Assembly (NCBI RefSeq): GCF_900103175.1
Contig: NZ_FNLF01000002.1
Location: forward strand, 1,874,136 to 1,938,135
From: Tsukamurella pulmonis
GTDB taxonomy: Bacteria; Actinomycetota; Actinomycetes; Mycobacteriales; Mycobacteriaceae
Reading direction: 5' to 3'
DNA: 64,000 nucleotides
This document shows, one piece after another, positions 1 through 64,000 of this stretch. The translations under genes and the position numbers were made by a program. Every line of letters starts with the position of its first letter. The first letter of the stretch is position 1. The notes beneath the pieces were generated by a model that was given only the letters and a program-made list of their open reading frames with translations, did not search any database and had not been told where the DNA came from.

Positions 1-1791
1 GACGGGATACCGACACCGTCGGCGACCCCGGACGGCACCACCGGCAACGACCTGGCCTCCGCCTACGGCCGGCTGCTCGACGTGCGCACCGAACTGCACC
101 GCATCGCCGGCCGCGCCCGCGATTCCGTGCGAGCCCAGGAGGCCGACGAGATCGGCGCCGCGTTGCGCCTCGGCGACCGCTTCGACCTGGCCCGCACCAT
201 CAGCGACAGCGGGCGCACCGTCGCCTACGCCGTGGACGTGGGCATCCGTACCGCCCAGAACGCCCTGCCCCGGCGGGGACTGGCGCGGCTGCGCCGCCCG
301 CCCGTGCGCCGCCCGCTCGCCGAGGGGGTCGTCGAGCACGCCGGGGAGGTGACCCTCGCCCGCGACGCCCGACCCGACCGCGATCCCGGCCTGACGGTGC
401 GCGTCGCCGCCGCGGCGGCCGCCTCCGGCCTGCCCATGTCCGCCTCCACGCTCGCCCGGCTCGCCGAGATCGCACCGGCGCCGCGCAGCCCGTGGCCCGC
501 GGAGACGGTCGCCGACCTGCTCGCCCTCCTCGGTGCCGGGCGCAACGCCGTGCCGGTCATCGAGGCACTCGACCGCACCGGACTCTGGGGCCGGCTGCTC
601 CCCGAGTGGGGCGCCGTGCGCGACCTGCCGCCGCGCGACGCCGTGCACACCTGGACGGTCGACCGGCACCTGGTGGAGGCCGCCGCGTACGCCGCGAGCC
701 GCGCCACCGACGTCGCCCGCCCCGATCTGCTGGTGCTCGGCGCGCTGCTGCACGACCTCGGCAAGGGACGCGGTGGCGACCACAGCGTGATCGGCGCCGA
801 GCTCGCCGAGGCCATCGCCGCGCGCTTGGGCCTGCCCGCCGACGACACCGCACTGCTCGCCGCGATGGTGCGCCACCACCTGCTGCTCCCGGCGGTGGCG
901 ACCCGTCGCGACCTGGACGACCCCGCGACCATCGAGATGGTGGCGGAGAAGATCGGCCACGACCCCGTCCTGCTGGAGCTGCTGTACGCGCTCGCCGAGG
1001 CCGACTCGCTCGCCACCGGACCCGGCGTCTGGGGCGAGTGGAAGTCGCGGCTCATCGGCGACCTGGTCCGCCGCACCGCCCGCGTGCTGGCCGGTGAACC
1101 CGCGCCGCAGCCGGAGCCGGTGCCCGGCGAAGTGGCCGCGCTCGCCGCCGCGGGCGGCACGCACGTGCGCATCACGCCCGCGCCCGCGCTCGGGCCGCAC
1201 ACGTTCTCCGTCGTGGTCGTCGGCCCCGACCGGCGCGGCGTGCTCGCCCGCATGGCAGCGGTGCTCGCCCTCGCCGGCCTGCGGGTGCAGAGCGCCGCCG
1301 TCGCGGGGATGGGGGAGTCCGCGGTCAACACCTTCCTCGTGGTGCCCACCTTCGGCGACCCGCCCGACCCGGCCCTGGTGCGCCAGCGCCTGCTCGCCGC
1401 CCTCGACGGCGCCGACGTGCTCGCCGAGCTGCGCACCCGTGAACGCGCCGCGGCCACCCCCGTCGACGGGAGCGTCGCCGCGCCGCCGCTGCGGGCGGCC
1501 GCCCCGCCCCGTCTGCGCTGGTTCGACGGCGCGCCCGGCACCGTCGTCCTCGAGGTCCGCGCCGGCGACACCCCCGGCCTGCTCGCGCGGGTCGCGGGGG
1601 CTCTCGACGACGCCGGACTCGACGTGCGGTGGGCCAAGGTCGCGACCCTCGGCGCCACGGCCGTCGACGTCTTCTGCCTCGACGTCACCGGCGCCGAGAG
1701 CGAGTTGCGGGCGCGGGCCGAGAGCGCCGTCCTCGCCGTCCTGCCGGAGGCCGCACCGCCTGCGCCACCGGAGGACGAGCCGACCCGATAG
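1..1791 (+). CDS. glnD: [protein-PII] uridylyltransferase GlnD, C-terminal part
   Basis: The reading frame is open at the window edge, so the start codon and the N-terminal nucleotidyltransferase active site lie upstream. What remains fits the rest of GlnD: an HD-type region (HLV, then LLHDLGKG, then VRHHLL) expected to remove UMP from PII, followed by two ACT domains (one starting near HTFSVVVVGPDRRG, one near PGTVVLEVRAGDTPG) that sense glutamine. GlnD controls nitrogen metabolism by modifying the PII protein; glnB and amtB usually lie just upstream in this group. The gene ends 9 bases before ffh. The identification is firm from the HD plus tandem ACT layout and the ffh neighbour. Confidence 0.93.
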   Translation, partial: DGIPTPSATPDGTTGNDLASAYGRLLDVRTELHRIAGRARDSVRAQEADEIGAALRLGDRFDLARTISDSGRTVAYAVDVGIRTAQNALPRRGLARLRRPPVRRPLAEGVVEHAGEVTLARDARPDRDPGLTVRVAAAAAASGLPMSASTLARLAEIAPAPRSPWPAETVADLLALLGAGRNAVPVIEALDRTGLWGRLLPEWGAVRDLPPRDAVHTWTVDRHLVEAAAYAASRATDVARPDLLVLGALLHDLGKGRGGDHSVIGAELAEAIAARLGLPADDTALLAAMVRHHLLLPAVATRRDLDDPATIEMVAEKIGHDPVLLELLYALAEADSLATGPGVWGEWKSRLIGDLVRRTARVLAGEPAPQPEPVPGEVAALAAAGGTHVRITPAPALGPHTFSVVVVGPDRRGVLARMAAVLALAGLRVQSAAVAGMGESAVNTFLVVPTFGDPPDPALVRQRLLAALDGADVLAELRTRERAAATPVDGSVAAPPLRAAAPPRLRWFDGAPGTVVLEVRAGDTPGLLARVAGALDDAGLDVRWAKVATLGATAVDVFCLDVTGAESELRARAESAVLAVLPEAAPPAPPEDEPTR

Positions 1792-1800
1792 TCTGGAGCA

Positions 1801-3369
1801 ATGTTCGAATCCCTCTCCGATCGGCTCACAGGCGCGCTCAAGGACCTGCGCGGCAAGGGCCGGCTGACCGACGCCGACATCGACTCGACGGCCCGCGAGA
1901 TCCGCCTCGCGCTGCTCGAGGCCGATGTCGCGCTGCCCGTGGTGCGCGCCTTCGTCGCGCGGGTCAAGGAGCGGGCCAAGGGCCACGAGGTCTCGGCCGC
2001 GCTCAACCCCGCGCAGCAGATCGTCAAGATCGTCAACGAGGAGCTCGTCGGGATCCTCGGCGGCGAGACCCGGCGCCTGAACCTGGCCAAGACCCCGCCG
2101 ACGGTGATCATGCTCGCCGGCCTGCAGGGCGCCGGTAAGACGACCCTCGCCGGCAAGCTGGCCGCGTTCCTCAAGAAGCAGGGCCACACGCCCATGCTCG
2201 TGGCCTGCGACCTGCAGCGTCCGGGCGCCGTCGACCAGCTCAAGATCGTCGGCGAGCGGGCCGGCGTCCCCACGTACGCCCCGCACCCCGGCACGTCCGT
2301 CGGCGGCGAGGGCGCCCTGGGCGTGAGCGCGGCCGACCCCGTCGAGGTGGCGCGCGGCGGCATCGCCGAGGCCCGGGCCAAGCAGCACGACGTGGTCATC
2401 GTCGACACCGCCGGCCGCCTCGGCATCGACGAGGAGCTCATGGGCCAGGCCCGCGCGATCCGCGACGCGGTGGACCCCGACGAGGTGCTGTTCGTCCTCG
2501 ACGCCATGATCGGCCAGGACGCGGTGAGCACCGCGCAGGCCTTCGCCGACGGCGTCGACTTCACCGGTGTCGTGCTCACCAAGCTCGACGGCGACGCCCG
2601 CGGCGGCGCCGCGCTCTCGGTCCGCGAGATCACCGGCAAGCCGATCCTGTTCGCCTCCACCGGCGAGAAGCTCGACGACTTCGACGTCTTCCACCCGGAC
2701 CGGATGAGCTCCCGGATCCTCGGCATGGGCGATGTGCTCTCGCTCATCGAGCAGGCCGAGCAGCACATGGATCAGCAGAAGGCGGAGGAGGCGGCCGCCA
2801 AGATCACCTCCGGCGAGCTGACCCTCGAGGACTTCCTCGACCAGATGTTGATGATCCGCAAGATGGGCCCCATCGGGAACCTGCTGGGCATGCTGCCCGG
2901 CGCGGGCCAGATGAAGGACGCCCTCGCCGCCGTCGACGACAGCCAGCTCGACCGGATCCAGGCGATCATCCGCGGCATGACCCCGGCCGAGCGGGCCGAC
3001 CCGAAGATCATCAACGCCTCGCGCCGACTGCGCATCGCCAAGGGCTCGGGCGTCACCGTCACCGACGTCAACCAGCTGGTGGACCGTTTCTTCGAGGCCC
3101 GCAAGATGATGTCGCAGATGGCGGGTTTCGGCGCGCCCAAGCGGATCCCCAAGCGCAAGCAGAAGGGCAAGAAGGGCAAGAAGGCCTCCGGTCGCGGCCC
3201 GACGCCGCCGAAGATGCGCGGCGGCTTCCCCGGCGGCATGCCGGGGATGCCGGGGATGCCCGCCGGGATGGACCTGTCGAGCATGCCCAAGGGCCTCGAT
3301 CAGCTGCCCCCCGGCCTGGAGGGCATCGACATGGCCGCGCTCGAGGAGCAGCTCCGCAAGAAGAAGTGA
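1801..3369 (+). CDS. ffh: signal recognition particle protein Ffh (SRP54)
   Basis: This is the GTPase that binds signal sequences of nascent membrane and secreted proteins with 4.5S RNA and docks on FtsY. Visible parts are the N-terminal helical bundle, the G1 loop GLQGAGKT at about residues 107-114, DTAGR at about 202-206, TKLDGDARGG from about 260, and a methionine-rich M domain with a Gly/Met/Pro-rich tail (GGMPGMPGMP). At 522 residues it has the actinobacterial length. A TAGTCT box at 1789-1794 lies six bases before the ATG, so the message may be leaderless. It follows glnD directly, as in mycobacteria. Confidence 0.97.
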   Translation: MFESLSDRLTGALKDLRGKGRLTDADIDSTAREIRLALLEADVALPVVRAFVARVKERAKGHEVSAALNPAQQIVKIVNEELVGILGGETRRLNLAKTPPTVIMLAGLQGAGKTTLAGKLAAFLKKQGHTPMLVACDLQRPGAVDQLKIVGERAGVPTYAPHPGTSVGGEGALGVSAADPVEVARGGIAEARAKQHDVVIVDTAGRLGIDEELMGQARAIRDAVDPDEVLFVLDAMIGQDAVSTAQAFADGVDFTGVVLTKLDGDARGGAALSVREITGKPILFASTGEKLDDFDVFHPDRMSSRILGMGDVLSLIEQAEQHMDQQKAEEAAAKITSGELTLEDFLDQMLMIRKMGPIGNLLGMLPGAGQMKDALAAVDDSQLDRIQAIIRGMTPAERADPKIINASRRLRIAKGSGVTVTDVNQLVDRFFEARKMMSQMAGFGAPKRIPKRKQKGKKGKKASGRGPTPPKMRGGFPGGMPGMPGMPAGMDLSSMPKGLDQLPPGLEGIDMAALEEQLRKKK

Positions 3370-3460
3370 TCCCCGCGGCCCCGGCGCCGTCCACCGGGCG
3401 GGTGATCGTCGTGGCGCCATACCGTCGCAATCGTCCGGTTTCGCGACGTAGGGTTGCCCC

Positions 3461-4549
3461 GTGAGCGATCTGCACTTCTCCGGCACGGTGCTGCCCGGCG
3501 GCGACGGCGAGTTCTGGGTCTCCGACGGTGCCGTGCGCCTCTCCGATCCCGGCACCGCGGCGCCGCGCGTGGAACTGACCGGCTTCGCCGTCCCCGGGTA
3601 CGTCGACGCCCATTGCCACGTGGGCATCGTCGCCGACGGGGAACCCGACCTCGTCCAGGGCCGCGCGCTGGCGCTCGAGGACGTCGCGGTGGGGGTGACC
3701 GTGATCCGCGAACCCGGATCCGACCTCGACACCTCGCCCCTCGACGGTCGGCCCGGCCTGCCGCGGTTCGTCCGCATGGGCCGCCACATCGCACTGGTCA
3801 AGCGGTACACCCGCGGACTCGGCGAGCAACTCGAGGACCCCTCGCAGCTCGTCGACGCGGTGCGCCGGCGCGCCGCCGAGGGGCACCCGTGGATCAAACT
3901 GGTGGGGGACTGGATCGACCGGTCCGTCGGCGATCTCGCGCCGCTGTGGCCCGACGACGTGCTCGCCGAGGCGGTCGCGGTGGCCCACGACGCGGGCGCG
4001 CGGATCACCGCGCACGTCTTCGGCGAGGAAGCCCTGCCGGGGCTGCTGGCCGCCGGCGTGGACGCCATCGAACACGGTTCCGGCCTCACACCGGACACCA
4101 TCGACATCATGGTGGAGAAAGGGATCGGACTGGTGCCCACCATGATCCAGATCGAGAACTTCCCCTCCATCGCGGCGCCCGCGCAGGAGAAGTTCCCCAC
4201 CTACCACCGCCACATGATGGCGCTGCACGATCGGCGCCGGGCCACCTTCCGCGCCGCCTGGGAGGCCGGTGTCGCGATGTACGCGGGCACCGATGCCGGC
4301 GGTTTCAACGTGCACGGCGCCCTTCCCCGCGAGATCGAGGCGCTCGCCGCCGTCATGCCCGCCGAGGAGGCGATCGCCGCCGCGTCCTGGCGGGCGCGGC
4401 AGTGGCTCGGCTTCGCGGGACTCGACGACGGTGCCCCCGCGGATCTCGTGATCTACGACGTGGATCCGCGCGTGGCGCTCGCGCACGGCGGGCTGCCGGC
4501 ACCGTCGGCCGTGGTCGTGCGGGGTGTGCTCGCCGACCTGCCGCGCTGA
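3461..4549 (+). CDS. amidohydrolase family protein
   Basis: A 362-residue metal-dependent hydrolase of the amidohydrolase (TIM-barrel) superfamily. The metal-binding DAHCH motif is at residues 49-53. WIKLVGDW, HVFGEEA, EHGSG and AGTDAGG further on match the later metal and substrate ligands of imidazolonepropionase- or prolidase-like members. The substrate cannot be told from sequence. M. tuberculosis carries a related conserved gene at the same place beside ffh, so this is core rather than accessory. A TAGGGT box at 3449-3454 lies six bases before the GTG, which suggests a leaderless start and transcription separate from ffh. Confidence 0.82.
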   Translation: MSDLHFSGTVLPGGDGEFWVSDGAVRLSDPGTAAPRVELTGFAVPGYVDAHCHVGIVADGEPDLVQGRALALEDVAVGVTVIREPGSDLDTSPLDGRPGLPRFVRMGRHIALVKRYTRGLGEQLEDPSQLVDAVRRRAAEGHPWIKLVGDWIDRSVGDLAPLWPDDVLAEAVAVAHDAGARITAHVFGEEALPGLLAAGVDAIEHGSGLTPDTIDIMVEKGIGLVPTMIQIENFPSIAAPAQEKFPTYHRHMMALHDRRRATFRAAWEAGVAMYAGTDAGGFNVHGALPREIEALAAVMPAEEAIAAASWRARQWLGFAGLDDGAPADLVIYDVDPRVALAHGGLPAPSAVVVRGVLADLPR

Positions 4550-4583
4550 TCCGTGCGTCCGGCCCGGCCCCGCGCCCCGTCGC

Positions 4584-5468
4584 TCAGGCGTGCGCGCGGA
4601 GCGCGGCGATCACCCACTGCGCGACCGGCACCGTCGCCGGGCGGGCGGGCCAGTCGTTGAGGATCCCGAGCAGCGCCCAGTAGCGCTCGACGCGGGCGTC
4701 GGTGAAGGTCACCATCTGCTCGGCCAGTGCGGCCCGGTCCGTGCCCGCCGGGACGAGTGCGTCCAGCAGGGCTCCGGCGTCGTCCGACGCCGGGTCCGTA
4801 CCGCCTTCGGCCGCCGCGCGGGCGGCCTCGAGGTCCACCATCACCGGTGGCGCGGTCGCAGCCGCCCCGGTCACGGCCATCTCCCGGGCGCGGGCCCGGA
4901 AGTCCTCGTCCGCGACGAGCGCCGCCAGTTCGATCCACGCGTCCACCTGTGCGGGCGTCGGATCGTCGGGCAATGCGGCCGGCATCGAGCGCATCCCGTG
5001 CGCGATGTGCGCGCCGGGGGCGTCCGGGGCGATTCCGGCGAAGGCCTCGTCGACGAACTCGTCGATGATCCGCTGGCGCTGCGCCGCGGACAGTGTCGCC
5101 ATCTCGTGCATGATTCTCAGCTCCTCGGTCGTGCTGTTCCGGGTCGCGACCGACCGCAGCACCGCCCGCCGGATCCGCAGCGTGCGGATCTGGGCGTCGA
5201 GGGCCTGCGCGTGGGCATCCGCCACCGCGGCGAGGCTCGTGCGCTCCGCGAGGACGGCGCGCACCGTCTTGACGTCCAGGCCCAGTTCGCGCAGGGTCCG
5301 CACCAGCTCGAGCCGCGCCACCGAATCCGCATCGTAGAGCCGGTATCCGGCAGCGCTGCGGACCGTGGGGACGAGGCCCTCGTCCGACCAGAACCGGATG
5401 GTCTTCACCGATGCCCCGGTCCGGGCCGCGACGTCGCCGATGCTGAACAGTGCGTTGTCGTCGGTCAC
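4584..5468 (-). CDS. MerR-family transcriptional regulator
   Basis: The N-terminal winged helix-turn-helix is typical of MerR proteins (SIGDVAARTGASVKTIRFW, then GYRLYD, residues about 8-45), followed by a coiled dimerisation helix. The roughly 190-residue C-terminal half is rich in acidic and alanine residues. It has no obvious metal-binding cysteine cluster, so a small-molecule signal is more likely than a metal. The gene starts 33 bases after the end of the acyltransferase gene on the same strand and has its own promoter of classical MerR design at 5475-5505. The GTG start lies six bases after the -10 box. The inducer is unknown. Confidence 0.85.
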   Translation of the reverse strand: MTDDNALFSIGDVAARTGASVKTIRFWSDEGLVPTVRSAAGYRLYDADSVARLELVRTLRELGLDVKTVRAVLAERTSLAAVADAHAQALDAQIRTLRIRRAVLRSVATRNSTTEELRIMHEMATLSAAQRQRIIDEFVDEAFAGIAPDAPGAHIAHGMRSMPAALPDDPTPAQVDAWIELAALVADEDFRARAREMAVTGAAATAPPVMVDLEAARAAAEGGTDPASDDAGALLDALVPAGTDRAALAEQMVTFTDARVERYWALLGILNDWPARPATVPVAQWVIAALRAHA

Positions 5469-5474
5469 GGGATC

Positions 5475-5505
5475 AGCCTGCGGTCTCCAGTGAGGGGAGA
5501 GTCAA
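5475..5505 (-). promoter_or_regulatory. MerR-type promoter with 19-bp spacer and dyad
   Basis: Read on the minus strand, TTGACT (5500-5505) and CAGGCT (5475-5480) are separated by 19 bases, the overlong spacing used by MerR regulators, which untwist the DNA to activate. The spacer holds the inverted repeat CTCC-N7-GGAG. The -10 box lies six bases before the GTG of the MerR gene, and the -35 box overlaps the stop codon of the acyltransferase gene. I infer that the regulator controls itself here. Confidence 0.6.
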
Positions 5506-6779
5506 GAGGTGGAGGTGCGGGAGATGCCGAGCAGGTCGTTGTCCTGCGTCGACGGGGCGTCCTCGCGGGCCGTGGGCGGCGGGGTGCGACGCTTCGCGGG
5601 GCGCGGGCGACCGACCCACCACTGCGCCTTCGGGGCCCGGCTGAGCAGTTCCACGACGGCGAGCGTGATCGCGATCGTGAGCGCGTACGCCACCGCCGTC
5701 CCCAGGGGCGAGGGCAGCACCGTCGTGAGCCAGGAGGCGCCGTCGGACGTCCGGGGCAGCAGCAACAGTGCGAGCACCATGACGTGCACCAGGAAGACGC
5801 CGAAGGAGCGCTTCGCGCCGTAGGAGGCGAAGCGCGTGAGCCGTGGGACACGGTGCCGGTTGCGGGCCAGCAGCAGCCCGACGGTGTAGACCGCTGCCAC
5901 CAGCACGACGTACAGCACGAAGTTGCCGGGCTGGAAGACCGCCGACGCCACGATCGGCGCGGTCTCGTCGTTGAGGCGGGCCCGGTAGAGGACCTGCGCG
6001 CCCACCGCGGTCAGCGCCGCGAGGCCCAGCACCACGGGAGCGTGCCGCAGCAGGACGGCCTCGACCCGCTCGCGGTGGAAGGCGGTGAACACGCCCAGCA
6101 GAATGAAGAACTGGTACGGCACGAACGTGGCGTAGAGGTGCCAGAAGTTCTCGCTCCACCAGCCGGAGGTGGGGTTCCAGTAGGTGGCGGCCGTGTAGAT
6201 GCCGACCTGCAGCACGGCGCTCACCAGCAGGATGCGGCCGTGGTAGCGGCGGGTGCGTTCCGCGAACGCGAAGATCAGGGGGAACAGCACGTAGATCTGC
6301 AGGGTGACGAAGATGAAGTAGAGCTGGTAGCCGCCCGCGGGGCCGCCCCACTTCAGGGCGTCCCAGAACTCGCCCAGCCGGTGCGGGATCTCGCCGCCGA
6401 CGCCACCGGCGACCATGTCGTAGACCCAGTAGGCGAACGCCCACAGCACGAACGGCGTGATCACCAGCGTGAGCCGCTTGCGCCAGAACCGGACCGGGCT
6501 CAGCCGGGCGCCGCGCTCGACGATGCCGTAGGCCAGCACCAGGCCCGTCAGCGCGAAGAAGGCGTTGCGGGTGAAGTGCAGGTTCATCGCGATCGCGTTG
6601 GTGACGGTGCCGTTGACCTCGTCGTTGGTATTGGTCAGCGTGTGGATGAAGACCACGAGCAGGAACGTGATGGTGCGGACGAAATCCAGCTGGTAGAGGT
6701 AACCGCCGCGCGACGGGGAGCCCGCCGCGTCACCGGTGGCGACCGGGGACGCGGTGGATCGATCCAGGTGCGTGGCCAT
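5502..6779 (-). CDS. acyltransferase family 3 membrane protein
   Basis: A 425-residue integral membrane protein of the acyltransferase-3 (OafA/YrhL-like) family. These proteins transfer acyl groups to surface sugars or lipids at the cytoplasmic membrane. After a short polar N-terminus, the first membrane helix carries the family's conserved histidine (FLLVVFIHTL). About ten hydrophobic helices follow, and a polar cytoplasmic tail ends the protein. It lies 263 bases downstream of the glutamate decarboxylase gene and just upstream of the MerR gene. The acceptor is unknown. A CAGACT box six bases before the ATG could make the transcript leaderless. Confidence 0.8.
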   Translation of the reverse strand: MATHLDRSTASPVATGDAAGSPSRGGYLYQLDFVRTITFLLVVFIHTLTNTNDEVNGTVTNAIAMNLHFTRNAFFALTGLVLAYGIVERGARLSPVRFWRKRLTLVITPFVLWAFAYWVYDMVAGGVGGEIPHRLGEFWDALKWGGPAGGYQLYFIFVTLQIYVLFPLIFAFAERTRRYHGRILLVSAVLQVGIYTAATYWNPTSGWWSENFWHLYATFVPYQFFILLGVFTAFHRERVEAVLLRHAPVVLGLAALTAVGAQVLYRARLNDETAPIVASAVFQPGNFVLYVVLVAAVYTVGLLLARNRHRVPRLTRFASYGAKRSFGVFLVHVMVLALLLLPRTSDGASWLTTVLPSPLGTAVAYALTIAITLAVVELLSRAPKAQWWVGRPRPAKRRTPPPTAREDAPSTQDNDLLGISRTSTS

Positions 6780-6881
6780 GAGCTGAGTCTGCGGTCCGTT
6801 CCTGCTGGGGTGCTGAACGTGGCCTGGCAGTGGGCTACACCGGGCTGACGGTGCACCGCGCAGGCGACAACGGGGTGGAGT

Positions 6882-6895
6882 TTACCCGCTGGTAA
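6882..6895. promoter_or_regulatory. short palindrome upstream of acyltransferase gene
   Basis: TTACC-N4-GGTAA, about 100 bases upstream of the acyltransferase start, in the 263-base gap after gadB. It could be an operator. No other element is clear in this gap. Confidence 0.25.
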
Positions 6896-7042
6896 CCATT
6901 GCTCTCGCAACTACAGCGCCGAAGTGGCGCGTGTCACGCGACGGCGACCGTGCTCGCCCCCGAGCCTAGCCGCACTGCGGCGCCGGGCGGGCGAGCCGCG
7001 TGTCGTGCGGGCGATTGCGCAGCTCAGGGCGTCGTCGGGTAC

Positions 7043-8422
7043 TCAGTGATGGAACGCGCGGCGGTCGTCGGCGGTGTGGCGCGGGTCCAGTCGGGCCAGG
7101 GCGGCGATCACGTCCCCGCGGAGCTTGCCGGCCAGATCGCCCGAGAAGCCCTCGCGCACGACGATTCGCAGCACCGTGACGTCCTGGGCGTCCGCCGGCA
7201 TGGTGTACGCCGGCACCTGCCAGCCGGCCGCGCGCAGTTCGTGTGAGAGGTCGAACGCCGTGAACGGTGCCGCGTCGTCGACGGAGAACGTGACGACCGG
7301 CAGCGCGGAGCCGTCGCTGATCACGGTGAGGTGCGGCAGGGAGGCGATCTGCGCGGCGAGCCACATCGCGGTGCCACGCAGCGCCCGCATGATCTTGGTG
7401 TAGCCGTTGCGGCCGAGCCGGACGAAGTTGTAGTACTGCCCGATGATCTGCGCGCCGGGGCGCGAGAAGTTGAGCGTGAAGGTCGGCAGGTCGCCGCCGA
7501 GGTAGTTCACGCGAAAGACCAGGTCCTCGTCCAGGGCGGCGCGGTCGCGGAAGATCACGAACCCGATGCCCGGGTAGGTCAGGCCGTACTTGTGCCCGGA
7601 GGTGTTGATCGCGAAGACGCGGGGCAGCCGGAAGTCCCACACGAGGTCCGGGTCGAGGAACGGGGCGACGAAGCCGCCGCTCGCCGCATCGACGTGCACC
7701 GGAACGTCGGGGCCGCCGGACGCCGACAGCTCGTCGAGCGCGGCACAGACGCCGGCGACGTCTTCGTACTCGCCGGTGAAGGTGGTGCCGAGGAGGGTGA
7801 CCGCGCCGATGGTGTTCTCGTCGACAGCGTCGCGCACCTGCTCCGGCGTGACCACGTAGCGCCCCGGTTCGATGGGCAGGTACACCGGCTCCACGTCGAA
7901 GTAGCGGCAGAACTTCTCCCAGACGACCTGGACGTTCGATCCCAGCACCAGGTTGGGGGTGCTCGCGTCCAGGCCCGCGGCGCGCCGCTGCTTGCGCCAG
8001 CGCCACTTCATCGCGAGGCCGGCGAGCATGACCGCCTCGGACGAGCCGATCGTCGACGCGCCGGTCGCCGACGCCGGATCGTGCGGGTCCAGGCCGGGAG
8101 CGTGGAAGAGGTGCGCGACGATCGCGACGGTGCGGGACTCGATCGCCGAGGTCGCGGGGTACTCGTCGTGGTCGATCGCGTTCTTGTCGAAGGACTCGGC
8201 CATGAGGGCCTGGCCCTCCGGTTCCATCCAGGTGGTGACGAACGTGGCCAGATTGGTCCGGGACTGGCCGTCGAGGACGAGCTCGTCGTGGACGAAGCGG
8301 TACGCCGCCAGCGGCGGCGTCTCCTCGTCCGCGAGGCGGGCGCGGGGGAGCGGTTCGGTGCCGAGTCGTCCGGCGTACGCCGGCAGGAGGAGGCCTTCGT
8401 CGTCGCGGGGGTCGTTGCTCAT
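7043..8422 (-). CDS. gadB: glutamate decarboxylase
   Basis: A PLP-dependent decarboxylase converting glutamate to GABA, which consumes a proton in the cytoplasm. At 459 residues it has the usual GadB length. The PLP lysine lies in [11 protein letters not shown] at residue 278, close to Lys276 of E. coli GadB. Other matches are the N-terminal region ([15 protein letters not shown]), the substrate loop ([19 protein letters not shown]) and [13 protein letters not shown]. No GABA antiporter (gadC) is adjacent. A TAGTTT box (minus strand, 8429-8434) sits six bases before the ATG, so translation is probably leaderless. The promoter is divergent from that of rpsP. Confidence 0.92.
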
Positions 8423-8500
8423 GCTCAGAAACTACGCGCGGGGCCCCGCCCGTGCAGCCCGAGTGCGGGCTGCGAGCGGGTGCCGCGCCGCCGACCTGGA

Positions 8501-8530
8501 TTTCGTCGCGGCCGCAGGTCATGGCACAAT
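8501..8530 (+). promoter_or_regulatory. rpsP operon promoter
   Basis: TTTCGT at 8501-8506 and TGGCACAAT at 8522-8530 (-10 box CACAAT, 8525-8530). The same combination precedes rplS, and a related one precedes rpsB. Transcription would give a leader of roughly 125 bases before the rpsP ATG. Confidence 0.5.
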
Positions 8531-8661
8531 GGACCGCTGCTGACCGGCAGCGGCTGAGATACCGCCCGGCGGTCACGCAACCAGACGGCAAAACCGGGTG
8601 CGTTCATCCTGACGCATCGCTGAATTGCACACGTGACTCGAGAACGAAGGAACCACAGCAC

Positions 8662-9129
8662 ATGGCTGTCAAGATCAAGCTCACGCGGCTCGGCAAGATC
8701 CGCAACCCCCAGTACCGCGTCGTCATCGCCGACTCGCGCACCCGCCGCAACGGCCGCGCGATCGAGTCGATCGGCAAGTACCACCCCAAGGAGGAGCCGT
8801 CGCTCATCGCGATCGACTCCGAGCGCGTCCAGTACTGGCTGGGCGTCGGCGCCCAGCCGACCGAGCCCGTGCTCGCCCTCCTGAAGATCACCGGTGACTG
8901 GCAGAAGTTCAAGGGCCTCCCGGGCGCCGAGGGCACCCTGAAGACCGCCGCCGAGAAGCCGTCCAAGCTGGACCTCTTCAACGCCGCGCTCGCCGAGGCC
9001 GACAAGGAGCCCGCCGCGGCCGCCACCACGCCCAAGAAGAAGGCGGAGAAGAAGGCCGACGAGGCCCCCGCCGAGGCTGCTGAGGCTCCGGCCGAGGCCG
9101 CCGCCGAGGCTCCGGCCGAGGGCGAGTAA
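8662..9129 (+). CDS. rpsP: 30S ribosomal protein S16
   Basis: A 155-residue small-subunit protein. The start [20 protein letters not shown] and the block [15 protein letters not shown] are diagnostic. The ATG at 8662 is preceded by GAAGG. The S16 fold ends near residue 100; the remaining residues form a Lys/Ala/Glu/Pro-rich, probably unstructured tail, as is common in actinobacterial S16. It is the first gene of the rpsP-KH-rimM-trmD operon, and its stop overlaps the next start by one base. Confidence 0.97.
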
Positions 9130-9377
9130 TGAGCGCCGTCGTCGCCGACGCCGTCGAGCACCTCGTGCGCGGCATCGTGTCGAACCCGGACGACGTCCGC
9201 GTCGACCTGATCACCGGCCGTCGCGGCCGCGTGATCGAGGTGCACGTGAACCCGGACGATCTGGGCAAGGTGATCGGCCGTAGCGGCCGCACCGCCACCG
9301 CCCTGCGCACCCTCGTCACCGGCATCGGTGGCAAGGGCATCCGGATCGACGTCGTCGACACCGATCGGGTTCGCTGA
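9129..9377 (+). CDS. khpA: KH-domain RNA-binding protein (KhpA family)
   Basis: An 82-residue single type II KH domain with the RNA-gripping loop GKVIGRSGRTA. In other bacteria KhpA pairs with KhpB/Jag and affects cell elongation and small RNA function. The ATG shares its A with the TAA of rpsP, so translation is coupled. Its position between rpsP and rimM is the standard one. Confidence 0.93.
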   Translation: MSAVVADAVEHLVRGIVSNPDDVRVDLITGRRGRVIEVHVNPDDLGKVIGRSGRTATALRTLVTGIGGKGIRIDVVDTDRVR

Positions 9378-9382
9378 CGAAC

Positions 9383-9904
9383 ATGGAGCTCGTGATCGGC
9401 CGCGTCGCCAAGTCGCACGGCATCCGCGGCGAGATCGTCGTGGATGTGCGCACCGATTCGCCCGAGCTCCGCTTCGCGGACGGCGCCGTCCTCACCGGAC
9501 GGCGCCCCCGCGAGAAGCAGAACCAGACGTACACCGTGGCAGCCTCCCGGAACCATTCCGGGAGGCTGCTGGTGCGTCTGCAGGGGGTGGACGACCGCAC
9601 CGCCGCCGACGAGCTGCGCGGCACCCTCTTCTACATCGACTCCGCCGACGTGGAGCCCAGCGACGATCCGGACGAGTTCTACGACCACGAACTCGAGGGC
9701 CTCGCCGTGCGCACCGTCGGAGGCGAGGACGTGGGCGTGATCGCCGAGGTCCTGCACCCGCCCGGCGGCGAGCTGCTGTCGGTGAAGACGCCCGACGGCC
9801 GCGAGATCCTCATCCCGTTCGTCAAGGCCATCGTCCCGGACGTCGACCTGGCCGGTGGCGCGATCACCGTCGATCCGCCCGACGGTCTCCTCGACCCGGA
9901 GTAG
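9383..9904 (+). CDS. rimM: ribosome maturation factor RimM
   Basis: A 173-residue assembly factor that binds S19 during 30S head maturation. The N-terminal RimM domain begins [17 protein letters not shown]. The C-terminal PRC-barrel includes [13 protein letters not shown] and [14 protein letters not shown]. It starts five bases after the KH gene and is followed four bases later by trmD. Confidence 0.96.
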
Positions 9905-9908
9905 TCCC

Positions 9909-10604
9909 GTGCGCATCGACGTGGTGACGATCTTCCCCGAGTACCTCGCGCCGCTGCGGCAGGCGCTCCTGGGTAAGGCCGTCGACAAGGGCCTGCTCGA
10001 GTTCGGTGTGCACGACCTGCGGAACTGGACCCACGACGTGCACAAGGCCGTCGACGACTCGCCCTACGGCGGCGGGCCCGGCATGGTCATGAAACCCACC
10101 GTGTGGGGGCCGGCCCTCGACGACGTCTGCCCCGACGACGCACTGCTCGTGGTCCCCACCCCCGCCGGAGTGCCGTTCACGCAGGCCATGGCCCACGAAT
10201 GGGCGCGCGAGGAGCACATCGTCTTCGCCTGCGGCCGCTACGAGGGCATCGACCAGCGCGTCTTCGTCGACGCCGCCCGACGCGTGCGGGTCGTCGAGGT
10301 GTCCATCGGCGACTACGTGCTCATCGGCGGCGAGGTCGCGGTGCTCGTCATGGTCGAGGCCTTCGGCCGGCTCATCCCCGGCGTCCTCGGCAACAAGCTC
10401 AGCCACCAGGACGATTCCTTCTCCGAGGGGGCCGGCGGCCTGCTCGAAGGTCCGTCCTACACCCGCCCCGAGACGTGGCGCGACCTCACGGTGCCGCCCG
10501 TACTCCTGTCCGGGGACCACGCCAAGGTCGCGCAGTGGCGACGCGAGCAATCCCTTGAGCGAACCGCGGACCGTCGCCCCGATCTGCTCCCGCCGACGCC
10601 CTGA
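9909..10604 (+). CDS. trmD: tRNA (guanine-N1-)-methyltransferase TrmD
   Basis: A 231-residue SPOUT-fold enzyme that methylates G37 of tRNA, preventing frameshifts. The GTG at 9909 gives the expected start [13 protein letters not shown]. Diagnostic motifs are [21 protein letters not shown] and the knot segment [19 protein letters not shown]. The frame is open upstream of this codon into rimM, but the family start and the spacing after rimM favour 9909. It is the last gene of the rpsP operon. Confidence 0.96.
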
Positions 10605-10621
10605 TCGGCGAGGATGACCTG

Positions 10622-11590
10622 ATGCGGCACGCGCCGGGCGACGAACCGCCCGAGACCCCCGCCGGGCCCGCCCGGTTGCGTCTGTCCCTGCTCGCCGGGG
10701 TGATCGCTCTGGTCGTCGCGATCGCGGTGACCGCCGTGACCGGAGGCCTGCTGCTCGCGCCCCTCGTCGCGCTCGCCGCGGGACTCTCGGCGTGGATCGC
10801 CGCGGGGTGCGCGCTGCGCCCGGTCGGCGCGCTGGCGCGGCGCTACCGCGACCTCGACACCGGCGCGCCGGGCGGCTTGCCCGAGCCCACCGGCGACGAC
10901 GAGATCGCCGGTCTCACCCGCACCCTCGCCGACGCGCTCGAACGCCGGCGGGACGCCGCGGACCGGCGCCTGGCCTTCGTCGGCGAGGCGGCGCAGGCTC
11001 TGCAGGCCCCGATCGCGGATCTGCGCGCGGATCTGCGCGTCGCCGATGCCGACGGCGAGCCCGACGCCGTGCGCCGCGCCCTGGCCGATCTCGACCGGCT
11101 CCAGGCCACGGCCGGCGGACTGCTCCTGCTCGCCCGATTGCGGGCGGGTGAGCAGCCTCCCCGCGAGATCGTGCCGTGGTTCGAGGTGATGACCGCCGTC
11201 CGGAATCCGTCGGGGGTGGACGTCCTCGTGGAGGGCGATCTCGCCACCCTCGTGCTGGGCGCTCGGACGCATCTGGCGCTGCTGATGCAGCACGCCCTCG
11301 AGGCGGCGGCCGCGAACGCCGACGGTGCGGTGACGGTGCGGATCGGCAGGATCGACGACGTCGTGGTGCTGCGGGTGGACGACGACGGGCCGCCCGTCCC
11401 GCCCGACGGGCGGGACGCCGCGTTCACGGTCGGCGCCGGTGTCGATGCCGACGGCGGGCTCGCGCTCGCCGTCGTCGACGAGATCGTGCGCGCCCACGGC
11501 GGCACCGCCCAGCTCGAGGAGTCCCCGCGCGGCGGTTCCCGGCTGCGCGTGGAACTGCCCGCCGTCGCCGCCGCGCCGTCCCCGACCTGA
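10622..11590 (+). CDS. degenerate sensor histidine kinase-like membrane protein
   Basis: 322 residues. Two membrane helices (about 20-40 and 43-64) are joined by almost no loop, so there is no extracellular sensor. A HAMP-like linker (ALRPVGALARRYRDLD), a dimerisation helix pair (about 115-175) and an ATPase-like domain (about 200-313) follow. Key catalytic positions are lost: the H-box reads AAQALQAP where SHELRTP is expected, with Gln125 in place of the phosphoacceptor His, and the N-box Asn is absent (HALEAA, 224-229). DDDGPP and GGLALAVVDEIVRAHGG still mark the ATP-lid region. No response regulator is nearby. It is probably a pseudokinase; its role is unknown. Confidence 0.7.
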   Translation: MRHAPGDEPPETPAGPARLRLSLLAGVIALVVAIAVTAVTGGLLLAPLVALAAGLSAWIAAGCALRPVGALARRYRDLDTGAPGGLPEPTGDDEIAGLTRTLADALERRRDAADRRLAFVGEAAQALQAPIADLRADLRVADADGEPDAVRRALADLDRLQATAGGLLLLARLRAGEQPPREIVPWFEVMTAVRNPSGVDVLVEGDLATLVLGARTHLALLMQHALEAAAANADGAVTVRIGRIDDVVVLRVDDDGPPVPPDGRDAAFTVGAGVDADGGLALAVVDEIVRAHGGTAQLEESPRGGSRLRVELPAVAAAPSPT

Positions 11591-11690
11591 ACCACCGGAC
11601 GCGATTGCCGCCGAATCCGCACCGTCCGCGCGGCACCACGGCATGATGGGGGAGAGCGGGCGTGGGGGCGTCCGCGGATTCGGGGGAATC

Positions 11691-11993
11691 ATGGCTGAGA
11701 TCAGCGGTGCCGCCGCCCTGCTCGCGGAGGTCGAGCGGCGCGAAGCGGCCCTCGCGCGGCTCGACGAGGAGTTCCGCACCGCCCGCGTCACGGCGCGCTC
11801 GCAGGACCGTACCGTCGCCGTCACCGTCGATGTGCGGGGGCACGTGGTCGCCGTGGACCTGGCGCCCGGCACGCCACGTGCCCATCCGCCGGAACGCTTG
11901 GGGCCCTTGATCGCCGAGCTCGCCGCCACGGCCGTCGGCACCCTCCGCGAGCACTACGAGCGGCGCGCCGAACTGACTCGGGTCGCGTCATGA
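11691..11993 (+). CDS. YbaB/EbfC-family-like small protein
   Basis: 100 residues: an N-terminal helix, a short beta hairpin (VAVTVDVRGHVVAVDLAPGT), then a C-terminal helix, which is the YbaB/EbfC layout. In actinobacteria, YbaB-like proteins of this kind often open operons encoding WXG100-type or secreted toxin proteins. I chose the ATG at 11691 because GGGGGAATC precedes it; an in-frame ATG also exists at 11643. The stop overlaps the next gene's start (ATGA). Confidence 0.65.
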   Translation: MAEISGAAALLAEVERREAALARLDEEFRTARVTARSQDRTVAVTVDVRGHVVAVDLAPGTPRAHPPERLGPLIAELAATAVGTLREHYERRAELTRVAS

Positions 11994-12268
11994 TCTTCGA
12001 ACTGGACCCGCACGACTGGGAGCGGGAGGCGCGCACCGTCGACGCCCTCGCGGACGCACTGTGCGCACCGGAGCCGCTGCCGCTGCCCGACGATCCGTAC
12101 GCGCGGGCGCTGGGCGCGGTCCCCGCCGAATCCGATTCCGCGGCACGGGAACTGCACGCCGCCTCCGTCGCCGAGCTGCGCGGACTCGCCGAGCGGATCC
12201 GCTCGCACGCGCGGGCCACCGCCGGGACCGACGCTCGCGGAGCCCGGGCGATCGAGGCCGTCCGGTGA
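11990..12268 (+). CDS. small helical protein, WXG100/ESX-associated-like
   Basis: 92 residues, mostly helical, with an N-terminal DPHDWEREARTVDALADAL segment and an Ala-rich C-terminal helix. It resembles the short ESX-1 secretion-associated proteins by size and composition, but no WXG motif is visible. The family assignment rests mainly on context: it overlaps the YbaB-like gene by four bases (ATGA) and the next gene by four bases (GTGA). Function unknown. Confidence 0.5.
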   Translation: MIFELDPHDWEREARTVDALADALCAPEPLPLPDDPYARALGAVPAESDSAARELHAASVAELRGLAERIRSHARATAGTDARGARAIEAVR

Positions 12269-13158
12269 CCGATCCGTCGTTCTGGCCGCAGGAACCGGGC
12301 ACGTACGCGGGCACCGGCGCGCAGTACGTCGCCGCGCACGACGAAGCGCGGCGGATCGCCTCCCGGCTCGGAGTCGCGGCACCGTCCGGCGTGCTGGTGA
12401 CGGCGGCCGACCTGGACGCCGCGCGGGTGGCCTTCCATGCGGAGTACGCGACGCTGGTCGAGGACACCCGGGCCCGCATGACGGACGTCGCCGCGCGCAC
12501 CGCGCTGGCCCGGCTCGAGGCCCGCGGCCAGAACCCGCCCGACGATCCGGGGGCCGAGCAGGCCGCCGACGTCGCGGACGAGCGCGGCCGCGCGGAGACC
12601 GAGGACGCCGCCGAGGAGGCGCGCCGCCGCTCGGCCGAACTCGCGGCCGGCCACGGCGCTGCGGTGGGTTCGATGGCGCCGATGGCCGGCATGGCCGGGA
12701 TGGGTGGATTCGGCCGGTCCCTCTCGGCCGAGGGCACCCACCGCGCCGCCCATTACGCGATCCCGGCCGGTGCACCCGCCGACCTCGACCTGCGGCTGCG
12801 GGAGCTGTGCGGGGCCGTGGACGGCCCGGCCCGCGGCTGGGTGCGCATGGCCGTCGCCGAGGTCGCCGATGAGGCCGGGCGGCCCTGGCGGCTGATCGGG
12901 ACCACCGAGCTCGACGGCTACCTGCGGCCCGGCGTCGTCCTGCGCGACGGCGAGCTCGCCGCCGGCAACGAGACCTGGCCGGAGCTGTCGATCGCCACCT
13001 TCTGTGCGGCACACGGTTTCACGCCCGGGCCGGTGGTGGGCGCCGTCGAACCGCCGCCCGACGTGTGCGAGTACCTGCGCGAGGCGGGCTTCGCCCCGAG
13101 TTGGTCCGCGGACGCCTGGAATACGCACTGGGGGGACACCGATGCACCGCTCGAATAG
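12265..13158 (+). CDS. putative T7SS-associated protein with degenerate deaminase-like C-terminus
   Basis: 297 residues from the GTG at 12265. Residues about 5-135 form an Ala/Glu-rich helical region opening FWPQEPGTYAGTGAQYVAAH, then a Met/Gly hinge (MAPMAGMAGMGGFG, 137-150), then a globular domain (about 190-280). That domain resembles toxin deaminase domains I know from actinobacterial polymorphic toxins: RMAVAEV, LIGTTELDGYLRPGV, LRDGELAAG, then VGAVEPPPDVCEYL. The expected HAE and CxxC zinc positions read WPE (238-240) and PxxC (265-268), so it would be inactive or diverged. This is inference from pattern, not a proven fold. The adjacent genes overlap at both ends. Confidence 0.5.
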   Translation: MTDPSFWPQEPGTYAGTGAQYVAAHDEARRIASRLGVAAPSGVLVTAADLDAARVAFHAEYATLVEDTRARMTDVAARTALARLEARGQNPPDDPGAEQAADVADERGRAETEDAAEEARRRSAELAAGHGAAVGSMAPMAGMAGMGGFGRSLSAEGTHRAAHYAIPAGAPADLDLRLRELCGAVDGPARGWVRMAVAEVADEAGRPWRLIGTTELDGYLRPGVVLRDGELAAGNETWPELSIATFCAAHGFTPGPVVGAVEPPPDVCEYLREAGFAPSWSADAWNTHWGDTDAPLE

Positions 13159-13561
13159 CCTGCCCGACCTGACGGAGGCCGTCGCGGCCGTGCCCGCCGA
13201 GCACCGGCACGCCGCAGGGGTCGCCCTCGTCGCCGGCGCACTCGACCGCGCTGCGGATCCGGCCCTCGATCACACGGGCGAGATCCTGTTGGACGAGCGG
13301 CGCGCCCCGGGGTCGCGCCGCGGCGCCGCGGACTCCCTGGCCGCCGCCGCGCGGGACTTCGATTCGTACGCCCACGCCCGACGGCTCGACGGTGACCACA
13401 CGGGCTACATCCTGGGCTTCCAGTCGGCGCGGGTGCTCTCGGCGCTGTACTTCCTCGTGCGCGACGGCGGCGTCGGGCTGGCCGATGTCGCCTACGAGGC
13501 GGTGATGGTGTGCGGCGCCACAGAGCCGGTGATCGCGGATCTCGTCGGTGCCCGCCGGTAG
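13142..13561 (+). CDS. hypothetical protein, last gene of the YbaB/ESX-like cassette
   Basis: 139 residues from the ATG at 13142, overlapping the previous gene by 17 bases. It is Ala- and Asp-rich and predicted helical, with no signal peptide or membrane segment. I recognise no motif; LADVAYEAVMVCGATEPVIADLVGA near the end might be a conserved core. Position directly after a toxin-like gene is where an immunity protein would sit, but nothing in the sequence shows that. Its stop codon forms the start of the TAGGGT promoter box of tex. Confidence 0.6.
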   Translation: MHRSNSLPDLTEAVAAVPAEHRHAAGVALVAGALDRAADPALDHTGEILLDERRAPGSRRGAADSLAAAARDFDSYAHARRLDGDHTGYILGFQSARVLSALYFLVRDGGVGLADVAYEAVMVCGATEPVIADLVGARR

Positions 13562-13570
13562 GGTGGCCGC

Positions 13571-15994
13571 GTGAATTCGAGCGCGCCCGTGAAATCCGTA
13601 TCCGCCCGCATCGCCGAGGAGCTCTCGGTGGGGGAGAACCAGGTGGCCGCCGCGGTCCAGCTGCTCGACGAGGGGTCGACGGTGCCGTTCATCGCCCGGT
13701 ACCGCAAGGAGGTCACCGGCAGCCTCGACGACGCGCAGCTGCGCACGCTGGAGGAACGGCTCGGCTACCTGCGCGAGCTCGACGACCGGCGCGCGGCCGT
13801 GATCGCCTCCATCGAGGAGCAGGGCAAGCTGACGCCGCAGCTCCGGGAGGCGCTGATCGCCGCCGAGACCAAGGCCCGCGTCGAGGACATCTACCTGCCG
13901 TACAAGGTCAAGCGGCGCACCAAGGCGCAGATCGCGCGGGAGAACGGCCTGCAGCCGCTCGCGGAGCGCCTGCTGTCCGATCCCACGCTGGTCCCCGAGG
14001 AGCTGGCCGCGGAGTTCCTCGGTGAGAACGTCGCCGACGCGGCGGCGGCGCTCGAGGGCGCGCGCCACATCCTGGTCGAGCGGGCGTCCGAGGACGCCGA
14101 GCTGGTGGGCACCGTCCGCGAGAAGTTCTGGGCCGATTCGACGCTGCGCACCGGCGTGCGCGAGGGAGCGGACCCGCAGAAGGCGCAGAAGTTCCGCGAC
14201 TACTTCGAGTTCTCCGAGCCGCTGGAGCAGATGCCCTCGCACCGCGTGCTCGCGGTGCTGCGCGGGGAGAAGGAGGAGGTGCTCTCCCTGCAGTTCGACG
14301 GTGGCGAGGACGCCGACTACGAGGCGATGGTCGCGGCGACGCTGGGCATCTCGAACCAGGGGCGCCCGGCGGACAAGTGGCTCGGCACCGTCGCGCGATG
14401 GGCCTGGCGCACCAAGCTGATGGTCTCCGCGACCGTGGACGCGCGGACCCGGCTGCGGCAGCGCGCCGAGGACGACGCCGTGCACGTCTTCGCCACCAAC
14501 CTCAAGGACCTGCTGCTGGCGGCGCCGGCCGGCACCCGGCCGACGCTGGGTCTGGACCCGGGCTTCCGCAACGGCGTGAAGACGGCCGTGGTGGACGGCA
14601 CCGGCAAGGTGCTCGACACCCTGATCATCTACCCGCACCAGCCGCAGAACCAGTGGGACAAGAGCAAGGCGCTGCTCGCCGCGCTCATCGCCCGGCACGA
14701 CGTGGAGCTGGTCGCGATCGGCAACGGCACCGCCTCGCGCGAGACCGACGCCCTCACCACCGAGCTGCTGGCGGAGATCAAGAAGGCCGGCGCCCGGGTG
14801 CCCGCCAAGGCCGTCGTCAGCGAGGCGGGCGCGTCGATCTACTCGGCGTCCGAGTACGCCTCGCAGGAGCTGCCGGACATGGACGTCTCGCTGCGCGGCG
14901 CCGTCTCCATCGCCCGCCGCCTGCAGGACCCGCTGGCCGAGCTGGTGAAGATCGATCCCAAGTCGATCGGCGTGGGCCAGTACCAGCACGACGTCTCGCA
15001 GGCCAGCCTCGCCAAGTCGCTCGACGCGGTCGTCGAGGACGCGGTGAATGCGGTGGGCGTGGACCTCAACACCGCCTCGGCCCCGCTGCTCGCGCGCGTC
15101 TCCGGCGTCACCGAGAACCTGGCCGCTGCCATCGTCGCGCACCGCGACGGCGCGGGCGCCTTCCGCAGCCGCAAGGGCCTGCTGGACGTGCCGCGACTCG
15201 GCCCGAAGGCCTTCGAGCAGTGCGCGGGCTTCCTGCGCATCCGCGGCGGCGACGATCCGCTCGACGCCTCCGGCGTGCACCCCGAGGCGTACCCCGTGGT
15301 GCGGAAGATCCTGGACCGCTCGGGGCTGGCGCTCGCCGAGCTCATCGGCAACGGCCCGGCGCTCGCGAAGCTGCGGCCGGCGGACATCGCCGCGGACCTG
15401 GCGGACGAGCGGTTCGGCGTCCCGACGGTGACCGACATCCTCGCCGAGCTGGAGAAGCCGGGACGGGACCCGCGCCCCGCCTTCGCGACCGCGACCTTCG
15501 CGGCCGGTGTCGAGAAGGTCTCCGACCTGCAACCGGGCATGGTGCTGGAGGGCGTCGTCACCAACGTCGCCGCGTTCGGCGCGTTCGTGGATGTCGGCGT
15601 GCACCAGGACGGCCTCGTGCACGTCTCCGCCATGTCGGACCGGTACGTCTCCGACCCGCACGAGGTGGTCAAGTCCGGCCAGGTCGTCAAGGTGAAGGTG
15701 GTCGACGTGGACGTCGAACGCCAGCGGATCGGCCTCTCGCTGCGGCTGAACGACGATGCCGCTCCGAAGGAGCGCGGCCCGCGCGGCGGGGGAGCGCAGC
15801 GCGGCGGCGGTCCGCGGGGCGATGCCCGCGGCGCGCGCGGCGGGCAGCCCGGTGGCTCGCGCGGCCAGGGTGGGCAGAACCGCGGCCAGGGTCAGCGCGG
15901 CGGCGGCCAGAACCGGGCGTCGCGCGGAGGCGGGCAGGCGGCACCGTCGGGCTCGATGGCGGACGCGCTGCGCAAGGCCGGCTTCGGGAAGTAG
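13571..15994 (+). CDS. tex: Tex family RNA-binding transcription accessory protein
   Basis: 807 residues. It has an N-terminal helical Tex region (STVPFIARYRKEVTGSLDD), a YqgF/RNase H-like domain (LGLDPGFRNGVKTAVVD), helix-hairpin-helix motifs (LNTASAPLLARVSG, FRSRKGLLDVPRLG) and an S1 RNA-binding domain near residues 650-725 (GMVLEGVVTNVAAFGAFVDVG). The final 80 residues are a Gly/Arg/Gln-rich RGG-type tail followed by MADALRKAGFGK. Tex binds nucleic acids and supports transcription and stress survival. TAGGGT (13559-13564) lies six bases before the GTG, giving a likely leaderless start. Confidence 0.94.
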   Translation: MNSSAPVKSVSARIAEELSVGENQVAAAVQLLDEGSTVPFIARYRKEVTGSLDDAQLRTLEERLGYLRELDDRRAAVIASIEEQGKLTPQLREALIAAETKARVEDIYLPYKVKRRTKAQIARENGLQPLAERLLSDPTLVPEELAAEFLGENVADAAAALEGARHILVERASEDAELVGTVREKFWADSTLRTGVREGADPQKAQKFRDYFEFSEPLEQMPSHRVLAVLRGEKEEVLSLQFDGGEDADYEAMVAATLGISNQGRPADKWLGTVARWAWRTKLMVSATVDARTRLRQRAEDDAVHVFATNLKDLLLAAPAGTRPTLGLDPGFRNGVKTAVVDGTGKVLDTLIIYPHQPQNQWDKSKALLAALIARHDVELVAIGNGTASRETDALTTELLAEIKKAGARVPAKAVVSEAGASIYSASEYASQELPDMDVSLRGAVSIARRLQDPLAELVKIDPKSIGVGQYQHDVSQASLAKSLDAVVEDAVNAVGVDLNTASAPLLARVSGVTENLAAAIVAHRDGAGAFRSRKGLLDVPRLGPKAFEQCAGFLRIRGGDDPLDASGVHPEAYPVVRKILDRSGLALAELIGNGPALAKLRPADIAADLADERFGVPTVTDILAELEKPGRDPRPAFATATFAAGVEKVSDLQPGMVLEGVVTNVAAFGAFVDVGVHQDGLVHVSAMSDRYVSDPHEVVKSGQVVKVKVVDVDVERQRIGLSLRLNDDAAPKERGPRGGGAQRGGGPRGDARGARGGQPGGSRGQGGQNRGQGQRGGGQNRASRGGGQAAPSGSMADALRKAGFGK

Positions 15995-16076
15995 TCGCGC
16001 GCGCATCGCGTGGGCGTCGTGTGCCGCCCGCGGCGTTCCGACCTGCGACGACGATGTCCGACGCTAGGTTGGAAGC

Positions 16077-17054
16077 ATGTCCACCTGGTTCGCGAACGAC
16101 ATCGTCGGAGGGGGACGGCTGCCGCTGTTCACCTTCTGCGTCGGGCTGATCGTGGGCTTCATGGGGATCCGGATCAGCGTCCGGCTGATCCGGGCGAAGG
16201 TGCGCTGGTGGTTCGGCAACGTCACGCCCGGCGGCCTGCACCTGCACCACATGGTGTTCGGCGTGGTGCTGTGCCTGGGCTCGGCGATCGGCCTCATAGC
16301 GAACTTCGACAAGGCCACCCAGACGACGGCCGCGGTGCTCGCCGGCGTCTTTGGGTTGGGGGCCGCGCTGATCCTCGACGAGTTCGCGCTGATCCTCTAC
16401 CTGCGCGACGTGTATTGGCAGGAGGAGGGGCGCGCCTCGGTCGACGCGGTGTTCGTGGCGATCGCGATGAGCGGCCTACTGCTCCTCGGACTGCGCCCGC
16501 TCGACCTCGTGGACTTCGCGGGGTTCCGGGACTCACCCGAGCGGGCCGCGCAGATCGGCTTCGGCGTCATCAGCCTCGGCACCGCCGCGATCGTGCTGCT
16601 CAAGGGGAAGATCTGGACCGGGCTGATCGGGCTGTTCTTCTTCCCGCTGCTGCTGATCGGCGCGATCCGGCTCTCCCGGCCGGGCGCGCCCTGGGCCCGC
16701 TGGCGGTACGAACAGGACTCGCGGCGCATGCTCCGTGCGCTGCGTCGCGAGCGCCGGCTGCGCCGCCCACTGATCCGCGCCAAGATCGCCGTCCAGGACC
16801 TGATGGCCGGCCGCCCGGACCTGCTGCCGAACCTGCGCGAGGACGCGGAGAAAGAGCTCGATCGCACCGTCGTGCCCGCGCCGGCGCCGCCCCGACGGCC
16901 CCGGTCGATGGCCCGGCGACTCACGATTTCGAGAAACCGTCGGCGATCTGGCACAATCAACAGGTTGCCCGGGCTGCGTGCTACCCGGGCGTATCCGGCT
17001 GCGGAGCGGCCGGTAGGACAGGAGTACGAACCGGTCGAACCCCCGCGGCAGTAG
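16077..17054 (+). CDS. conserved actinobacterial integral membrane protein
   Basis: 325 residues. About six membrane helices span residues 17-200 (LFTFCVGLIVGFMGI, HLHHMVFGVVLCLGSAIG, AVLAGVFGLGAALILDE and others). A long basic cytoplasmic tail follows (RRMLRALRRERRLRRP). HLHH and the charged LDEFALILYLRDVYWQ stretch inside membrane-flanking regions look like conserved functional residues. I know similar proteins in actinobacteria but no function. TAGGTT (16065-16070) is six bases before the ATG, suggesting a leaderless start. The end of the gene contains the rplS promoter. Confidence 0.75.
   Translation: MSTWFANDIVGGGRLPLFTFCVGLIVGFMGIRISVRLIRAKVRWWFGNVTPGGLHLHHMVFGVVLCLGSAIGLIANFDKATQTTAAVLAGVFGLGAALILDEFALILYLRDVYWQEEGRASVDAVFVAIAMSGLLLLGLRPLDLVDFAGFRDSPERAAQIGFGVISLGTAAIVLLKGKIWTGLIGLFFFPLLLIGAIRLSRPGAPWARWRYEQDSRRMLRALRRERRLRRPLIRAKIAVQDLMAGRPDLLPNLREDAEKELDRTVVPAPAPPRRPRSMARRLTISRNRRRSGTINRLPGLRATRAYPAAERPVGQEYEPVEPPRQ
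16927..16957 (+). promoter_or_regulatory. rplS promoter inside the upstream gene
   Basis: TTTCGA (16927-16932) and TGGCACAAT (16949-16957, -10 CACAAT) match the elements before rpsP. The promoter lies in the coding sequence of the upstream membrane protein gene and gives a leader of about 150 bases. A TTGCCCGGG/CCCGGG hairpin-forming stretch follows at about 16973-16988. Confidence 0.5.
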
Positions 17055-17115
17055 TCGCGACGGGCCGCCAGGGTCCTCTGCTCACGAAGACATGTAAGAA
17101 ACGGATGATCCAGCG

Positions 17116-17457
17116 ATGAACACGCTCGACTTCATTGACCAGCAGTCCCTGCGCAGCGATGTGCCCGACTTCCGCCCCGGCGACACCCTTGACGTGCACG
17201 TCAAGGTCATCGAGGGCAGCAAGGAGCGCGTCCAGGTGTTCAAGGGCGTCGTGATCCGCCGCCAGGGCGGCGGCGTGCGCGAGACCTTCACCGTGCGCAA
17301 GGTGTCCTTCGGCGTCGGTGTGGAGCGCACCTTCCCCGTGCACTCCCCGAACATCGCCAAGATCGACGTCCTCACCCGTGGTGACGTGCGTCGCGCGAAG
17401 CTGTACTACCTGCGCGACCTGCGCGGTAAGGCCGCCAAGATCAAGGAGAAGCGCTGA
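17116..17457 (+). CDS. rplS: 50S ribosomal protein L19
   Basis: 113 residues, the usual length. Diagnostic segments are [39 protein letters not shown] and [26 protein letters not shown]19 sits at the 30S-50S interface. It is transcribed from its own promoter and ends at a strong terminator. Confidence 0.98.
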
Positions 17458-17503
17458 CAACAGCGCCGCGGGCGGTCCGAGTGATCGCCGCGTAGCACCT
17501 CCC

Positions 17504-17549
17504 GAGCGCCCCGCGAGTCCGACGGACTCGCGGGGCGCTCGTCGTTTTA
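17504..17549 (+). terminator. strong intrinsic terminator of rplS
   Basis: A perfect 17-bp stem (17504-17520 with 17524-17540) closes on a GAC triloop and is followed by GTCGTTTTA. It lies 47 bases after the rplS stop. Confidence 0.9.
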
Positions 17550-17590
17550 CGGTCCTCGCTCGACGGCGCTGCCGATCGCGTCGAGGGACG

Positions 17591-17625
17591 ACGACGCCCC
17601 ACCGCCGACGGGCGGTGGGCGTCGT
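17591..17625 (-). terminator. terminator hairpin after the aldehyde dehydrogenase gene
   Basis: A 15-bp stem with one bulged C (17591-17606 with 17611-17625), loop GACG. It has no T-tract on either strand. It lies 45 bases beyond the end of the minus-strand dehydrogenase gene, and together with the rplS terminator it separates the convergent genes. Confidence 0.65.
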
Positions 17626-17669
17626 GCCGTCCGGACGGGGCTCCCGGGCCCGCCCTCAGGGGCGCTCGC

Positions 17670-19106
17670 TCAGTGGCGCTGGATGTAGCTCACCTGCGTC
17701 GTGGTGTATTCCTCGATCGCGTGCTTGCCGTCGGCGCCGCCGATGCCGGAGGCCTTGATGCCGGCGTGGAAGCCCTGGATCGCCTCCTCGTTCTCGCGGT
17801 TGACGTACACCTCGCCGAACTGCAGCTCGTCGATCACGCGCAGCGTCATGTTCAGGTCGTTGGTGTAGAGCGACGACGCGAGGCCGTACTCGCAGTCGTT
17901 GGCCCGCTCGATGGCCTCGTCCACGTTCTCGACCACGTGGACCGGGAGAATCGGCCCGAACACCTCGTTGTAGAGGATGTCCGCGGCGGGATCGTCGACC
18001 CGGATCACCGCCGGCGGGAAGAAGTATCCCGGGGAGTCCACCCGGCCCCCGCCCGCCACCAGCGTCGCGCCCGCCGCGAGCGCCTCGTCGAGCACCTTGC
18101 GGGTGCGGTCGGCCGCCTTCCGATTGACCAGCGGGCCCACGTCCACCGTCGGATCCGCGGGGTCCCCTGTCTTGAGCCGCCCGAGGCGTTCACCGATGCG
18201 CTTGATGAACTCGTCGGCGACGGGGCGCTCGACGTAGACGCGCTCGGCGCAGGTGCACACTTGGCCGTTGTTGAGCAGGCGGGACTCGGCGATCTTCTCG
18301 ACCGCGAGGTCGAGGTCGGCGTCCTTGAGCACGATCGCGGGCGCCTTGCCGCCGAGCTCCAGGCTCACCTTCGTCACCGACTTGGAGGCGCTCTCCATGA
18401 TCTTCGCGCCCGTCGCCGTGGAACCGGTGAACGTCACGAAGTCCACGCCGGGATGGCCCGACATCGCCGCGCCGACGGCGCCGGTCCCGAGGACCAGGTT
18501 GAACACGCCGGCCGGAAGCCCGACCGCGGCACAGACCTCGGCGAACATGAGCGCGTTGATCGGAGTGTCCTCCGCCGGCTTGATCACCAGCGTGCTGCCG
18601 GTGATCAGCGCGGGCGCGACCTTGCGGGAGAGGAGGAAGAGGGGGTAGTTCCACGGGCAGATGCCGGCGACGACACCGATCGGGCGGCGCTGCAGGACGA
18701 TCAGCTCGCCGGGGCGATCGGACGGGATCACCTCGCCCTCGATGCGGCGCGCCCACTCGGCCATGTAGCGGAAGTAGCCGATGGCCTTGCCGACTTCGCC
18801 CTCGGCGTGTGCGCGGACCTTGCCCTGCTCGGTCATGAGGTCGACGACGAAGTCCTCGTGCCGTCGCTGCATCTCGTCGGCGATGGCGATCATGTACCGG
18901 GCGCGCTCGGTCTGGGGGAGTCGACGCCAGCGGTCCTGCGCGGCGCGGGCGGCGGCGACGGCCCGGTCGACGACCTCCGGCGAGGAGATCTTCACCGTGG
19001 TGATCCGCTCCGTCGTCGACGGATTCAGGACGTCCAGGTCCTCGTCCTCCGGTGCGGCGGCGATGAACTCGCCGTTGATGAAACTCGTGGTGTGCTCGGA
19101 CGACAA
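17670..19106 (-). CDS. aldA: aldehyde dehydrogenase, AldA (lactaldehyde/glycolaldehyde) type
   Basis: An NAD-dependent aldehyde dehydrogenase. The TTG at 19106, preceded by GAGGAGGAACG, gives 478 residues against 479 for E. coli AldA; the frame is open further upstream but without a comparable ribosome site. Catalytic residues are Asn152 (CPWNYP), Glu250 (LELGGK) and Cys284 (NNGQVC). The end, VNRENEEAIQGFHAG followed by GIGGADGKHAIEEY, is characteristic of AldA rather than of succinate-semialdehyde dehydrogenases. It oxidises lactaldehyde or glycolaldehyde, but the physiological substrate here is unproven. It interrupts the usual rplS-lepB order and is divergent from lepB; repeated operator-like sites lie upstream. 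Confidence 0.85.
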   Translation of the reverse strand: MSSEHTTSFINGEFIAAAPEDEDLDVLNPSTTERITTVKISSPEVVDRAVAAARAAQDRWRRLPQTERARYMIAIADEMQRRHEDFVVDLMTEQGKVRAHAEGEVGKAIGYFRYMAEWARRIEGEVIPSDRPGELIVLQRRPIGVVAGICPWNYPLFLLSRKVAPALITGSTLVIKPAEDTPINALMFAEVCAAVGLPAGVFNLVLGTGAVGAAMSGHPGVDFVTFTGSTATGAKIMESASKSVTKVSLELGGKAPAIVLKDADLDLAVEKIAESRLLNNGQVCTCAERVYVERPVADEFIKRIGERLGRLKTGDPADPTVDVGPLVNRKAADRTRKVLDEALAAGATLVAGGGRVDSPGYFFPPAVIRVDDPAADILYNEVFGPILPVHVVENVDEAIERANDCEYGLASSLYTNDLNMTLRVIDELQFGEVYVNRENEEAIQGFHAGIKASGIGGADGKHAIEEYTTTQVSYIQRH

Positions 19107-19190
19107 CGTTCCTCCTCGGTGGTCACTCGATGCGGCACCAGGCGATTCGAGGAGCGCGAGTGGCGATGGCTCCACAGCTCCGGCAGCCTT

Positions 19191-19239
19191 TTGCGATCGT
19201 ATCAATGACGGTTGGGAAATTCATTGCGATCGAAGCAAT
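19191..19239. promoter_or_regulatory. two operator-like repeats upstream of aldA
   Basis: TTGCGATCGTATCAA (19191-19205) and TTGCGATCGAAGCAA (19224-19238) share 12 of 15 bases. The second sits in ATTGC-N7-GCAAT. Their starts are 33 bases apart, about three helix turns, on one DNA face. They lie 85-130 bases upstream of the aldA TTG start. A minus-strand TACGAT overlapping the first copy could be the aldA -10 box. The binding protein is unknown. Confidence 0.5.
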
Positions 19240-19344
19240 CCGGTTCGGTCGGCGTGCGAACGATCCGACCGGGTCTAGGCTCCGCCTGTGCACGGCCGCG
19301 GCCGGTGCGCGGAGGACGACCGATCCGGTCGGTACGCTGTATCC

Positions 19345-20298
19345 GTGCCTGAGCAGACGAACTCCCCGGCAGCGCCCGAGCCCGGCGAACCGGCCGCGAC
19401 CGGCCGCCTCGGCGACGCGGGCGCGGACCGTCCCGCCGAGCCCCGAGCGGGAGGCCGGCACGCCGCACCGACACCGTCGGAGGGCGCGACGTCACCGTCG
19501 GGCGATGGGAAGTCCGAAGAGGGGCGGGGCCGGGGACGGCGAGCGCGCAAGGACGCGAAGCCGCCGAAGGACAAGAAGACCAACTGGCCGCTCGAGGTCG
19601 GCGTGATCGTGCTGGTCGCCCTGGTGCTCAGCTTCTGCCTGCAGACCTTCGTCGGCCGCCAGTGGTACGTCCCGTCCCAATCGATGGAGCCCACCCTCGT
19701 CGGCTGCCCGGGCTGCACCGGCGACCGGATCGTGACGCAGAAGATCAGCTACTTCGCCGGTGACCCGACGCCGGGCGATGTGATCGTGTTCAAGGGGCCC
19801 ACTGAGTCGTGGGGGCTCGAGCCGCTGCAGCCGGTCCGCTCCGAGAACGCCGTGATCCGCGGCGTCCAGGAGGCCCTGTCGTACGTCGGCCTGCAGCCGC
19901 CGAACGAGAACGATCTCGTCAAGCGCGTGATCGCCGTCGGCGGGCAGACCATTCAGTGCAGGCCCGAGACGGGTGTCACGGTGAACGGGAAGAAGATCGT
20001 CGAACCCTATCTGGCGGAACCGGCCAAGGAGTGGGCCAAGACCCGTGGCTGCTGGCCGATCTCGGGCAAGAACGGCCAGTACAACGAGTCCGGTGCGTTC
20101 GGGCCGATCACCATCCCCGACGGCAGCGTCTTCGTGATGGGCGACAACCGGATGGCGTCGGCCGATTCGCGCTTCCACATCGACGACGAGCTGCAGGGCA
20201 CGATCCCGAAGGCGGACATCCGCGGCAAGGTCGTCGCGATCATCTACCCGTTCAGCCGCTGGCAGACGGTGGATTCGATCAACCCGCAGCAGGGCTAG
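19345..20298 (+). CDS. lepB: signal peptidase I
   Basis: 317 residues. A long disordered Pro/Glu/Arg-rich cytoplasmic N-terminus (about 1-80) is followed by one membrane helix (LEVGVIVLVALVLSFCLQTF) and the periplasmic serine protease domain. The catalytic dyad is Ser113 in PSQSMEPTL and Lys193 in DLVKRVIAVGG; MGDNRMASADSR is at 265-276. It cleaves signal peptides of exported proteins. The GTG at 19345 follows TACGCT (19333-19338) by six bases, consistent with a leaderless message. Confidence 0.95.
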   Translation: MPEQTNSPAAPEPGEPAATGRLGDAGADRPAEPRAGGRHAAPTPSEGATSPSGDGKSEEGRGRGRRARKDAKPPKDKKTNWPLEVGVIVLVALVLSFCLQTFVGRQWYVPSQSMEPTLVGCPGCTGDRIVTQKISYFAGDPTPGDVIVFKGPTESWGLEPLQPVRSENAVIRGVQEALSYVGLQPPNENDLVKRVIAVGGQTIQCRPETGVTVNGKKIVEPYLAEPAKEWAKTRGCWPISGKNGQYNESGAFGPITIPDGSVFVMGDNRMASADSRFHIDDELQGTIPKADIRGKVVAIIYPFSRWQTVDSINPQQG

Positions 20299-20304
20299 GC
20301 GCAC

Positions 20305-20988
20305 GTGCGCGACCGATGGCCCCCGCGGCCGGTGGTGCGGGCATCGTCGGGCCTGAGCACCCTGGAGACGGTGCTCGGCCGGGCGGGTCTGGGCCCCGTC
20401 GCCGGTGTCGACGAGGCCGGGCGCGGGGCCTGCGCGGGCCCGATGACGGTTGCCGCGTGCATCCTTCCCGCGAGGATCCCCGCGTCGCTCGCGCGTCTCG
20501 ACGACTCGAAGAAGCTCACCGAGAACGCGCGGGAGGAGCTGTATCCGAAGATCCTCGAGCTCGCGATCAGTTGGTCCGTGGTCTCGATCCCGGCGCCCGA
20601 GATCGACCGGATCGGTGTGCACGTCGCCAACATCATGGGCATGCGGCGGGCGGTGGCCGGTCTGCAGGTGCGGCCGGGGTACGTGCTCATCGACGGGTTC
20701 AGCGTGCCCGGCCTGGGCGTTCCGTCGCTGCCCGTGATCGGCGGCGACGCCTCCGCTTCGTGCATCGCGGCTGCGAGCGTGCTCGCCAAGGTGACGCGCG
20801 ATCGGGTCATGGCCGAGCTCGACGGCGCCTTCCCCGGGTACGGCTTCGCGGTGCACAAGGGTTACTCGACGGCGGTGCACATGGCGGCGCTGGGGGAGCT
20901 GGGGCCGAGCGGCCAGCACCGCATGCGGTACCAGAACGTGCGGGCCGCACTGGCCGCGTCGGCGGGGAGTTCCGCGGCGGCGCGGTAA
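20305..20988 (+). CDS. rnhB: ribonuclease HII
   Basis: 227 residues. It cleaves RNA in RNA-DNA hybrids and misincorporated ribonucleotides. Acidic active-site residues are Asp36-Glu37 in [13 protein letters not shown], Asp130 in YVLIDG and acidic positions in [22 protein letters not shown] (Asp148, Asp166). The GTG start lies six bases after the lepB stop. Confidence 0.96.
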
Positions 20989-21031
20989 TCTGGAGCGGTT
21001 ACGACTGGTGACATCAGGTGAGGAGGACGAC

Positions 21032-21337
21032 GTGAGCGCAGAGGATCTCGAGAAGTACGAGACCGCGATGGAGCTGTCCATGTACCGCGAGTACAAGGAC
21101 GTGCTGAGCCAGTTCACCTACGTGGTGGAGACGGAGCGCCGCTTCTACCTCGCCAACGGGGTCGACCTGATCCCGCGCAACGCGGACGGCGAGGTCTACT
21201 TCGAGGTGCGGATGACCGACGCCTGGGTGTGGGACATGTACCGGCCGGCCCGGTTCCTCAAGCAGGCCCGCGTGGTCACGTTCAAGGACGTCAACATCGA
21301 GGAGCTCGACAAGCCGGAGCTGCGGCTGCCGGAGTGA
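21032..21337 (+). CDS. DUF2469 family protein
   Basis: 101 residues, strongly acidic and Tyr-rich: SAEDLEKYETAMELSMYREYKD, then FTYVVETERRFYLAN. This family is conserved in actinobacteria next to rnhB (M. tuberculosis Rv2901c) and has no assigned role. I chose the GTG at 21032, which follows GAGGAGGA and gives the family start. The last gene of lepB-rnhB-DUF2469; a strong terminator follows. Confidence 0.92.
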   Translation: MSAEDLEKYETAMELSMYREYKDVLSQFTYVVETERRFYLANGVDLIPRNADGEVYFEVRMTDAWVWDMYRPARFLKQARVVTFKDVNIEELDKPELRLPE

Positions 21338-21355
21338 TCGGCCGCTGACCGATCC

Positions 21356-21405
21356 GGCCGCAGGCGCCGTTCCCGCACAGGGGCGGCGCCTGCGGCCTCT
21401 TCTCT
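21356..21405 (+). terminator. terminator after DUF2469
   Basis: A perfect 14-bp stem, GGCCGCAGGCGCCG (21356-21369) with its complement at 21384-21397, followed by TCTTCTCT. Confidence 0.85.
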
Positions 21406-21421
21406 GACCGAATATTAACGG

Positions 21422-21482
21422 TTCACGGTGTCTCGAATACCTGCTATCGTTCTATAACGAGTCACATTGTCTCGTTATAGAA
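21422..21482 (+). promoter_or_regulatory. promoter and 33-bp palindromic operator of the MFS gene
   Basis: TTCACG (21422-21427) and TATCGT (21445-21450) are 17 bases apart. Starting on the last base of the -10 box is a perfect inverted repeat with 12-base arms, TTCTATAACGAG (21450-21461) and CTCGTTATAGAA (21471-21482), spacer nine bases. A protein bound here would block transcription start. The arms are A/T-rich against a G+C-rich background. The likely ligand-binding repressor is the TetR protein encoded at 22752, though that is inference. Confidence 0.75.
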
Positions 21483-21492
21483 GGAATTACTC

Positions 21493-22710
21493 ATGTTGCT
21501 TGATCGGACCGCGGTTCCCTACCGCGTCGCGCCGGCCGTGGTGTGCACGGCCTTCGCGTTCCTGGTGGTCATGATGGGTACCACCCTCCCCACGCCCCTC
21601 TACTCGATCTACTCGGCGCAGCTCGGATTCAGCTCGCTCACGGTCACCGTCCTGTTCGCGGTCTACGCCCTCGGCGTCGTCGCCGCGCTCACCGTCTTCG
21701 GCCGCCTCTCCGATGAGATCGGGCGGCGCCCGGTGCTGCTGGTCGCGGTGGCGCTGGCGATCCTCAGTGCCATGCTGTTCCTGCTGCCGCCCTCGCTCCC
21801 GCTGCTGATCGTGGCCCGCATCGTCTCCGGCCTCGGCGCGGGCCTGATGAGCGGCACGGGCACGGCGGCGGTGATCGACCTGTTCGCGCCCGAGGGCCGG
21901 GCCGCCGCCGGCACGCTCGCGGTCGCGGTGAACACCGGTGGTCTCGCCGCGGGTACGTTGCTCGCCGGATTCGTCGCGGATGTCTCCTCGTCGCCGCTGG
22001 TCGTGCCGTTCGTGGTGCACCTCGCGCTCGCGCTGCTGGCGGGCGCCGGGCTGTGGGCGTTCGCACCGCGGACCGCGATCGCGGGGCGGATGCGGCTGCG
22101 GCCGCGCCGCCTGCGGGTGCCGAGCGAGATCCACGGCGCCTTCGTCCGGGCGGTGCTGGCCGCCGGTTCGGCGTTCGCGGTGACCGGCGTCCTCACCGCC
22201 GTCGCGGCGATCTTCCTCGCCCGGTTCCTGCACCTGTCCAGCCACGCCCTCGCGGGTTTCGTGGTCTTTCTCGCCTTCGCCGGGATGGCCATCGGTCAGC
22301 TCGTCGCGCGCCGGTTCCCGCCGCGCCGCGCGCTGGTCCTCGGGTGCGGGGGACTGGTCGTCGCGGCGGGGCTGCTCGCCGTGGCCCTCGCGGCGAACTC
22401 CCTCGTTGCGCTGCTGCTCTCGGCTGCGGTGCTGGGCCTGTGCGGCGGCCTGTGCATGAACGCCGGTATCGCGACCACCGTCGAGCAGGTGCCGCCCGAG
22501 CATCGCGCCGAGGTCTCCTCGTCCTTCTTCGCCGGCCTCTACGTGATGCTCGCCTTCCCGGCGATCGGCGTCGGTGCGCTGTCGGCGGTCGTCGGGCTGC
22601 GCACCGCGGGCCTGGTCTTCTGTGTGGTGGTCGGGATCCTGGCCGCCTCCGTCTGCGCGGTCGAGGCGCGCTCGGCGTCCCGGGCTCGAACGCTCGCGGT
22701 GCGGGTGTGA
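21493..22710 (+). CDS. MFS transporter (drug efflux type)
   Basis: 405 residues with twelve predicted membrane helices. The loop 2-3 signature GRLSDEIGRRPVLL is typical of major facilitator antiporters. The ATG is preceded by AGAAGGAATT. The gene lies directly after a palindromic operator and 41 bases before a TetR gene, an arrangement typical of inducible efflux pumps. The substrate is unknown. Confidence 0.85.
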   Translation: MLLDRTAVPYRVAPAVVCTAFAFLVVMMGTTLPTPLYSIYSAQLGFSSLTVTVLFAVYALGVVAALTVFGRLSDEIGRRPVLLVAVALAILSAMLFLLPPSLPLLIVARIVSGLGAGLMSGTGTAAVIDLFAPEGRAAAGTLAVAVNTGGLAAGTLLAGFVADVSSSPLVVPFVVHLALALLAGAGLWAFAPRTAIAGRMRLRPRRLRVPSEIHGAFVRAVLAAGSAFAVTGVLTAVAAIFLARFLHLSSHALAGFVVFLAFAGMAIGQLVARRFPPRRALVLGCGGLVVAAGLLAVALAANSLVALLLSAAVLGLCGGLCMNAGIATTVEQVPPEHRAEVSSSFFAGLYVMLAFPAIGVGALSAVVGLRTAGLVFCVVVGILAASVCAVEARSASRARTLAVRV

Positions 22711-22751
22711 GCGTGCCGTCCGACCTCGGAACCGACTGCTACGGTGGCGCG

Positions 22752-23324
22752 ATGACGCAGACGGAACGCCCGGCCGGGCGCCCCCGCAGCGAGGAGGCGC
22801 GCACGGCGGTGCTCCGGGCGGTCGACGACATGCTCGTCGCCGAGGGGTACGCGGCGATGACCATGAAGGGCATCGCCGAGCGGGCCGGGGTCGGACGGCA
22901 GACCGTCTACCGCTGGTGGTCGACGAAGGCCGAGATCCTGTTCGAGGCGAGCGCGGCCGACGCCGCCGGGGAACTCGCGGTGGAGGCTCGTCCCACAGCG
23001 CGGGAGGACGTCGAGGCGTTTCTCGCGGCGGTGGTCCGCTTCCTCACCACCTCCGATGCGGGCCTGGCGTACCGGGCCCTGGTCGGGGAGGCGCAGCACG
23101 ATCCGAAGGTCGCCGAGCTCATCGCCGGGGCCGACCCGCTGGGGGAGGCCGCGCGGGCCGTCATCGACCGCAACCGGCGGGCCGGAAGATTGCCGGCGGA
23201 CCTCGATCCCGCGATGGCCGCCGCCGAGCTGGTGGGTCCTGTCGTCTTCCGGATTCTGGTGCAGGGCAGTGTGATCGGTGCGTCCGACGTGGCGTCGATC
23301 GCGGGGCGGTTCGTCCGACAGTAA
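22752..23324 (+). CDS. TetR-family transcriptional regulator
   Basis: 190 residues. The N-terminal helix-turn-helix is MTMKGIAERAGVGRQTVYRWWSTKAEI. The C-terminal ligand-binding part is of the TetR_C type found in AcrR-like proteins (AYRALVGEAQHDPKVAELI). The ATG at 22752 has TACGGT (22740-22745) six bases upstream, so the gene probably has its own leaderless promoter in addition to readthrough from the MFS gene. A GTG at 22713 is in frame but has no support. It probably represses the MFS gene. Confidence 0.85.
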   Translation: MTQTERPAGRPRSEEARTAVLRAVDDMLVAEGYAAMTMKGIAERAGVGRQTVYRWWSTKAEILFEASAADAAGELAVEARPTAREDVEAFLAAVVRFLTTSDAGLAYRALVGEAQHDPKVAELIAGADPLGEAARAVIDRNRRAGRLPADLDPAMAAAELVGPVVFRILVQGSVIGASDVASIAGRFVRQ

Positions 23325-23380
23325 CCGGTCCGCGGGGCCGTTCCTCCACAGATTTGCGTACATAACCTTTTTTCTCCACA

Positions 23381-23404
23381 GGCACCGCCGTTCTCGGCGG
23401 TGCC
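23381..23404. other. perfect 10-bp hairpin between tetR and yraN
   Basis: GGCACCGCCG, loop TTCT, CGGCGGTGCC, with no T-run after it on the plus strand. It could end tetR transcription or form the 5' leader of yraN. A T6 run lies just before it, and two CTCCACAG copies flank the A/T-rich stretch at 23344-23380. Confidence 0.45.
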
Positions 23405-23432
23405 CGTGGGGTGTCGACGGCACGATCGGCGC

Positions 23433-23801
23433 ATGGGGAACAACGAAACGGGACGTGCCGGCGAGGACGTGGTCTGCGACTTCCTGACCGATCGTGGGTG
23501 GACGGTGCTGGAACGGAACTGGAGGTTCTCGGGCGGGGGCCTGCGGGGCGAGCTCGACGTCATCGCCCGTGCGCCGGACGGGCTGCTCGCGATCGTCGAG
23601 GTCAAGACCCGCACGGGGCGGGCGTTCGGCTCCGGGTTCGAGGCGGTGACGCCGCGCAAGGTCGCTCAGTTGCGGGCGCTGACCTCCCGCTGGCTGGCGG
23701 AGACCGAGGGCGCCTTCGCCCGGGTCAGAATCGATGTGGCGTCGGTGTTCACGCCGCCCGGCGGTCCGGTGACGCTCGAGTACCGGGCGGGGGTGGCGTG
23801 A
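23433..23801 (+). CDS. YraN family (UPF0102) endonuclease-like protein
   Basis: 122 residues with a restriction-endonuclease-like core: E11 in GRAGEDVV, GELD at 39-42, and VEVKTR with Glu56 and Lys58. The family is suspected to act on DNA and sits beside comM and dprA in most actinobacteria. I chose the ATG at 23433. The stop TGA overlaps the comM ATG by one base. Confidence 0.9.
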   Translation: MGNNETGRAGEDVVCDFLTDRGWTVLERNWRFSGGGLRGELDVIARAPDGLLAIVEVKTRTGRAFGSGFEAVTPRKVAQLRALTSRWLAETEGAFARVRIDVASVFTPPGGPVTLEYRAGVA

Positions 23802-25315
23802 TGTCCTCGCTGAGCAAGGTGCACTCCGTCGCGATCACCGGGGTCGACGGTGCCGTGGTCGAGATCGAGGGCTGCATCGGCGCGGGCCTGCCGGCCGTGC
23901 ATCTGGTCGGGTTGCCCGACACGGTGCTCAAGGAGTCCCGGGACCGGGTCCGGGCCGCCGTGGTCAACATCGGGATCAGGTTTCCCGACACCCGGGTCAC
24001 GGTCGCCCTCTCGCCCGCGACGCTGCCGAAAGTCGGATCGGTCTACGACTTACCACTCGCGATCGCGATCCTGATGGCGGCGGAGCGGGTGCCGGCGGGG
24101 CGGGTGGAGGGCGCGGTCCTGCTGGGCGAACTCGCCCTCGACGGTCGGGTCCGCGCGGTGCGCGGCGTGCTCCCGGCGGTGCTCGCGGCCAAGGAGTCCG
24201 GGTTCGTGCGCGCGGTCGTGCCGCTCGCCAATCTCGACGAGGCGGGGCTCGTCGACGGCATCGAGGTGCTGGGCGCCGCACACCTGGCCGAGGTCGTGGC
24301 CTGGCTCAGCGGTGAGGGCCCGCTCGCCGAGCCCGGTCCGCTCGTCGCCGACGAGGCCGATCCCACGGTTGCGGACCTGGCCGACGTGGTGGGGCAGCCG
24401 GAGGCCAAGTACGCGCTGGAGGTCGCCGCGGCGGGGGCGCACCACATCATGATGACCGGGCCGCCCGGGATCGGGAAGACGATGCTGGCCTCGCGACTTC
24501 CGGGGATCATGCCCGCGCTGGGCCGGCGCGAGGCGCTCGAGGTCAGCGCGATCCACTCGATCGCCGGGAACCTGCGTGCCGACCGACCGTTGATCACCGT
24601 GCCGCCCTTCGTGGCACCGCACCAGACCTCCTCGGTCAGTGCGCTCGTCGGCGGCGGCAGTGGGCTGGCGCGGCCCGGCGCGGTCTCGCTCGCGCACCGG
24701 GGTGTGCTCTTCCTCGACGAGTGCGCCGAGATGGGCCCACGGTCGCTCGAGGCGCTGCGAACACCGTTGGAGGAGGGGCGGATACGGCTCGCCCGCCGCG
24801 ACGGCGTGGTGAAGTACCCCTGCCGCTTCCTTCTGGTGATGGCGGCGAATCCGTGTCCGTGCGCACCAGCACGGGACCAGGACTGCACCTGTACGGCGAC
24901 GGTCCGCCGCCGCTACCTCGGGCGACTGTCCGGTCCGCTGCTGGATCGGGTGGACCTGTGGGTGCGCATGGAACCGCCGGGCACCGGCGCGCTCCACGAG
25001 GACGGCGTCGGGGAGGAGACCAGCGCGACGGTCCGAGCCCGCGTGCGGGCCGCGCGGGAGGCCGCGGCGGCGCGCTGGGGAGCGGAGGGATGGCTCACCA
25101 ATTCGGAGGTCCCCGGGGTGGTGCTGCGCCGCCGGTTCCGGCTCTCGGCGCAGGCCCTGCGCCCGCTGGAGTTGTACCTGCGGACCGGGAAGATCACCGC
25201 GCGCGGCGCGGACCGCTGCCTGCGGCTCTCCTGGACCCTTGCGGACCTCCTCGGGCTCGACAGACCGGGCGAGTCCGAAGTGGTTCAAGCGCTGCAGTTC
25301 CGGGACAAGGAGTGA
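23801..25315 (+). CDS. comM: YifB/ComM family magnesium-chelatase-like AAA ATPase
   Basis: 504 residues. An N-terminal ChlI domain (about 20-140) precedes an AAA+ module with Walker A GPPGIGKT (220-227) and Walker B VLFLDE (302-307). NPCPCAP and DCTCT form a cysteine cluster typical of the family, and a Mg-chelatase C-terminal helical domain ends the protein. ComM is a hexameric helicase that aids branch migration during natural transformation. The start at 23801 is coupled to yraN. Confidence 0.95.
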   Translation: MSSLSKVHSVAITGVDGAVVEIEGCIGAGLPAVHLVGLPDTVLKESRDRVRAAVVNIGIRFPDTRVTVALSPATLPKVGSVYDLPLAIAILMAAERVPAGRVEGAVLLGELALDGRVRAVRGVLPAVLAAKESGFVRAVVPLANLDEAGLVDGIEVLGAAHLAEVVAWLSGEGPLAEPGPLVADEADPTVADLADVVGQPEAKYALEVAAAGAHHIMMTGPPGIGKTMLASRLPGIMPALGRREALEVSAIHSIAGNLRADRPLITVPPFVAPHQTSSVSALVGGGSGLARPGAVSLAHRGVLFLDECAEMGPRSLEALRTPLEEGRIRLARRDGVVKYPCRFLLVMAANPCPCAPARDQDCTCTATVRRRYLGRLSGPLLDRVDLWVRMEPPGTGALHEDGVGEETSATVRARVRAAREAAAARWGAEGWLTNSEVPGVVLRRRFRLSAQALRPLELYLRTGKITARGADRCLRLSWTLADLLGLDRPGESEVVQALQFRDKE

Positions 25316-25317
25316 GC

Positions 25318-26481
25318 ATGACCGATGACGTCAGGCGCGCCCGCGCCTACCTGAGCCGGGTCGCGGAACCGCCGTACAGCGCGCTGATCACGTTGATCGA
25401 CGAGGTGGGGCCGATCGCGGCGGCGGACATGGTGCGGCGGCAGGAGTTCGCGGACGGCTTCGAGTCGGTGGCGGACGGCACCGTCGGGCGGGCCGGCGTC
25501 GACCGGGCCGAGGCCGACCTCGCGCACATCGCGCACCTCGGCGGACGGCTGGTGATCCCGGAGGACGACGAATGGCCGGCAGCGGCGTTCGGCGCGCTGG
25601 CCGAACGGATCCCGACGGAGGACACCCAGCACGAGGACGAGGTCCGCGAGCTGCGGCCGGTCGCGGTGTGGGTCGTCGGTGGCGGGCGGCTCGACGAGCT
25701 GCTGGAACGCTCGGTCGCCATGGTGGGCACCCGCGCACCGTCGAGCTACGGCGAACGCGTCACCGACGCCTTCGCCGCCGATCTCGCGGCCGAGGGGTTC
25801 ACCATCGTCTCCGGCGGCGCCTACGGCATCGACGGGGTCGCGCACCGCGCGGCGCTGGCCGCGGAGGGGCCGACCATCGCCTTCCTCGCCGGTGGCCTCG
25901 ACCGTCCCTATCCCGCGGGGCACGCGGGCCTGTTCCGTCGGATCGCCGAAGTGGGGAACCTGGTCTCGGAGTACCCGCCGGGCGGCGTACCCGCGCGGCA
26001 CCGCTTCCTGAACCGGAACCGGATGGTCGGCACCTGCACCGGAGGCGTGGTCGTGGCCGAGGCCGGGTTCCGCTCCGGGACCAAGAACACCGCGACGTGG
26101 GCGCGACGGCGCGGGATCGTCGTGTGCGCCGTGCCCGGCCCGGTCACCGCCGCCACCTCGGTCACCTGCCACCAGTTGATCCGCGAGGGCGCCGTGCTCG
26201 TCACCAGGTCCGCAGAGGTGATCGAGGAGGTGGGACGGATCGGCGAGCTCGCCGACGAACTCGCCGTCCCGGCGCGCCCGACCGACGGGCTCGACGGGCC
26301 GGCGCTGCGGGTCCACGACGCGCTCCCCGCGAAGTCCGCGCTGCCGGTCTCGGAGATCGCGGTGCTCGCCGGTCTCCCGCCCCGTGCGGTGATGGGGCAG
26401 CTCGCGCTCCTCGAGACCAAGGGGCTGGTGCGCCGCGACGGTGCGCTCTGGCGGCTCGTGCGGGTGAGCGAAATGTCGTGA
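25318..26481 (+). CDS. dprA: DNA-processing protein DprA
   Basis: 387 residues from the ATG at 25318, two bases after comM. The Rossmann-like DprA core carries VGTRAPSSYG (136-145), SGGAYGIDGVAHRAAL (from 165) and GGLDRPYPAGH. A C-terminal winged-helix segment (VSEIAVLAGLPPRAVMGQL) follows. DprA loads RecA on incoming single-stranded DNA. With yraN and comM it forms a standard uptake/recombination cluster, though competence is unproven in this group. Confidence 0.94.
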   Translation: MTDDVRRARAYLSRVAEPPYSALITLIDEVGPIAAADMVRRQEFADGFESVADGTVGRAGVDRAEADLAHIAHLGGRLVIPEDDEWPAAAFGALAERIPTEDTQHEDEVRELRPVAVWVVGGGRLDELLERSVAMVGTRAPSSYGERVTDAFAADLAAEGFTIVSGGAYGIDGVAHRAALAAEGPTIAFLAGGLDRPYPAGHAGLFRRIAEVGNLVSEYPPGGVPARHRFLNRNRMVGTCTGGVVVAEAGFRSGTKNTATWARRRGIVVCAVPGPVTAATSVTCHQLIREGAVLVTRSAEVIEEVGRIGELADELAVPARPTDGLDGPALRVHDALPAKSALPVSEIAVLAGLPPRAVMGQLALLETKGLVRRDGALWRLVRVSEMS

Positions 26482-26520
26482 ATGCGATCAATCGACCCCA
26501 CGATCCGGAGCGTTGGCGCG

Positions 26521-26534
26521 AGAACCCGGGTTCT
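26521..26534. promoter_or_regulatory. 14-bp palindrome
   Basis: AGAACCCGGGTTCT is a perfect palindrome 39 bases after dprA and 120 bases before the next ATG. It may be an operator; the sequence otherwise gives no clear promoter. Confidence 0.3.
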
Positions 26535-26654
26535 TGTGCCTAGGGTTGGCGCCAGGGTGGCGGTGTCCAGAAACCGGCGTGGTCCCCGATCCTTTCCCGT
26601 GGATACCTGCTCACCATGGTGGGCGTCGGGTATCGCAGATCGAGAGGTGTACCC

Positions 26655-27899
26655 ATGACCTCCCAGCTCGCCATCGACTACGGCGCCGGGCTCTCCGACG
26701 CTTGGAGCTCCGTCGCGACCTTCGTACCCAAGCTGGCGGCCTTCCTCGCCATCGCGATCATCGGCTGGATCGTCGCGAAGATCCTGTCCGCGGTGGTCGC
26801 CAAGATCCTCGCCAAGGTCGGCTTCGGCCGCCTCGCCGAACGCAGCGGCCTGCAGAGCGTCCTCGCCCGCAGTGACTACGACGCCGCGACCCTCCTCGCG
26901 AAGGTCGTCTATTACGCGGTGCTGCTCATCACGCTGCAACTCGCCATCGGCGTCTTCGGTCCCAACCCGATCGGCGACCTGCTCTCGCGCTTCGTCGCGT
27001 GGCTGCCCAAGCTGTTCGTCGCGATCATCATCATCGTGATCGTCGCGGCGATCGCGAAGGCGGTCAAGGACATCGTGGGCGGTGCGCTGGGCAGCGCCTC
27101 CTACGGTCCGCTGCTCGCCACGATCGCCTCGCTCTTCGTCTGGGGAGCCGGGATCATCGCCGCCCTCAACCAAATCGGTGTCGCCACGACGGTCACCACC
27201 CCGGTCCTCGTGGCGGTGCTCGCCACGATCGGCGGCGTCATCGTCGTGGGCGTCGGCGGAGGCCTGGTGCGCCCGATGCAGCAGCGGTGGGAGGGCTGGC
27301 TGACCAAGGTCGAGGAGGAGATCCCCGCCCGCAAGGCCGAGCGCGAGGCCGCGGCGCGCGAGACCGCACGCCACAGCCAGGCGCAGCGCCCCCAGGAGTC
27401 GTACCAGCGTCCGCAGGAGTCGGCGCCGGGGGATCCGTACCAGGCTCAGACGCCCGGCGATCCGTACCAGGCGCAGGCATCGGGGTACCAGGCCCCGCTG
27501 CCGCCGCAGGCACCGAATCCGCAGGCCCAGCCCCCGCTGGGGGCGCCGCAGACCGGTCAGCAACCGCTCTCGGGGCAGCAGCCCTTCCCGAGCCAGGACC
27601 CGCCGCAGGCCGGTGGGCAGTACGGCGCGCAGGGCGGGCAGCCGCCCACCGTCGGCCTGCCGGCGCAGCCTCCGGGGCAGCACCAGCCCGGCCAGCATCA
27701 GTACGGCGGCCGTGCACCGCAGCACAGCGCCCCCGGGTATTCGCCCGACTGGCGGCCGGGAGGCGAGCCGCCCGCCGGGCAGCACGGCGCACAACCCGGC
27801 GCCGAGCCGCAGGGCTGGCAGCCGGGGCCCGATCCCGAGCGGTGGCCCGACGCCGACCCGGGCCGCCAGGGCGGCCCGTACCCGCCGCACCAGAACTGA
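26655..27899 (+). CDS. TM-helix (MscS-related) membrane protein with long disordered tail
   Basis: 414 residues. The N-terminal 220 residues hold about five membrane helices of the conserved TM-helix type related to mechanosensitive channels (AIAIIGWIVAKILSAVVAKIL, then GPLLATIASLFVWGAGIIAAL). The last 190 residues are Pro/Gln/Gly-rich, with PGDPYQAQ occurring twice and other short repeats, and are surely unstructured. No MscS beta domain is present, so it may be a membrane scaffold rather than a channel. The ATG at 26655 follows GAGAGGTG. Confidence 0.75.
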   Translation: MTSQLAIDYGAGLSDAWSSVATFVPKLAAFLAIAIIGWIVAKILSAVVAKILAKVGFGRLAERSGLQSVLARSDYDAATLLAKVVYYAVLLITLQLAIGVFGPNPIGDLLSRFVAWLPKLFVAIIIIVIVAAIAKAVKDIVGGALGSASYGPLLATIASLFVWGAGIIAALNQIGVATTVTTPVLVAVLATIGGVIVVGVGGGLVRPMQQRWEGWLTKVEEEIPARKAEREAAARETARHSQAQRPQESYQRPQESAPGDPYQAQTPGDPYQAQASGYQAPLPPQAPNPQAQPPLGAPQTGQQPLSGQQPFPSQDPPQAGGQYGAQGGQPPTVGLPAQPPGQHQPGQHQYGGRAPQHSAPGYSPDWRPGGEPPAGQHGAQPGAEPQGWQPGPDPERWPDADPGRQGGPYPPHQN

Positions 27900-27929
27900 T
27901 CGGTCGCAGCAGAATCGATCCCTCACTCC

Positions 27930-27956
27930 GGCCGGCCCGCAGCACGCGGGCCGGCC
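27930..27956. terminator. bidirectional terminator hairpin between convergent genes
   Basis: A perfect 11-bp stem, GGCCGGCCCGC (27930-27940) with GCGGGCCGGCC (27946-27956), loop AGCAC. It lies 30 bases after the TM-helix gene and 18 bases before the end of the opposing gene. No T-tract. Confidence 0.65.
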
Positions 27957-27973
27957 GCAGTGCTCCAGGGCGG

Positions 27974-28525
27974 TCAGGCGCCGCGCGGCGCGGCGTCCTC
28001 GGGCGCGATGAGCTGCCCGTTCTTCATCAGCTCGGGGTCCGTGCAGGAGGCCAGGTCGAAGCAGCAGGGCCGGCGCTTGCCCGAGCGCATCTTGGAGATC
28101 GTCACGTCCACGCGCTTGGCCCGGGTCGCCGGGTTCTTCGTCGCGCCGATCCATCGCACCCACTCCCACCGCGCCATCGGCGTGATGTCGGTCCACACAT
28201 CGAGCGTGTCCGGAGCACCGTCCAGGGCGACCCGCAGGTCGGCGGGCACCGTCGGTTCCGGCCAGTCCTTCGTCGGCGTGATCTCCAGCGTGACCTCGTC
28301 GCCGGCCTGCACCGCCGCATCGTCGAGGGCGATCCAGTGGCCCTTGCGTCCGTCCGGCTCGATGACGGTGCGGAAGTCCGCGCCGTCGAGGGTGCCGATG
28401 ACTGCGACCTGGCCCCGCGACGGGAGCGCGGCGCTGGCGTCGGCCGGCAGCCGGACGAGGGTCCGCTCCCCGAAAGCCTCGGCGGGGGCGGTGAAACGGA
28501 CGGCGGTCGCGCTCCGGGTGCTCAT
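27974..28525 (-). CDS. DUF1905 / YdeI-type protein
   Basis: 183 residues. The N-terminal DUF1905 beta-barrel part (RFTAPAEAFGERTLVRLPADASAALPS region, RGQVAVIGTLDGADFRT) is followed by a YdeI/OmpD-associated C-terminal segment (WEWVRWIGATKNPATRAKRVDVTISKMRSGKRRPCCFD). YdeI relatives are linked to resistance against antimicrobial peptides, but the function here is unknown. A GAGGAGAG ribosome site precedes the ATG. It is divergent from metQ across a 272-base gap. Confidence 0.75.
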   Translation of the reverse strand: MSTRSATAVRFTAPAEAFGERTLVRLPADASAALPSRGQVAVIGTLDGADFRTVIEPDGRKGHWIALDDAAVQAGDEVTLEITPTKDWPEPTVPADLRVALDGAPDTLDVWTDITPMARWEWVRWIGATKNPATRAKRVDVTISKMRSGKRRPCCFDLASCTDPELMKNGQLIAPEDAAPRGA

Positions 28526-28797
28526 CTTCTCTCCTCGGGGTGGCGGTGCTTTCGACCGAGACTACGAGCACCGTCCCGGACCGGCTTCTCGAATCGTGAT
28601 CGATCGGGGATCGGCACCGGGCGGGCCCGCGATGATTCGATGCACTCATGAGTGAAACCGGACGCGGACCGTCGAACCTGGTCACCGAACCGGGCGCGGT
28701 GCCGAACCGTGGAGTTGTCCGGCCGATGTATTAACCGATAGGTATCGTTCACGCAGCTGGGAGATCCCCGGTGCCGTCGAGTTGGAGAACAATAGCC

Positions 28798-29676
28798 GTG
28801 AAGATGAAGCGTTTCGCGCTCGCCCTGGTCGTGCCCCTCGCCCTCACCTCGGGCCTCGCCGCCTGCGGCTCGGGCTCCGATGGCGACACGATCACGATCG
28901 GCGTCACCGACGGTGCCCAGCAGTTCTGGAACGTCTACAAGGACCTCGCCAAGGACCAGGGCATCGACGTCGAGCTGAAGAACTTCAGCGACTACCAGCA
29001 GCCGAACGCCGCGCTCAACGACGGCGACCTGCAGATCAACGAATACCAGCACCTGCAGTTCCTGGCCGAGTACAACGCCAAGAACAACACCGACCTGGTC
29101 CCGATCGGCGCGACCGCGATCTACCCGTTGCCGCTGTACTCCAAGAAGCACAAGTCGGTCGCCGAGGTCCCGCAGGGCGGCACCGTCGTCGTCCCCGACG
29201 ACCCGACCAACCAGTCCCGCGCGCTCGGCGTGCTCTCCTCCGCCGGCCTGATCAAGCTCAAGGGCGAGGTCAACCGGCAGGTGACCCCGGCCGACATCGA
29301 CACCGCCGCCTCGAAGGTCACGGTCAAGCCGGTGGACGCGAACCAGACCGCGCTCAGCCTCGACAGCGTCGACGGTGCCGTGGTCAACAACGACCCGGCC
29401 GAGAACGCCAAGCTCGGCAAGGACCTGATCATCGCCAAGGACGATCCGGCGAGCCCGCAGTCGCAGCCCTTCATCAACGCCTTCGTGGTGCGCAAGGCCG
29501 ACAAGGACAACGCGACCTACCTCAAGCTGGCCGCGCTGTACAAGGACCAGAAGGTCCTCGACCAGCTCAAGAAGGACAAGGGCGACTCGTTCATCCTCGT
29601 CGACAAGCCCGCCGCCGAGCTGCAGAGCCTCACCGAGTCGCTGCAGCAGCAGGTCAAGGCCAACGGACCCAAGTGA
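28798..29676 (+). CDS. metQ: methionine-binding lipoprotein MetQ
   Basis: 292 residues. The lipoprotein signal peptide ends in LAAC with the acylated Cys at residue 23. The mature part is the NlpA/MetQ binding fold (TITIGVTDGAQQFWNVYKD, then GDLQINEYQHLQFLAEYN, then PDDPTNQSRAL). It delivers methionine to MetNI at the membrane. GTG 28798 after GTTGGAGAAC is the chosen start; ATG 28804 is possible. In the 272-base gap upstream I see a possible -35 TTGTCC at 28715 and an A/T-rich -10 region at about 28728-28748, but no recognisable riboswitch. Confidence 0.92.
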   Translation: MKMKRFALALVVPLALTSGLAACGSGSDGDTITIGVTDGAQQFWNVYKDLAKDQGIDVELKNFSDYQQPNAALNDGDLQINEYQHLQFLAEYNAKNNTDLVPIGATAIYPLPLYSKKHKSVAEVPQGGTVVVPDDPTNQSRALGVLSSAGLIKLKGEVNRQVTPADIDTAASKVTVKPVDANQTALSLDSVDGAVVNNDPAENAKLGKDLIIAKDDPASPQSQPFINAFVVRKADKDNATYLKLAALYKDQKVLDQLKKDKGDSFILVDKPAAELQSLTESLQQQVKANGPK

Positions 29677-30719
29677 GCGAGAGCGCCCCGGCCCGGGTGG
29701 CGATCGAGTTCGTCGACGCCACCCGGGATTTCGGCACGATCAAGGCCCTCGACGGCGTCAGCTTCGCGATCCCGGAGGGTTCCATCACCGGCGTGATCGG
29801 CCAGTCCGGCGCCGGCAAGTCCACGCTGATCCGCACCATCAACGGCCTCGAGTCGACCACCTCGGGCGAGGTGCGCGTGCTCGACACGGTGGTCGGGACG
29901 CTCGGCGAGCGCGACCTGCAGAAGCTGCGCGCCCAGGTGGGCATGATCTTCCAGCGGTTCAACCTGATGAACTCGCGCACCGTCGCGGGCAACGTGGAGT
30001 ATCCGCTCACCCTCGGTGACCTGTCCAAGGCCGAGCGGAAGAAGCGCGTGACCGAGCTGCTCGACTTCGTGGGCATCGGCGAGAAGGCCGGCCAGTACCC
30101 GAACAAGCTCTCCGGCGGTCAGAGCCAGCGCGTCGGCATCGCCCGCGCCCTGGCCCGCAATCCGAAGATCCTGCTCGCCGATGAAGCCACCAGCGCACTC
30201 GACCCGGGTATGACGGGCGAGGTCCTCGACCTGCTGCTGCGGGTCAATCGCGAGTTCGGCACGACGATCGTCGTGATCACGCACGAGATGGACGTGATCC
30301 GCCGCATCTGCGACACCGTCGCGGTGCTCGATCACGGCCGGCTCGTCGACTACGGCCCCGTCTACGACGTCTTCGCCGCGCCCACCTCGAAGGCCACCGA
30401 GTCGCTGATCCATGCCGCCGTCGGCGACGACGTCGCGCCGGAGACGCTGCAGCGGCTGCACGCCGCGAGGCCCGGCACCGTCGTCACCGTCGACGTGCGG
30501 GACGAACCCGATGCGCTCGACGCGGCGGAGGTCTTCGCGACGCACGGAGCCGGCGCGCGGGTGCTCTACGGCGGCGTCGCCGAGGTGGGCGGGCGGCCGT
30601 TCGGCTCGCTGACCTACTCCGTGACCGGCGAGGACGCCGCCGTCCGCGCCGCCATCGCTGAGCTCGGCGATCTCGCGCACGTCAAGGACCCGCAGACCGG
30701 TCAGGAGATCGACCGATGA
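29673..30719 (+). CDS. metN: methionine ABC transporter ATP-binding protein MetN
   Basis: 348 residues. Walker A GQSGAGKST is at 43-51, the LSGGQ signature at 146-150 and Walker B ILLADE at 166-171. A C-terminal NIL domain (about 260-348) binds methionine and shuts the transporter when the cell is replete. The GTG start overlaps the metQ stop, and the gene overlaps metI by four bases. Confidence 0.94.
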   Translation: MSESAPARVAIEFVDATRDFGTIKALDGVSFAIPEGSITGVIGQSGAGKSTLIRTINGLESTTSGEVRVLDTVVGTLGERDLQKLRAQVGMIFQRFNLMNSRTVAGNVEYPLTLGDLSKAERKKRVTELLDFVGIGEKAGQYPNKLSGGQSQRVGIARALARNPKILLADEATSALDPGMTGEVLDLLLRVNREFGTTIVVITHEMDVIRRICDTVAVLDHGRLVDYGPVYDVFAAPTSKATESLIHAAVGDDVAPETLQRLHAARPGTVVTVDVRDEPDALDAAEVFATHGAGARVLYGGVAEVGGRPFGSLTYSVTGEDAAVRAAIAELGDLAHVKDPQTGQEIDR

Positions 30720-31402
30720 CCCATCCGACCTTCCTCGACGACGTCTTCCCGCCCGGCACACAGGACGTCTTCATCCAGGCGATCGGCGAGACGGTCCGCC
30801 TCGTCGGGATCACGATGATCGTCGGCGGCCTGCTGGGACTCGTCTACGGAACGCTGCTCTACGCCACGCGGCCGGGCAATCTGCTCGCGAACCGCGCCGT
30901 CTTCTCGGTGCTCAACGTGCTGGTCAACATCATCCGGCCGATCCCGTTCATCATCTTCATCACGGCGATCGCGCCGATCACCAAGGAGGTGATCGGCACC
31001 CGCATCGGCGTGGAGGCCGCGGCCTTCGCGATGACGGTGATGGCGACCTTCGTGATCGGCCGCGTCGTGGAGCAGAACCTCGTCACCGTCGATCCCGGCG
31101 TGGTCGAGGCCGCGCGATCGATGGGGGCGAGCAAGGTCCGCACGCTCGCGACTGTCGTCATCCCGGAGGGGCTGGCCCCGCTGACGCTGGGCTACACGTT
31201 CATGTTCGTCGCGGTCGTCGACATGTCGGCCATGGCCGGCTACGTCGGCGGCGGCGGCCTGGGCGACTTCGCCCGGCAGTACGGCTACCAGCAGAACAAC
31301 TGGCAGCTCACGCTGGTCGTGATCGTCGTGCTCATCGTCGTGGTGCAGATCGCGCAGTTCTTCGGCAACTGGCTCAGCCGCCGACTGCAGCACCGTGACT
31401 GA
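30716..31402 (+). CDS. metI: methionine ABC transporter permease MetI
   Basis: 228 residues with five to six membrane helices. The EAA loop EAARSMGASKVRTLATVVIPE couples it to MetN. RPIPFIIFITAIAP is the family's translocation-path segment. It overlaps metN at the 5' end (ATGA) and the next transporter gene by eight bases at the 3' end. Confidence 0.94.
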   Translation: MTHPTFLDDVFPPGTQDVFIQAIGETVRLVGITMIVGGLLGLVYGTLLYATRPGNLLANRAVFSVLNVLVNIIRPIPFIIFITAIAPITKEVIGTRIGVEAAAFAMTVMATFVIGRVVEQNLVTVDPGVVEAARSMGASKVRTLATVVIPEGLAPLTLGYTFMFVAVVDMSAMAGYVGGGGLGDFARQYGYQQNNWQLTLVVIVVLIVVVQIAQFFGNWLSRRLQHRD

Positions 31403-32678
31403 GATCGACGCGCCCGCCGACGAGGGCCGGAGGCGGCGCACACAGGTCCTCACCGGAACGGTGGGGCATCTCGTCGAGTACTTCGACTGGAGCGCCTACT
31501 CCTTCCTCGCGATCTACTTCTCGCGCCAGTTCTTCCCCGGCGACGCGGAGTCGGTGGTACCACTGCTCGCCACCTTCACGGTGTTCGCGGTCGGCTTCCT
31601 CGCGCGGCCCGTCGGCGGCGTGCTGATGGGCCGGATGGCCGACCGCTACGGGCGCAAGCCGACGCTGGCGATCGGCGTCGCCATGATGGGCTTCGGCAGC
31701 CTGTTGATCGGCCTTGCGCCGACGTATGCACAGGTGGGCGTGATCGCGCCGATCATCCTGGTGATCGCGCGGCTCGTCCAGGGCCTCTCAACGGGCGGCG
31801 AGCTGTCGACCGCCACGGCGTTCCTCGTCGAGTCGGCGCCCGCCGACCGGCGCGGCGCCTACGGCAGCATCGTCAACGTCGGTTCCAGCGTCGGCAAGGT
31901 GCTGTGCCTGCTCGCCATCACGCTGCTCGTCGGGACGGTCGGCGCGGACGCGATGGCGGACTGGGCCTGGCGCGTGCCGTTCCTGGTGGGGGCGGCCCTG
32001 GCGGTCGTCGCGTGGTGGATCCGGCGCAGCGCGCAGGAGACCCTGCCCGAGGCCGCGGTCCCGCGCACGGGCGCGAGCCCCTATCGGACGATCCTCACCG
32101 ATCACCGCGCCGACTTCGGCCGCGCGTTCGTCCTCGCCTCCTCGACGGCCGCGATCTTCTACGCCTGGAGCACGTTCGTGCCCACCTGGGCGATCCTCAC
32201 CGCGGGGCTGAACAAGGAGAGCGCCGTGACGATCTCGGCGATCGCCTTCGTCGTCTACGGCCTCATCCAGATCCCGCTGGGCCTGCTCTCGGACCGGATC
32301 GGTCGCAAGCCCATGATGTACGCCTCCCTGCTCGCCGGGGCGATAGCGACGATCCCGCTGTTCTGGGCGATCTCCGACGGCTTCCTCGTGGTGCTGGCCG
32401 TGCAGTGCGCGGGCATGGGCATCACCGCCGTGATGATGGCGAGCCTGGGCACCGCCCTCGCGGAGATGTTCCCGTCGCACATCCGCGTGCTCGCCACCGG
32501 CACCGCCTTCGCACTGGCGACCGCGATCTTCGGCGGCACCATCCCCGCAATCGGCACCGCCCTCCACGAACGCGGCCTCGAGACCGTCTTCCCGATCTAC
32601 CTGGTGGCGCTGCACCTGCTCGCCCTGCCCGTCGTGCACCGTCTGCGCGAGACGGCGCACGCGCCCCTGCCCGAGTGA
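31395..32678 (+). CDS. MFS transporter, metabolite:H+ symporter (MHS) type
   Basis: 427 residues with twelve predicted helices. The start TGTVGHLVEYFDWSAY and the GRMADRYGRKPTLAI signature, with a central GGELSTATAFLVE, are typical of the MHS group (KgtP, ShiA, citrate and osmolyte symporters). The GTG start lies inside the end of metI, so it is part of the met operon and may handle a related metabolite. The substrate is unknown. Confidence 0.85.
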   Translation: MTEIDAPADEGRRRRTQVLTGTVGHLVEYFDWSAYSFLAIYFSRQFFPGDAESVVPLLATFTVFAVGFLARPVGGVLMGRMADRYGRKPTLAIGVAMMGFGSLLIGLAPTYAQVGVIAPIILVIARLVQGLSTGGELSTATAFLVESAPADRRGAYGSIVNVGSSVGKVLCLLAITLLVGTVGADAMADWAWRVPFLVGAALAVVAWWIRRSAQETLPEAAVPRTGASPYRTILTDHRADFGRAFVLASSTAAIFYAWSTFVPTWAILTAGLNKESAVTISAIAFVVYGLIQIPLGLLSDRIGRKPMMYASLLAGAIATIPLFWAISDGFLVVLAVQCAGMGITAVMMASLGTALAEMFPSHIRVLATGTAFALATAIFGGTIPAIGTALHERGLETVFPIYLVALHLLALPVVHRLRETAHAPLPE

Positions 32679-32753
32679 GGCCGGGACGGCGCGGGTGACG
32701 CGCGGTTCCCGCTCCATCACCGTGTCCGATCGGGCGCGGCTTACGCTGGGGGT

Positions 32754-33650
32754 GTGAGCGAGGCGCTGGAGGAGTACGAGCGGTACCTGCGGCTCGAACG
32801 CGGCCGCAGCGAACACACCGTGCGCGCCTACCTCGCTGATCTGACCGCCCTGCTCGCGTTCGCCGCGGAGCGCGGGGTGCCGGCGGACCGTCTGGACCTG
32901 GCCACGCTGCGGGCCTGGCTGGGGGAGCGGGCCGCGGCCGGGGCCGCCCGGACCACCCTTGCGCGTCAGGCCTCGTCCGCCCGCACCTACACGGCGTGGG
33001 CCGCCCGGCGCGGCCACCTCGCGGAGGACCTCGGCGTCCGGCTCAAGGCGCCGCGCGCGCACCGCACCCTGCCGGCGGTCCTCTCGTCCGACGACGCCGG
33101 GCAGGCCCTGCGCAATGCCGCCTCCGGCGCCGCGGAGGGCGATCCGCTCGCCGTCCGCGACCTCGCGATCGCGGAGACCTTGTACGCCACGGGGATCCGC
33201 GTGAGCGAGTTGTGCGGACTCGACCTCGGCTCCGTCGACCACGGCCGGCGCGTGCTGACCGTGATCGGCAAGGGGAACAAGGAGCGGACCGTTCCCTTCG
33301 GGGCGCCCGCCGCAGCCGCCCTGCGACGGTGGCTCGACGAGGCGCGGCCCGCGCTGGTGACGGAACGCTCCGGCCCGGCCCTGTTCCTCGGGGCGCGCGG
33401 CGGCAGGCTCGACCCGCGGCAGGCGCGCACCGTCGTGCATCAGGTCACGGGATCGGTGCCGGGCGGGCGCGAGGTCGCCCCGCACGGGCTGCGGCACACC
33501 GCCGCCACCCATCTGCTCGACGGCGGCGCGGACCTGCGCGTCGTGCAGGAGCTCCTCGGCCACTCGTCGCTGGCGACCACCCAGCTCTACACCCACGTTT
33601 CCGTCGCCCGCCTGCGCGCCGCGCACGAGCAGGCGCACCCGCGCGCCTGA
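32754..33650 (+). CDS. xerC: tyrosine recombinase XerC
   Basis: 298 residues. A SAM-like N-terminal DNA-binding domain (about 1-95) is followed by the catalytic domain with Arg149 (TGIRVSEL), Lys173 (GKGNKER), His244 and Arg247 (HGLRHTAA), His270 and nucleophile Tyr279. It resolves chromosome dimers with XerD at dif. TACGCT (32742-32747) is six bases before the GTG, so the start is probably leaderless. The position matches mycobacterial xerC; no integron or prophage marks are seen. Confidence 0.94.
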
Positions 33651-33673
33651 GCCGCCGTCCGTACGGTGGGGCC

Positions 33674-34894
33674 ATGCGCCCCACAGGTTTGCACGCGGTG
33701 GCCGAATCGGAGACTCGCCGAGGAGCGGGCGGCCGGATCCGCCGTCCAGCCGGCGACACCTTCGTCGACATCGCCTACGCCCGTCCGGCCCCGTCGAACC
33801 CGATTCCGCTGGTCGTGCTGCCCGGTGGCCCGGGACTGGGTTCACTCGTGCCGTACCGCGGCTTCCGTCGTCGAGCCGCGGCGCGCGGCTTCGACGTGGT
33901 GATGATGGAGCACCGCGGTGTCGGGCTCTCCCGCCTGGACGTGGACGGAGCGGACCTGCCGCGCGCGTCCGTCACCATCGCGGCGGTCGTCGACGATCTG
34001 GCCGCCGTGCTCGACCACGCCGGCATCGAGCGCGCCGTGATCTACGGCTGTTCGTACGGCACCTCGCTCGCCCAGGTCTTCGGCGCGCGGCACCCGCAGC
34101 GCGTCGCGGGGATGGTGCTCGACTCCACCGTGCTCGACGTCGAAGGCGACTTGGCCCTGACGCGGGCCCACCGCCGCGCACTGCTGCTGACCGGCTCCGG
34201 CCGGCTCCCCGGCCTGATCCGTGCCCTGATCGAGGACGGAACCGTGCCGGTCGACGAGATCGGGCACGTCGCGCAGGTGGTCTACGAGTTCAGCGGCCCC
34301 GCGGTCCTGGCGCGGCTGCTGCGCGCACGGGCACAGGGCAGGGGAGTGCGGGTGTGGCGTCGGCTCGTGGAGCTCGGGGGCGAGGAGACAAGCGGATCCG
34401 GTAGGCGTTTCGTGATCGAGCCCGATCTGGTCGAGGGCATCGCCCACGGTGAGCTCGGAGCCTCGCACGCGCCGGACGGGTTGCCGCTGGATCCGCAGGC
34501 GGCCTTCGTCCGCGACCGCGCTCCCGCGTTCCACGGCGAGCCCGAGGATCTCCCGGCTCGATTGCCCGGCTTCACGTGGCCCACCGCCGTCGTCTCGGGC
34601 GAACGCGACCTGCGCACTCCGCGGCCGGTCGCCGAGCGCACCGTGGCGCTGCTGCCCGACGGGGTGCTGGTGCCGCTCGCAGACACCGGCCACAGCGCGC
34701 TCGACACGCACCGGCTCGCCGCCCTGATCGCCGCCCGCGCCGTGGCCCAGGGCGATCACGCGCGGCTGCCGGACCTCGCCGGTGCGATCGCGGATCTGCC
34801 GCGCGAAGGCGCCTCTCGCCTGCTCGGGCCGGCGATCCGCGCCGGGCTCGCCGCCGACCTCGCCCTGCCGGGCGGCGCCGTGAAGCGGGCGTGA
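33674..34894 (+). CDS. alpha/beta hydrolase, proline iminopeptidase-like
   Basis: 406 residues. The triad is Ser127 in GCSYGTS, Asp312 in GERDLRT and His340 in DTGHSALD. The oxyanion segment is LPGGPGLG (49-56). The arrangement with a mid-protein cap (about 155-290) fits the S33 peptidase/tricorn-aminopeptidase group, but the substrate could be an ester. No signal peptide. TACGGT (33662-33667) is six bases before the ATG. It ends four bases from the convergent zwf gene. Confidence 0.8.
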   Translation: MRPTGLHAVAESETRRGAGGRIRRPAGDTFVDIAYARPAPSNPIPLVVLPGGPGLGSLVPYRGFRRRAAARGFDVVMMEHRGVGLSRLDVDGADLPRASVTIAAVVDDLAAVLDHAGIERAVIYGCSYGTSLAQVFGARHPQRVAGMVLDSTVLDVEGDLALTRAHRRALLLTGSGRLPGLIRALIEDGTVPVDEIGHVAQVVYEFSGPAVLARLLRARAQGRGVRVWRRLVELGGEETSGSGRRFVIEPDLVEGIAHGELGASHAPDGLPLDPQAAFVRDRAPAFHGEPEDLPARLPGFTWPTAVVSGERDLRTPRPVAERTVALLPDGVLVPLADTGHSALDTHRLAALIAARAVAQGDHARLPDLAGAIADLPREGASRLLGPAIRAGLAADLALPGGAVKRA

Positions 34895-34898
34895 CGTG

Positions 34899-36458
34899 CT
34901 AGTCGCGCCAGTTGCGCTCGAAGGGCAGGCGCCAGGCGTTCGGGGCGATCAGCTGGTGGATCGAGTTCGGGCCCCACGAGCCCGGCTCGTACGAGCGCAC
35001 CGGCGGCGGATCGTCGAGCAGCGGGATCGACCGCTCCCACAGCGATTCGATGCCCTCGGCGGTGGTGAACAGCGTGTGATCGCCGTTGATCGCGTCGAGA
35101 ATGAGGCGCTCGTAGGCCTCGAGCACGTCATCGGCCTGCTCGGTGTCCTCGGTGGAGAACTGCATCGACAGCTTCGACAGTCGCATGCCGGGCCCGGGAC
35201 GCTTGCCGTAGAACGACAGTGACACCTTGGACTCGTCGGCGAGGTCGAAGGTGAGGTGGTCCGGACCCTGCTGGCCGATGCCGGAGCCGGCGGGGAACAT
35301 CGACTTCGGCGCCTCCTTGAAGGCGATCGAGATGATCCGCATGCCCTGGGCCAGCTTCTTGCCCGTGCGCAGGTAGAAGGGCACTCCCGCCCAGCGCCAG
35401 TTGTCGATCCGCGCCTTGAGTGCGATGAAGGTCTCGGTGTCGGACTCGGGATCGACGCCCTTCTCCTGCCGGTACCCGGCGTACTGGCCGCGGATCACGT
35501 CGTCGGGCCGGATCGGCTCGAGCGAGCGGAAGACCTTGTTCTTCTCCTCCGAGATCGCGCGCGGCTCCAGGGCCGTCGGCGGCTCCATCGCGACGAAGGC
35601 CATCACCTGGAACAGGTGCGTGACCACCATGTCCTTGTACGCGCCGGTCGGCTCGTAGAACGCGGCGCGGGCGTCGAGACCCAGCGACTCGGGGATGTCG
35701 ATCTGCACGTGGTCGATGAAGTTGCGGTTCCAGATCGGCTCGAACAGACCGTTGGCGAACCGGAAGGCCAGGATGTTCTGCGCCGCCTCCTTCCCGAGGA
35801 AGTGGTCGATCCGGAAGATCTGCTTCTCCTTGAAGGTCTTGTGCACCTCGTCGTTGAGGGCCAGTGCCGACTCCAGGTCCTCGCCGAAGGGCTTCTCCAT
35901 GATCACCCGCGAGCGCTCGACGAGGCCCGCCGTGTTCAGCGTCTCGATCACCTTGGTCGCGGCCTTGGGCGGCACGCTCAGGTAGTACAGCCGGCGCACC
36001 CGCTCCCGGTCGCCCTGCGTCTCGTCGTCCGCGAGCTCCTGTTCCTTGGCCGCGACGGCCGCCGCCAGCGCCTCGGGGCCGGCCGACGTGTTGACGTAGG
36101 AGAGCTTCGGCGCGAACCGCTCCCACTGCTCGTCGGTCAGCTTGCGGGCGCCGAGCTCGTCGATCGCCTTCTTGGCGAAGACGCGGAACTGCTCGTCGGT
36201 CATGTCGTCGAGGCTGGTGCCGATGACCCGCATGTCCGGTGCCAGACCGGAGACCGCGAGATAGCCGAGGCCGCAGAGCAGCTTGCGCCGCGACAGATCG
36301 CCGGTGGCCCCGAAGAGCACCACCAGCGTGGGATCCTCCTGCGGGGCCGTGCGGGAGCGCCGCGTGGAACCGCTCGGGTAGGCGATCGTCTGTGCCTCCT
36401 CAAGCCGTTGAGCCTTCGCGTCGTCCGTGGTCGATTCTGGCCTGCTCGCGTCCGTCAC
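34899..36458 (-). CDS. zwf: glucose-6-phosphate dehydrogenase
   Basis: 519 residues. The NADP-binding GATGDLSRRK is at 50-59, EKPFG at 188-192 and the active-site RIDHFLGKE at 216-224 with catalytic His219. It catalyses the first step of the pentose phosphate pathway and supplies NADPH. It stands alone here, without opcA, tal or devB beside it, so this may be one of two zwf copies as in some relatives. The GTG start is chosen at the end of the open frame; an internal start is possible because the first 40 residues are low in conservation. Confidence 0.95.
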   Translation of the reverse strand: MTDASRPESTTDDAKAQRLEEAQTIAYPSGSTRRSRTAPQEDPTLVVLFGATGDLSRRKLLCGLGYLAVSGLAPDMRVIGTSLDDMTDEQFRVFAKKAIDELGARKLTDEQWERFAPKLSYVNTSAGPEALAAAVAAKEQELADDETQGDRERVRRLYYLSVPPKAATKVIETLNTAGLVERSRVIMEKPFGEDLESALALNDEVHKTFKEKQIFRIDHFLGKEAAQNILAFRFANGLFEPIWNRNFIDHVQIDIPESLGLDARAAFYEPTGAYKDMVVTHLFQVMAFVAMEPPTALEPRAISEEKNKVFRSLEPIRPDDVIRGQYAGYRQEKGVDPESDTETFIALKARIDNWRWAGVPFYLRTGKKLAQGMRIISIAFKEAPKSMFPAGSGIGQQGPDHLTFDLADESKVSLSFYGKRPGPGMRLSKLSMQFSTEDTEQADDVLEAYERLILDAINGDHTLFTTAEGIESLWERSIPLLDDPPPVRSYEPGSWGPNSIHQLIAPNAWRLPFERNWRD

Positions 36459-36518
36459 GGGAGGAATCGTCGCATTCTGCGCCGGGCGGCGCGCGGCGGC
36501 GCGGCGATCGGGTCCGAT

Positions 36519-37025
36519 TCATCCCGTGGCGTCCGGCAGCAGCCGCACGGGCGCGGCACCCACGAGCAGCAGCGGGTCGAAGTACTGCGCGGCGCGGCCC
36601 GAGCCCCGGCGCAGGCCCCAGTGCAGGCACGCGGCCGCCGGGCAGCCATCGTGGCCCGCCGCCACCCGCCCGAGCGGCGAACCCCGCCCCACCTCGTCGC
36701 CGGCGCGCACCGTGGGCTCCTCGATCGGCTCGTAGGTCGTGAGCAGGCCGTTCGGGTGCAGCACCGACACCACGACGCGATCGTCGACGCGGCCCACGTA
36801 GTGCACGCGCCCGGCGCCGGCGGCGTACACGCTCTGCCCGGGTGCGGCGGCCAGGTCGGCGCCGCGATGCCCGGGCTGCCACCGCTTCTCCGGGTTCGCG
36901 AACAGCCGGGCCACCGCTGGGCGCGGATCCAGCGGCCAGTCGTAGTCACCCGCCGCCGAGACCGATGGTGCGCTCGCCGTGAGGACGGCGAGCAGGGCCA
37001 GGACGGAGCGGAACAGGGTGCGCAT
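36519..37025 (-). CDS. secreted M23 family peptidase (LytM-like)
   Basis: 168 residues. A Sec signal peptide (MRTLFRSVLALLAVLTASA, cleavage near residue 24) is followed by a compact LytM domain. Zinc ligands are His53 and Asp57 in HRGADLA and His135 in CLHWGL. The usual HxH has Cys133 in the first position. It would trim or sense cell-wall peptidoglycan outside the membrane. M. tuberculosis has a related gene (Rv2891) at the equivalent place near rpsB. ATG 37025 gives the best signal peptide; GTG 37043 is an alternative. Confidence 0.82.
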   Translation of the reverse strand: MRTLFRSVLALLAVLTASAPSVSAAGDYDWPLDPRPAVARLFANPEKRWQPGHRGADLAAAPGQSVYAAGAGRVHYVGRVDDRVVVSVLHPNGLLTTYEPIEEPTVRAGDEVGRGSPLGRVAAGHDGCPAAACLHWGLRRGSGRAAQYFDPLLLVGAAPVRLLPDATG

Positions 37026-37142
37026 GTCCCGACGGTGCCGCACGCCGGGGACCGGGAACCGCGCCGCCGGTGCCGCCTGTGGATGAATCGGGTGTTTCCA
37101 CAGGGGGTTGACAGAGCCGGCGCGGCCCGTCCCGCCGGGGGC

Positions 37143-38447
37143 CTACGCGCGACTGTCCCCCGGGAGGCGCCGGGGCCCGCCGCCCAGCGCATCGACAGTG
37201 ACCTGCAGCAGTGGTGCGAGCACGGGCGCCCGCAGTACCCACCCCACGAGCGCCCACCCGAGCCCCAGGTGTTCGAGGCCGCGGCCGACCGCCGCGAGAC
37301 CCGAATCCGTCACGGCTCCTTCGTCCGCGGCGATCCGCGCGTAGTGCACCCGGCGCAGGCCCGCGGGATGATCCTCGGCGGCCCGGATCCGCAGCTGCTC
37401 CGGCGCCCGCCGGGCGAACCACGCCCCGACAGGGGCGCACACTGTGCAGGTCGCCGAGATCCACAGCTCGGCGGCCCCGCCACCGTCGACCGGGCGCGAG
37501 CGCGGCCGCCAGACCGGTACTGAGCGGCGGTAATCGCGCCACGGCGCGCCGAACCGCCGGGCGAGCTCGCCGTCCTCGTGCCGGGCCGCGAGGCCGGCGG
37601 CGAAGGCGACGGCGACCAACGCGGCCGCGGCGAGGCGCCACTCGCGCAGCGCGGCAGCCTCGACCACCAGGATCGCCGTCGCCGCCGTCTGCATGGGGTT
37701 CGCGAGGTAGGCGTAGGGCCCTGTCCGCACCAGGCGCGCGGGCGGGTCCCACGGGAAGGGCGTGCCGCCGTGCTCGGCGAACTCCGCGACCGCGCGCTGC
37801 GCGACGATCGCGCACAGCACTCCGGCCTGGATCGCCAGCGACAGCACCGTCCTGGGCCATGCCGCGAGGGCCTCGCCCCAGCTCCGGTCCGCGAAGGCCA
37901 GCGCGATGCTCGGCAGGCACCAGGTCAGGATCGCGGTGAACAGCGCCGTCTGCAGCCACGACCGCGCGCGCACCGCACGGCCGCGGGCCGTGAGCTCGCC
38001 CAGCAGCACACCCGGCACGAGGGCCAGCGCCACCGCGAGAGCCTCACCCCACAGCCAGTCCGGTTCGAGTACGACGAGCGGCCGCAGGGAGGCCATGGCG
38101 AGCAGGTCCCCGGCGACGAGGACCGCCGCGGTCAGCGCCGGCCGCACGATCGAGCCGAGCAGCACGGGCACCGCACCCCACAGGACCGCCCACCCGAGCA
38201 CCACGTCGATCGGCACGCCCGACCAGGTCGTTCCGGTGACGGGATGCGCCGGCGTGCCGAAGGACCACCACCCGGCGCTCACGGCGACCGCGTTCACCGC
38301 GACCAGTGTCACCGCGTTCCACAGCGCCGCCAACGCCGCGCCCGCCTTCCGCGGCCGATTCGCCGTCATCGCCGCGGCCAGTGCGAGCAACCAGGGGACC
38401 AGCGCCACGGCGGGGCGCAGGATCTCCAGTGGGACGGTCGTTTCCAC
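37143..38447 (-). CDS. isoprenylcysteine methyltransferase-like membrane protein fused to a DCC thiol-redox domain
   Basis: 434 residues. About ten membrane helices (residues 5-300) contain the ICMT/NnrU signature GPYAYLANPMQTAAT and RFGAPWRDYRRSVPVW. The C-terminal 100 residues start ELWISATCTVCAPVGAWF, with CxxC where DCC (DUF393) proteins carry their redox cysteines. I know the two domains as separate proteins; the fusion is unusual. It could methylate a lipid or carboxyl group and handle thiols at the membrane. It is the last gene of a six-gene minus-strand run; the previous gene ends one base before its GTG. Confidence 0.65.
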   Translation of the reverse strand: METTVPLEILRPAVALVPWLLALAAAMTANRPRKAGAALAALWNAVTLVAVNAVAVSAGWWSFGTPAHPVTGTTWSGVPIDVVLGWAVLWGAVPVLLGSIVRPALTAAVLVAGDLLAMASLRPLVVLEPDWLWGEALAVALALVPGVLLGELTARGRAVRARSWLQTALFTAILTWCLPSIALAFADRSWGEALAAWPRTVLSLAIQAGVLCAIVAQRAVAEFAEHGGTPFPWDPPARLVRTGPYAYLANPMQTAATAILVVEAAALREWRLAAAALVAVAFAAGLAARHEDGELARRFGAPWRDYRRSVPVWRPRSRPVDGGGAAELWISATCTVCAPVGAWFARRAPEQLRIRAAEDHPAGLRRVHYARIAADEGAVTDSGLAAVGRGLEHLGLGWALVGWVLRAPVLAPLLQVTVDALGGGPRRLPGDSRA

Positions 38448-38448
38448 G

Positions 38449-39504
38449 TCAGTTCGGCAGGGCGAGTGAGCCGATGAGGTACTGCGCCGCGCGCTGCACG
38501 ACGGTGCGCTCGAGCGGGGTCCAGTACGCCGCGGGCGCCAGGCGCCGGTCGAAGGTGAGCGACCAGGTGACCCGGGTCCCGCCGTCCACGGGCGCCCAGC
38601 GCACCGTCGACGCGCGCCAGGCGAGCCACGTCGCGATCGGGGTGGCGTCGTGTTCGGCCGCGTAGGTCACCGAGCGCGCGTCGGAGGCCGTGACGCGCAG
38701 CGTCAGGGTCGACGGTGCCGTGCCCCAGTGGTGCCCGTGCAGCGGCGCGGCGCGCTCCGGCGCGCCGCTGAAGAGGATGTGCCGCGCATCGCCGGGCGCG
38801 ACGCCCTCGGAGTGGTCCTCGAGCGGGCGGGGGAAGCCGAGCGCGAGCAGGCCTGTGGGCTCGCCGAACCGCAGTGGCGCGGCGACGGCGGCCGCGACCT
38901 GCTCGGGCGTCGCCGCCACGACCCGCTCGGCGACGACGGTGTTCTCGGCGGGCAGGGTGAGTGCAGGGACGGCGCCCTCCGCGGACGCGAGCACGAGGAG
39001 CAGGGCCGGCGCGGCGACGGCGCGCGCGCTCCGCGTGCCGGCGCGGACGGCCTTGACCAGCGCCGCGACCAGGAGCGCTACCGCGTAGACCAGCGGCGCG
39101 GCGAACAGCACGCAGACCACGCCCTCACCGGCGAAGATCGCGGCGACGAGGAGGAACATCGTGGTGCCCTTGAACACGATGCCGGAGGCGCTGGTCGACG
39201 GGCGGGAGATCACCAGCATCGCGGCCAGCAGCGCGGGAAGGCCGACGTAGAACACCGAGGTCTGGTTGAGCCAACCGTTCATCCAGCGCATCAGCAGGCT
39301 GCCGAGGACGCACACCACGACGAGGGCGAGGAGCGTGAGCACGGCGGGTCGTCGGCTCAGCGGCACCGCCTCGGCCGGGGCTTCGGAGGCGGTGTCGTCG
39401 CGGCCGGAGAGGGCATCGTCCGGGTGCGTCGGCGCGCCGCCCGGCTCGGGTGCGACCTCGGGCTCGGGCCCGTCGTCCTCCCCGGGCGACGGGGGAGTGC
39501 TCAC
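38449..39504 (-). CDS. membrane protein with C-terminal SRPBCC-like domain
   Basis: 351 residues. A Pro/Glu-rich cytoplasmic N-terminus (1-50) is followed by about five membrane helices (53-175) and a soluble domain (about 185-345). The pattern of that domain (ERVVAATPEQVAAAVAAPLRF, then TVRWAPVDGGTRVTWSLTF) resembles SRPBCC lipid-binding folds. The GTG overlaps the stop of the M48 protease gene by four bases, so the two are translationally coupled. No function known. Confidence 0.6.
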   Translation of the reverse strand: MSTPPSPGEDDGPEPEVAPEPGGAPTHPDDALSGRDDTASEAPAEAVPLSRRPAVLTLLALVVVCVLGSLLMRWMNGWLNQTSVFYVGLPALLAAMLVISRPSTSASGIVFKGTTMFLLVAAIFAGEGVVCVLFAAPLVYAVALLVAALVKAVRAGTRSARAVAAPALLLVLASAEGAVPALTLPAENTVVAERVVAATPEQVAAAVAAPLRFGEPTGLLALGFPRPLEDHSEGVAPGDARHILFSGAPERAAPLHGHHWGTAPSTLTLRVTASDARSVTYAAEHDATPIATWLAWRASTVRWAPVDGGTRVTWSLTFDRRLAPAAYWTPLERTVVQRAAQYLIGSLALPN

Positions 39505-40568
39505 TCGTCCTCGTCGTGCTTGCGCGCCGCGTTGCGGCGCCACTCGTCGATCTTGCGGCCGACGCCCGTCGCGACGTCGGTGACGCCCTGGCCGACGGTG
39601 TTGACCGCGGACGAACCGAAGTCGCGCAGGGTGGTGATCAGCGGATCGGCGGAGGCGTCGAAGCCGTCCTTGTACCCGCGGGCCGCGGACCTGAACTCCT
39701 CGGCCGCGCTGGCCTTGTCGTCGTCGGCGCGCTGCGGGTAGTCACCGCCGACGATCCGGCCGTAGTCGCCGCGCTCGACCCAGCGGTTCAGGTCCGCCGC
39801 GCGCAGCACCGAGAAGGGATGCGACTGCAGTTCGAGGTTGAGCAGCTTGAGCACACCGTCGCGCAGGTCGCCCGTGCGCTCGTACTCGGCGGCCTGGGCC
39901 AGGAAGCGCTGCGTGTCCATCTCGGAGAGCTTCGTGCCGCCGGCGGTCTTCATGTGCACCCGCATGGCGACGTCGGGATCCTGCACGCACAGCAGACCCG
40001 CGCGATCACCCGACAGCTCGGACTTGCGCTGCCACTCCATGAGCGCCGCGACGATCGCGCGCAGCGCCCAGCCGCCGATCGGCACCCAGCCGAAACTGCC
40101 GGCCAGCCGCAGCAGGTGCATGAGCATGGTGCGGTACACCGCGTGTCCGGACAGGGCGTGTCCGAGCTCGTGGCCCACGACGAAGCGCTGCTCCTCCTCG
40201 TCGAGCAGATCCAGCAGGCCCGTGTTGATCACGATGAACGGCCGGTCCATGCCGATCGTCATCGCGTTGACCGTCGGATCCTGCACGACGTAGAGCTCGG
40301 GCGTCGACGGGGCGTCGAGGACGCGCACGCAGTCCTCGAGCAGGGCGTGCAGGTGTGGGAACTGCCGGTCGTCCACCCGCACGCCGGAGGCGAGGAACAG
40401 CAGCCGGTGCTGGCGCTCGCGCAGCAGCGCGGAGATCGCCTTGAGCACGGTGTCGAAGCCCTTGAGGTTGCGCAGTGCGACCAGGGCGGCGCGATCCGCG
40501 GGATGCTCCCACGCGCGAGTACTGATTCCGGGCAGCGAACGGTAGCTTCGGGACACTGAATCGGTCAT
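39501..40568 (-). CDS. M48 family metalloprotease
   Basis: 355 residues. The zinc motif HELGH is at 133-137 and the third ligand is Glu184 in SELSGDRAG, the layout of M48 (HtpX/Ste24) peptidases. One hydrophobic stretch (about 150-176, LLRLAGSFGWVPIGGWALRAIVAAL) may insert in the membrane; there is no N-terminal signal. The last 90 residues are polar. Such enzymes degrade misfolded membrane proteins or process lipoproteins. It lies ten bases after the MFS gene in the Hsp70 gene run. ATG 40568 is chosen over upstream in-frame codons. Confidence 0.85.
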   Translation of the reverse strand: MTDSVSRSYRSLPGISTRAWEHPADRAALVALRNLKGFDTVLKAISALLRERQHRLLFLASGVRVDDRQFPHLHALLEDCVRVLDAPSTPELYVVQDPTVNAMTIGMDRPFIVINTGLLDLLDEEEQRFVVGHELGHALSGHAVYRTMLMHLLRLAGSFGWVPIGGWALRAIVAALMEWQRKSELSGDRAGLLCVQDPDVAMRVHMKTAGGTKLSEMDTQRFLAQAAEYERTGDLRDGVLKLLNLELQSHPFSVLRAADLNRWVERGDYGRIVGGDYPQRADDDKASAAEEFRSAARGYKDGFDASADPLITTLRDFGSSAVNTVGQGVTDVATGVGRKIDEWRRNAARKHDEDE

Positions 40569-40578
40569 GTCGGCCACG

Positions 40579-41775
40579 TTACCGGTTCGCGCTTGGCGTC
40601 CGCTTGGCGATCGCGAACGCCAGCGCGGCACCGGCCGCGCAGAGCACCATCACCGTGCCGAGCACCACGGGGTTCCCACCGATCCCGGCGAACAGCGCCG
40701 CCACGCCGCCGAGCACCATGCGTGCCGCTCCGAGTGCGGCCGAGGCGGTGCCCGCCAGATTCCCGTGGTCGTCGAGGGCCAGCGCGGCGACCGTCGGCAT
40801 GACCAGGCCGAGGCTGGACACGGTCACGAACAGGGAGACGATCACCAGCGGCGGGTTGTCCGCGGCGAGGGAGCCGAGCGAAGCCACGGCGCCGATCACC
40901 ATGCCGGCCAGCCCGATCCGCACCAGCGTGGCGACCGGCACCCGCCCCACGAGACGACCGCCGATCAGATTGGTGGCGAGTAACCCGACCGCGTTCACGG
41001 CGAAGACGATGCTGAACTCCGACTCGGAGTAGCCGTAGTGACTCTGGAAGACGAAGGCGGACGTGGAGATGTAGGCGAACATCGCGGCGAAGGCCAGGCC
41101 GCCGGTCAGGGTGAGTGCCACGAATCGGCGATCACGGGCCAGCGAGGCGAAACCGCTCGCCACCGCCGCCCAGCCCACCGGTCGACGGTCCGCGGCCGGC
41201 AGGGTCTCCGGGACCTTCGCGGCGGCGATGGTGAGCAGAGCGACACCGAGGACGGCGAGCACGACGAACAGGCCGCGCCAGTCCATGAACCGCAGCAACT
41301 GCGCCCCCGCGAGGGGAGCGATGATCGGGGCCACGCCGCCGACGGCCATCAGCGCCGCGATCATCCGGGCCGCGGCGACACCGTCGAACAGGTCCCGGAC
41401 GATGGCCAGGCTCAACACGATTCCGGCGGCGCCCGCGGCGCCCTGCAGCAGCCGCGCGACGTCGAGCAGGTACACCGACGGGGCGACGGCGCACAGCAGC
41501 GAGCTGACGATGAACAGCGCCATGCCGACGATCATCGGGCGGCGCCGGCCGATCGAGTCCGAGAGCGGGCCGACGAAGATCTGCCCGACGGCGAGGCCGA
41601 TCAGGCAGGCGGTGAGCGTCGCCTGGATCGCCGGCTGCGAGGCGCCGAGGTCTGCGGCCGCCGCGGGGAGTGCGGGGAGGTAGAGGTCGGTCGTGATGGG
41701 ACCGAACGCCGACAGCGAGCCCAGGATCAGGGCCAGCCGCAGGTTTCCTCGGGAGTCTGCGCTGGGTCGTGTCAC
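40579..41775 (-). CDS. Bcr/CflA family MFS efflux transporter
   Basis: 398 residues with twelve helices. The start LSAFGPITTDLYLPALPA and the signature GPLSDSIGRRRPMI are diagnostic of the Bcr/CflA group (bicyclomycin or chloramphenicol efflux in others). The GTG start lies three bases after the stop of the FnIII-like gene and its ribosome site is inside that gene, so it is co-transcribed with the Hsp70 module. The substrate is unknown. Confidence 0.87.
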   Translation of the reverse strand: MTRPSADSRGNLRLALILGSLSAFGPITTDLYLPALPAAAADLGASQPAIQATLTACLIGLAVGQIFVGPLSDSIGRRRPMIVGMALFIVSSLLCAVAPSVYLLDVARLLQGAAGAAGIVLSLAIVRDLFDGVAAARMIAALMAVGGVAPIIAPLAGAQLLRFMDWRGLFVVLAVLGVALLTIAAAKVPETLPAADRRPVGWAAVASGFASLARDRRFVALTLTGGLAFAAMFAYISTSAFVFQSHYGYSESEFSIVFAVNAVGLLATNLIGGRLVGRVPVATLVRIGLAGMVIGAVASLGSLAADNPPLVIVSLFVTVSSLGLVMPTVAALALDDHGNLAGTASAALGAARMVLGGVAALFAGIGGNPVVLGTVMVLCAAGAALAFAIAKRTPSANR

Positions 41776-41778
41776 CCC

Positions 41779-43830
41779 TCAATCCAACCGCAGGTGCGCG
41801 GTCGGGGCGAAATCCGGCGCGATCAGCAGCGCCCCGTCCGGTGCCCGGCGGCAGGCGGCGACCGCGACATGGGCGGGGCGGGGCAGATCCGCGGGAAGGA
41901 CCGCGCCGCCGTCGATCTGATACCGGGTGTTGGTCACTTTCCAGGCCCGCGCCGTCGCATCGACGGGCGAGCGCGGCGGCCCGCCCACCCGCGCCGTGAC
42001 GTACGCCTCGGTGATGTCCGGGGGCCAGTCGAAGACCAGTCGGTCGCCGCGCAGCGCGACGTTCGCGATCGGCGGGAAGTCGCCCGCGGGGACCGGCTCC
42101 GGCGGGGCGGGTGGCGGGACGGACACCGGCGCGGACGGCGTGCTCGCGGGAGCGGGGACCGGCGCGGGGGAGCGACGGGCATCCGAGCGGGCCTCGGCCG
42201 ACGGGACGCCGTCGACGACCGCGACCACGGCGTAGACCGGCACCGCGCGGCGGGGTGCGCCGCCGTCTTCGAGCCGTCGCTCGCGGGTGCGGCCGACCAC
42301 GGTCCAACCGCCGTCGGGCCCCTGCCTGCTGACCTTGAAGGACGCATCCGGATGCGCGGAGTCCCAGGTGACCAGGACGGCACCGTCGGCCTGGCGGGCG
42401 GTGACGGCCGTGGGCGGCGCGGGCGCCGTGGTGGGCGACGCCGGCGTGGCGCCCGGCCCGGGATTCGGTGCGCCCGCCTGCGCGCCGCGGGCCTCGTCGA
42501 TGGCCTCCAGCAGCGGCGGCTGGCCGGGCGGCGGGGGAGCGTCCAGCGCGCCGCGCTGCAGTCGGGCGAGGGCGCGGGCGGCGTCGGAGGGCCGACCCGC
42601 CGCGCGCGCCGCGGCGACCTCGCGCCACAGGGCCGCGGCGTCGTCGAGAACGCGTCGCGCCTCGTCGGCGACGGTGCGCACCTGAGCACCGGCCGTGCCG
42701 TCATCGAGGCCGGCCGCCTCCGCGGCCAGGCGCGCCGCCTCTGCCGGGCGGCCCCGGCGCAGCGCCGCGCGGGCGGCCCTGAGCGGCGCCTCCCAGGCGC
42801 GCGGGGCGGCGGGAGCGGGTCGCGCCGAGGGCGCAGCGGCGGGAGCGGCGTTCCCTACCCCGCCGCCGTACTCGGCGGCCAGGTCCGCGAGCACCCGCTC
42901 GGCGGTGATGCGGTCCAGGCCGAGCTCCTCGCCCTCGCCGGCGAGGTACTCGTAGTCGGGGCCGACGAGCCGGTCCTCGATGAGGATCGCGGCGCGGACC
43001 TTGGGTCGCAGCGCCTCCGTGGCGTCCTCGATGACGGCGCGCGCGTACGCGTCGGCGAGCGGGCCGCCGGTGGCGAGCACCTCGCGGACGTGCACGCCCA
43101 GCTCGTCGAGGACCGCGCGGCTGCGGCCGGGAGGCATCTGCCGCGCGCGGCGGTGCAGGATCTCGGCGCGGTCGCGTATCTCCACCACGTCGTGCGCGTC
43201 GGCGGTGCCGAGACCGAGGAGGGAGAACAGGCTCGGTACGCGCTCGCCGCACAGCTCGCCCCACTCGGTGAGCAGGGAACGGATCTGCGTGCGGCGCTGC
43301 GGGGTCAGGCCCGCGAGCGCGGGGTCCGACGCGGGGACGTCGCCGGCGAGCACCCGATGGCGCCGGAGCCGGGTCGCGACCTCGGCCGGCGTGAGGCCGC
43401 CCAGCGCGCCCACCTCCTCGAGGCCGGCGACCTTCGCCGCGGGCACCCCGCCGTGCCGCTCGACGAGCCGTGCGATCGCGGTGTCGAGGATCTCGTACCG
43501 CGCGGCGTCCCGCTGTTCCCGCTCGGCGCGCACCCGGGCGGCCTCGGCCGCTCGACTCGCGGCGGATCGCAGTGGGGCGCTGCGCTGCTCGTGCTCGTCG
43601 ACGAGCCGCGCGACCAGGGTGCGGTACTTCGGGTGGTCGCGTTGGCGCTGCCAGAAGCCCCACACCTCGTCGAGCCGGACCGCGACCTCGGCGTCGGTGG
43701 GATCGGCCCCGTCGAGCGGCAGGTCGTAGAGCTCGAAGGCGTCGGCGTGCTCGGGGCCGCCGCGTCGCGCGACGTCGGCGAGCACCCGCTTGCGATAGCC
43801 GTTGGGATCGAACGGCGTCATCGGCGTCAT
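41779..43830 (-). CDS. large Hsp70-associated protein with FnIII-like domains
   Basis: 683 residues, no signal peptide or membrane helix. The N-terminal 330 residues are helical and charged (FELYDLPLDGADPTDAEVAV, then GFWQRQRDHPKYR at 58-70). Residues 340-430 are Ala/Arg-rich repeats like coiled or TPR-like helices. A Pro/Ala linker leads to two beta-sandwich segments, about 470-550 (AVTARQADGAVLVTWD, FnIII-like) and 583-680. It is not a J-protein by motif: HPK at 66-68 stands where HPD would be needed. The gene begins 15 bases after Hsp70, so it is probably its client or co-chaperone. I do not recognise a named family. Confidence 0.6.
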   Translation of the reverse strand: MTPMTPFDPNGYRKRVLADVARRGGPEHADAFELYDLPLDGADPTDAEVAVRLDEVWGFWQRQRDHPKYRTLVARLVDEHEQRSAPLRSAASRAAEAARVRAEREQRDAARYEILDTAIARLVERHGGVPAAKVAGLEEVGALGGLTPAEVATRLRRHRVLAGDVPASDPALAGLTPQRRTQIRSLLTEWGELCGERVPSLFSLLGLGTADAHDVVEIRDRAEILHRRARQMPPGRSRAVLDELGVHVREVLATGGPLADAYARAVIEDATEALRPKVRAAILIEDRLVGPDYEYLAGEGEELGLDRITAERVLADLAAEYGGGVGNAAPAAAPSARPAPAAPRAWEAPLRAARAALRRGRPAEAARLAAEAAGLDDGTAGAQVRTVADEARRVLDDAAALWREVAAARAAGRPSDAARALARLQRGALDAPPPPGQPPLLEAIDEARGAQAGAPNPGPGATPASPTTAPAPPTAVTARQADGAVLVTWDSAHPDASFKVSRQGPDGGWTVVGRTRERRLEDGGAPRRAVPVYAVVAVVDGVPSAEARSDARRSPAPVPAPASTPSAPVSVPPPAPPEPVPAGDFPPIANVALRGDRLVFDWPPDITEAYVTARVGGPPRSPVDATARAWKVTNTRYQIDGGAVLPADLPRPAHVAVAACRRAPDGALLIAPDFAPTAHLRLD

Positions 43831-43845
43831 CGTCGGTGCCTCCCT

Positions 43846-45525
43846 TCAGTCGCGCCGTCGGGAGCGCTGCACCTGGCCGAGCTCGCGCTCGACGTCGGCC
43901 TGCGAGAGCATCGCGCCGGTCTGGGCGGAGAGCGTGAGCGGCAGGTCCGCCTCGACGTGGTGCGCCGTCACGTGCAGCACCCCGTCGAAGCCCATCTCGA
44001 AGGTGATGCGCACCTCGCTGCCCGCGGGGTAGCCGGGCGGGATGTCTCGGATCGTGCCCTCCACCAACAGCTTCGCGTCACCGAGGCGCTGCGAGGCGAT
44101 CTGGCCCTGCTGCTCGACGACGGTGATCTCGATCTGCTGCTGGTCCTCGCGCATCGTGCCGAAGGAGCGGCGCACGCGCACCGGCAGAGTCTGGTTGCGC
44201 TCCACGAGCCACGTGACCCCGAGGTCGCCGTGATCGTGCACCGCCAGCACGCCGAAGCCGCGGGAGATCACCGTGTCGACCTGGATCTCCAGCATCCGGC
44301 GCACCATCGAGACCGGCTGCTGGAAGGACGCGGCGACGCGGGCGATCGAGTTCTCCAGCTCCGCCGCCGGCGCGTGCAGCGGGGGAGCGCCGTCGGGCAG
44401 GAGCCCGCGGGTCACCAGGTCGGCCGCCACGAGGCGCTCCATCTCCAGCTTCTCGCCGTACAGCGCCGCGCCGCGGGCCACCGCGAGGTCCGGGTCGTGC
44501 AGCTCGCCGTCGAGGCCGAGTTGCTCGCGCAGCGCGCGGGCGACGGCCGACATCCGCGAGGACCCGCCGACGAGCAGCAGCCGGTCGATCGTGTGCACGC
44601 CCCGCTTCTCCGCCGTCTTCAGGCAGTCCCGGGCCAGGTCGACGGTGCGCCGCAACAGCGGGGCCGTCATCTCCTCGAGCTCGGCGCGGGTGAGCGGGAC
44701 GACGGCGCGGGCACCGTCGTGCGCGATCACCACCTCGGTGCGCTCGGCGAGCGTCAGCTCGTGCTTGGCCTGTTCGGCGGCGAGCACCAGCGACTGCGAG
44801 CCCGCGGAATCGTCGAGCGGGTCCTCCGCGTCCGGGTTGGCCTCGCAGAAGCGCTGCGCGAGGTGCAGCGCGAGGCGCTCGTCCCAGTCGGCGCCGCCGA
44901 GCTGGTGATCGCCCTCCACCGCGAGGACGGAGATGCGGCGGTCGGCGAGCTCGATGACGGTGGCGTCGAAGGTGCCGCCGCCCAGGTCGTAGACCAGCAC
45001 CGTCTCGCGCGGCGCGCCCTTGCCGGTGTCGAGGCCGCCGTCGAGCCGGCCGAAGCCGTACGAGAGGGCCGCCGCGATCGGCTCGGACAGCACCCCGGCC
45101 ACGTCGAAGCCCGCGTACGCGCCGGCCTGGATGGTGGCGCGGCGCTCCTCGTCGCCGAAGTAGGCGGGCACGGTGATCACCGTGCGGTGCACGGGCTCGC
45201 CGCCGCTGAACGCGACGTCGCCCGCGAGGGACTTGAGGATCAGGGCCGAGACCGCCGGGGCCGACCAGGTCTCGCCGTACGCGCGGAAGCGCCACTGCGA
45301 GTCGCCCATCCGGCGCTTGACGAGGCTGCACACGTGCTCGGGATCGAGCCGGGCCTGGCGCCGCGCGCCCTCGCCGACGAGGTGGTCGTAGGAGGAGGCG
45401 AACAGGACCACGGAGGGCACCGTCGCCTCTCCGCCGAGCCCCCGGACGATCTCGGGACGCCCGTCGGCGCCGATGCGCGCGATCGCCGAATTGGTCGTGC
45501 CCAGGTCGATTCCGTAGACCCCCAT
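43846..45525 (-). CDS. Hsp70-family chaperone, short and lid-poor
   Basis: 559 residues from ATG 45525. The actin-like ATPase domain (about 1-370) has IDLGTTNSA at 6-14, VPAYFGDEERRATIQAG (phosphate and connect region), YDLGGGTFDATV (179-190) and LLLVGGSSRM (317-325). The substrate-binding beta domain is at about 415-530 (VERNQTLPVRVRRSF, then DGVLHVTA). Only about 30 residues follow, so the helical lid and the EEVD-like tail of DnaK are missing. Divergence and the non-standard neighbours show it is not the housekeeping dnaK. TAATAT (minus, 45533-45538) is seven bases before the ATG. Confidence 0.9.
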   Translation of the reverse strand: MGVYGIDLGTTNSAIARIGADGRPEIVRGLGGEATVPSVVLFASSYDHLVGEGARRQARLDPEHVCSLVKRRMGDSQWRFRAYGETWSAPAVSALILKSLAGDVAFSGGEPVHRTVITVPAYFGDEERRATIQAGAYAGFDVAGVLSEPIAAALSYGFGRLDGGLDTGKGAPRETVLVYDLGGGTFDATVIELADRRISVLAVEGDHQLGGADWDERLALHLAQRFCEANPDAEDPLDDSAGSQSLVLAAEQAKHELTLAERTEVVIAHDGARAVVPLTRAELEEMTAPLLRRTVDLARDCLKTAEKRGVHTIDRLLLVGGSSRMSAVARALREQLGLDGELHDPDLAVARGAALYGEKLEMERLVAADLVTRGLLPDGAPPLHAPAAELENSIARVAASFQQPVSMVRRMLEIQVDTVISRGFGVLAVHDHGDLGVTWLVERNQTLPVRVRRSFGTMREDQQQIEITVVEQQGQIASQRLGDAKLLVEGTIRDIPPGYPAGSEVRITFEMGFDGVLHVTAHHVEADLPLTLSAQTGAMLSQADVERELGQVQRSRRRD

Positions 45526-45532
45526 GGCGGGG

Positions 45533-45563
45533 ATATTAGCAGCGCACAGGCGCTCGCTAGGGT
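45533..45563. promoter_or_regulatory. divergent promoters of hsp70-like and grpE-like genes
   Basis: Minus-strand TAATAT (45533-45538) serves the Hsp70 gene, with a leaderless spacing of seven bases. Plus-strand TAGGGT (45558-45563) lies eight bases before the GrpE-like ATG. The two start codons are only 46 bases apart, so both units are likely controlled together. Confidence 0.55.
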
Positions 45564-45571
45564 GGGTGAGC

Positions 45572-46060
45572 ATGAGCGCTGACGAGGTCGCGACGCCCTC
45601 CGGATCCGACGGTGACCGACTGGCGGAACAGGTACAGGACCTGGCCCGGATCCTGGCGCGGCAGGCCGGCACCGTCGAGCGGTTGGCGGACGCCGAGCAG
45701 GCCCGCGCGGCCCGCGATCGGGCCGGTGCCGACCTGCCGCTCGTCGTCGAGCTGTTCGCCCTCCTGGGCGAGGTGACGGCGTGCGCGGACACCGCCGGAT
45801 CCGAGCGCGAGCGCGCGGCGTTCGCCGCCGTCGCCGCGCGCGTCGAGCGCCTGCTCGTGGGGCGCGGCGGCACGGTCGTGGTGCCCGCCGTCGGCGACGT
45901 CTTCGACGCGGCCGTGATGGAGGCTGCGGACGTGGTCGACGCCGCCGACGCCGGCGAGGACCGCACCGTCGAGGCGGTCCTGGCGCCGGGGCTGAGCGTG
46001 CCCGGGCGTTCGGTGCGCCCCGCACGGGTCGTGGTCCGACGGTTCCGCGGTCAGGCGTAG
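45572..46060 (+). CDS. GrpE-like nucleotide exchange factor
   Basis: 162 residues. A short N-terminal helix (DRLAEQVQDLARILARQAGTVERLADAE region) is followed by a helical core and the GrpE beta-wing: GDVFDAAVMEAADVVDA (108-124), VEAVLAPGLSVPGRSVRPARVVV (133-155), matching the end of GrpE proteins. The long coiled N-terminal helix of canonical GrpE is shortened. It should release ADP from the divergent Hsp70. ATG 45572 is chosen. Confidence 0.75.
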   Translation: MSADEVATPSGSDGDRLAEQVQDLARILARQAGTVERLADAEQARAARDRAGADLPLVVELFALLGEVTACADTAGSERERAAFAAVAARVERLLVGRGGTVVVPAVGDVFDAAVMEAADVVDAADAGEDRTVEAVLAPGLSVPGRSVRPARVVVRRFRGQA

Positions 46061-46070
46061 CATCCTCGGG

Positions 46071-46142
46071 GTGCAGTGCCTCCTCACGAGTCGGCGGTTC
46101 GTCGACCAGGTGCAGACGGCCAGCGCGCTCTGTCGCCGCTGA
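46071..46142 (+). CDS. leaderless 23-codon leader peptide (sulphur-type attenuator ORF)
   Basis: GTG at 46071, 23 residues ending in TASALCRR then TGA. TAGCAT (46058-46063) lies seven bases upstream, so the transcript would begin at the GTG. LTSRRFVD and SALCRR match the pattern of actinobacterial putative leader peptides found before sulphur-related genes, which is my recollection of that family. It precedes the DAACS transporter by 62 bases; a weak CGCCC-N6-GGGCG hairpin (46168-46183) follows. Cys codons at positions 3 and 21 would let ribosome stalling sense cysteine. Confidence 0.65.
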   Translation: MQCLLTSRRFVDQVQTASALCRR

Positions 46143-46204
46143 TCCGTCCCTTTCCGCACGTCTTCTCCGCCCACATCCGGGCGCTCCTACCTAAGGACAC
46201 GACC

Positions 46205-47599
46205 ATGTCGTCCTCTGCCGCCACCCCTGCGCAGAAGCCCTCTCGTATCCCGCCGCTGCTGAAGAACTTCGGCTTCCAGATCATCGTCGGCCTCGTCGCC
46301 GGCGTGCTGCTGGGCCTGCTCGCCCGCAGCATGGCCCCGGCCGCCGACGGCAACGTCAACTGGCTGGTCGGCACGCTCAAGACCATCGGTTCGAGCTACG
46401 TCAAGCTGCTCACCGTGGCCGTCGTGCCGCTCGTGGTCACGGCCGTCATCGCCTCGATCGCCAACCTGCGCAACGTGACCAACGCGGCGCGGCTGGCGGG
46501 CAAGACGCTGCTGTGGTTCGCGATCACCGCCTTCATCTCGGTGATCATCGGCATCATCCTCGGCCTGGTGCTGCAGCCCGGCGCGCACACCACCGTCACC
46601 GGTGACGGCAAGGCACCGTCGAGCACCGGCTCCTGGTGGGCCTTCCTGACCGGTCTGGTCCCGTCGAACTTCCTCGGCCTGCAGGCCAAGGCCTCCGACG
46701 GGTCCGTCTCGCTGAGCTTCAACGTGCTGCAGGTGCTCGTCGTCGCTGCCGCGATCGGTATCGCCGCGCTCAAGGTGGGCGACAAGGCCGAGCCCTTCAT
46801 CGCGTTCAACGCCTCGCTGCTCGCGATCATCCAGAAGGTGCTGTGGTGGATCATCCGCCTGGCACCGATCGGCACCGCCGCGCTCATCGGCACCGCGGTC
46901 GCGACGTACGGCTGGGACGCGATCGGCTCGCTCGGCGTCTTCACGGGCGCGATCTACCTGGGCCTGCTGATCGTCGGCCTGATCGTGTACCCGCTGATCG
47001 TCAAGGCGCACGGCCTGTCGGTCAAGCAGTTCTTCAGCGGCGTGTGGCCCGCGGCGCAGCTCGGCTTCGTCTCCCGCAGCTCCATCGGCACCCTGCCCGT
47101 CACGGAACGCGTCACCGAGCGCAACCTCGGCGTGCCGCGCGAGTACGCGTCGTTCGCCGTCCCGCTCGGCGCGACCACCAAGATGGACGGCTGCGCCGCG
47201 ATCTACCCGGCCATCGCGGCGATCTTCGTCGCGCAGTTCTTCCACGTCCCGCTCGGCCTCACGGACTACCTGCTCATCGTGATCGTCTCGGTGATCGGTT
47301 CGGCCGCCACGGCGGGAACGACCGGCGCGACGGTCATGCTGACGCTGACCCTGTCGACGCTCGGCCTGCCGCTCGCGGGCGTCGGCCTGCTGCTGGCCGT
47401 CGAGCCGATCGTCGACATGGGCCGCACCGCGCTCAACGTGACCGGCCAGGCGCTGGTGCCGACGATCGTCGCCAAGCAGGAGGGCATCCTCGACGAGGAG
47501 GCCTACAACGCGCCGCGCAAGGACGTCTACGCCGACGAGTCGGCCGACGAAGCCGCGGACGCCGCGGACGCCGGGGCGAAGGTGTCCGCTACAGCGTGA
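46205..47599 (+). CDS. dicarboxylate/amino acid:cation symporter (DAACS family)
   Basis: 464 residues, eight helices and two hairpins. RSSIGTLP matches the hairpin-1 serine motif, KMDGCAAIYPAIAAIF the NMDG-type sodium site, and PIVDMGRTALNVTGQAL the substrate site. The family includes DctA, glutamate symporters and the cystine symporter TcyP. The upstream cysteine-type leader peptide makes cystine or another sulphur amino acid a plausible substrate. ATG 46205 follows TAAGGACACG. The 3' end overlaps the convergent oxidoreductase gene by 11 bases. Confidence 0.85.
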   Translation: MSSSAATPAQKPSRIPPLLKNFGFQIIVGLVAGVLLGLLARSMAPAADGNVNWLVGTLKTIGSSYVKLLTVAVVPLVVTAVIASIANLRNVTNAARLAGKTLLWFAITAFISVIIGIILGLVLQPGAHTTVTGDGKAPSSTGSWWAFLTGLVPSNFLGLQAKASDGSVSLSFNVLQVLVVAAAIGIAALKVGDKAEPFIAFNASLLAIIQKVLWWIIRLAPIGTAALIGTAVATYGWDAIGSLGVFTGAIYLGLLIVGLIVYPLIVKAHGLSVKQFFSGVWPAAQLGFVSRSSIGTLPVTERVTERNLGVPREYASFAVPLGATTKMDGCAAIYPAIAAIFVAQFFHVPLGLTDYLLIVIVSVIGSAATAGTTGATVMLTLTLSTLGLPLAGVGLLLAVEPIVDMGRTALNVTGQALVPTIVAKQEGILDEEAYNAPRKDVYADESADEAADAADAGAKVSATA

Positions 47600-48494
47600 G
47601 CACCACCCGCCGGCCCGCGGTGTCCGCCCGCCAGACCTCGGCGACGGACTCCGCGGGCACGGCGGTGACGTCGATCTCGATCCCGAGATCGACGGCGGTC
47701 GCGAGGATCGACGGCCGCGCGGCGACCACCTCCTCCGCGGTGAACGATCCGAATCCGCTGCCCAGCAGGCGGATGTCGGTCGAGCGCAGCAGCGCGCCGG
47801 GCAAAGCGATCTCCGTGCCCGCCATCGTGCCGATCTGCACGAACTGCGACGGCCCGCGCTTCTCGAGCGCGGCCAGAGTCAGCTCCGCGGGCCTGCCCCA
47901 CAGGTAGTCGAACACCACATCGATCTTCTCGGCGCGCAGCGCCGCGGCGATGTCCTCTTCGGGGGCGCGCAGATCGATGGTCGCGTCCGCCCCGACCGTG
48001 CTCAGCACGGCCGTGTTCCGTCCCGCCGCGATCACCCGCGCCCCGAGACGACGCGCCAGCGCCACCGCGGGTCGCCCCGAGCCGCCCGTCGCGCCGAGCA
48101 CCAGCACCGTCTGTCCCGGCCGCACCCGGACGCGGACCGTCATCGCCATCCACGAGGACATGACGGCGTTCATCGCGGCCGCCGCCTGGAGGTCGTCGAG
48201 CGCGTCCGGCACGTCGACCAGGGCTGATTCAGGGACGGCGATCCGTGGCGCCGCAGTGCCCGGCGCGGAGACGTAGACCCGGCGGCCGTCGTCGGTGACC
48301 CCGACGCCGTCGACCCCGATCACGAATCCGGGCGCCGGCGGCGAGGCGTAGTGCCGCCCGTCGGCGATGCCGCGCGCGAGGTTGTGCAGCGCGACGGCGC
48401 GCATCGTGACGGGGACGAGCCCCGGATCCGTGGCGACGGCGGGCGCGTCGGCCCAGACGGGGGTCGCGGCGTAGGTGGCGAGTGCGGCCTGCAT
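47589..48494 (-). CDS. zinc-independent quinone oxidoreductase-like (MDR) protein
   Basis: 301 residues. An N-terminal GroES-like domain is followed by a Rossmann fold with the NADPH loop LGATGGSG (133-140). No structural or catalytic zinc cysteines are present, so it belongs to the quinone-oxidoreductase/enoyl-reductase branch of medium-chain dehydrogenases. It is divergent from a TetR gene with two operator palindromes between them, which points to induction by a reactive carbonyl or drug. Substrate unknown. Confidence 0.82.
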   Translation of the reverse strand: MQAALATYAATPVWADAPAVATDPGLVPVTMRAVALHNLARGIADGRHYASPPAPGFVIGVDGVGVTDDGRRVYVSAPGTAAPRIAVPESALVDVPDALDDLQAAAAMNAVMSSWMAMTVRVRVRPGQTVLVLGATGGSGRPAVALARRLGARVIAAGRNTAVLSTVGADATIDLRAPEEDIAAALRAEKIDVVFDYLWGRPAELTLAALEKRGPSQFVQIGTMAGTEIALPGALLRSTDIRLLGSGFGSFTAEEVVAARPSILATAVDLGIEIDVTAVPAESVAEVWRADTAGRRVVLTL

Positions 48495-48503
48495 GACATC
48501 TCC

Positions 48504-48542
48504 TTAACGGTGTTAAATCGATGTCCACCTTAACAGCGTTAA
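48504..48542. promoter_or_regulatory. two TTAAC-N3-GTTAA operators
   Basis: TTAACGGTGTTAA (48504-48516) and TTAACAGCGTTAA (48530-48542) are 13-bp palindromes with centres 26 bases apart. The first overlaps the translation initiation region of the oxidoreductase gene. The second overlaps the -10 box TAAGCT (48540-48545) of the tetR gene. This predicts repression of both divergent genes by the TetR protein. Confidence 0.8.
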
Positions 48543-48551
48543 GCTGGGTGC

Positions 48552-49181
48552 GTGGGACTCACGCGTGCGGATGTGGTGACGGCGGCGCTGGCCGTGCTCG
48601 ACGAGGTCGGCGTCGAGGGGCTGACCCTGCGCCGGATCGCCGACCGCCTCGAGGTCAAGGCGCCCGCCCTGTACTGGCACGTCGCCTCCAAGCGCGACCT
48701 GCTCGACGAGATGGCCACCGAACTCATGCGCCGCGCACTGCCCGTCGGGCCGCCCGCCGTCGACTGGCGCGCCGAACTGCTCGACGGCGCCCGCCGGCTG
48801 CGCTCCGTGCTGCGTGCGCACACCGACGGTGCGCGGGTCTTCAGCGGCACGAAGTTCACGGATGTGGAAGTGGTGCGCGCGAGCGAGCGGCCGCTGCGCC
48901 TGCTCGTGGACGCCGGGTTCCCGCTGCGCGACGCCGCCCTCGCGCTGGCGAGCCTGCGCGACCTCGTGGTCGGCTTCGTCATCGAGGAGCAGGAGGTCTT
49001 CGGCGCCGACGGTACGCCGACCGACGGCTACGACCCGACGGCCCGCGCGGAGGCGATCGGCACGCGCACGCACCCACTCGCGGCGCAGGCCGGGCCGACC
49101 GCCTGGGGGCCGCCGGGCGAACGCTTCGACGACGCCGTGCGGCTGGTGCTCGACGGCCTCGCCGCGCGGCTACCCGCCTGA
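48552..49181 (+). CDS. TetR-family regulator (TetR class C-terminal domain)
   Basis: 209 residues. The helix-turn-helix LTLRRIADRLEVKAPALYWHVASKRDLLDEM is followed by a TetR_C-type ligand-binding domain (LVDAGFPLRDAALALASLRDLVVGFVIEEQ). The GTG lies six bases after TAAGCT, and an operator covers that box, so it should repress itself and the divergent oxidoreductase. Confidence 0.88.
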   Translation: MGLTRADVVTAALAVLDEVGVEGLTLRRIADRLEVKAPALYWHVASKRDLLDEMATELMRRALPVGPPAVDWRAELLDGARRLRSVLRAHTDGARVFSGTKFTDVEVVRASERPLRLLVDAGFPLRDAALALASLRDLVVGFVIEEQEVFGADGTPTDGYDPTARAEAIGTRTHPLAAQAGPTAWGPPGERFDDAVRLVLDGLAARLPA

Positions 49182-49201
49182 GTCGCGCAACAGGGCCTGC
49201 A

Positions 49202-49216
49202 GGGCGGCGTCCGCCC
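49202..49216. terminator. weak hairpin between convergent genes
   Basis: GGGCGG, loop CGT, CCGCCC. Short stem, no T-run. It lies in the 52-base gap between tetR and the esterase gene ends. Confidence 0.3.
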
Positions 49217-49233
49217 CGCGCAGGGTGCTGTGC

Positions 49234-50709
49234 TCAGGCCGGCGCGAACGGCGCCGGCGGGCGGCCGTCCCAGATGCGGCGCGAACGCTCCTCGGGATAG
49301 GGCGCCGTCGTCGAGGCCGCGTCGAGGAGGCGCGTACTGCGGCGCTCCGCCTCGTAGCGGGCCCATCCGGGATCGCCCGTGCGGCAGAAGCGCACCCACG
49401 CGCTGCGTACCTCGTCCGAGAGCGCCCGCAGCGCGGGCGCGGCGTCCTCGCCGAAGAACAGGACGCCGGTGGGGCTCGCGAGGGTTCCGAAGGCGAGCGG
49501 GACGTCGATGCTGTGGCCGGCGCCGAACTCCTCGGTCTCCCAGCGGATCTCGAACAGGTGCGAGATGCCGCCAGCGGCGGCGTTCGCCTCGGCGAGTAGG
49601 GCCGACGGCATGCGGAAGGTGGCGTCCGAGTACACGATCTCCACCATCTCGTCGGCCGCCGCGTCCGGGTACGCGGCGCGGTACTCGGCCGGATCGCCGG
49701 GCGCGAACACCTCCAGCGCCGTGGCTGCGTCCTCCTCGGTGAACGTGCCGCGCACTCCGATCATCACGCTGAACAGCCGGAACTCGTCGCGCATGTGACC
49801 GACGAGCAGATCGATGCCCGCGGCGTTCCCGTCGGTCAGCGCCTCCCACGGGGTCTGCGGCAGCAGGTCGTCGTCGATGACCGGGCAGACGACGATACCC
49901 AGGTGGGCGAGGCGGCCCCATCGCTCACGGTGCGCGGGGGAGTCTGCGCAGAGGGCGGTGACCTCCTCGGCGAGGCGCTGCGGCGGGACGTCTGCGAACC
50001 CCGCCGCGGTCGGCGCGACGCCGAGACGCTCCGCGAGCGCGGCCGTCACCTCCCTCGCCAGCGCCGGGGTGATGTTCAGTCCGGGGACGGAGTGGGTGAT
50101 GGCCCGGCGGAACAGCGTTCGCGCGTGCGGGATCGTGAGCAGGGCGGCGACGGATCCGGCGCCGCCCGACGTGCCGGCGATCGTGACCGCCTCGGGGTCG
50201 CCGCCGAACGCGGCGATGTTGCGCCGGATCCACTCGAGCGCGGCGATCTGGTCGAGCAGCCCCCGGTTCGACGGTGCGCCGTCCAGCAGCGCGAAGCCCT
50301 CGGCCCCCATCCGGCACTGGACGATCACGACCACGAGGCCCTCGAGGGCGAGCGCGGTGGGATCGAACATCGGATCGGCCGCGGTGCCCGCCATGTAGCC
50401 GCCGCAGGAGATCCACACCAGCACGGGCAGTTCGGACGCGCCGGTGTCCGGTGCGCACACGCCGACGGTGAGCCAGTTCGCGTCGTCCGACGCCCCGGCC
50501 TTCGGACCCGGCCCCGATTGCGGCGGCGGGGGCCCGAACTCGGCCGCGGACCGGACCCCGTCCCAGTGGGGGACCGGTGCCGGCGCGGCGAAGCGCAACG
50601 CCCCGACCGGTGGCTGCGCGTAGGGGATACCGCGGAAGGCGAGGGTGCCGCCGAGCCGACGGCCCTCGACGACGCCCTCCGCGGTGCGGACTCGGGGATG
50701 TGCGCGCAT
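49234..50709 (-). CDS. type B carboxylesterase
   Basis: 491 residues from ATG 50709, which follows AGAGAGGTGATCG. Nucleophile Ser181 is in AGTSGGAGS; HMRDEFRLF and FGAGHSIDVPLAFG hold the acidic and His members. The oxyanion loop reads WISCGGY instead of the usual HGGGF. RGIPYAQPPVGALRF and FGGDPEAVTIAGTSGG are classical. No signal peptide, so cytoplasmic. It is divergent from a TetR gene that likely controls it. Confidence 0.88.
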   Translation of the reverse strand: MRAHPRVRTAEGVVEGRRLGGTLAFRGIPYAQPPVGALRFAAPAPVPHWDGVRSAAEFGPPPPQSGPGPKAGASDDANWLTVGVCAPDTGASELPVLVWISCGGYMAGTAADPMFDPTALALEGLVVVIVQCRMGAEGFALLDGAPSNRGLLDQIAALEWIRRNIAAFGGDPEAVTIAGTSGGAGSVAALLTIPHARTLFRRAITHSVPGLNITPALAREVTAALAERLGVAPTAAGFADVPPQRLAEEVTALCADSPAHRERWGRLAHLGIVVCPVIDDDLLPQTPWEALTDGNAAGIDLLVGHMRDEFRLFSVMIGVRGTFTEEDAATALEVFAPGDPAEYRAAYPDAAADEMVEIVYSDATFRMPSALLAEANAAAGGISHLFEIRWETEEFGAGHSIDVPLAFGTLASPTGVLFFGEDAAPALRALSDEVRSAWVRFCRTGDPGWARYEAERRSTRLLDAASTTAPYPEERSRRIWDGRPPAPFAPA

Positions 50710-50757
50710 ATCGATCACCTCTCTGTGGCGCGTCGTGCACCTCACGTTATCAGCCAG

Positions 50758-50779
50758 GTGTATTATTTCAAGTGTATTA
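50758..50779. promoter_or_regulatory. direct repeats between esterase and tetR genes
   Basis: GTGTATTA occurs at 50758-50765 and 50772-50779, a 14-base period, in the most A/T-rich stretch of the divergent region. It may be a tandem half-site operator or contain -10 boxes for both directions. Confidence 0.45.
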
Positions 50780-50797
50780 GAAAGAGTGAGGGGCGAC

Positions 50798-51394
50798 GTG
50801 CCGAAACAGGTCGATCACCAGGAGCGCCGCGAGGAGATCGCCCGGGCGCTGTGGCGAGTCGTGGAGCGCTCCGGCGTGCAGCGGCTGAGCCTGCGCGAGG
50901 TGGCGAAGGAGGCCGCGATGTCGCACGGCCAGCTCCAGCACTACTTCGCCTCCCGGCAGGAGCTCCTCACCTTCGCGATGGACCTCGCCGCCGAGCGGAC
51001 GGCTGCACGGGTCGCGGAAGGGATCGCCCGACTCGGCCCCGATCCGCACCCGCGGGACATCCTGCGGCTCACCGTCATCGAGATGCTGCCGCTGCACGAG
51101 GACGCCCGCGCGACCAGCCGGATGAGCGCCGCCTACGTCCTCGAGGCGCTGCACGACGAGTCCGTGCGCACCCGCACGCGCGACGGCATGCTGCAGGGGC
51201 GCGCGCAGGTCGAGGAACTCCTCCGACAGGCGATCGACGACGGACAGATCGCGGCCGGTCGCGCACCGTCGACCGAGACGGACCGGGTGCTCGCGCTGAC
51301 CGGCCTGACGCCCCTGCTCGAGCTGGGGGTCATCACCGCCGACGATGCACTCGCCGCGGTCGATCGCCACCTGGACGAGCTGTTCGCGACCTGA
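50798..51394 (+). CDS. TetR-family regulator (BetI-like C-terminus)
   Basis: 198 residues. The helix-turn-helix is LSLREVAKEAAMSHGQLQHYFASRQEL, and the C-terminal part resembles BetI-type TetR proteins (HEDARATSRMSAAYVLEALHDE). GTG 50798 follows GAGTGAGGGGCG. It is divergent from the carboxylesterase, its likely target; the inducer is unknown. Confidence 0.85.
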   Translation: MPKQVDHQERREEIARALWRVVERSGVQRLSLREVAKEAAMSHGQLQHYFASRQELLTFAMDLAAERTAARVAEGIARLGPDPHPRDILRLTVIEMLPLHEDARATSRMSAAYVLEALHDESVRTRTRDGMLQGRAQVEELLRQAIDDGQIAAGRAPSTETDRVLALTGLTPLLELGVITADDALAAVDRHLDELFAT

Positions 51395-51420
51395 CCGGGC
51401 GGCGCGGTGTTGCGGCCCGG

Positions 51421-51450
51421 TGACATTCGTGTCAACGGTGATCGCCGTTG
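51421..51450. promoter_or_regulatory. two abutting palindromes upstream of the alanine symporter gene
   Basis: TGACA-N4-TGTCA (51421-51434) and CAACGG-N6-CCGTTG (51433-51450) share two bases. They end about 25 bases before the -10 box TAAAGT (51476-51481), so a bound protein would sit at or just upstream of the -35 region. Confidence 0.5.
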
Positions 51451-51487
51451 TGCTCCGCAGCGTTGGGGAGGCCTTTAAAGTTGCTCC

Positions 51488-53026
51488 ATGTCCGACCTGC
51501 TGACCACCTTGAACGAGTACGTGTGGAGCCCCGCGCTGATCTACCTGTGCCTCGGGGTGGGCGTGTACTTCTCGATCCGCTCCCGCCTGGTGCAGGTGCG
51601 CCAGATCCCCGCCATGCTGGGACAACTCATCCACGGCGAGAAATCGGCGTCGGGCGTGAGCTCCTTCCAGGCGCTCGCCATCTCGCTCGCCGGGCGGGTC
51701 GGCACCGGCAACATCGCCGGCGTGGCCACCGCGATCGCCTTCGGCGGTCCGGGCGCCGTGCTGTGGATGTGGGTGATGGCCTTCCTCGGCGCCTCCACCT
51801 CCTACGTCGAGTGCACGCTGGGCCAGATCTACAAGGAGCGCGACAAGCTGACGGGGGAGTATCGCGGCGGGCCCGCGTACTACTTCCGGCGCGCGCTCGC
51901 CCACGGCAAGTACGCCGTGGTGGGCAACGTCTACGGACTGATCTTCGCGGCCGTCACGGTGCTGGCCTGCGGCCTGCTGATGCCCATGGTGCAGGCCAAT
52001 TCGATGGCGACGGCGATGGAGAGCGCCTGGGGGATCGAGCCCTGGGTGGCCGCCATCGGCACCGTCATCGTGCTGGCCTTCGTCATCATCGGCGGCGTCA
52101 AGCGGATCGCCACCTTCGCGTCGATCGTGGTGCCGTTCATGGCGATCCTCTACATCGCCGCCGCCCTGATCATCATGGCCTTCAACGCCGGCGCGATCCC
52201 CGGCGTCATCGAGCTCATCGTCCGCGAGGCCTTCGATCTCTCCGCCGGCTTCGGCGCGCTCATCGGCACCGCGGTCATGTGGGGAGTCAAGCGCGGCGTC
52301 TACTCCAACGAGGCCGGGCAGGGCACCGGCCCGCACGCCGCCGCGGCCGCCGAGGTGAGCCACCCCGCCAAGCAGGGGCTCGCGCAGGCCTTCGCCGTCT
52401 ACGTGGACACGCTGTTCGTCTGCTCCGCCACCGCGTTCATCATCTTGAGCACCGGCGCGTACCGGGTCTACGAGGGGGATTCGATGTCCGGTCGCGTGCT
52501 CGCCGACGGTGGCGCGCTCACCGGCGACCCCGAGGTCGGGCCCGCCTACGCGCAGCAGGGCTTCGACACGGTCTTCAACGGCTCGGGCGCGAGCTTCATC
52601 GCGATCTCACTCGCCTTCTTCTGCTTCACCACGATCGTCGCCTACTACTACATGGCCGAGACCAACCTGCGCTTTCTGCTCGGCCGGGCGGCCACGGTGA
52701 TCGTCCCCGTCCTCAGCGCGCCGCTCGGCCGCATCCTGACCATGCTGCTGCAGATGCTGATCCTGGCGTCGGTGGCGGTCGGCGCCGTCTCCACCGCCAA
52801 GGACGCCTGGGCGATGGGCGATCTCGGCGTCGGGCTGATGGCCTGGCTCAACATCATCGGCATCCTGGTCCTGCAGAACGCCGCGTTCAAGACGCTCCGC
52901 GACTTCGAGCGGCAGCAGAAGATGGGGATCGACCCGCAGTTCGACCCGATCCCGCTGGGCATCACGAACGCGACCTTCTGGGAGGAGCGCGCGGCGTCGC
53001 GTCGCGCCGATCCCGTCGACGCCTAG
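51488..53026 (+). CDS. alanine/glycine:cation symporter (AGCS family)
   Basis: 512 residues with about eleven helices. LAGRVGTGNIAGVATAIAFGGPGAV is the AGCS signature, and SNEAGQGTGPHAAAAAEV the second conserved site. It imports alanine or glycine with sodium or protons. TAAAGT lies six bases before the ATG, a leaderless start. A palindrome pair lies upstream and a hairpin terminator follows. Confidence 0.92.
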   Translation: MSDLLTTLNEYVWSPALIYLCLGVGVYFSIRSRLVQVRQIPAMLGQLIHGEKSASGVSSFQALAISLAGRVGTGNIAGVATAIAFGGPGAVLWMWVMAFLGASTSYVECTLGQIYKERDKLTGEYRGGPAYYFRRALAHGKYAVVGNVYGLIFAAVTVLACGLLMPMVQANSMATAMESAWGIEPWVAAIGTVIVLAFVIIGGVKRIATFASIVVPFMAILYIAAALIIMAFNAGAIPGVIELIVREAFDLSAGFGALIGTAVMWGVKRGVYSNEAGQGTGPHAAAAAEVSHPAKQGLAQAFAVYVDTLFVCSATAFIILSTGAYRVYEGDSMSGRVLADGGALTGDPEVGPAYAQQGFDTVFNGSGASFIAISLAFFCFTTIVAYYYMAETNLRFLLGRAATVIVPVLSAPLGRILTMLLQMLILASVAVGAVSTAKDAWAMGDLGVGLMAWLNIIGILVLQNAAFKTLRDFERQQKMGIDPQFDPIPLGITNATFWEERAASRRADPVDA

Positions 53027-53038
53027 CCGCCCGGCGCC

Positions 53039-53075
53039 GCCGACCTGCGGAATCCCGGCGATTTCGCAGGTCGGC
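53039..53075 (+). terminator. hairpin terminator after the symporter gene
   Basis: A 15-base stem, GCCGACCTGCGGAAT with ATTTCGCAGGTCGGC, with one G-T pair and loop CCCGGCG. No T-tract. Its right arm holds the -35 element of the rpsB promoter. Confidence 0.6.
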
Positions 53076-53091
53076 GCCGTGGGCGTACACT
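53062..53091 (+). promoter_or_regulatory. rpsB promoter
   Basis: TTTCGC (53062-53067) and TACACT (53086-53091), 24 bases from start to start as in the rpsP promoter. The -35 part is embedded in the hairpin of the upstream terminator. Confidence 0.55.
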
Positions 53092-53303
53092 TGTTCCTGC
53101 ACTCCGTCCCTATGGCGGGGTGACTACGCGTGTTCCTTGAGGCGCCCTGGTTCGTTCTGGGCGCTGCCGTGCAGCGCGGTCTCCTTCACCGAAGGAGTGC
53201 AGTGCGGCGGAACACCAGGACACCGCGCATCGCCTCTCGCCCGCTGACCAGCGGAAACGAGGGTCGTCGCGGCGTGAACAACTGCAACTACGAAAGAGGC
53301 ATC
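53092..53303 (+). other. long rpsB 5' leader
   Basis: About 200 untranslated bases follow the rpsB -10 box. The segment has several possible stems (for example GGCGCCCTGG/ and GCGGTCTCCTTCACCGAAGGAGTGC). It may carry S2 autoregulation, but I recognise no known leader motif. Confidence 0.35.
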
Positions 53304-54152
53304 ATGGCTGTCGTCACCATGAAGCAGCTGCTGGACAGCGGCGCGCACTTCGGTCACCAGACCCGTCGGTGGAACCCGAAGATGAAGCGATTCATCTTCA
53401 CCGACCGCAACGGCATCTACATCATCGATCTGCAGCAGACGCTGACCTACATCGACAAGGCCTACGAGTTCGTCAAGGAGACCGTCGCCCACGGTGGCAC
53501 CGTCCTCTTCGTCGGTACCAAGAAGCAGGCCCAGGAGTCGATCGCCGAAGAGGCCACCCGCGTCGGCATGCCCTACGTGAACCAGCGCTGGCTGGGCGGC
53601 ATGCTCACCAACTTCCAGACGGTCCACAAGCGTCTTCAGCGCATGAAGGAGCTGGAGACCATGGAGCAGACCGGTGGCTTCGAGGGTCGCACCAAGAAGG
53701 AAATCCTCATGCTCACGCGTGAGAAGAACAAGCTCGAGCGCACCCTCGGCGGTATCCGCGACATGGCCAAGGTCCCCTCGGCCATCTGGGTCGTGGACAC
53801 CAACAAGGAGCACATCGCCGTGGGCGAGGCCCGCAAGCTGGGTATCCCGGTCATCGCGATCCTCGACACCAACTGCGATCCGGACCTCGTCGACTACCCG
53901 ATCCCGGGCAACGACGACGCCATCCGCTCCGCTGCGCTGCTGACCAAGGTCGTGGCCTCGGCCGTGGCTGAGGGCGTGCAGGCCCGCGCGGGCGTCGCCA
54001 CCGGCGATGCCAAGCCCGAGGCCGGCGCCGGCGAGCCCCTCGCCGAGTGGGAGCAGGAGCTGCTGGAGTCCGCCACCGTCGCTGCCGAGGCGCCCGCCGC
54101 CGAGGCCACCACGACGGAGGCTCCGGCCACCGAGACCCCGGCCGCCGAGTAA
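53304..54152 (+). CDS. rpsB: 30S ribosomal protein S2
   Basis: 282 residues from ATG 53304 after GAAAGAGG. Diagnostic segments are [32 protein letters not shown] and [12 protein letters not shown]. The last 40 residues form a low-complexity Ala/Glu/Thr/Pro tail beyond the S2 fold. It is followed by tsf in the universal order. Confidence 0.97.
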
Positions 54153-54197
54153 CTGCGTCCGGTCGCACTTCCCTACAACGCTAAGGAGCCGCAATTC

Positions 54198-55022
54198 ATG
54201 GCGAACTACACCGCCGCTGACGTCAAGCGTCTCCGCGACCTCACCGGGTCGGGGATGATGGACTGCAAGAACGCGCTCACCGAGACCGACGGCGATTTCG
54301 ACAAGGCCGTCGAGGTGCTGCGCATCAAGGGCGCGAAGGACGTCGGCAAGCGCGCCGGTCGTTCCACCGCCGAGGGCCTCGTGGCCGCCAAGGACGGCGT
54401 GCTCATCGAGCTGAACTCCGAGACCGACTTCGTCGCGAAGAACGAGGAGTTCCAGCAGCTCGCCGACGCGATCGTCGCCGCCACCGCCGCCTCGGACGCC
54501 GCCACCGTCGAGGCCGTCGAGGCCCTGACGATCGACGGCGAGACCGTCGCCGCCCGCATCGAGGCCGCGTCGGCCAAGCTGGGTGAGAAGCTCGTGCTGC
54601 GCCGCGTGGCGCGCTACGACGGCCCCGTCGCCGTCTACCTGCACAAGCGCAGCTCGGACCTGCCGCCCGCCGTGGGCGTGCTGGTCTCGTTCGAGGGCGA
54701 GGGTGACACCGCTGCCGAGGCCGCTCGCGGCGCCGGCATGCAGATCGCCGCGCTCAAGGCGAAGTACGCCAGCCGGGACGAGGTTCCGGCCGACGTCATC
54801 GAGAACGAGCGTCGCATCGCCGAGGAGACCGCGCGGGCCGAGGGCAAGCCGGAGCAGGCGCTGCCGAAGATCATCGAGGGCAAGACGATCGCGTACTACA
54901 AGGACACCGTCCTTCCCGATCAGCCGTCGGTGACCGACAACAAGAAGTCGGTCCAGCAGGTGCTGGACGAGGCCGGCGCCAAGGTCGTCGCCTTCACGCG
55001 CTTCGAGGTCGGCCAGGACTAG
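54198..55022 (+). CDS. tsf: translation elongation factor Ts
   Basis: 274 residues. The N-terminal UBA-like helix bundle ([24 protein letters not shown]), then the TDFVAKN motif ([15 protein letters not shown]) that inserts next to the EF-Tu nucleotide site. It recycles EF-Tu-GDP. AAGGAG precedes the ATG; a terminator follows. Confidence 0.97.
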
Positions 55023-55039
55023 TCTCCTGCAGACGTCAT

Positions 55040-55072
55040 CGGGCCGGGCAGTCATTGCGACTGCCCGGCCCG
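55040..55072 (+). terminator. terminator after tsf
   Basis: A perfect 14-bp stem, CGGGCCGGGCAGTC (55040-55053) with GACTGCCCGGCCCG (55059-55072), loop ATTGC. No clear T-run. Confidence 0.75.
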
Positions 55073-55084
55073 AGTCGTCTCCGT

Positions 55085-55195
55085 CGCCCCCCCGATTCGC
55101 CCCACCCCACCCGATCCGCGGCGCCCGCCCCCGATCCGTGCCCGCCCCACCGGGACGCCGTACGTTCCGGTGGGGCTGAGGCGAATCGGGGGGCG
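55085..55195. repeat. nested inverted repeats in the tsf-VOC gap
   Basis: Outer arms CGCCCCCCCGATTCGCC (55085-55101) and GGCGAATCGGGGGGCG (55180-55195) pair with one bulge. An inner perfect 10-bp stem joins GCCCCACCGG (55144-55153) and CCGGTGGGGC (55167-55176). CCCGATYCG recurs three times in the left part. No coding capacity; function unknown. Confidence 0.6.
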
Positions 55196-55245
55196 TGCGG
55201 AAATCTTCAAGCCCGACGGTGCCTCCGGCTGCCAGTCTTGAAGGC

Positions 55246-55640
55246 ATGAACACCACACGCAAAGACACGAACATCTGGCCCGGCATCACCTGCGACGATC
55301 CGCTCGCGGAGCGGGAGTGGTTGCGCGGACTCGGTTTCGAGGACGGGATCCTCGTCGAGGGCGACGGTGACGGCGAGGTCGTCCACTCCGAGATGCTCTG
55401 GCCCGACGGGGCCGGGTCATGGTCTCGAGCATCTGCAAGGTCGACACGACCTTCACCAACCCGCCCGGCACGTCCGGGGTGTACGTGGTCGTCACCGACC
55501 CCGACGCCGTGTACGCCCGCGCGCAGGCCATCGGCGCGCGCCTGGTGCGCGACATGGCGGAGGAGGACTATGGGTCGCGAGGGTTCTCCATCGCCGACGC
55601 GGAGGGCAACACGTGGAGTTTCGGTACCTACGCGGGGTGA
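55246..55640 (+). pseudogene. VOC (glyoxalase-like) family protein, frameshifted
   Basis: ATG 55246 (after TTGAAGG) opens a frame reading WPGITCDDPLAEREWLRGLGF up to EMLWPDG. The remainder of a VOC protein continues in another frame from about 55413 (VMVSSICKVD) to 55640 (RGFSIADAEGNTWSFGTYAG). One extra G in the run at 55408-55411 would restore GGRVMVSS. Either a real one-base deletion or a sequencing error. Intact, it would be about 131 residues, a small metal-binding VOC fold. It overlaps the next gene (GTGA), so the pair was an operon. Confidence 0.75.
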
Positions 55641-56398
55641 CGGCGCCCGGGATCTCGCGCGCGACCGCCTACGACATCAGCGGCGTCGTCCCCGGCACGC
55701 ACCTGGCCGTCCCGTCGCCGGCGCTCACGCTGATCATCGACCTCGGGCACGGCCTCGACCTGACGGGGCCGGGCCTGCCCGACCGGACGACGTTCCGGCT
55801 GTGCCTGTCCGGGATGCACCCGACGCCGTAACTGGTGCACCACGACGGGCTGCAGCGCGGCGTCCAGGTCGACGTCCTGCCGAGCCTCGTCCGCGCGCTC
55901 ACCGGCGCACCCGCGGCCGAGCTCGGGGGAGAGGCCGTCGAACTCGACGACCTCCACCCGGGTCTCGCCGCCGAGCTGTACGGCCGCGTGGCGGCGGCAC
56001 CCGTCGCCCGTCGTGAGGCCGTCGCGGCAGGCGTCCTGGCGGGCTACGCGACGTCGGGCCGCGACGTGCAGCCCGACGCGGCGGCGGCGTGGTCCCACCT
56101 CGTCGCCCGCCAGGGGCGGGTCACCGTCGCCGAACTCGTTGAGCGCTCCGGGTGGTCGGCGCGGTACCTGGCGATGAGGTTCACGGCCGAGTTCGGCATG
56201 GGGATCAAGCAGGCGGCCCGCCTGATGCGCTTCGACGCCGCGCGGCACGCGCTCGAGGCCGGGGCGGGCGCCGCCGACGTCGCGGTGGGCGCCGGGTACG
56301 CGGACCAGGCGCACCTGAGCCGCGAGTTCCGGGCCTTCCTGGGGTGTTCGCCGTCCGCGTACCTCGCGCGACGCAGGAGCGAGTTCACGCCTGTGTAG
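55637..56398 (+). pseudogene. AraC-family regulator with in-frame stop
   Basis: GTG 55637 overlaps the VOC stop. The frame runs 64 codons (SGVVPGTHLAVPSPALTLII) to a TAA at 55829-55831, then continues in the same frame with LVHHDGLQRGVQVDVLPSL to a full AraC helix-turn-helix (VAELVERSGWSARYLAMRF, VAVGAGYADQAHLSREFRAF). HPTP-stop-LVHHDG matches the usual continuous HxxP-x-LVxHDG core of this subfamily, so a nonsense change split it. A downstream start could still yield the DNA-binding half. Confidence 0.75.
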
Positions 56399-56408
56399 TC
56401 TCGCCGGG

Positions 56409-57332
56409 GTGTCCTGGATCCGGCGTGCGATCGCACTCGCCCTCGTCGCGTGCCTCGTGCTCGCGGTCGGGGCGTCGACGTACATCGGCGGCGGCAGCGG
56501 CTACGTGCACTACCAGAGCAACTCCAGGAGCTACATCCCCGATCTGCCCGGCGGCGCCCAGTACGTCTCGATGGGCGACAGCTACGCGGCGTCCGGGACC
56601 ACCGCCAAGGTGCGGCCGCTGGACCTGTGCGCCCGTAACGGCGACGACCTCGGGCACGTCCTCGCCCAGCGCCTGCAGCCGTACTCCTTCACCGACCGCG
56701 CGTGCTCGGGCGCCACGCTCGACGACCTGACCCAGCCCTCGCCCAAGCCGAACACCTCGCCGCAGCTCTTCGGCGTCGGGCCGTACACACGGCTCGTCAC
56801 GATCATCATCGGAGCGAACTCCCTGGGCTTCGGCAACATCGTGGTGCACTGCTTCGGCGAGCCCGACGAGCGCTGCGGCGCCGTCGCCACCCAGGACCTG
56901 CCCGGCTCGCAGGGCTGGAACTTCGTGCGCGCGCAGTACGCGGCCACCGTCGACGCGATCAAGCGCGCCGCCGCGCCCGACGTGCGGGTCGTCCTGGTCG
57001 GCTACCTCCCGCTGTTCCCGCTCGACGGTCCGCTCGACCGCGCCTGCCTGGACCGGGCCGGGATCCCCGAGGAGAACGTCGGCCACTGGCGCACCTGGTA
57101 CCGCAGCGTCGACCGGCTCATCCGTGAGGTGGCCGCGGACCGTCGGGTGATGTACGTCCAGCCTCCGATGGAACGCACCGCGTGCGAGCCCGATCCGTAC
57201 GTGCGGATCGGCGGATCCAAGCTCAGGAAGCAGGAGCCGGACGCCAACGGACTGCACCCGACAGCGGCCGGACAGCGGGCGTTGGGCAACCTGATAGAGG
57301 ACCGGCTCCGAGGAACTGCGCCGCCCGCATAG
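56409..57332 (+). CDS. SGNH/GDSL-type hydrolase, membrane-anchored or secreted
   Basis: 307 residues. An N-terminal signal or anchor helix ([17 protein letters not shown]) is followed by an SGNH hydrolase fold: nucleophile Ser58 in [16 protein letters not shown] as block III, and GLHPTAAGQ with the catalytic His near the end. Likely an extracytoplasmic lipase or esterase. It has paired cysteines fitting secretion. TAGTCT (56396-56401) is seven bases before the GTG. It stands between the broken AraC gene and pyrH. Confidence 0.85.
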
Positions 57333-57342
57333 GATGGTCGTC

Positions 57343-58104
57343 GTGACGGACACGGCCCAGGGACAGCAGACGGATCAGGACACGGAGCACAAGGTGCGGC
57401 ACGGCTACAAGCGCGTGCTGCTCAAGCTGGGCGGCGAGATGTTCGGCGGCGGTGAGGTGGGGCTCGACCCCGACGTGGTGACGACGGTGGCGCAGCAGAT
57501 CGCCGAGGTCGCGCGCAGCGGCCACGAGATCGCCGTGGTGATCGGCGGCGGCAACTTCTTCCGTGGTGCCGAACTGCAGAACCGCGGCATGGACCGCGCC
57601 CGCTCGGACTACATGGGCATGCTCGGCACGGTGATGAACTGCCTCGCCCTGCAGGACTTCCTGCAGAAGGAGGGCGTGGACACCCGCGTGCAGACCGCCA
57701 TCACCATGGGGCAGGTCGCCGAGCCCTATCTGCCGCTGCGTGCCCGGCGCCACCTCGAGAAGGGCCGCGTCGTGATCTTCGGCGCCGGCATGGGCATGCC
57801 CTACTTCTCCACCGACACCACCGCCGCCCAGCGCGCGCTGGAGATCGGCGCCGAGGTGGTGCTCATGGCGAAGGCCGTCGACGGGGTCTACGACAGCGAC
57901 CCCCGCACGAACCCCGACGCGAAGCTCTTCGACGAGATCACCCATCGCGCCGCCCTGGAGAAGGGCCTCAAGGTGGCCGACGCGACCGCCTTCAGCCTCT
58001 GCATGGACAACAAGATGCCGATGCTGGTGTTCAATCTCCTGGAGGAGGGGAACATCGCCCGTGCCGTCGCGGGGGAGAAGATCGGCACCCTCGTCCGGCC
58101 GTGA
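57343..58104 (+). CDS. pyrH: UMP kinase
   Basis: 253 residues. Amino acid kinase fold with [25 protein letters not shown], and [21 protein letters not shown]. It makes UDP for pyrimidine nucleotides. The GTG at 57343 is seven bases after TAGGAT (57330-57335), so I prefer it to the in-frame ATG at 57334, which would overlap the -10 box. It is followed by frr and cdsA in the standard order. Confidence 0.95.
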
Positions 58105-58150
58105 CGCCGGATGCAACCACCCATTCTGAAGTAAAGGACGTGTGACCCAA

Positions 58151-58708
58151 GTGATCGACGAAACGCTCTTCGACGCCGAGGAGAAGATGGAGAAGGCCGT
58201 CTCGGTGGCCCGGGAGGACTTCCAGTCGATCCGCACCGGTCGCGCGAACCCGGCGATGTTCTCCAAGGTGGTCGTGGACTACTACGGCTCGCCCACGCCC
58301 ATCACCCAGATCAGCTCGATCACCACGCCCGAGGCGCGGCTCGTGGTGATCAAGCCCTACGAGGCGAACCAGCTCGGCAACATCGAGACCGCCATTCGCA
58401 ACTCGGACCTGGGCGTGAACCCGACCAACGACGGTCAGCTGATCCGCGTCGGCATCCCGCAGCTCACCGAGGAGCGACGCAAGGACCTGGTCAAGCAGGT
58501 CAAGGGCAAGGGCGAGGACGCCAAGGTGTCCATCCGCAACGTGCGCCGCAAGGCCAACGACCAGCTGGCCAAGATCGTCAAGGACGGCGACGCCGGTGAG
58601 GACGAGGTGGCCCGCGCCGAGAAGGAGCTCGACAAGACGACGTCCAAGTACGTCGCCCAGATCGAGGACCTCGTGGCGCGCAAGGAAGCCGATCTGATGG
58701 AGGTCTAG
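58151..58708 (+). CDS. frr: ribosome recycling factor
   Basis: 185 residues. [27 protein letters not shown] and the three-helix bundle pattern through [19 protein letters not shown] are diagnostic. It splits post-termination ribosomes with EF-G. I chose the GTG at 58151 because it gives the family start and length; a GTG at 58142 is only three bases from AAAGGA and is less likely. Confidence 0.94.
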
Positions 58709-58710
58709 CC

Positions 58711-59610
58711 GTGCCGGAAACCCCCGAATCAGTCGGCTCCGGGCCGAGCGCACCGGGCGGGCCCGAGGAGTCCGGCAAGCGGCGCATCAGCGCCGGCCGC
58801 GACCTCCCGGCCGCCATCGGCGTGGGCGTGAGCCTGGGCGGGCTGATCGTGGCGATCCTGTACTTCGCGCCGCACCTGTGGGTCCCGCTGGTGGCCGCGG
58901 CCGTCGCCGTCGCCACCTGGGAGGTGGTCAAGCGCTTCCGCGCCGCCGGCACCAACCTGGAACTGTGGCCGATGCTCATCGGCGGGCAGGCCATCATCTG
59001 GCTGAGCTGGCCGCTGGGCCCGGAGGGGGTGCTGGCGGCGTTCGTCGCCACCGTGCTGGTCGCCATCGTCTGGCGACTGCTGGGGCACCAGAGCACCGCC
59101 GCGCCGAACTCGTTCACGCGCGACATCTCGACCACCGTTTTCGTGCTCGCCTGGATCCCGCTGTTCGCGTCCTTCGGCGCGATGCTGGTGCTCCCCGAGG
59201 ATCGCGGGCCGCAGCGCGTCGTGGCGCTGGTGCTGCTCGTGGTGTGCTCGGACGTCGGCGGCTACGCCTCGGGCGTCCTCTTCGGCAAGCATCCGATGGT
59301 GCCCGCGATCAGCCCCAAGAAGTCCTGGGAGGGCTTCGCCGGGTCGATGGTCGCCGGCGCGGTCGGTGCGGTGCTCGTGCTGAAGTTCCTGCTCGACGTG
59401 AACCCGGTGTGGGGCCTGCTGCTCGGCCCCGTCGTGGTGATCACCGCGACGCTCGGCGACCTGCTCGAGTCCCAGGTCAAGCGCGACCTGGGCATCAAGG
59501 ACATGGGCACCCTGCTGCCCGGGCACGGCGGCATCATGGACCGGCTGGACTCCCTGCTGCCCAGCGCCGTGGTGGTGTGGGCCGCACTCACCGCCCTGAT
59601 GGGCAGCTAG
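58711..59610 (+). CDS. cdsA: phosphatidate cytidylyltransferase CdsA
   Basis: 299 residues with about eight membrane helices. The signature LGIKDMGTLLPGHGGIMDRLDSLL marks the active site, and SPKKSWEGFAGS is the second conserved stretch. It makes CDP-diacylglycerol for phospholipid synthesis. Starts two bases after frr. The first 30 residues are polar and cytoplasmic. Confidence 0.95.
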   Translation: MPETPESVGSGPSAPGGPEESGKRRISAGRDLPAAIGVGVSLGGLIVAILYFAPHLWVPLVAAAVAVATWEVVKRFRAAGTNLELWPMLIGGQAIIWLSWPLGPEGVLAAFVATVLVAIVWRLLGHQSTAAPNSFTRDISTTVFVLAWIPLFASFGAMLVLPEDRGPQRVVALVLLVVCSDVGGYASGVLFGKHPMVPAISPKKSWEGFAGSMVAGAVGAVLVLKFLLDVNPVWGLLLGPVVVITATLGDLLESQVKRDLGIKDMGTLLPGHGGIMDRLDSLLPSAVVVWAALTALMGS

Positions 59611-59624
59611 CGCCCGGACCGGCG

Positions 59625-60884
59625 TCAGGGGCGGCGGCGCACGGCCTCGCGCAGTGGACGCGGGGTGATCCCGTCGCGGCGCCGGGCCTTGCCGCGGGTG
59701 ACGATGACCCCGATCAGGGCGATCGCCCACAGCGGGTACTGCACCGTCCAGGCCGCCCGGAACCCGTCGAAGGTCAGCCCGTCGCCGGACCCCATCACCG
59801 CGCCCATCGCCTGGATCAGCACCAGGCTGGCGAGGAACCCGCCGATGTTCACCATGCCCTGCGCGGTGCCCAGCACCCGCGTCGTGTTGAACGAGCGCGC
59901 GTAGTCGAAGCCGATCGCGGAGCTGGGGCCGCCGACGGAGATCACCAGCACGAGCAGGGTGAGCAGCCAGACCGGGGAGGGCTCGTCGCGCACCAGGACC
60001 GCCGTCCAGACGCTCGCGCTACCGACGATGATGGCGATGACCATCCACGACCGGCGCAGCGGGAACCGCCCGGTGAGGTAGCCGATCACCGGCCCCGCGG
60101 CGAGCGTCGCGGCCACACCGAAGCTCACGATCGCGCCGGCCGTGGCCGACGAGAGGCCCTGGCCCAGCGTGAGGTAGGGGACGCCCCACATGAGCATGAA
60201 CGCGGTCACCGAGAACATCGCACCCATGTGCGTGAAGAAGCCCAGCCGCGTGCCCGGGTGCAGCCACGTCGAGCGGAGGATGCCGGGGATGTCGGCGACG
60301 CGGACGGTCACGCGCGGGGGGATGCGGTCGGCGGGGGCGTCGCGCACCACGGTCAGTACCGCGACGGCGGCGATCAGCCCCAGACTGGCGGCCGCGAGAT
60401 ACGCGGGCGTCCAGCCCTCGGCGTGCAACAGGGCCAGGAACGGGACCGCGGAGAGGATCTGGCCGAGCTGGCCCGTCATGCCCGTCAACTGCGTCACCAG
60501 CGGGATGCGGCGCACCGGGAACCACGCGGGCACCAGGCGCAGCACGGAGACGAAGGTCAGGGCGTCGCCGATGCCGACCGCGACGCGGCCGGCGATGGCG
60601 ACGGGCAGAGCGCCGGTGAGCGCCAGCGTCATCTGTCCCAGCGCCATGATCAGGGCGCCGGTGAACACCAGGCGGCGCGATCCGAACCGGTCGAGCATCA
60701 GGCCCGCCGGGATCTGCATCCCCGCGTAGACCACGAGCTGGAGCACCACGAACGCCGAGAGCGTCGCGGGCGCTGCGCCGTAGCGTTCACCGGCCTCGGT
60801 GCCGGAGACCCCGAACGAGGTCCGTTGGAGAACGCCGACGACGTAGGCGAGAGTCGCCACCGACCAGACGACCCATGCGCGCAT
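59625..60884 (-). CDS. MFS transporter (nitrate/nitrite or organic ion type)
   Basis: 419 residues with twelve predicted helices. YVVGVLQRTSFGVSG and PAGLMLDRFGSRRLV resemble the ACS and NNP branches of MFS; DRFGSRRLV is the loop 2-3 signature. The substrate is unknown. It is convergent with cdsA; a hairpin separates it from the LapA gene upstream. Confidence 0.8.
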   Translation of the reverse strand: MRAWVVWSVATLAYVVGVLQRTSFGVSGTEAGERYGAAPATLSAFVVLQLVVYAGMQIPAGLMLDRFGSRRLVFTGALIMALGQMTLALTGALPVAIAGRVAVGIGDALTFVSVLRLVPAWFPVRRIPLVTQLTGMTGQLGQILSAVPFLALLHAEGWTPAYLAAASLGLIAAVAVLTVVRDAPADRIPPRVTVRVADIPGILRSTWLHPGTRLGFFTHMGAMFSVTAFMLMWGVPYLTLGQGLSSATAGAIVSFGVAATLAAGPVIGYLTGRFPLRRSWMVIAIIVGSASVWTAVLVRDEPSPVWLLTLLVLVISVGGPSSAIGFDYARSFNTTRVLGTAQGMVNIGGFLASLVLIQAMGAVMGSGDGLTFDGFRAAWTVQYPLWAIALIGVIVTRGKARRRDGITPRPLREAVRRRP

Positions 60885-60970
60885 GGGTCCATCGTTTCAC
60901 CCCGGCCGGATCCCGTGCGCGGCACGGCCGGTGAATCCGCGGCGGAGGTGCGCAGGAGGACGCCGCCCCG

Positions 60971-60997
60971 CCGCGGTGAGCGGTGGATTCACCGCGG
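60971..60997 (-). terminator. hairpin after the LapA-domain gene
   Basis: CCGCGGTGA (60971-60979) and TCACCGCGG (60989-60997) pair perfectly with a nine-base loop. No T-tract. It lies between the two minus-strand genes and may end the LapA-domain transcript. Confidence 0.5.
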
Positions 60998-61014
60998 TGG
61001 CGGGGAGAGCGCCG

Positions 61015-61452
61015 TCAGTCCTGCAGCTTCTTCGCCGCGCGCCGCAGCTGCAGGATGCGCAGTGCGCCCGCGAGGCCGACCAGCAGGGCACCGCCGATCG
61101 CGGCGATGAGCAGCGACACGCCGAGCGGCAGTCGCGCGGTCCAGAAGATCAGGTTGATCTCGGTGTTCTGCTGGTTCTGCACGATGAACACCAGCAGGAG
61201 CAGCAGCACCACGGCGCCGCCGACGAGACCGGACCACAGCGCGGCCGAGCGTGTGTGCTTGACCTGTTCGTACGCGTCGCGCGTGTCGATCCGGCGCTTC
61301 GACGACGGCGTCGTCGCACCGGTGCGGGCGTCGTCGGCACCGGCCGGCACGGCGGTCGGATCGGCGGGGACGTCGAGGGCGTCGGAGGGGCCGGGGGTGG
61401 GGGTACCCAGCGCTTCTTCGCCGTCTCGAACGTGGTCTTCGTCCTTGGGCAT
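61015..61452 (-). CDS. LapA-domain (DUF1049) membrane protein
   Basis: 145 residues from ATG 61452. An acidic Pro-rich cytoplasmic N-terminus (about 1-70) is followed by two membrane helices ([22 protein letters not shown] and [23 protein letters not shown]) and a short basic coil ([13 protein letters not shown]). [13 protein letters not shown] between the helices is the LapA signature. LapA relatives act in envelope lipid or lipopolysaccharide handling; function here unknown. Confidence 0.82.
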
Positions 61453-61555
61453 GGCGTCATCCTGCCACCTCGCGCGGGGGTGCGACACTCGGCGCGCGGT
61501 GGCTCGGATCACGCTGGTCGGCGCAGCGGCGCCGACGTGGGAGGATGGAGGTGTT

Positions 61556-62668
61556 ATGAGCACCTCCCTGCCCCTGGTATTCGACGCCCCCAAGCGCGGC
61601 AAGCCCCCGCGCCATCTCGCCGACCTCACCGACGACGAGCTCAGGACCGCGGTCAAGGACCTCGGCCTGCCCGCGTTCCGCGCGAACCAGCTCGCCCGGC
61701 ACTACTACGGCCGGCTCGAGGCCGACGCGGCGACGATGACCGACCTGCCGGCGAACGCGCGGGGCACCGTCGGCGAGGCGCTCCTGCCCGAGTTGATGAC
61801 GCCCGTGCGGCACATCGCCACCGACAGCGGCACCACCCGCAAGACTTTGTGGCGCCTGCACGACGGCACGCTGCTCGAATCCGTGCTCATGCGCTACACC
61901 GACCGCGCGACGCTGTGCATCTCCAGCCAGGCCGGCTGCGGCATGGCGTGCCCGTTCTGCGCCACCGGCCAGGGCGGCCTCGACCGCAACCTCTCGACCG
62001 CCGAGATCGTGGACCAGGTACGCAGCGCCGCGAAGGCGATGCAGGACGGCGACGTGTCCGGGGGACCGGGGCGGCTGTCGAACGTCGTGTTCATGGGCAT
62101 GGGGGAGCCGCTCGCCAACTACAAGCGCGTGGTGCAGGCCGTCCGCCGGATCACCTCACCGGCACCGGAGGGCCTGGGGATCTCGCAGCGCCACGTCACC
62201 GTCAGCACTGTGGGCCTGGCGCCCGCGATCCGCAAGCTGGCCGACGAGGGCCTGTCCGTGACGCTGGCCGTCTCGCTGCACACCCCCGACGACGAGCTGC
62301 GCGACACGCTGGTTCCGGTGAACAACCGCTGGAGCGTGCAGGAGGTGCTGGAGGCCGCACGGTACTACGCCGATCGGACGGGCCGCCGCGTGTCCATCGA
62401 GTACGCGCTGATCCGCGACGTCAACGATCAGCCGTGGCGCGCCGACATGCTCGGGGAGAAGCTGCGCAAGAAGCTCGGTCAGTTCGCGCACGTCAACCTG
62501 ATCCCGCTGAACCCGACGCCGGGCAGCGAGTGGGACGCGTCGCCGAAGGACCGTCAGGACGAGTTCGTGCGCCGGGTGATCGCGCAGGGCGTCTCGTGCA
62601 CCGTGCGCGATACCCGGGGCCAGGAGATCGCGGCGGCCTGCGGTCAGCTGGCCGCCGAGGAGAAGTAG
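61556..62668 (+). CDS. rlmN: 23S rRNA (adenine-C2)/tRNA methyltransferase RlmN
   Basis: 370 residues. The radical-SAM cluster is CGMACPFC (Cys128, Cys132, Cys135). [21 protein letters not shown] and [12 protein letters not shown] are family blocks. The methyl-carrying Cys is expected near the end ([11 protein letters not shown]). It methylates A2503 of 23S rRNA and A37 of some tRNAs. The ATG at 61556 is preceded by GGAGGTG. Confidence 0.95.
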
Positions 62669-62669
62669 C

Positions 62670-62933
62670 TCAGTACTTCCACTTCTTGCGGCGGGTGGTC
62701 AGCCACTGCACGAGGATCGAGCCCAGGATCACCACGGCGAAGCCGACGAGGAAGATGTCCTCGGTCTTGCCCTGGTGGTTGCCGATGGTCATGAGCAGCA
62801 GCAGAATCGCGAACAGCACGCCGGAGATGCGCGCCGCGGTGGGGGCGTTGCCGCTCCAGCCCCAGTCGCGCGACGGGACGTCGGCGACGTCGACCTTCGA
62901 AGTGCTCTGACGCTCCAGGTCGGTGGTTGCCAC
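62670..62933 (-). CDS. DUF2631 family membrane protein
   Basis: 87 residues. A polar N-terminus (about 1-30) precedes two membrane helices (ISGVLFAILLLLMTIGNHQG, FLVGFAVVILGSILVQWL) and a basic end RRKKWKY. Conserved in mycobacteria and relatives beside rlmN and dxr, function unknown. GTG 62933 follows AAGGAGAAC. It ends one base from rlmN. Confidence 0.88.
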   Translation of the reverse strand: MATTDLERQSTSKVDVADVPSRDWGWSGNAPTAARISGVLFAILLLLMTIGNHQGKTEDIFLVGFAVVILGSILVQWLTTRRKKWKY

Positions 62934-63053
62934 TCGAGTTCTCCTTCATCGCTTCAGCTGAGCACCGGGCCGGGGCCCGGGATACGGATGAATCCTATCC
63001 CGCTACGACCGTGCGTCGTACGAGGGGCGGGAAATCCTGGGTACCGTGGCGCC

Positions 63054-63458
63054 GTGATCTTCCATCTGGCTCTCGTATCCGACTGGGACGCCGCGCGCGC
63101 CGCCGGCGAGTACACCGTGTCCACGCGCGGCGCCTCCCTCGCCGACGTCGGCTTCGTGCACTGCTCCACGGCGGAGCAGTGGCGCGGCGTCCGGGAGCGG
63201 TTCTACGCCGACGTCCCCGCCGCGGATCTCGTGCTGCTCTCCATCGATCCGACGGGGCTCGACGTGCGGTACGAGCCGCCCGCGCCCGGGGTCGAGGAAC
63301 TGTTCCCGCACGTCTACGGGCCGATCCCCGTATCCGCGGTGGTCGAACTGGCGCCCGCGGACCTCGTCGACAGTTCGTCAGCGGCGAAAGCGGTACCGGC
63401 GCAGCGGGACCGGACCGGCGGCGACGGCGGACCGTCGGGCGAGGGCGGCCGCCGATAG
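63054..63458 (+). CDS. DUF952 family protein
   Basis: 134 residues. IFHLALVSDWDAARAAGEY, FVHCSTAEQW and VEELFPHVYGPIPVSAV are the DUF952 pattern, a small fold related to ADP-ribosyltransferases by structure in other members; function unknown. GTG 63054 lies six bases after TACCGT (63042-63047). The last 25 residues are disordered. Confidence 0.88.
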   Translation: MIFHLALVSDWDAARAAGEYTVSTRGASLADVGFVHCSTAEQWRGVRERFYADVPAADLVLLSIDPTGLDVRYEPPAPGVEELFPHVYGPIPVSAVVELAPADLVDSSSAAKAVPAQRDRTGGDGGPSGEGGRR

Positions 63459-63467
63459 GCTGAGCCC

Positions 63468-64000
63468 GTGACCACCCGCGTCCTCATCCTCGGCAGCACC
63501 GGCTCCATCGGCACCCAGGCGCTGGAGGTGATCGCCGAGAACCCGGACCGGTTCGAGGTGGTCGGCCTCGGCGCCGGCGGTGGCAACACCGACCTCCTCG
63601 CCCAGCAGGCGCGCGCCGTCGGAATCGACGGTGCCCGGATCGGCATCGCGGACGCCTCCCGCGCCGCGGGTTTCGACGGTGCGCTGACCGGCCCGGACGC
63701 CATGACGAGGCTCGTCGAGACCGTCGAGGCGGACGTGGTGCTCAACGGCGTCGTCGGCAGCCTCGGGCTCGGCCCGACCCTCGCGGCGCTGGACTCCGGC
63801 GCGCGCCTCGCCCTGGCGAACAAGGAGTCGCTGGTCGCCGGCGGTTCACTGGTGCTGGCCCGCGCCGCCGAGGGGCAGATCGTGCCCGTCGATTCCGAGC
63901 ACTCGGCCATCGCCCAGTGCCTGCGCGGCGGGACGGCGGCCGAGGTGGACCGGCTGATCCTCACGGCGTCGGGCGGCCCCTTCTTCGGCCGCACGCGCGC
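63468..64000 (+). CDS. dxr: 1-deoxy-D-xylulose 5-phosphate reductoisomerase, N-terminal part
   Basis: The frame runs off the window end; about 177 codons are visible. The NADPH loop [14 protein letters not shown] and the active-site blocks [12 protein letters not shown] and [14 protein letters not shown] are diagnostic. It makes MEP for isoprenoid synthesis. TAGGCT (63456-63461) is six bases before GTG 63468, which points to a leaderless start. Confidence 0.96.

Follow-up and report, generated by a model that had tools for sequence, protein, structure and literature searches.

Control of an Hsp70 by its J-protein, exerted through the HPD motif of the one and a single arginine of the other, is treated as a general Hsp70 rule. 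According to PMC13012618, R167 of DnaK meets the HPD aspartate and L391 of the linker meets the HPD histidine; the HPD aspartate and the Hsp70 arginine are both termed invariant in PMC7289447. The locus considered here raises the question of how an Hsp70 might be governed where this contact appears to be missing. It lies at positions 41779-46060 of a 64,000-nucleotide stretch of Tsukamurella pulmonis DNA (the window) and encodes a lid-less Hsp70 of 559 residues, a short, divergently oriented GrpE of 162 residues and a partner of 683 residues with two C-terminal FnIII domains. An Hsp70 family with ATPase residues and an exchange factor of its own, and with neither side of the contact, would offer a natural test of what that contact is for.

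The three-gene locus

The features of the locus are the following.

43846..45525, minus strand: lid-less Hsp70, 559 residues (Pfam PF00012; alignment to solved DnaK)
45526..45571, no strand: divergent intergenic region, 46 bp, with TAATAT on the minus strand ending 7 nt before the Hsp70 ATG
45572..46060, plus strand: GrpE-like nucleotide exchange factor, 162 residues (Pfam PF01025)
41779..43830, minus strand: partner, 683 residues, with a helical N-terminal domain, a predicted J-like domain, TPR-like helices and two FnIII domains
43336..43830, minus strand: partner residues 1-165, N-terminal helical domain in which EVWGFWQ and PKY are invariant, holding HPK at 66-68
43021..43236, minus strand: partner residues 199-270, predicted J-like fold, with P233-P234-G235 at the HPD position
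42472..42792, minus strand: partner residues ~347-453, TPR-like helical hairpins (TPR_19 weak, best E 0.007, in 2/15 members)
42178..42432, minus strand: partner residues ~467-551, FnIII domain 1 (by fold)
41782..42075, minus strand: partner residues ~586-683, FnIII domain 2 (by fold)

The start codons of the Hsp70 and GrpE-like genes diverge with 46 bp between them, and the ATG of the partner gene stands 15 bp past the Hsp70 stop codon on the same strand, exactly as the sequence-only reading of this DNA had placed them. That reading had also recognised ATPase and substrate beta domains in the Hsp70, a shortened GrpE-like protein and two beta-sandwich segments in the partner. The first is confirmed by a match of the Hsp70 to PF00012 (E 1.5e-87), with residues 3-360 and 437-555 aligning to the NBD and SBD-beta of solved DnaK, and the two sandwiches are, by fold, the two FnIII domains. 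The 162-residue protein matches PF01025 with an E-value of 2.4e-6 and 27.8 bits, narrowly over the gathering score of 25.8; its residues 97-155 correspond to the C-terminal beta domain, and it misses every listed NCBIfam GrpE cut-off.

The GC3 of the three genes is coding-like (0.91-0.97). Their dN/dS ratios against T. tyrosinosolvens and T. pseudospumae, respectively, are 0.09 and 0.14 for Hsp70, 0.22 and 0.29 for the partner and 0.26 and 0.34 for GrpE; on these sequence measures all three genes look real and look to be under purifying selection. The Hsp70 is 91-96% identical to the Hsp70s of four Tsukamurella records. The canonical dnaK gene and two DnaJ genes are sited elsewhere in the same genome.

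Conservation across genomes

Relatives of the partner were sought in 84,980 species genomes, which gave 14 loci, and a plasmid search gave 2 more, all 16 being retrieved with the partner as query. Gene order by tblastn is kept in all 16 of these loci, from six genera: Hsp70 precedes the partner on the same strand, and GrpE lies on the opposite strand before Hsp70. Because it recurs in every partner-found locus, the three-gene arrangement is not due to chance. Adjacency of partner and Hsp70 in relatives had been set beforehand as a test, and the earlier proposal of a specialised Hsp70 module, conserved as a set with its own GrpE-like factor and FnIII partner, is borne out across the same 16 loci.

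Some loci show local variation. In Millisia, ~0.6 kb separates Hsp70 from the partner. The contig of L007 ends within the partner gene; L030 represents this contig again and adds no locus to the count. In the complete genome of Tsukamurella sp. PLM1, the partner gene (L018:6001-8124) is scattered over several reading frames, and represents either a pseudogene or sequencing errors. One record, L021, is labelled T. tyrosinosolvens "plasmid 19"; since chromosomal-looking zwf and xerC genes surround the locus, this label may be an artefact of assembly naming.

A motif search revealed a further genome with all three genes (L029). An exact 24-base degenerate motif occurs in 3/298 genomes of the order, the T. 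pulmonis genome included; even read as the lower bound that it is, this figure makes the distribution look patchy.

The partner alignment (A1) has 15 rows, that of the window partner (P0003) and those of 14 of the 16 loci, L014 (start motif missing) and L018 (broken gene) being set aside. L007 and L018 are left out of the Hsp70 alignment (A2) and the Hsp70 tree, L020 and L021 of alignment A3, and L007, L020 and L021 of alignment A4.

Relation to GAP1-N2 GTPase systems

Sets of this kind have been described before. A theme of HSP70, GrpE and an FnIII protein was published in 2020 by Kaur, Burroughs, Iyer and Aravind (PMC7159879), who report that ~14% of GAP1-N2 neighbourhoods carry genes for HSP70, for GrpE and for an FnIII protein to which a DnaJ domain or TPRs are fused. 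The terms HPD, J-domain, Tsukamurella and Nocardia are absent from the main text of that paper.

GAP1-N2 (PF20013) is absent from the T. pulmonis genome and from 16/16 genomes of the genus within the relatives search. It is present in 1 of the 41 genomes of that search, and across the class it gives 54 matches, in 49/394 genomes. DO-GTPase2 (PF19993) exceeds the cut-off in 0/16 genomes of the genus, one of which (G014) has a single sub-threshold match of 26 positions.

The neighbourhoods of 41 of the 54 GAP1-N2 matches were read. A lid-less Hsp70 matching the profile of the stand-alone Hsp70s is found in 18 of these 41 neighbourhoods, at 334-461 bits, against 271 bits for the DnaK of T. pulmonis and 270 and 263 bits for the second Hsp70s of L119 and L121, two neighbourhoods that each carry two different Hsp70 genes. 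The link between the Hsp70s is judged by this order of scores and not by E-value, which DnaK also passes. Identity alone would not establish it, since the GAP1-linked Hsp70s share 33-43% identity with the window Hsp70 (P0001), a range that does not clearly exceed the 36% found for the genome's own DnaK. All 20 GAP1-linked Hsp70s examined are without a lid, having 2-23 residues past the match.

Homologues of the partner occur in 15 GAP1-N2 neighbourhoods (that of L120 is weak, E 0.04), and 13 of these 15 are directly downstream of Hsp70 on the same strand; in L103 and L105 the stretch read contains the partner homologue and no Hsp70. Profile and hhalign comparisons, in which 8 of the 15 stand-alone partners were aligned with the 15 GAP1-linked ones, extend the homology from the N-terminal domain through the middle to the FnIII part. 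GrpE is detected by tblastn in 12/41 neighbourhoods, one of them the locus of the query itself, and in L114 it is far from Hsp70.

Since GAP1-N2 is absent and DO-GTPase2 below the cut-off, with the components homologous, the locus is to be regarded as a relative without the GTPase rather than as a member of a GAP1-N2 system: by sequence comparison, it is the HSP70-GrpE-FnIII module of actinobacterial GAP1-N2 systems in a GTPase-less, or stand-alone, form. The two share the actinobacterial setting and the published combination of HSP70, GrpE and an FnIII protein with a fused DnaJ or TPR part (PMC7159879), as well as the lid-less Hsp70 with a homologous partner directly downstream. They differ in that the Tsukamurella set is without GAP1-N2 and without DO-GTPase2 over the cut-off, its GrpE gene is divergent rather than upstream, and stand-alone partners are mostly shorter. 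The 16 stand-alone rows also form their own group in the Hsp70 tree with full support (100/100); the deep forks of this tree are long-branched and its sole outgroup is one DnaK, so the point at which the group joins the GAP1-linked rows is not placed.

At L028:2232-8554, a lid-less Hsp70 and GrpE adjoin a GAP1-N2/DO-GTPase2/tubulin system, with a 658-residue neighbour that belongs to no known family and has no detectable likeness to the partner. Three large family-less proteins of this locus were compared with the partner, and their homology to it is not significant.

The Hsp70 and the J-domain contact

The Hsp70 chain ends where the lid would begin, after a complete SBD-beta, and ~47 extra residues separate this domain from the NBD. 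Against the curated DnaK model TIGR02350 it scores 307.9 bits, under the cut-off of 822.55, and by this score it is not a DnaK orthologue. It has G at the position of DnaK R167 and S at that of N170, and it lacks the VLLLD linker.

These features are general in the group. No arginine occurs at the R167 position in any of 36 lid-less Hsp70 rows (16 stand-alone and 20 GAP1-linked): this column, within an ungapped block, holds G, D or A in 16/16 stand-alone rows and D, N, G, E or Q in 20/20 GAP1-linked rows. The N170 column is S in 16/16 stand-alone rows and varies among the GAP1-linked ones (P in 8, S in 4, A in 4, T in 3 and N in 1). VLLLD, exact or nearly so, occurs in 0/36 rows, survival of the linker aspartate hinging on a one-residue alignment shift. 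By alignment, the catalytic ATPase residues of the lid-less Hsp70s are kept, K70, P143, E171, T199 and D201 being retained in 36/36 rows. As a control, R167, N170 and VLLLD were all found in 17/17 canonical DnaKs of the same order; 20 DnaK regions were fetched, of which 3 yielded none, and the set covers canonical DnaKs.

Aspartate occupies the R167 position in 5/16 stand-alone and 9/20 GAP1-linked rows, which is the same change as the R-to-D substitution studied in DnaK. According to PMC7289447, that substitution raises basal ATPase activity and abolishes effective stimulation by DnaJ, and in simulation the SBD-beta partly disengages. No account of the loss of R167 in this Hsp70 lineage turned up in the literature searches, although one may have been published.

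Compared with the canonical DnaK-GrpE-DnaJ machine, the module thus retains an Hsp70 with NBD, SBD-beta and catalytic residues and a GrpE; it differs in its missing lid, its extra interdomain residues, the loss of R167, N170 and VLLLD, and the lack of an HPD partner.

The partner and its J-like region

Searches of Pfam, NCBIfam and PADLOC gave no match for the partner. Its N-terminal domain (residues 1-165) is common to the GAP1-N2-linked partners. The HPK triplet at 66-68, pointed out earlier as differing from HPD, does not stand up as a degenerate HPD: residues 1-95 align with DnaJ no better than shuffled sequences (83/150 scored as high), and the GAP1-N2-linked relatives have QLKY and KKTH at this place.

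A J-like fold is likely, according to the predicted model, at residues ~199-270 instead. Three J-domains rank first of 250 in a fold comparison of this region, with a gap below them, and the profile of the partner against that of DnaJ outscores all shuffles; the J profile was built from 31 DnaJ sequences closely related to one another. At the aligned position between helices II and III, HPD is found in 0/15 partners, which have PPG, PAG or PPD there. The earlier statement that no J-protein is present is weakened by this predicted fold.

The resemblance might instead be that of one helical bundle to another by chance, in a partner with no J-related history that controls Hsp70 through its other parts. 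Such a coincidence would fit the missing HPD, the hhalign probability of 5% for the partner against the J-domain and the absence of J-domains among the Foldseek matches listed. It would also fit the lack of J profile signal in the GAP1-linked partners (L114 and L120 left out), for which the profile is weakened by the wrong stretch being used for L100 and L105. It accounts poorly for the leading rank of the three J-domains and for the score above every shuffle, and we consider it rather unlikely.

J-like domains of the Pam16 type have no working HPD, and the protein with which Pam16 pairs, Pam18, is a true J-protein. By description rather than by sequence, the partner resembles Pam16 in placing a J-like fold without a working HPD beside an Hsp70; it differs in that the Tsukamurella locus has no true J partner.

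A true HPD triplet does occur in the partner at residues 493-495 (42346-42354), within FnIII domain 1; it is found in 0/14 relatives and is taken as chance. The possibility that the N-terminal and J-like parts are an internal repeat was also considered, and gave no signal (hhalign P 0.17).

A proposed mode of action

Both sides of the J trigger contact seem, from the alignments, to be absent: R167 and VLLLD in the Hsp70, and HPD in the partner. From these losses we infer that the usual triggering by DnaJ does not operate on this Hsp70. The reading that we favour, with some reserve, is that the Hsp70 is uncoupled from the HPD/arginine trigger and run by its cognate partner, as an ATP-timed clamp in a stand-alone module. 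The partner would sit on the Hsp70 via its helical N-terminal half, including the J-like fold, which would perhaps serve docking rather than triggering. Its TPR-like and FnIII domains would hold or present a particular client or assembly partner, and it is possible that the putative selection of clients falls to the FnIII domains. With the NBD-SBD latch loosened by the loss of R167, and with no lid, the Hsp70 could work as a clamp, or as a switch in assembly, that is timed by ATP and whose nucleotide would be reset by the short GrpE. Such a clamp would suit large or folded clients, and would not be a general refolding machine.

A broader proposal can be put forward only tentatively: that a natural Hsp70 lineage gave up the HPD-arginine trigger on both sides and today, both within GTPase systems and as an independent machine, takes its drive from a cognate scaffold, in which the J-like fold docks but does not trigger. 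The module points to a type of Hsp70 regulator that bears FnIII domains. Since the stand-alone set parts the chaperone half of GAP1-N2 systems from the GTPase half, the role of the chaperone can be studied alone.

It could be argued that this is a second Hsp70 of the ordinary kind, on which the two DnaJs of the genome act in trans, with the FnIII protein as a mere substrate adaptor and the R167 and linker changes as tolerated drift. More than one dnaK copy is indeed a frequent finding among Actinobacteria (19.4% in 3247 genomes; PMC11019930). Drift is hard to reconcile, however, with an Hsp70 otherwise so strongly constrained by its dN/dS, with the uniform loss of R167 and, in stand-alone rows, the uniform serine at N170, and with the intact contact residues of every canonical DnaK of the order in the control; this explanation appears unlikely. 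A specialised Hsp70 paralogue with a GrpE gene of its own is also described in Myxococcus, where mxdnaK2 lies in an operon with MXAN_6672 (PMC11019930). The likeness is one of description, and the passages on mxdnaK2 mention no FnIII partner.

GAP1-N2 systems have been proposed as anti-phage or conflict systems (Kaur et al. 2020, PMC7159879). Given the homology of the components and the patchy distribution, the stand-alone set might likewise be a conflict system, its GTPase having given way to an effector that is unlinked or unknown. Against this, Hsp70, GrpE and partner have no PADLOC match to defence families, and no effector recurs beside the set, the flanks varying by genus (judged by ORF starts, with ten neighbours scanned with Pfam). 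We regard this explanation as improbable, and retain that of a clamp run by its cognate partner.

Flanking genes and promoter region

Ter genes stand beside the set in 5/16 loci from two genera, and are confirmed by Pfam in three of them. Pseudonocardia L013 and L019 have DUF475/TerC and TerD genes downstream of the partner (Pfam), TerD-like ORFs start downstream of the partner in L014 and L016, also Pseudonocardia, and in Millisia a TerD gene adjoins grpE (L017:2450-3028, Pfam). This proximity suggests a link with Ter stress genes, but a stress module tied to TerD/TerC seems quite improbable, none being seen in the fetched flanks of the other 11 loci by ORF starts.

Upstream of Hsp70, the sequence TANNNT ends 5-9 nt ahead of the start codon in 18/18 loci (the 16 loci, the window and L029), with a single occurrence in the remaining bins up to 49 nt upstream. 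Because of this constant position, the Hsp70 mRNA is probably leaderless. The HAIR operator of HspR has 0 exact matches within the window.

At the other end of the locus, the start of an MFS efflux gene overlaps the partner stop codon at 41775-41782 and is followed by an M48 peptidase gene; the same partner-MFS-M48 order is found in T. tyrosinosolvens and is indicated by ORF starts for T. pseudospumae (L006).
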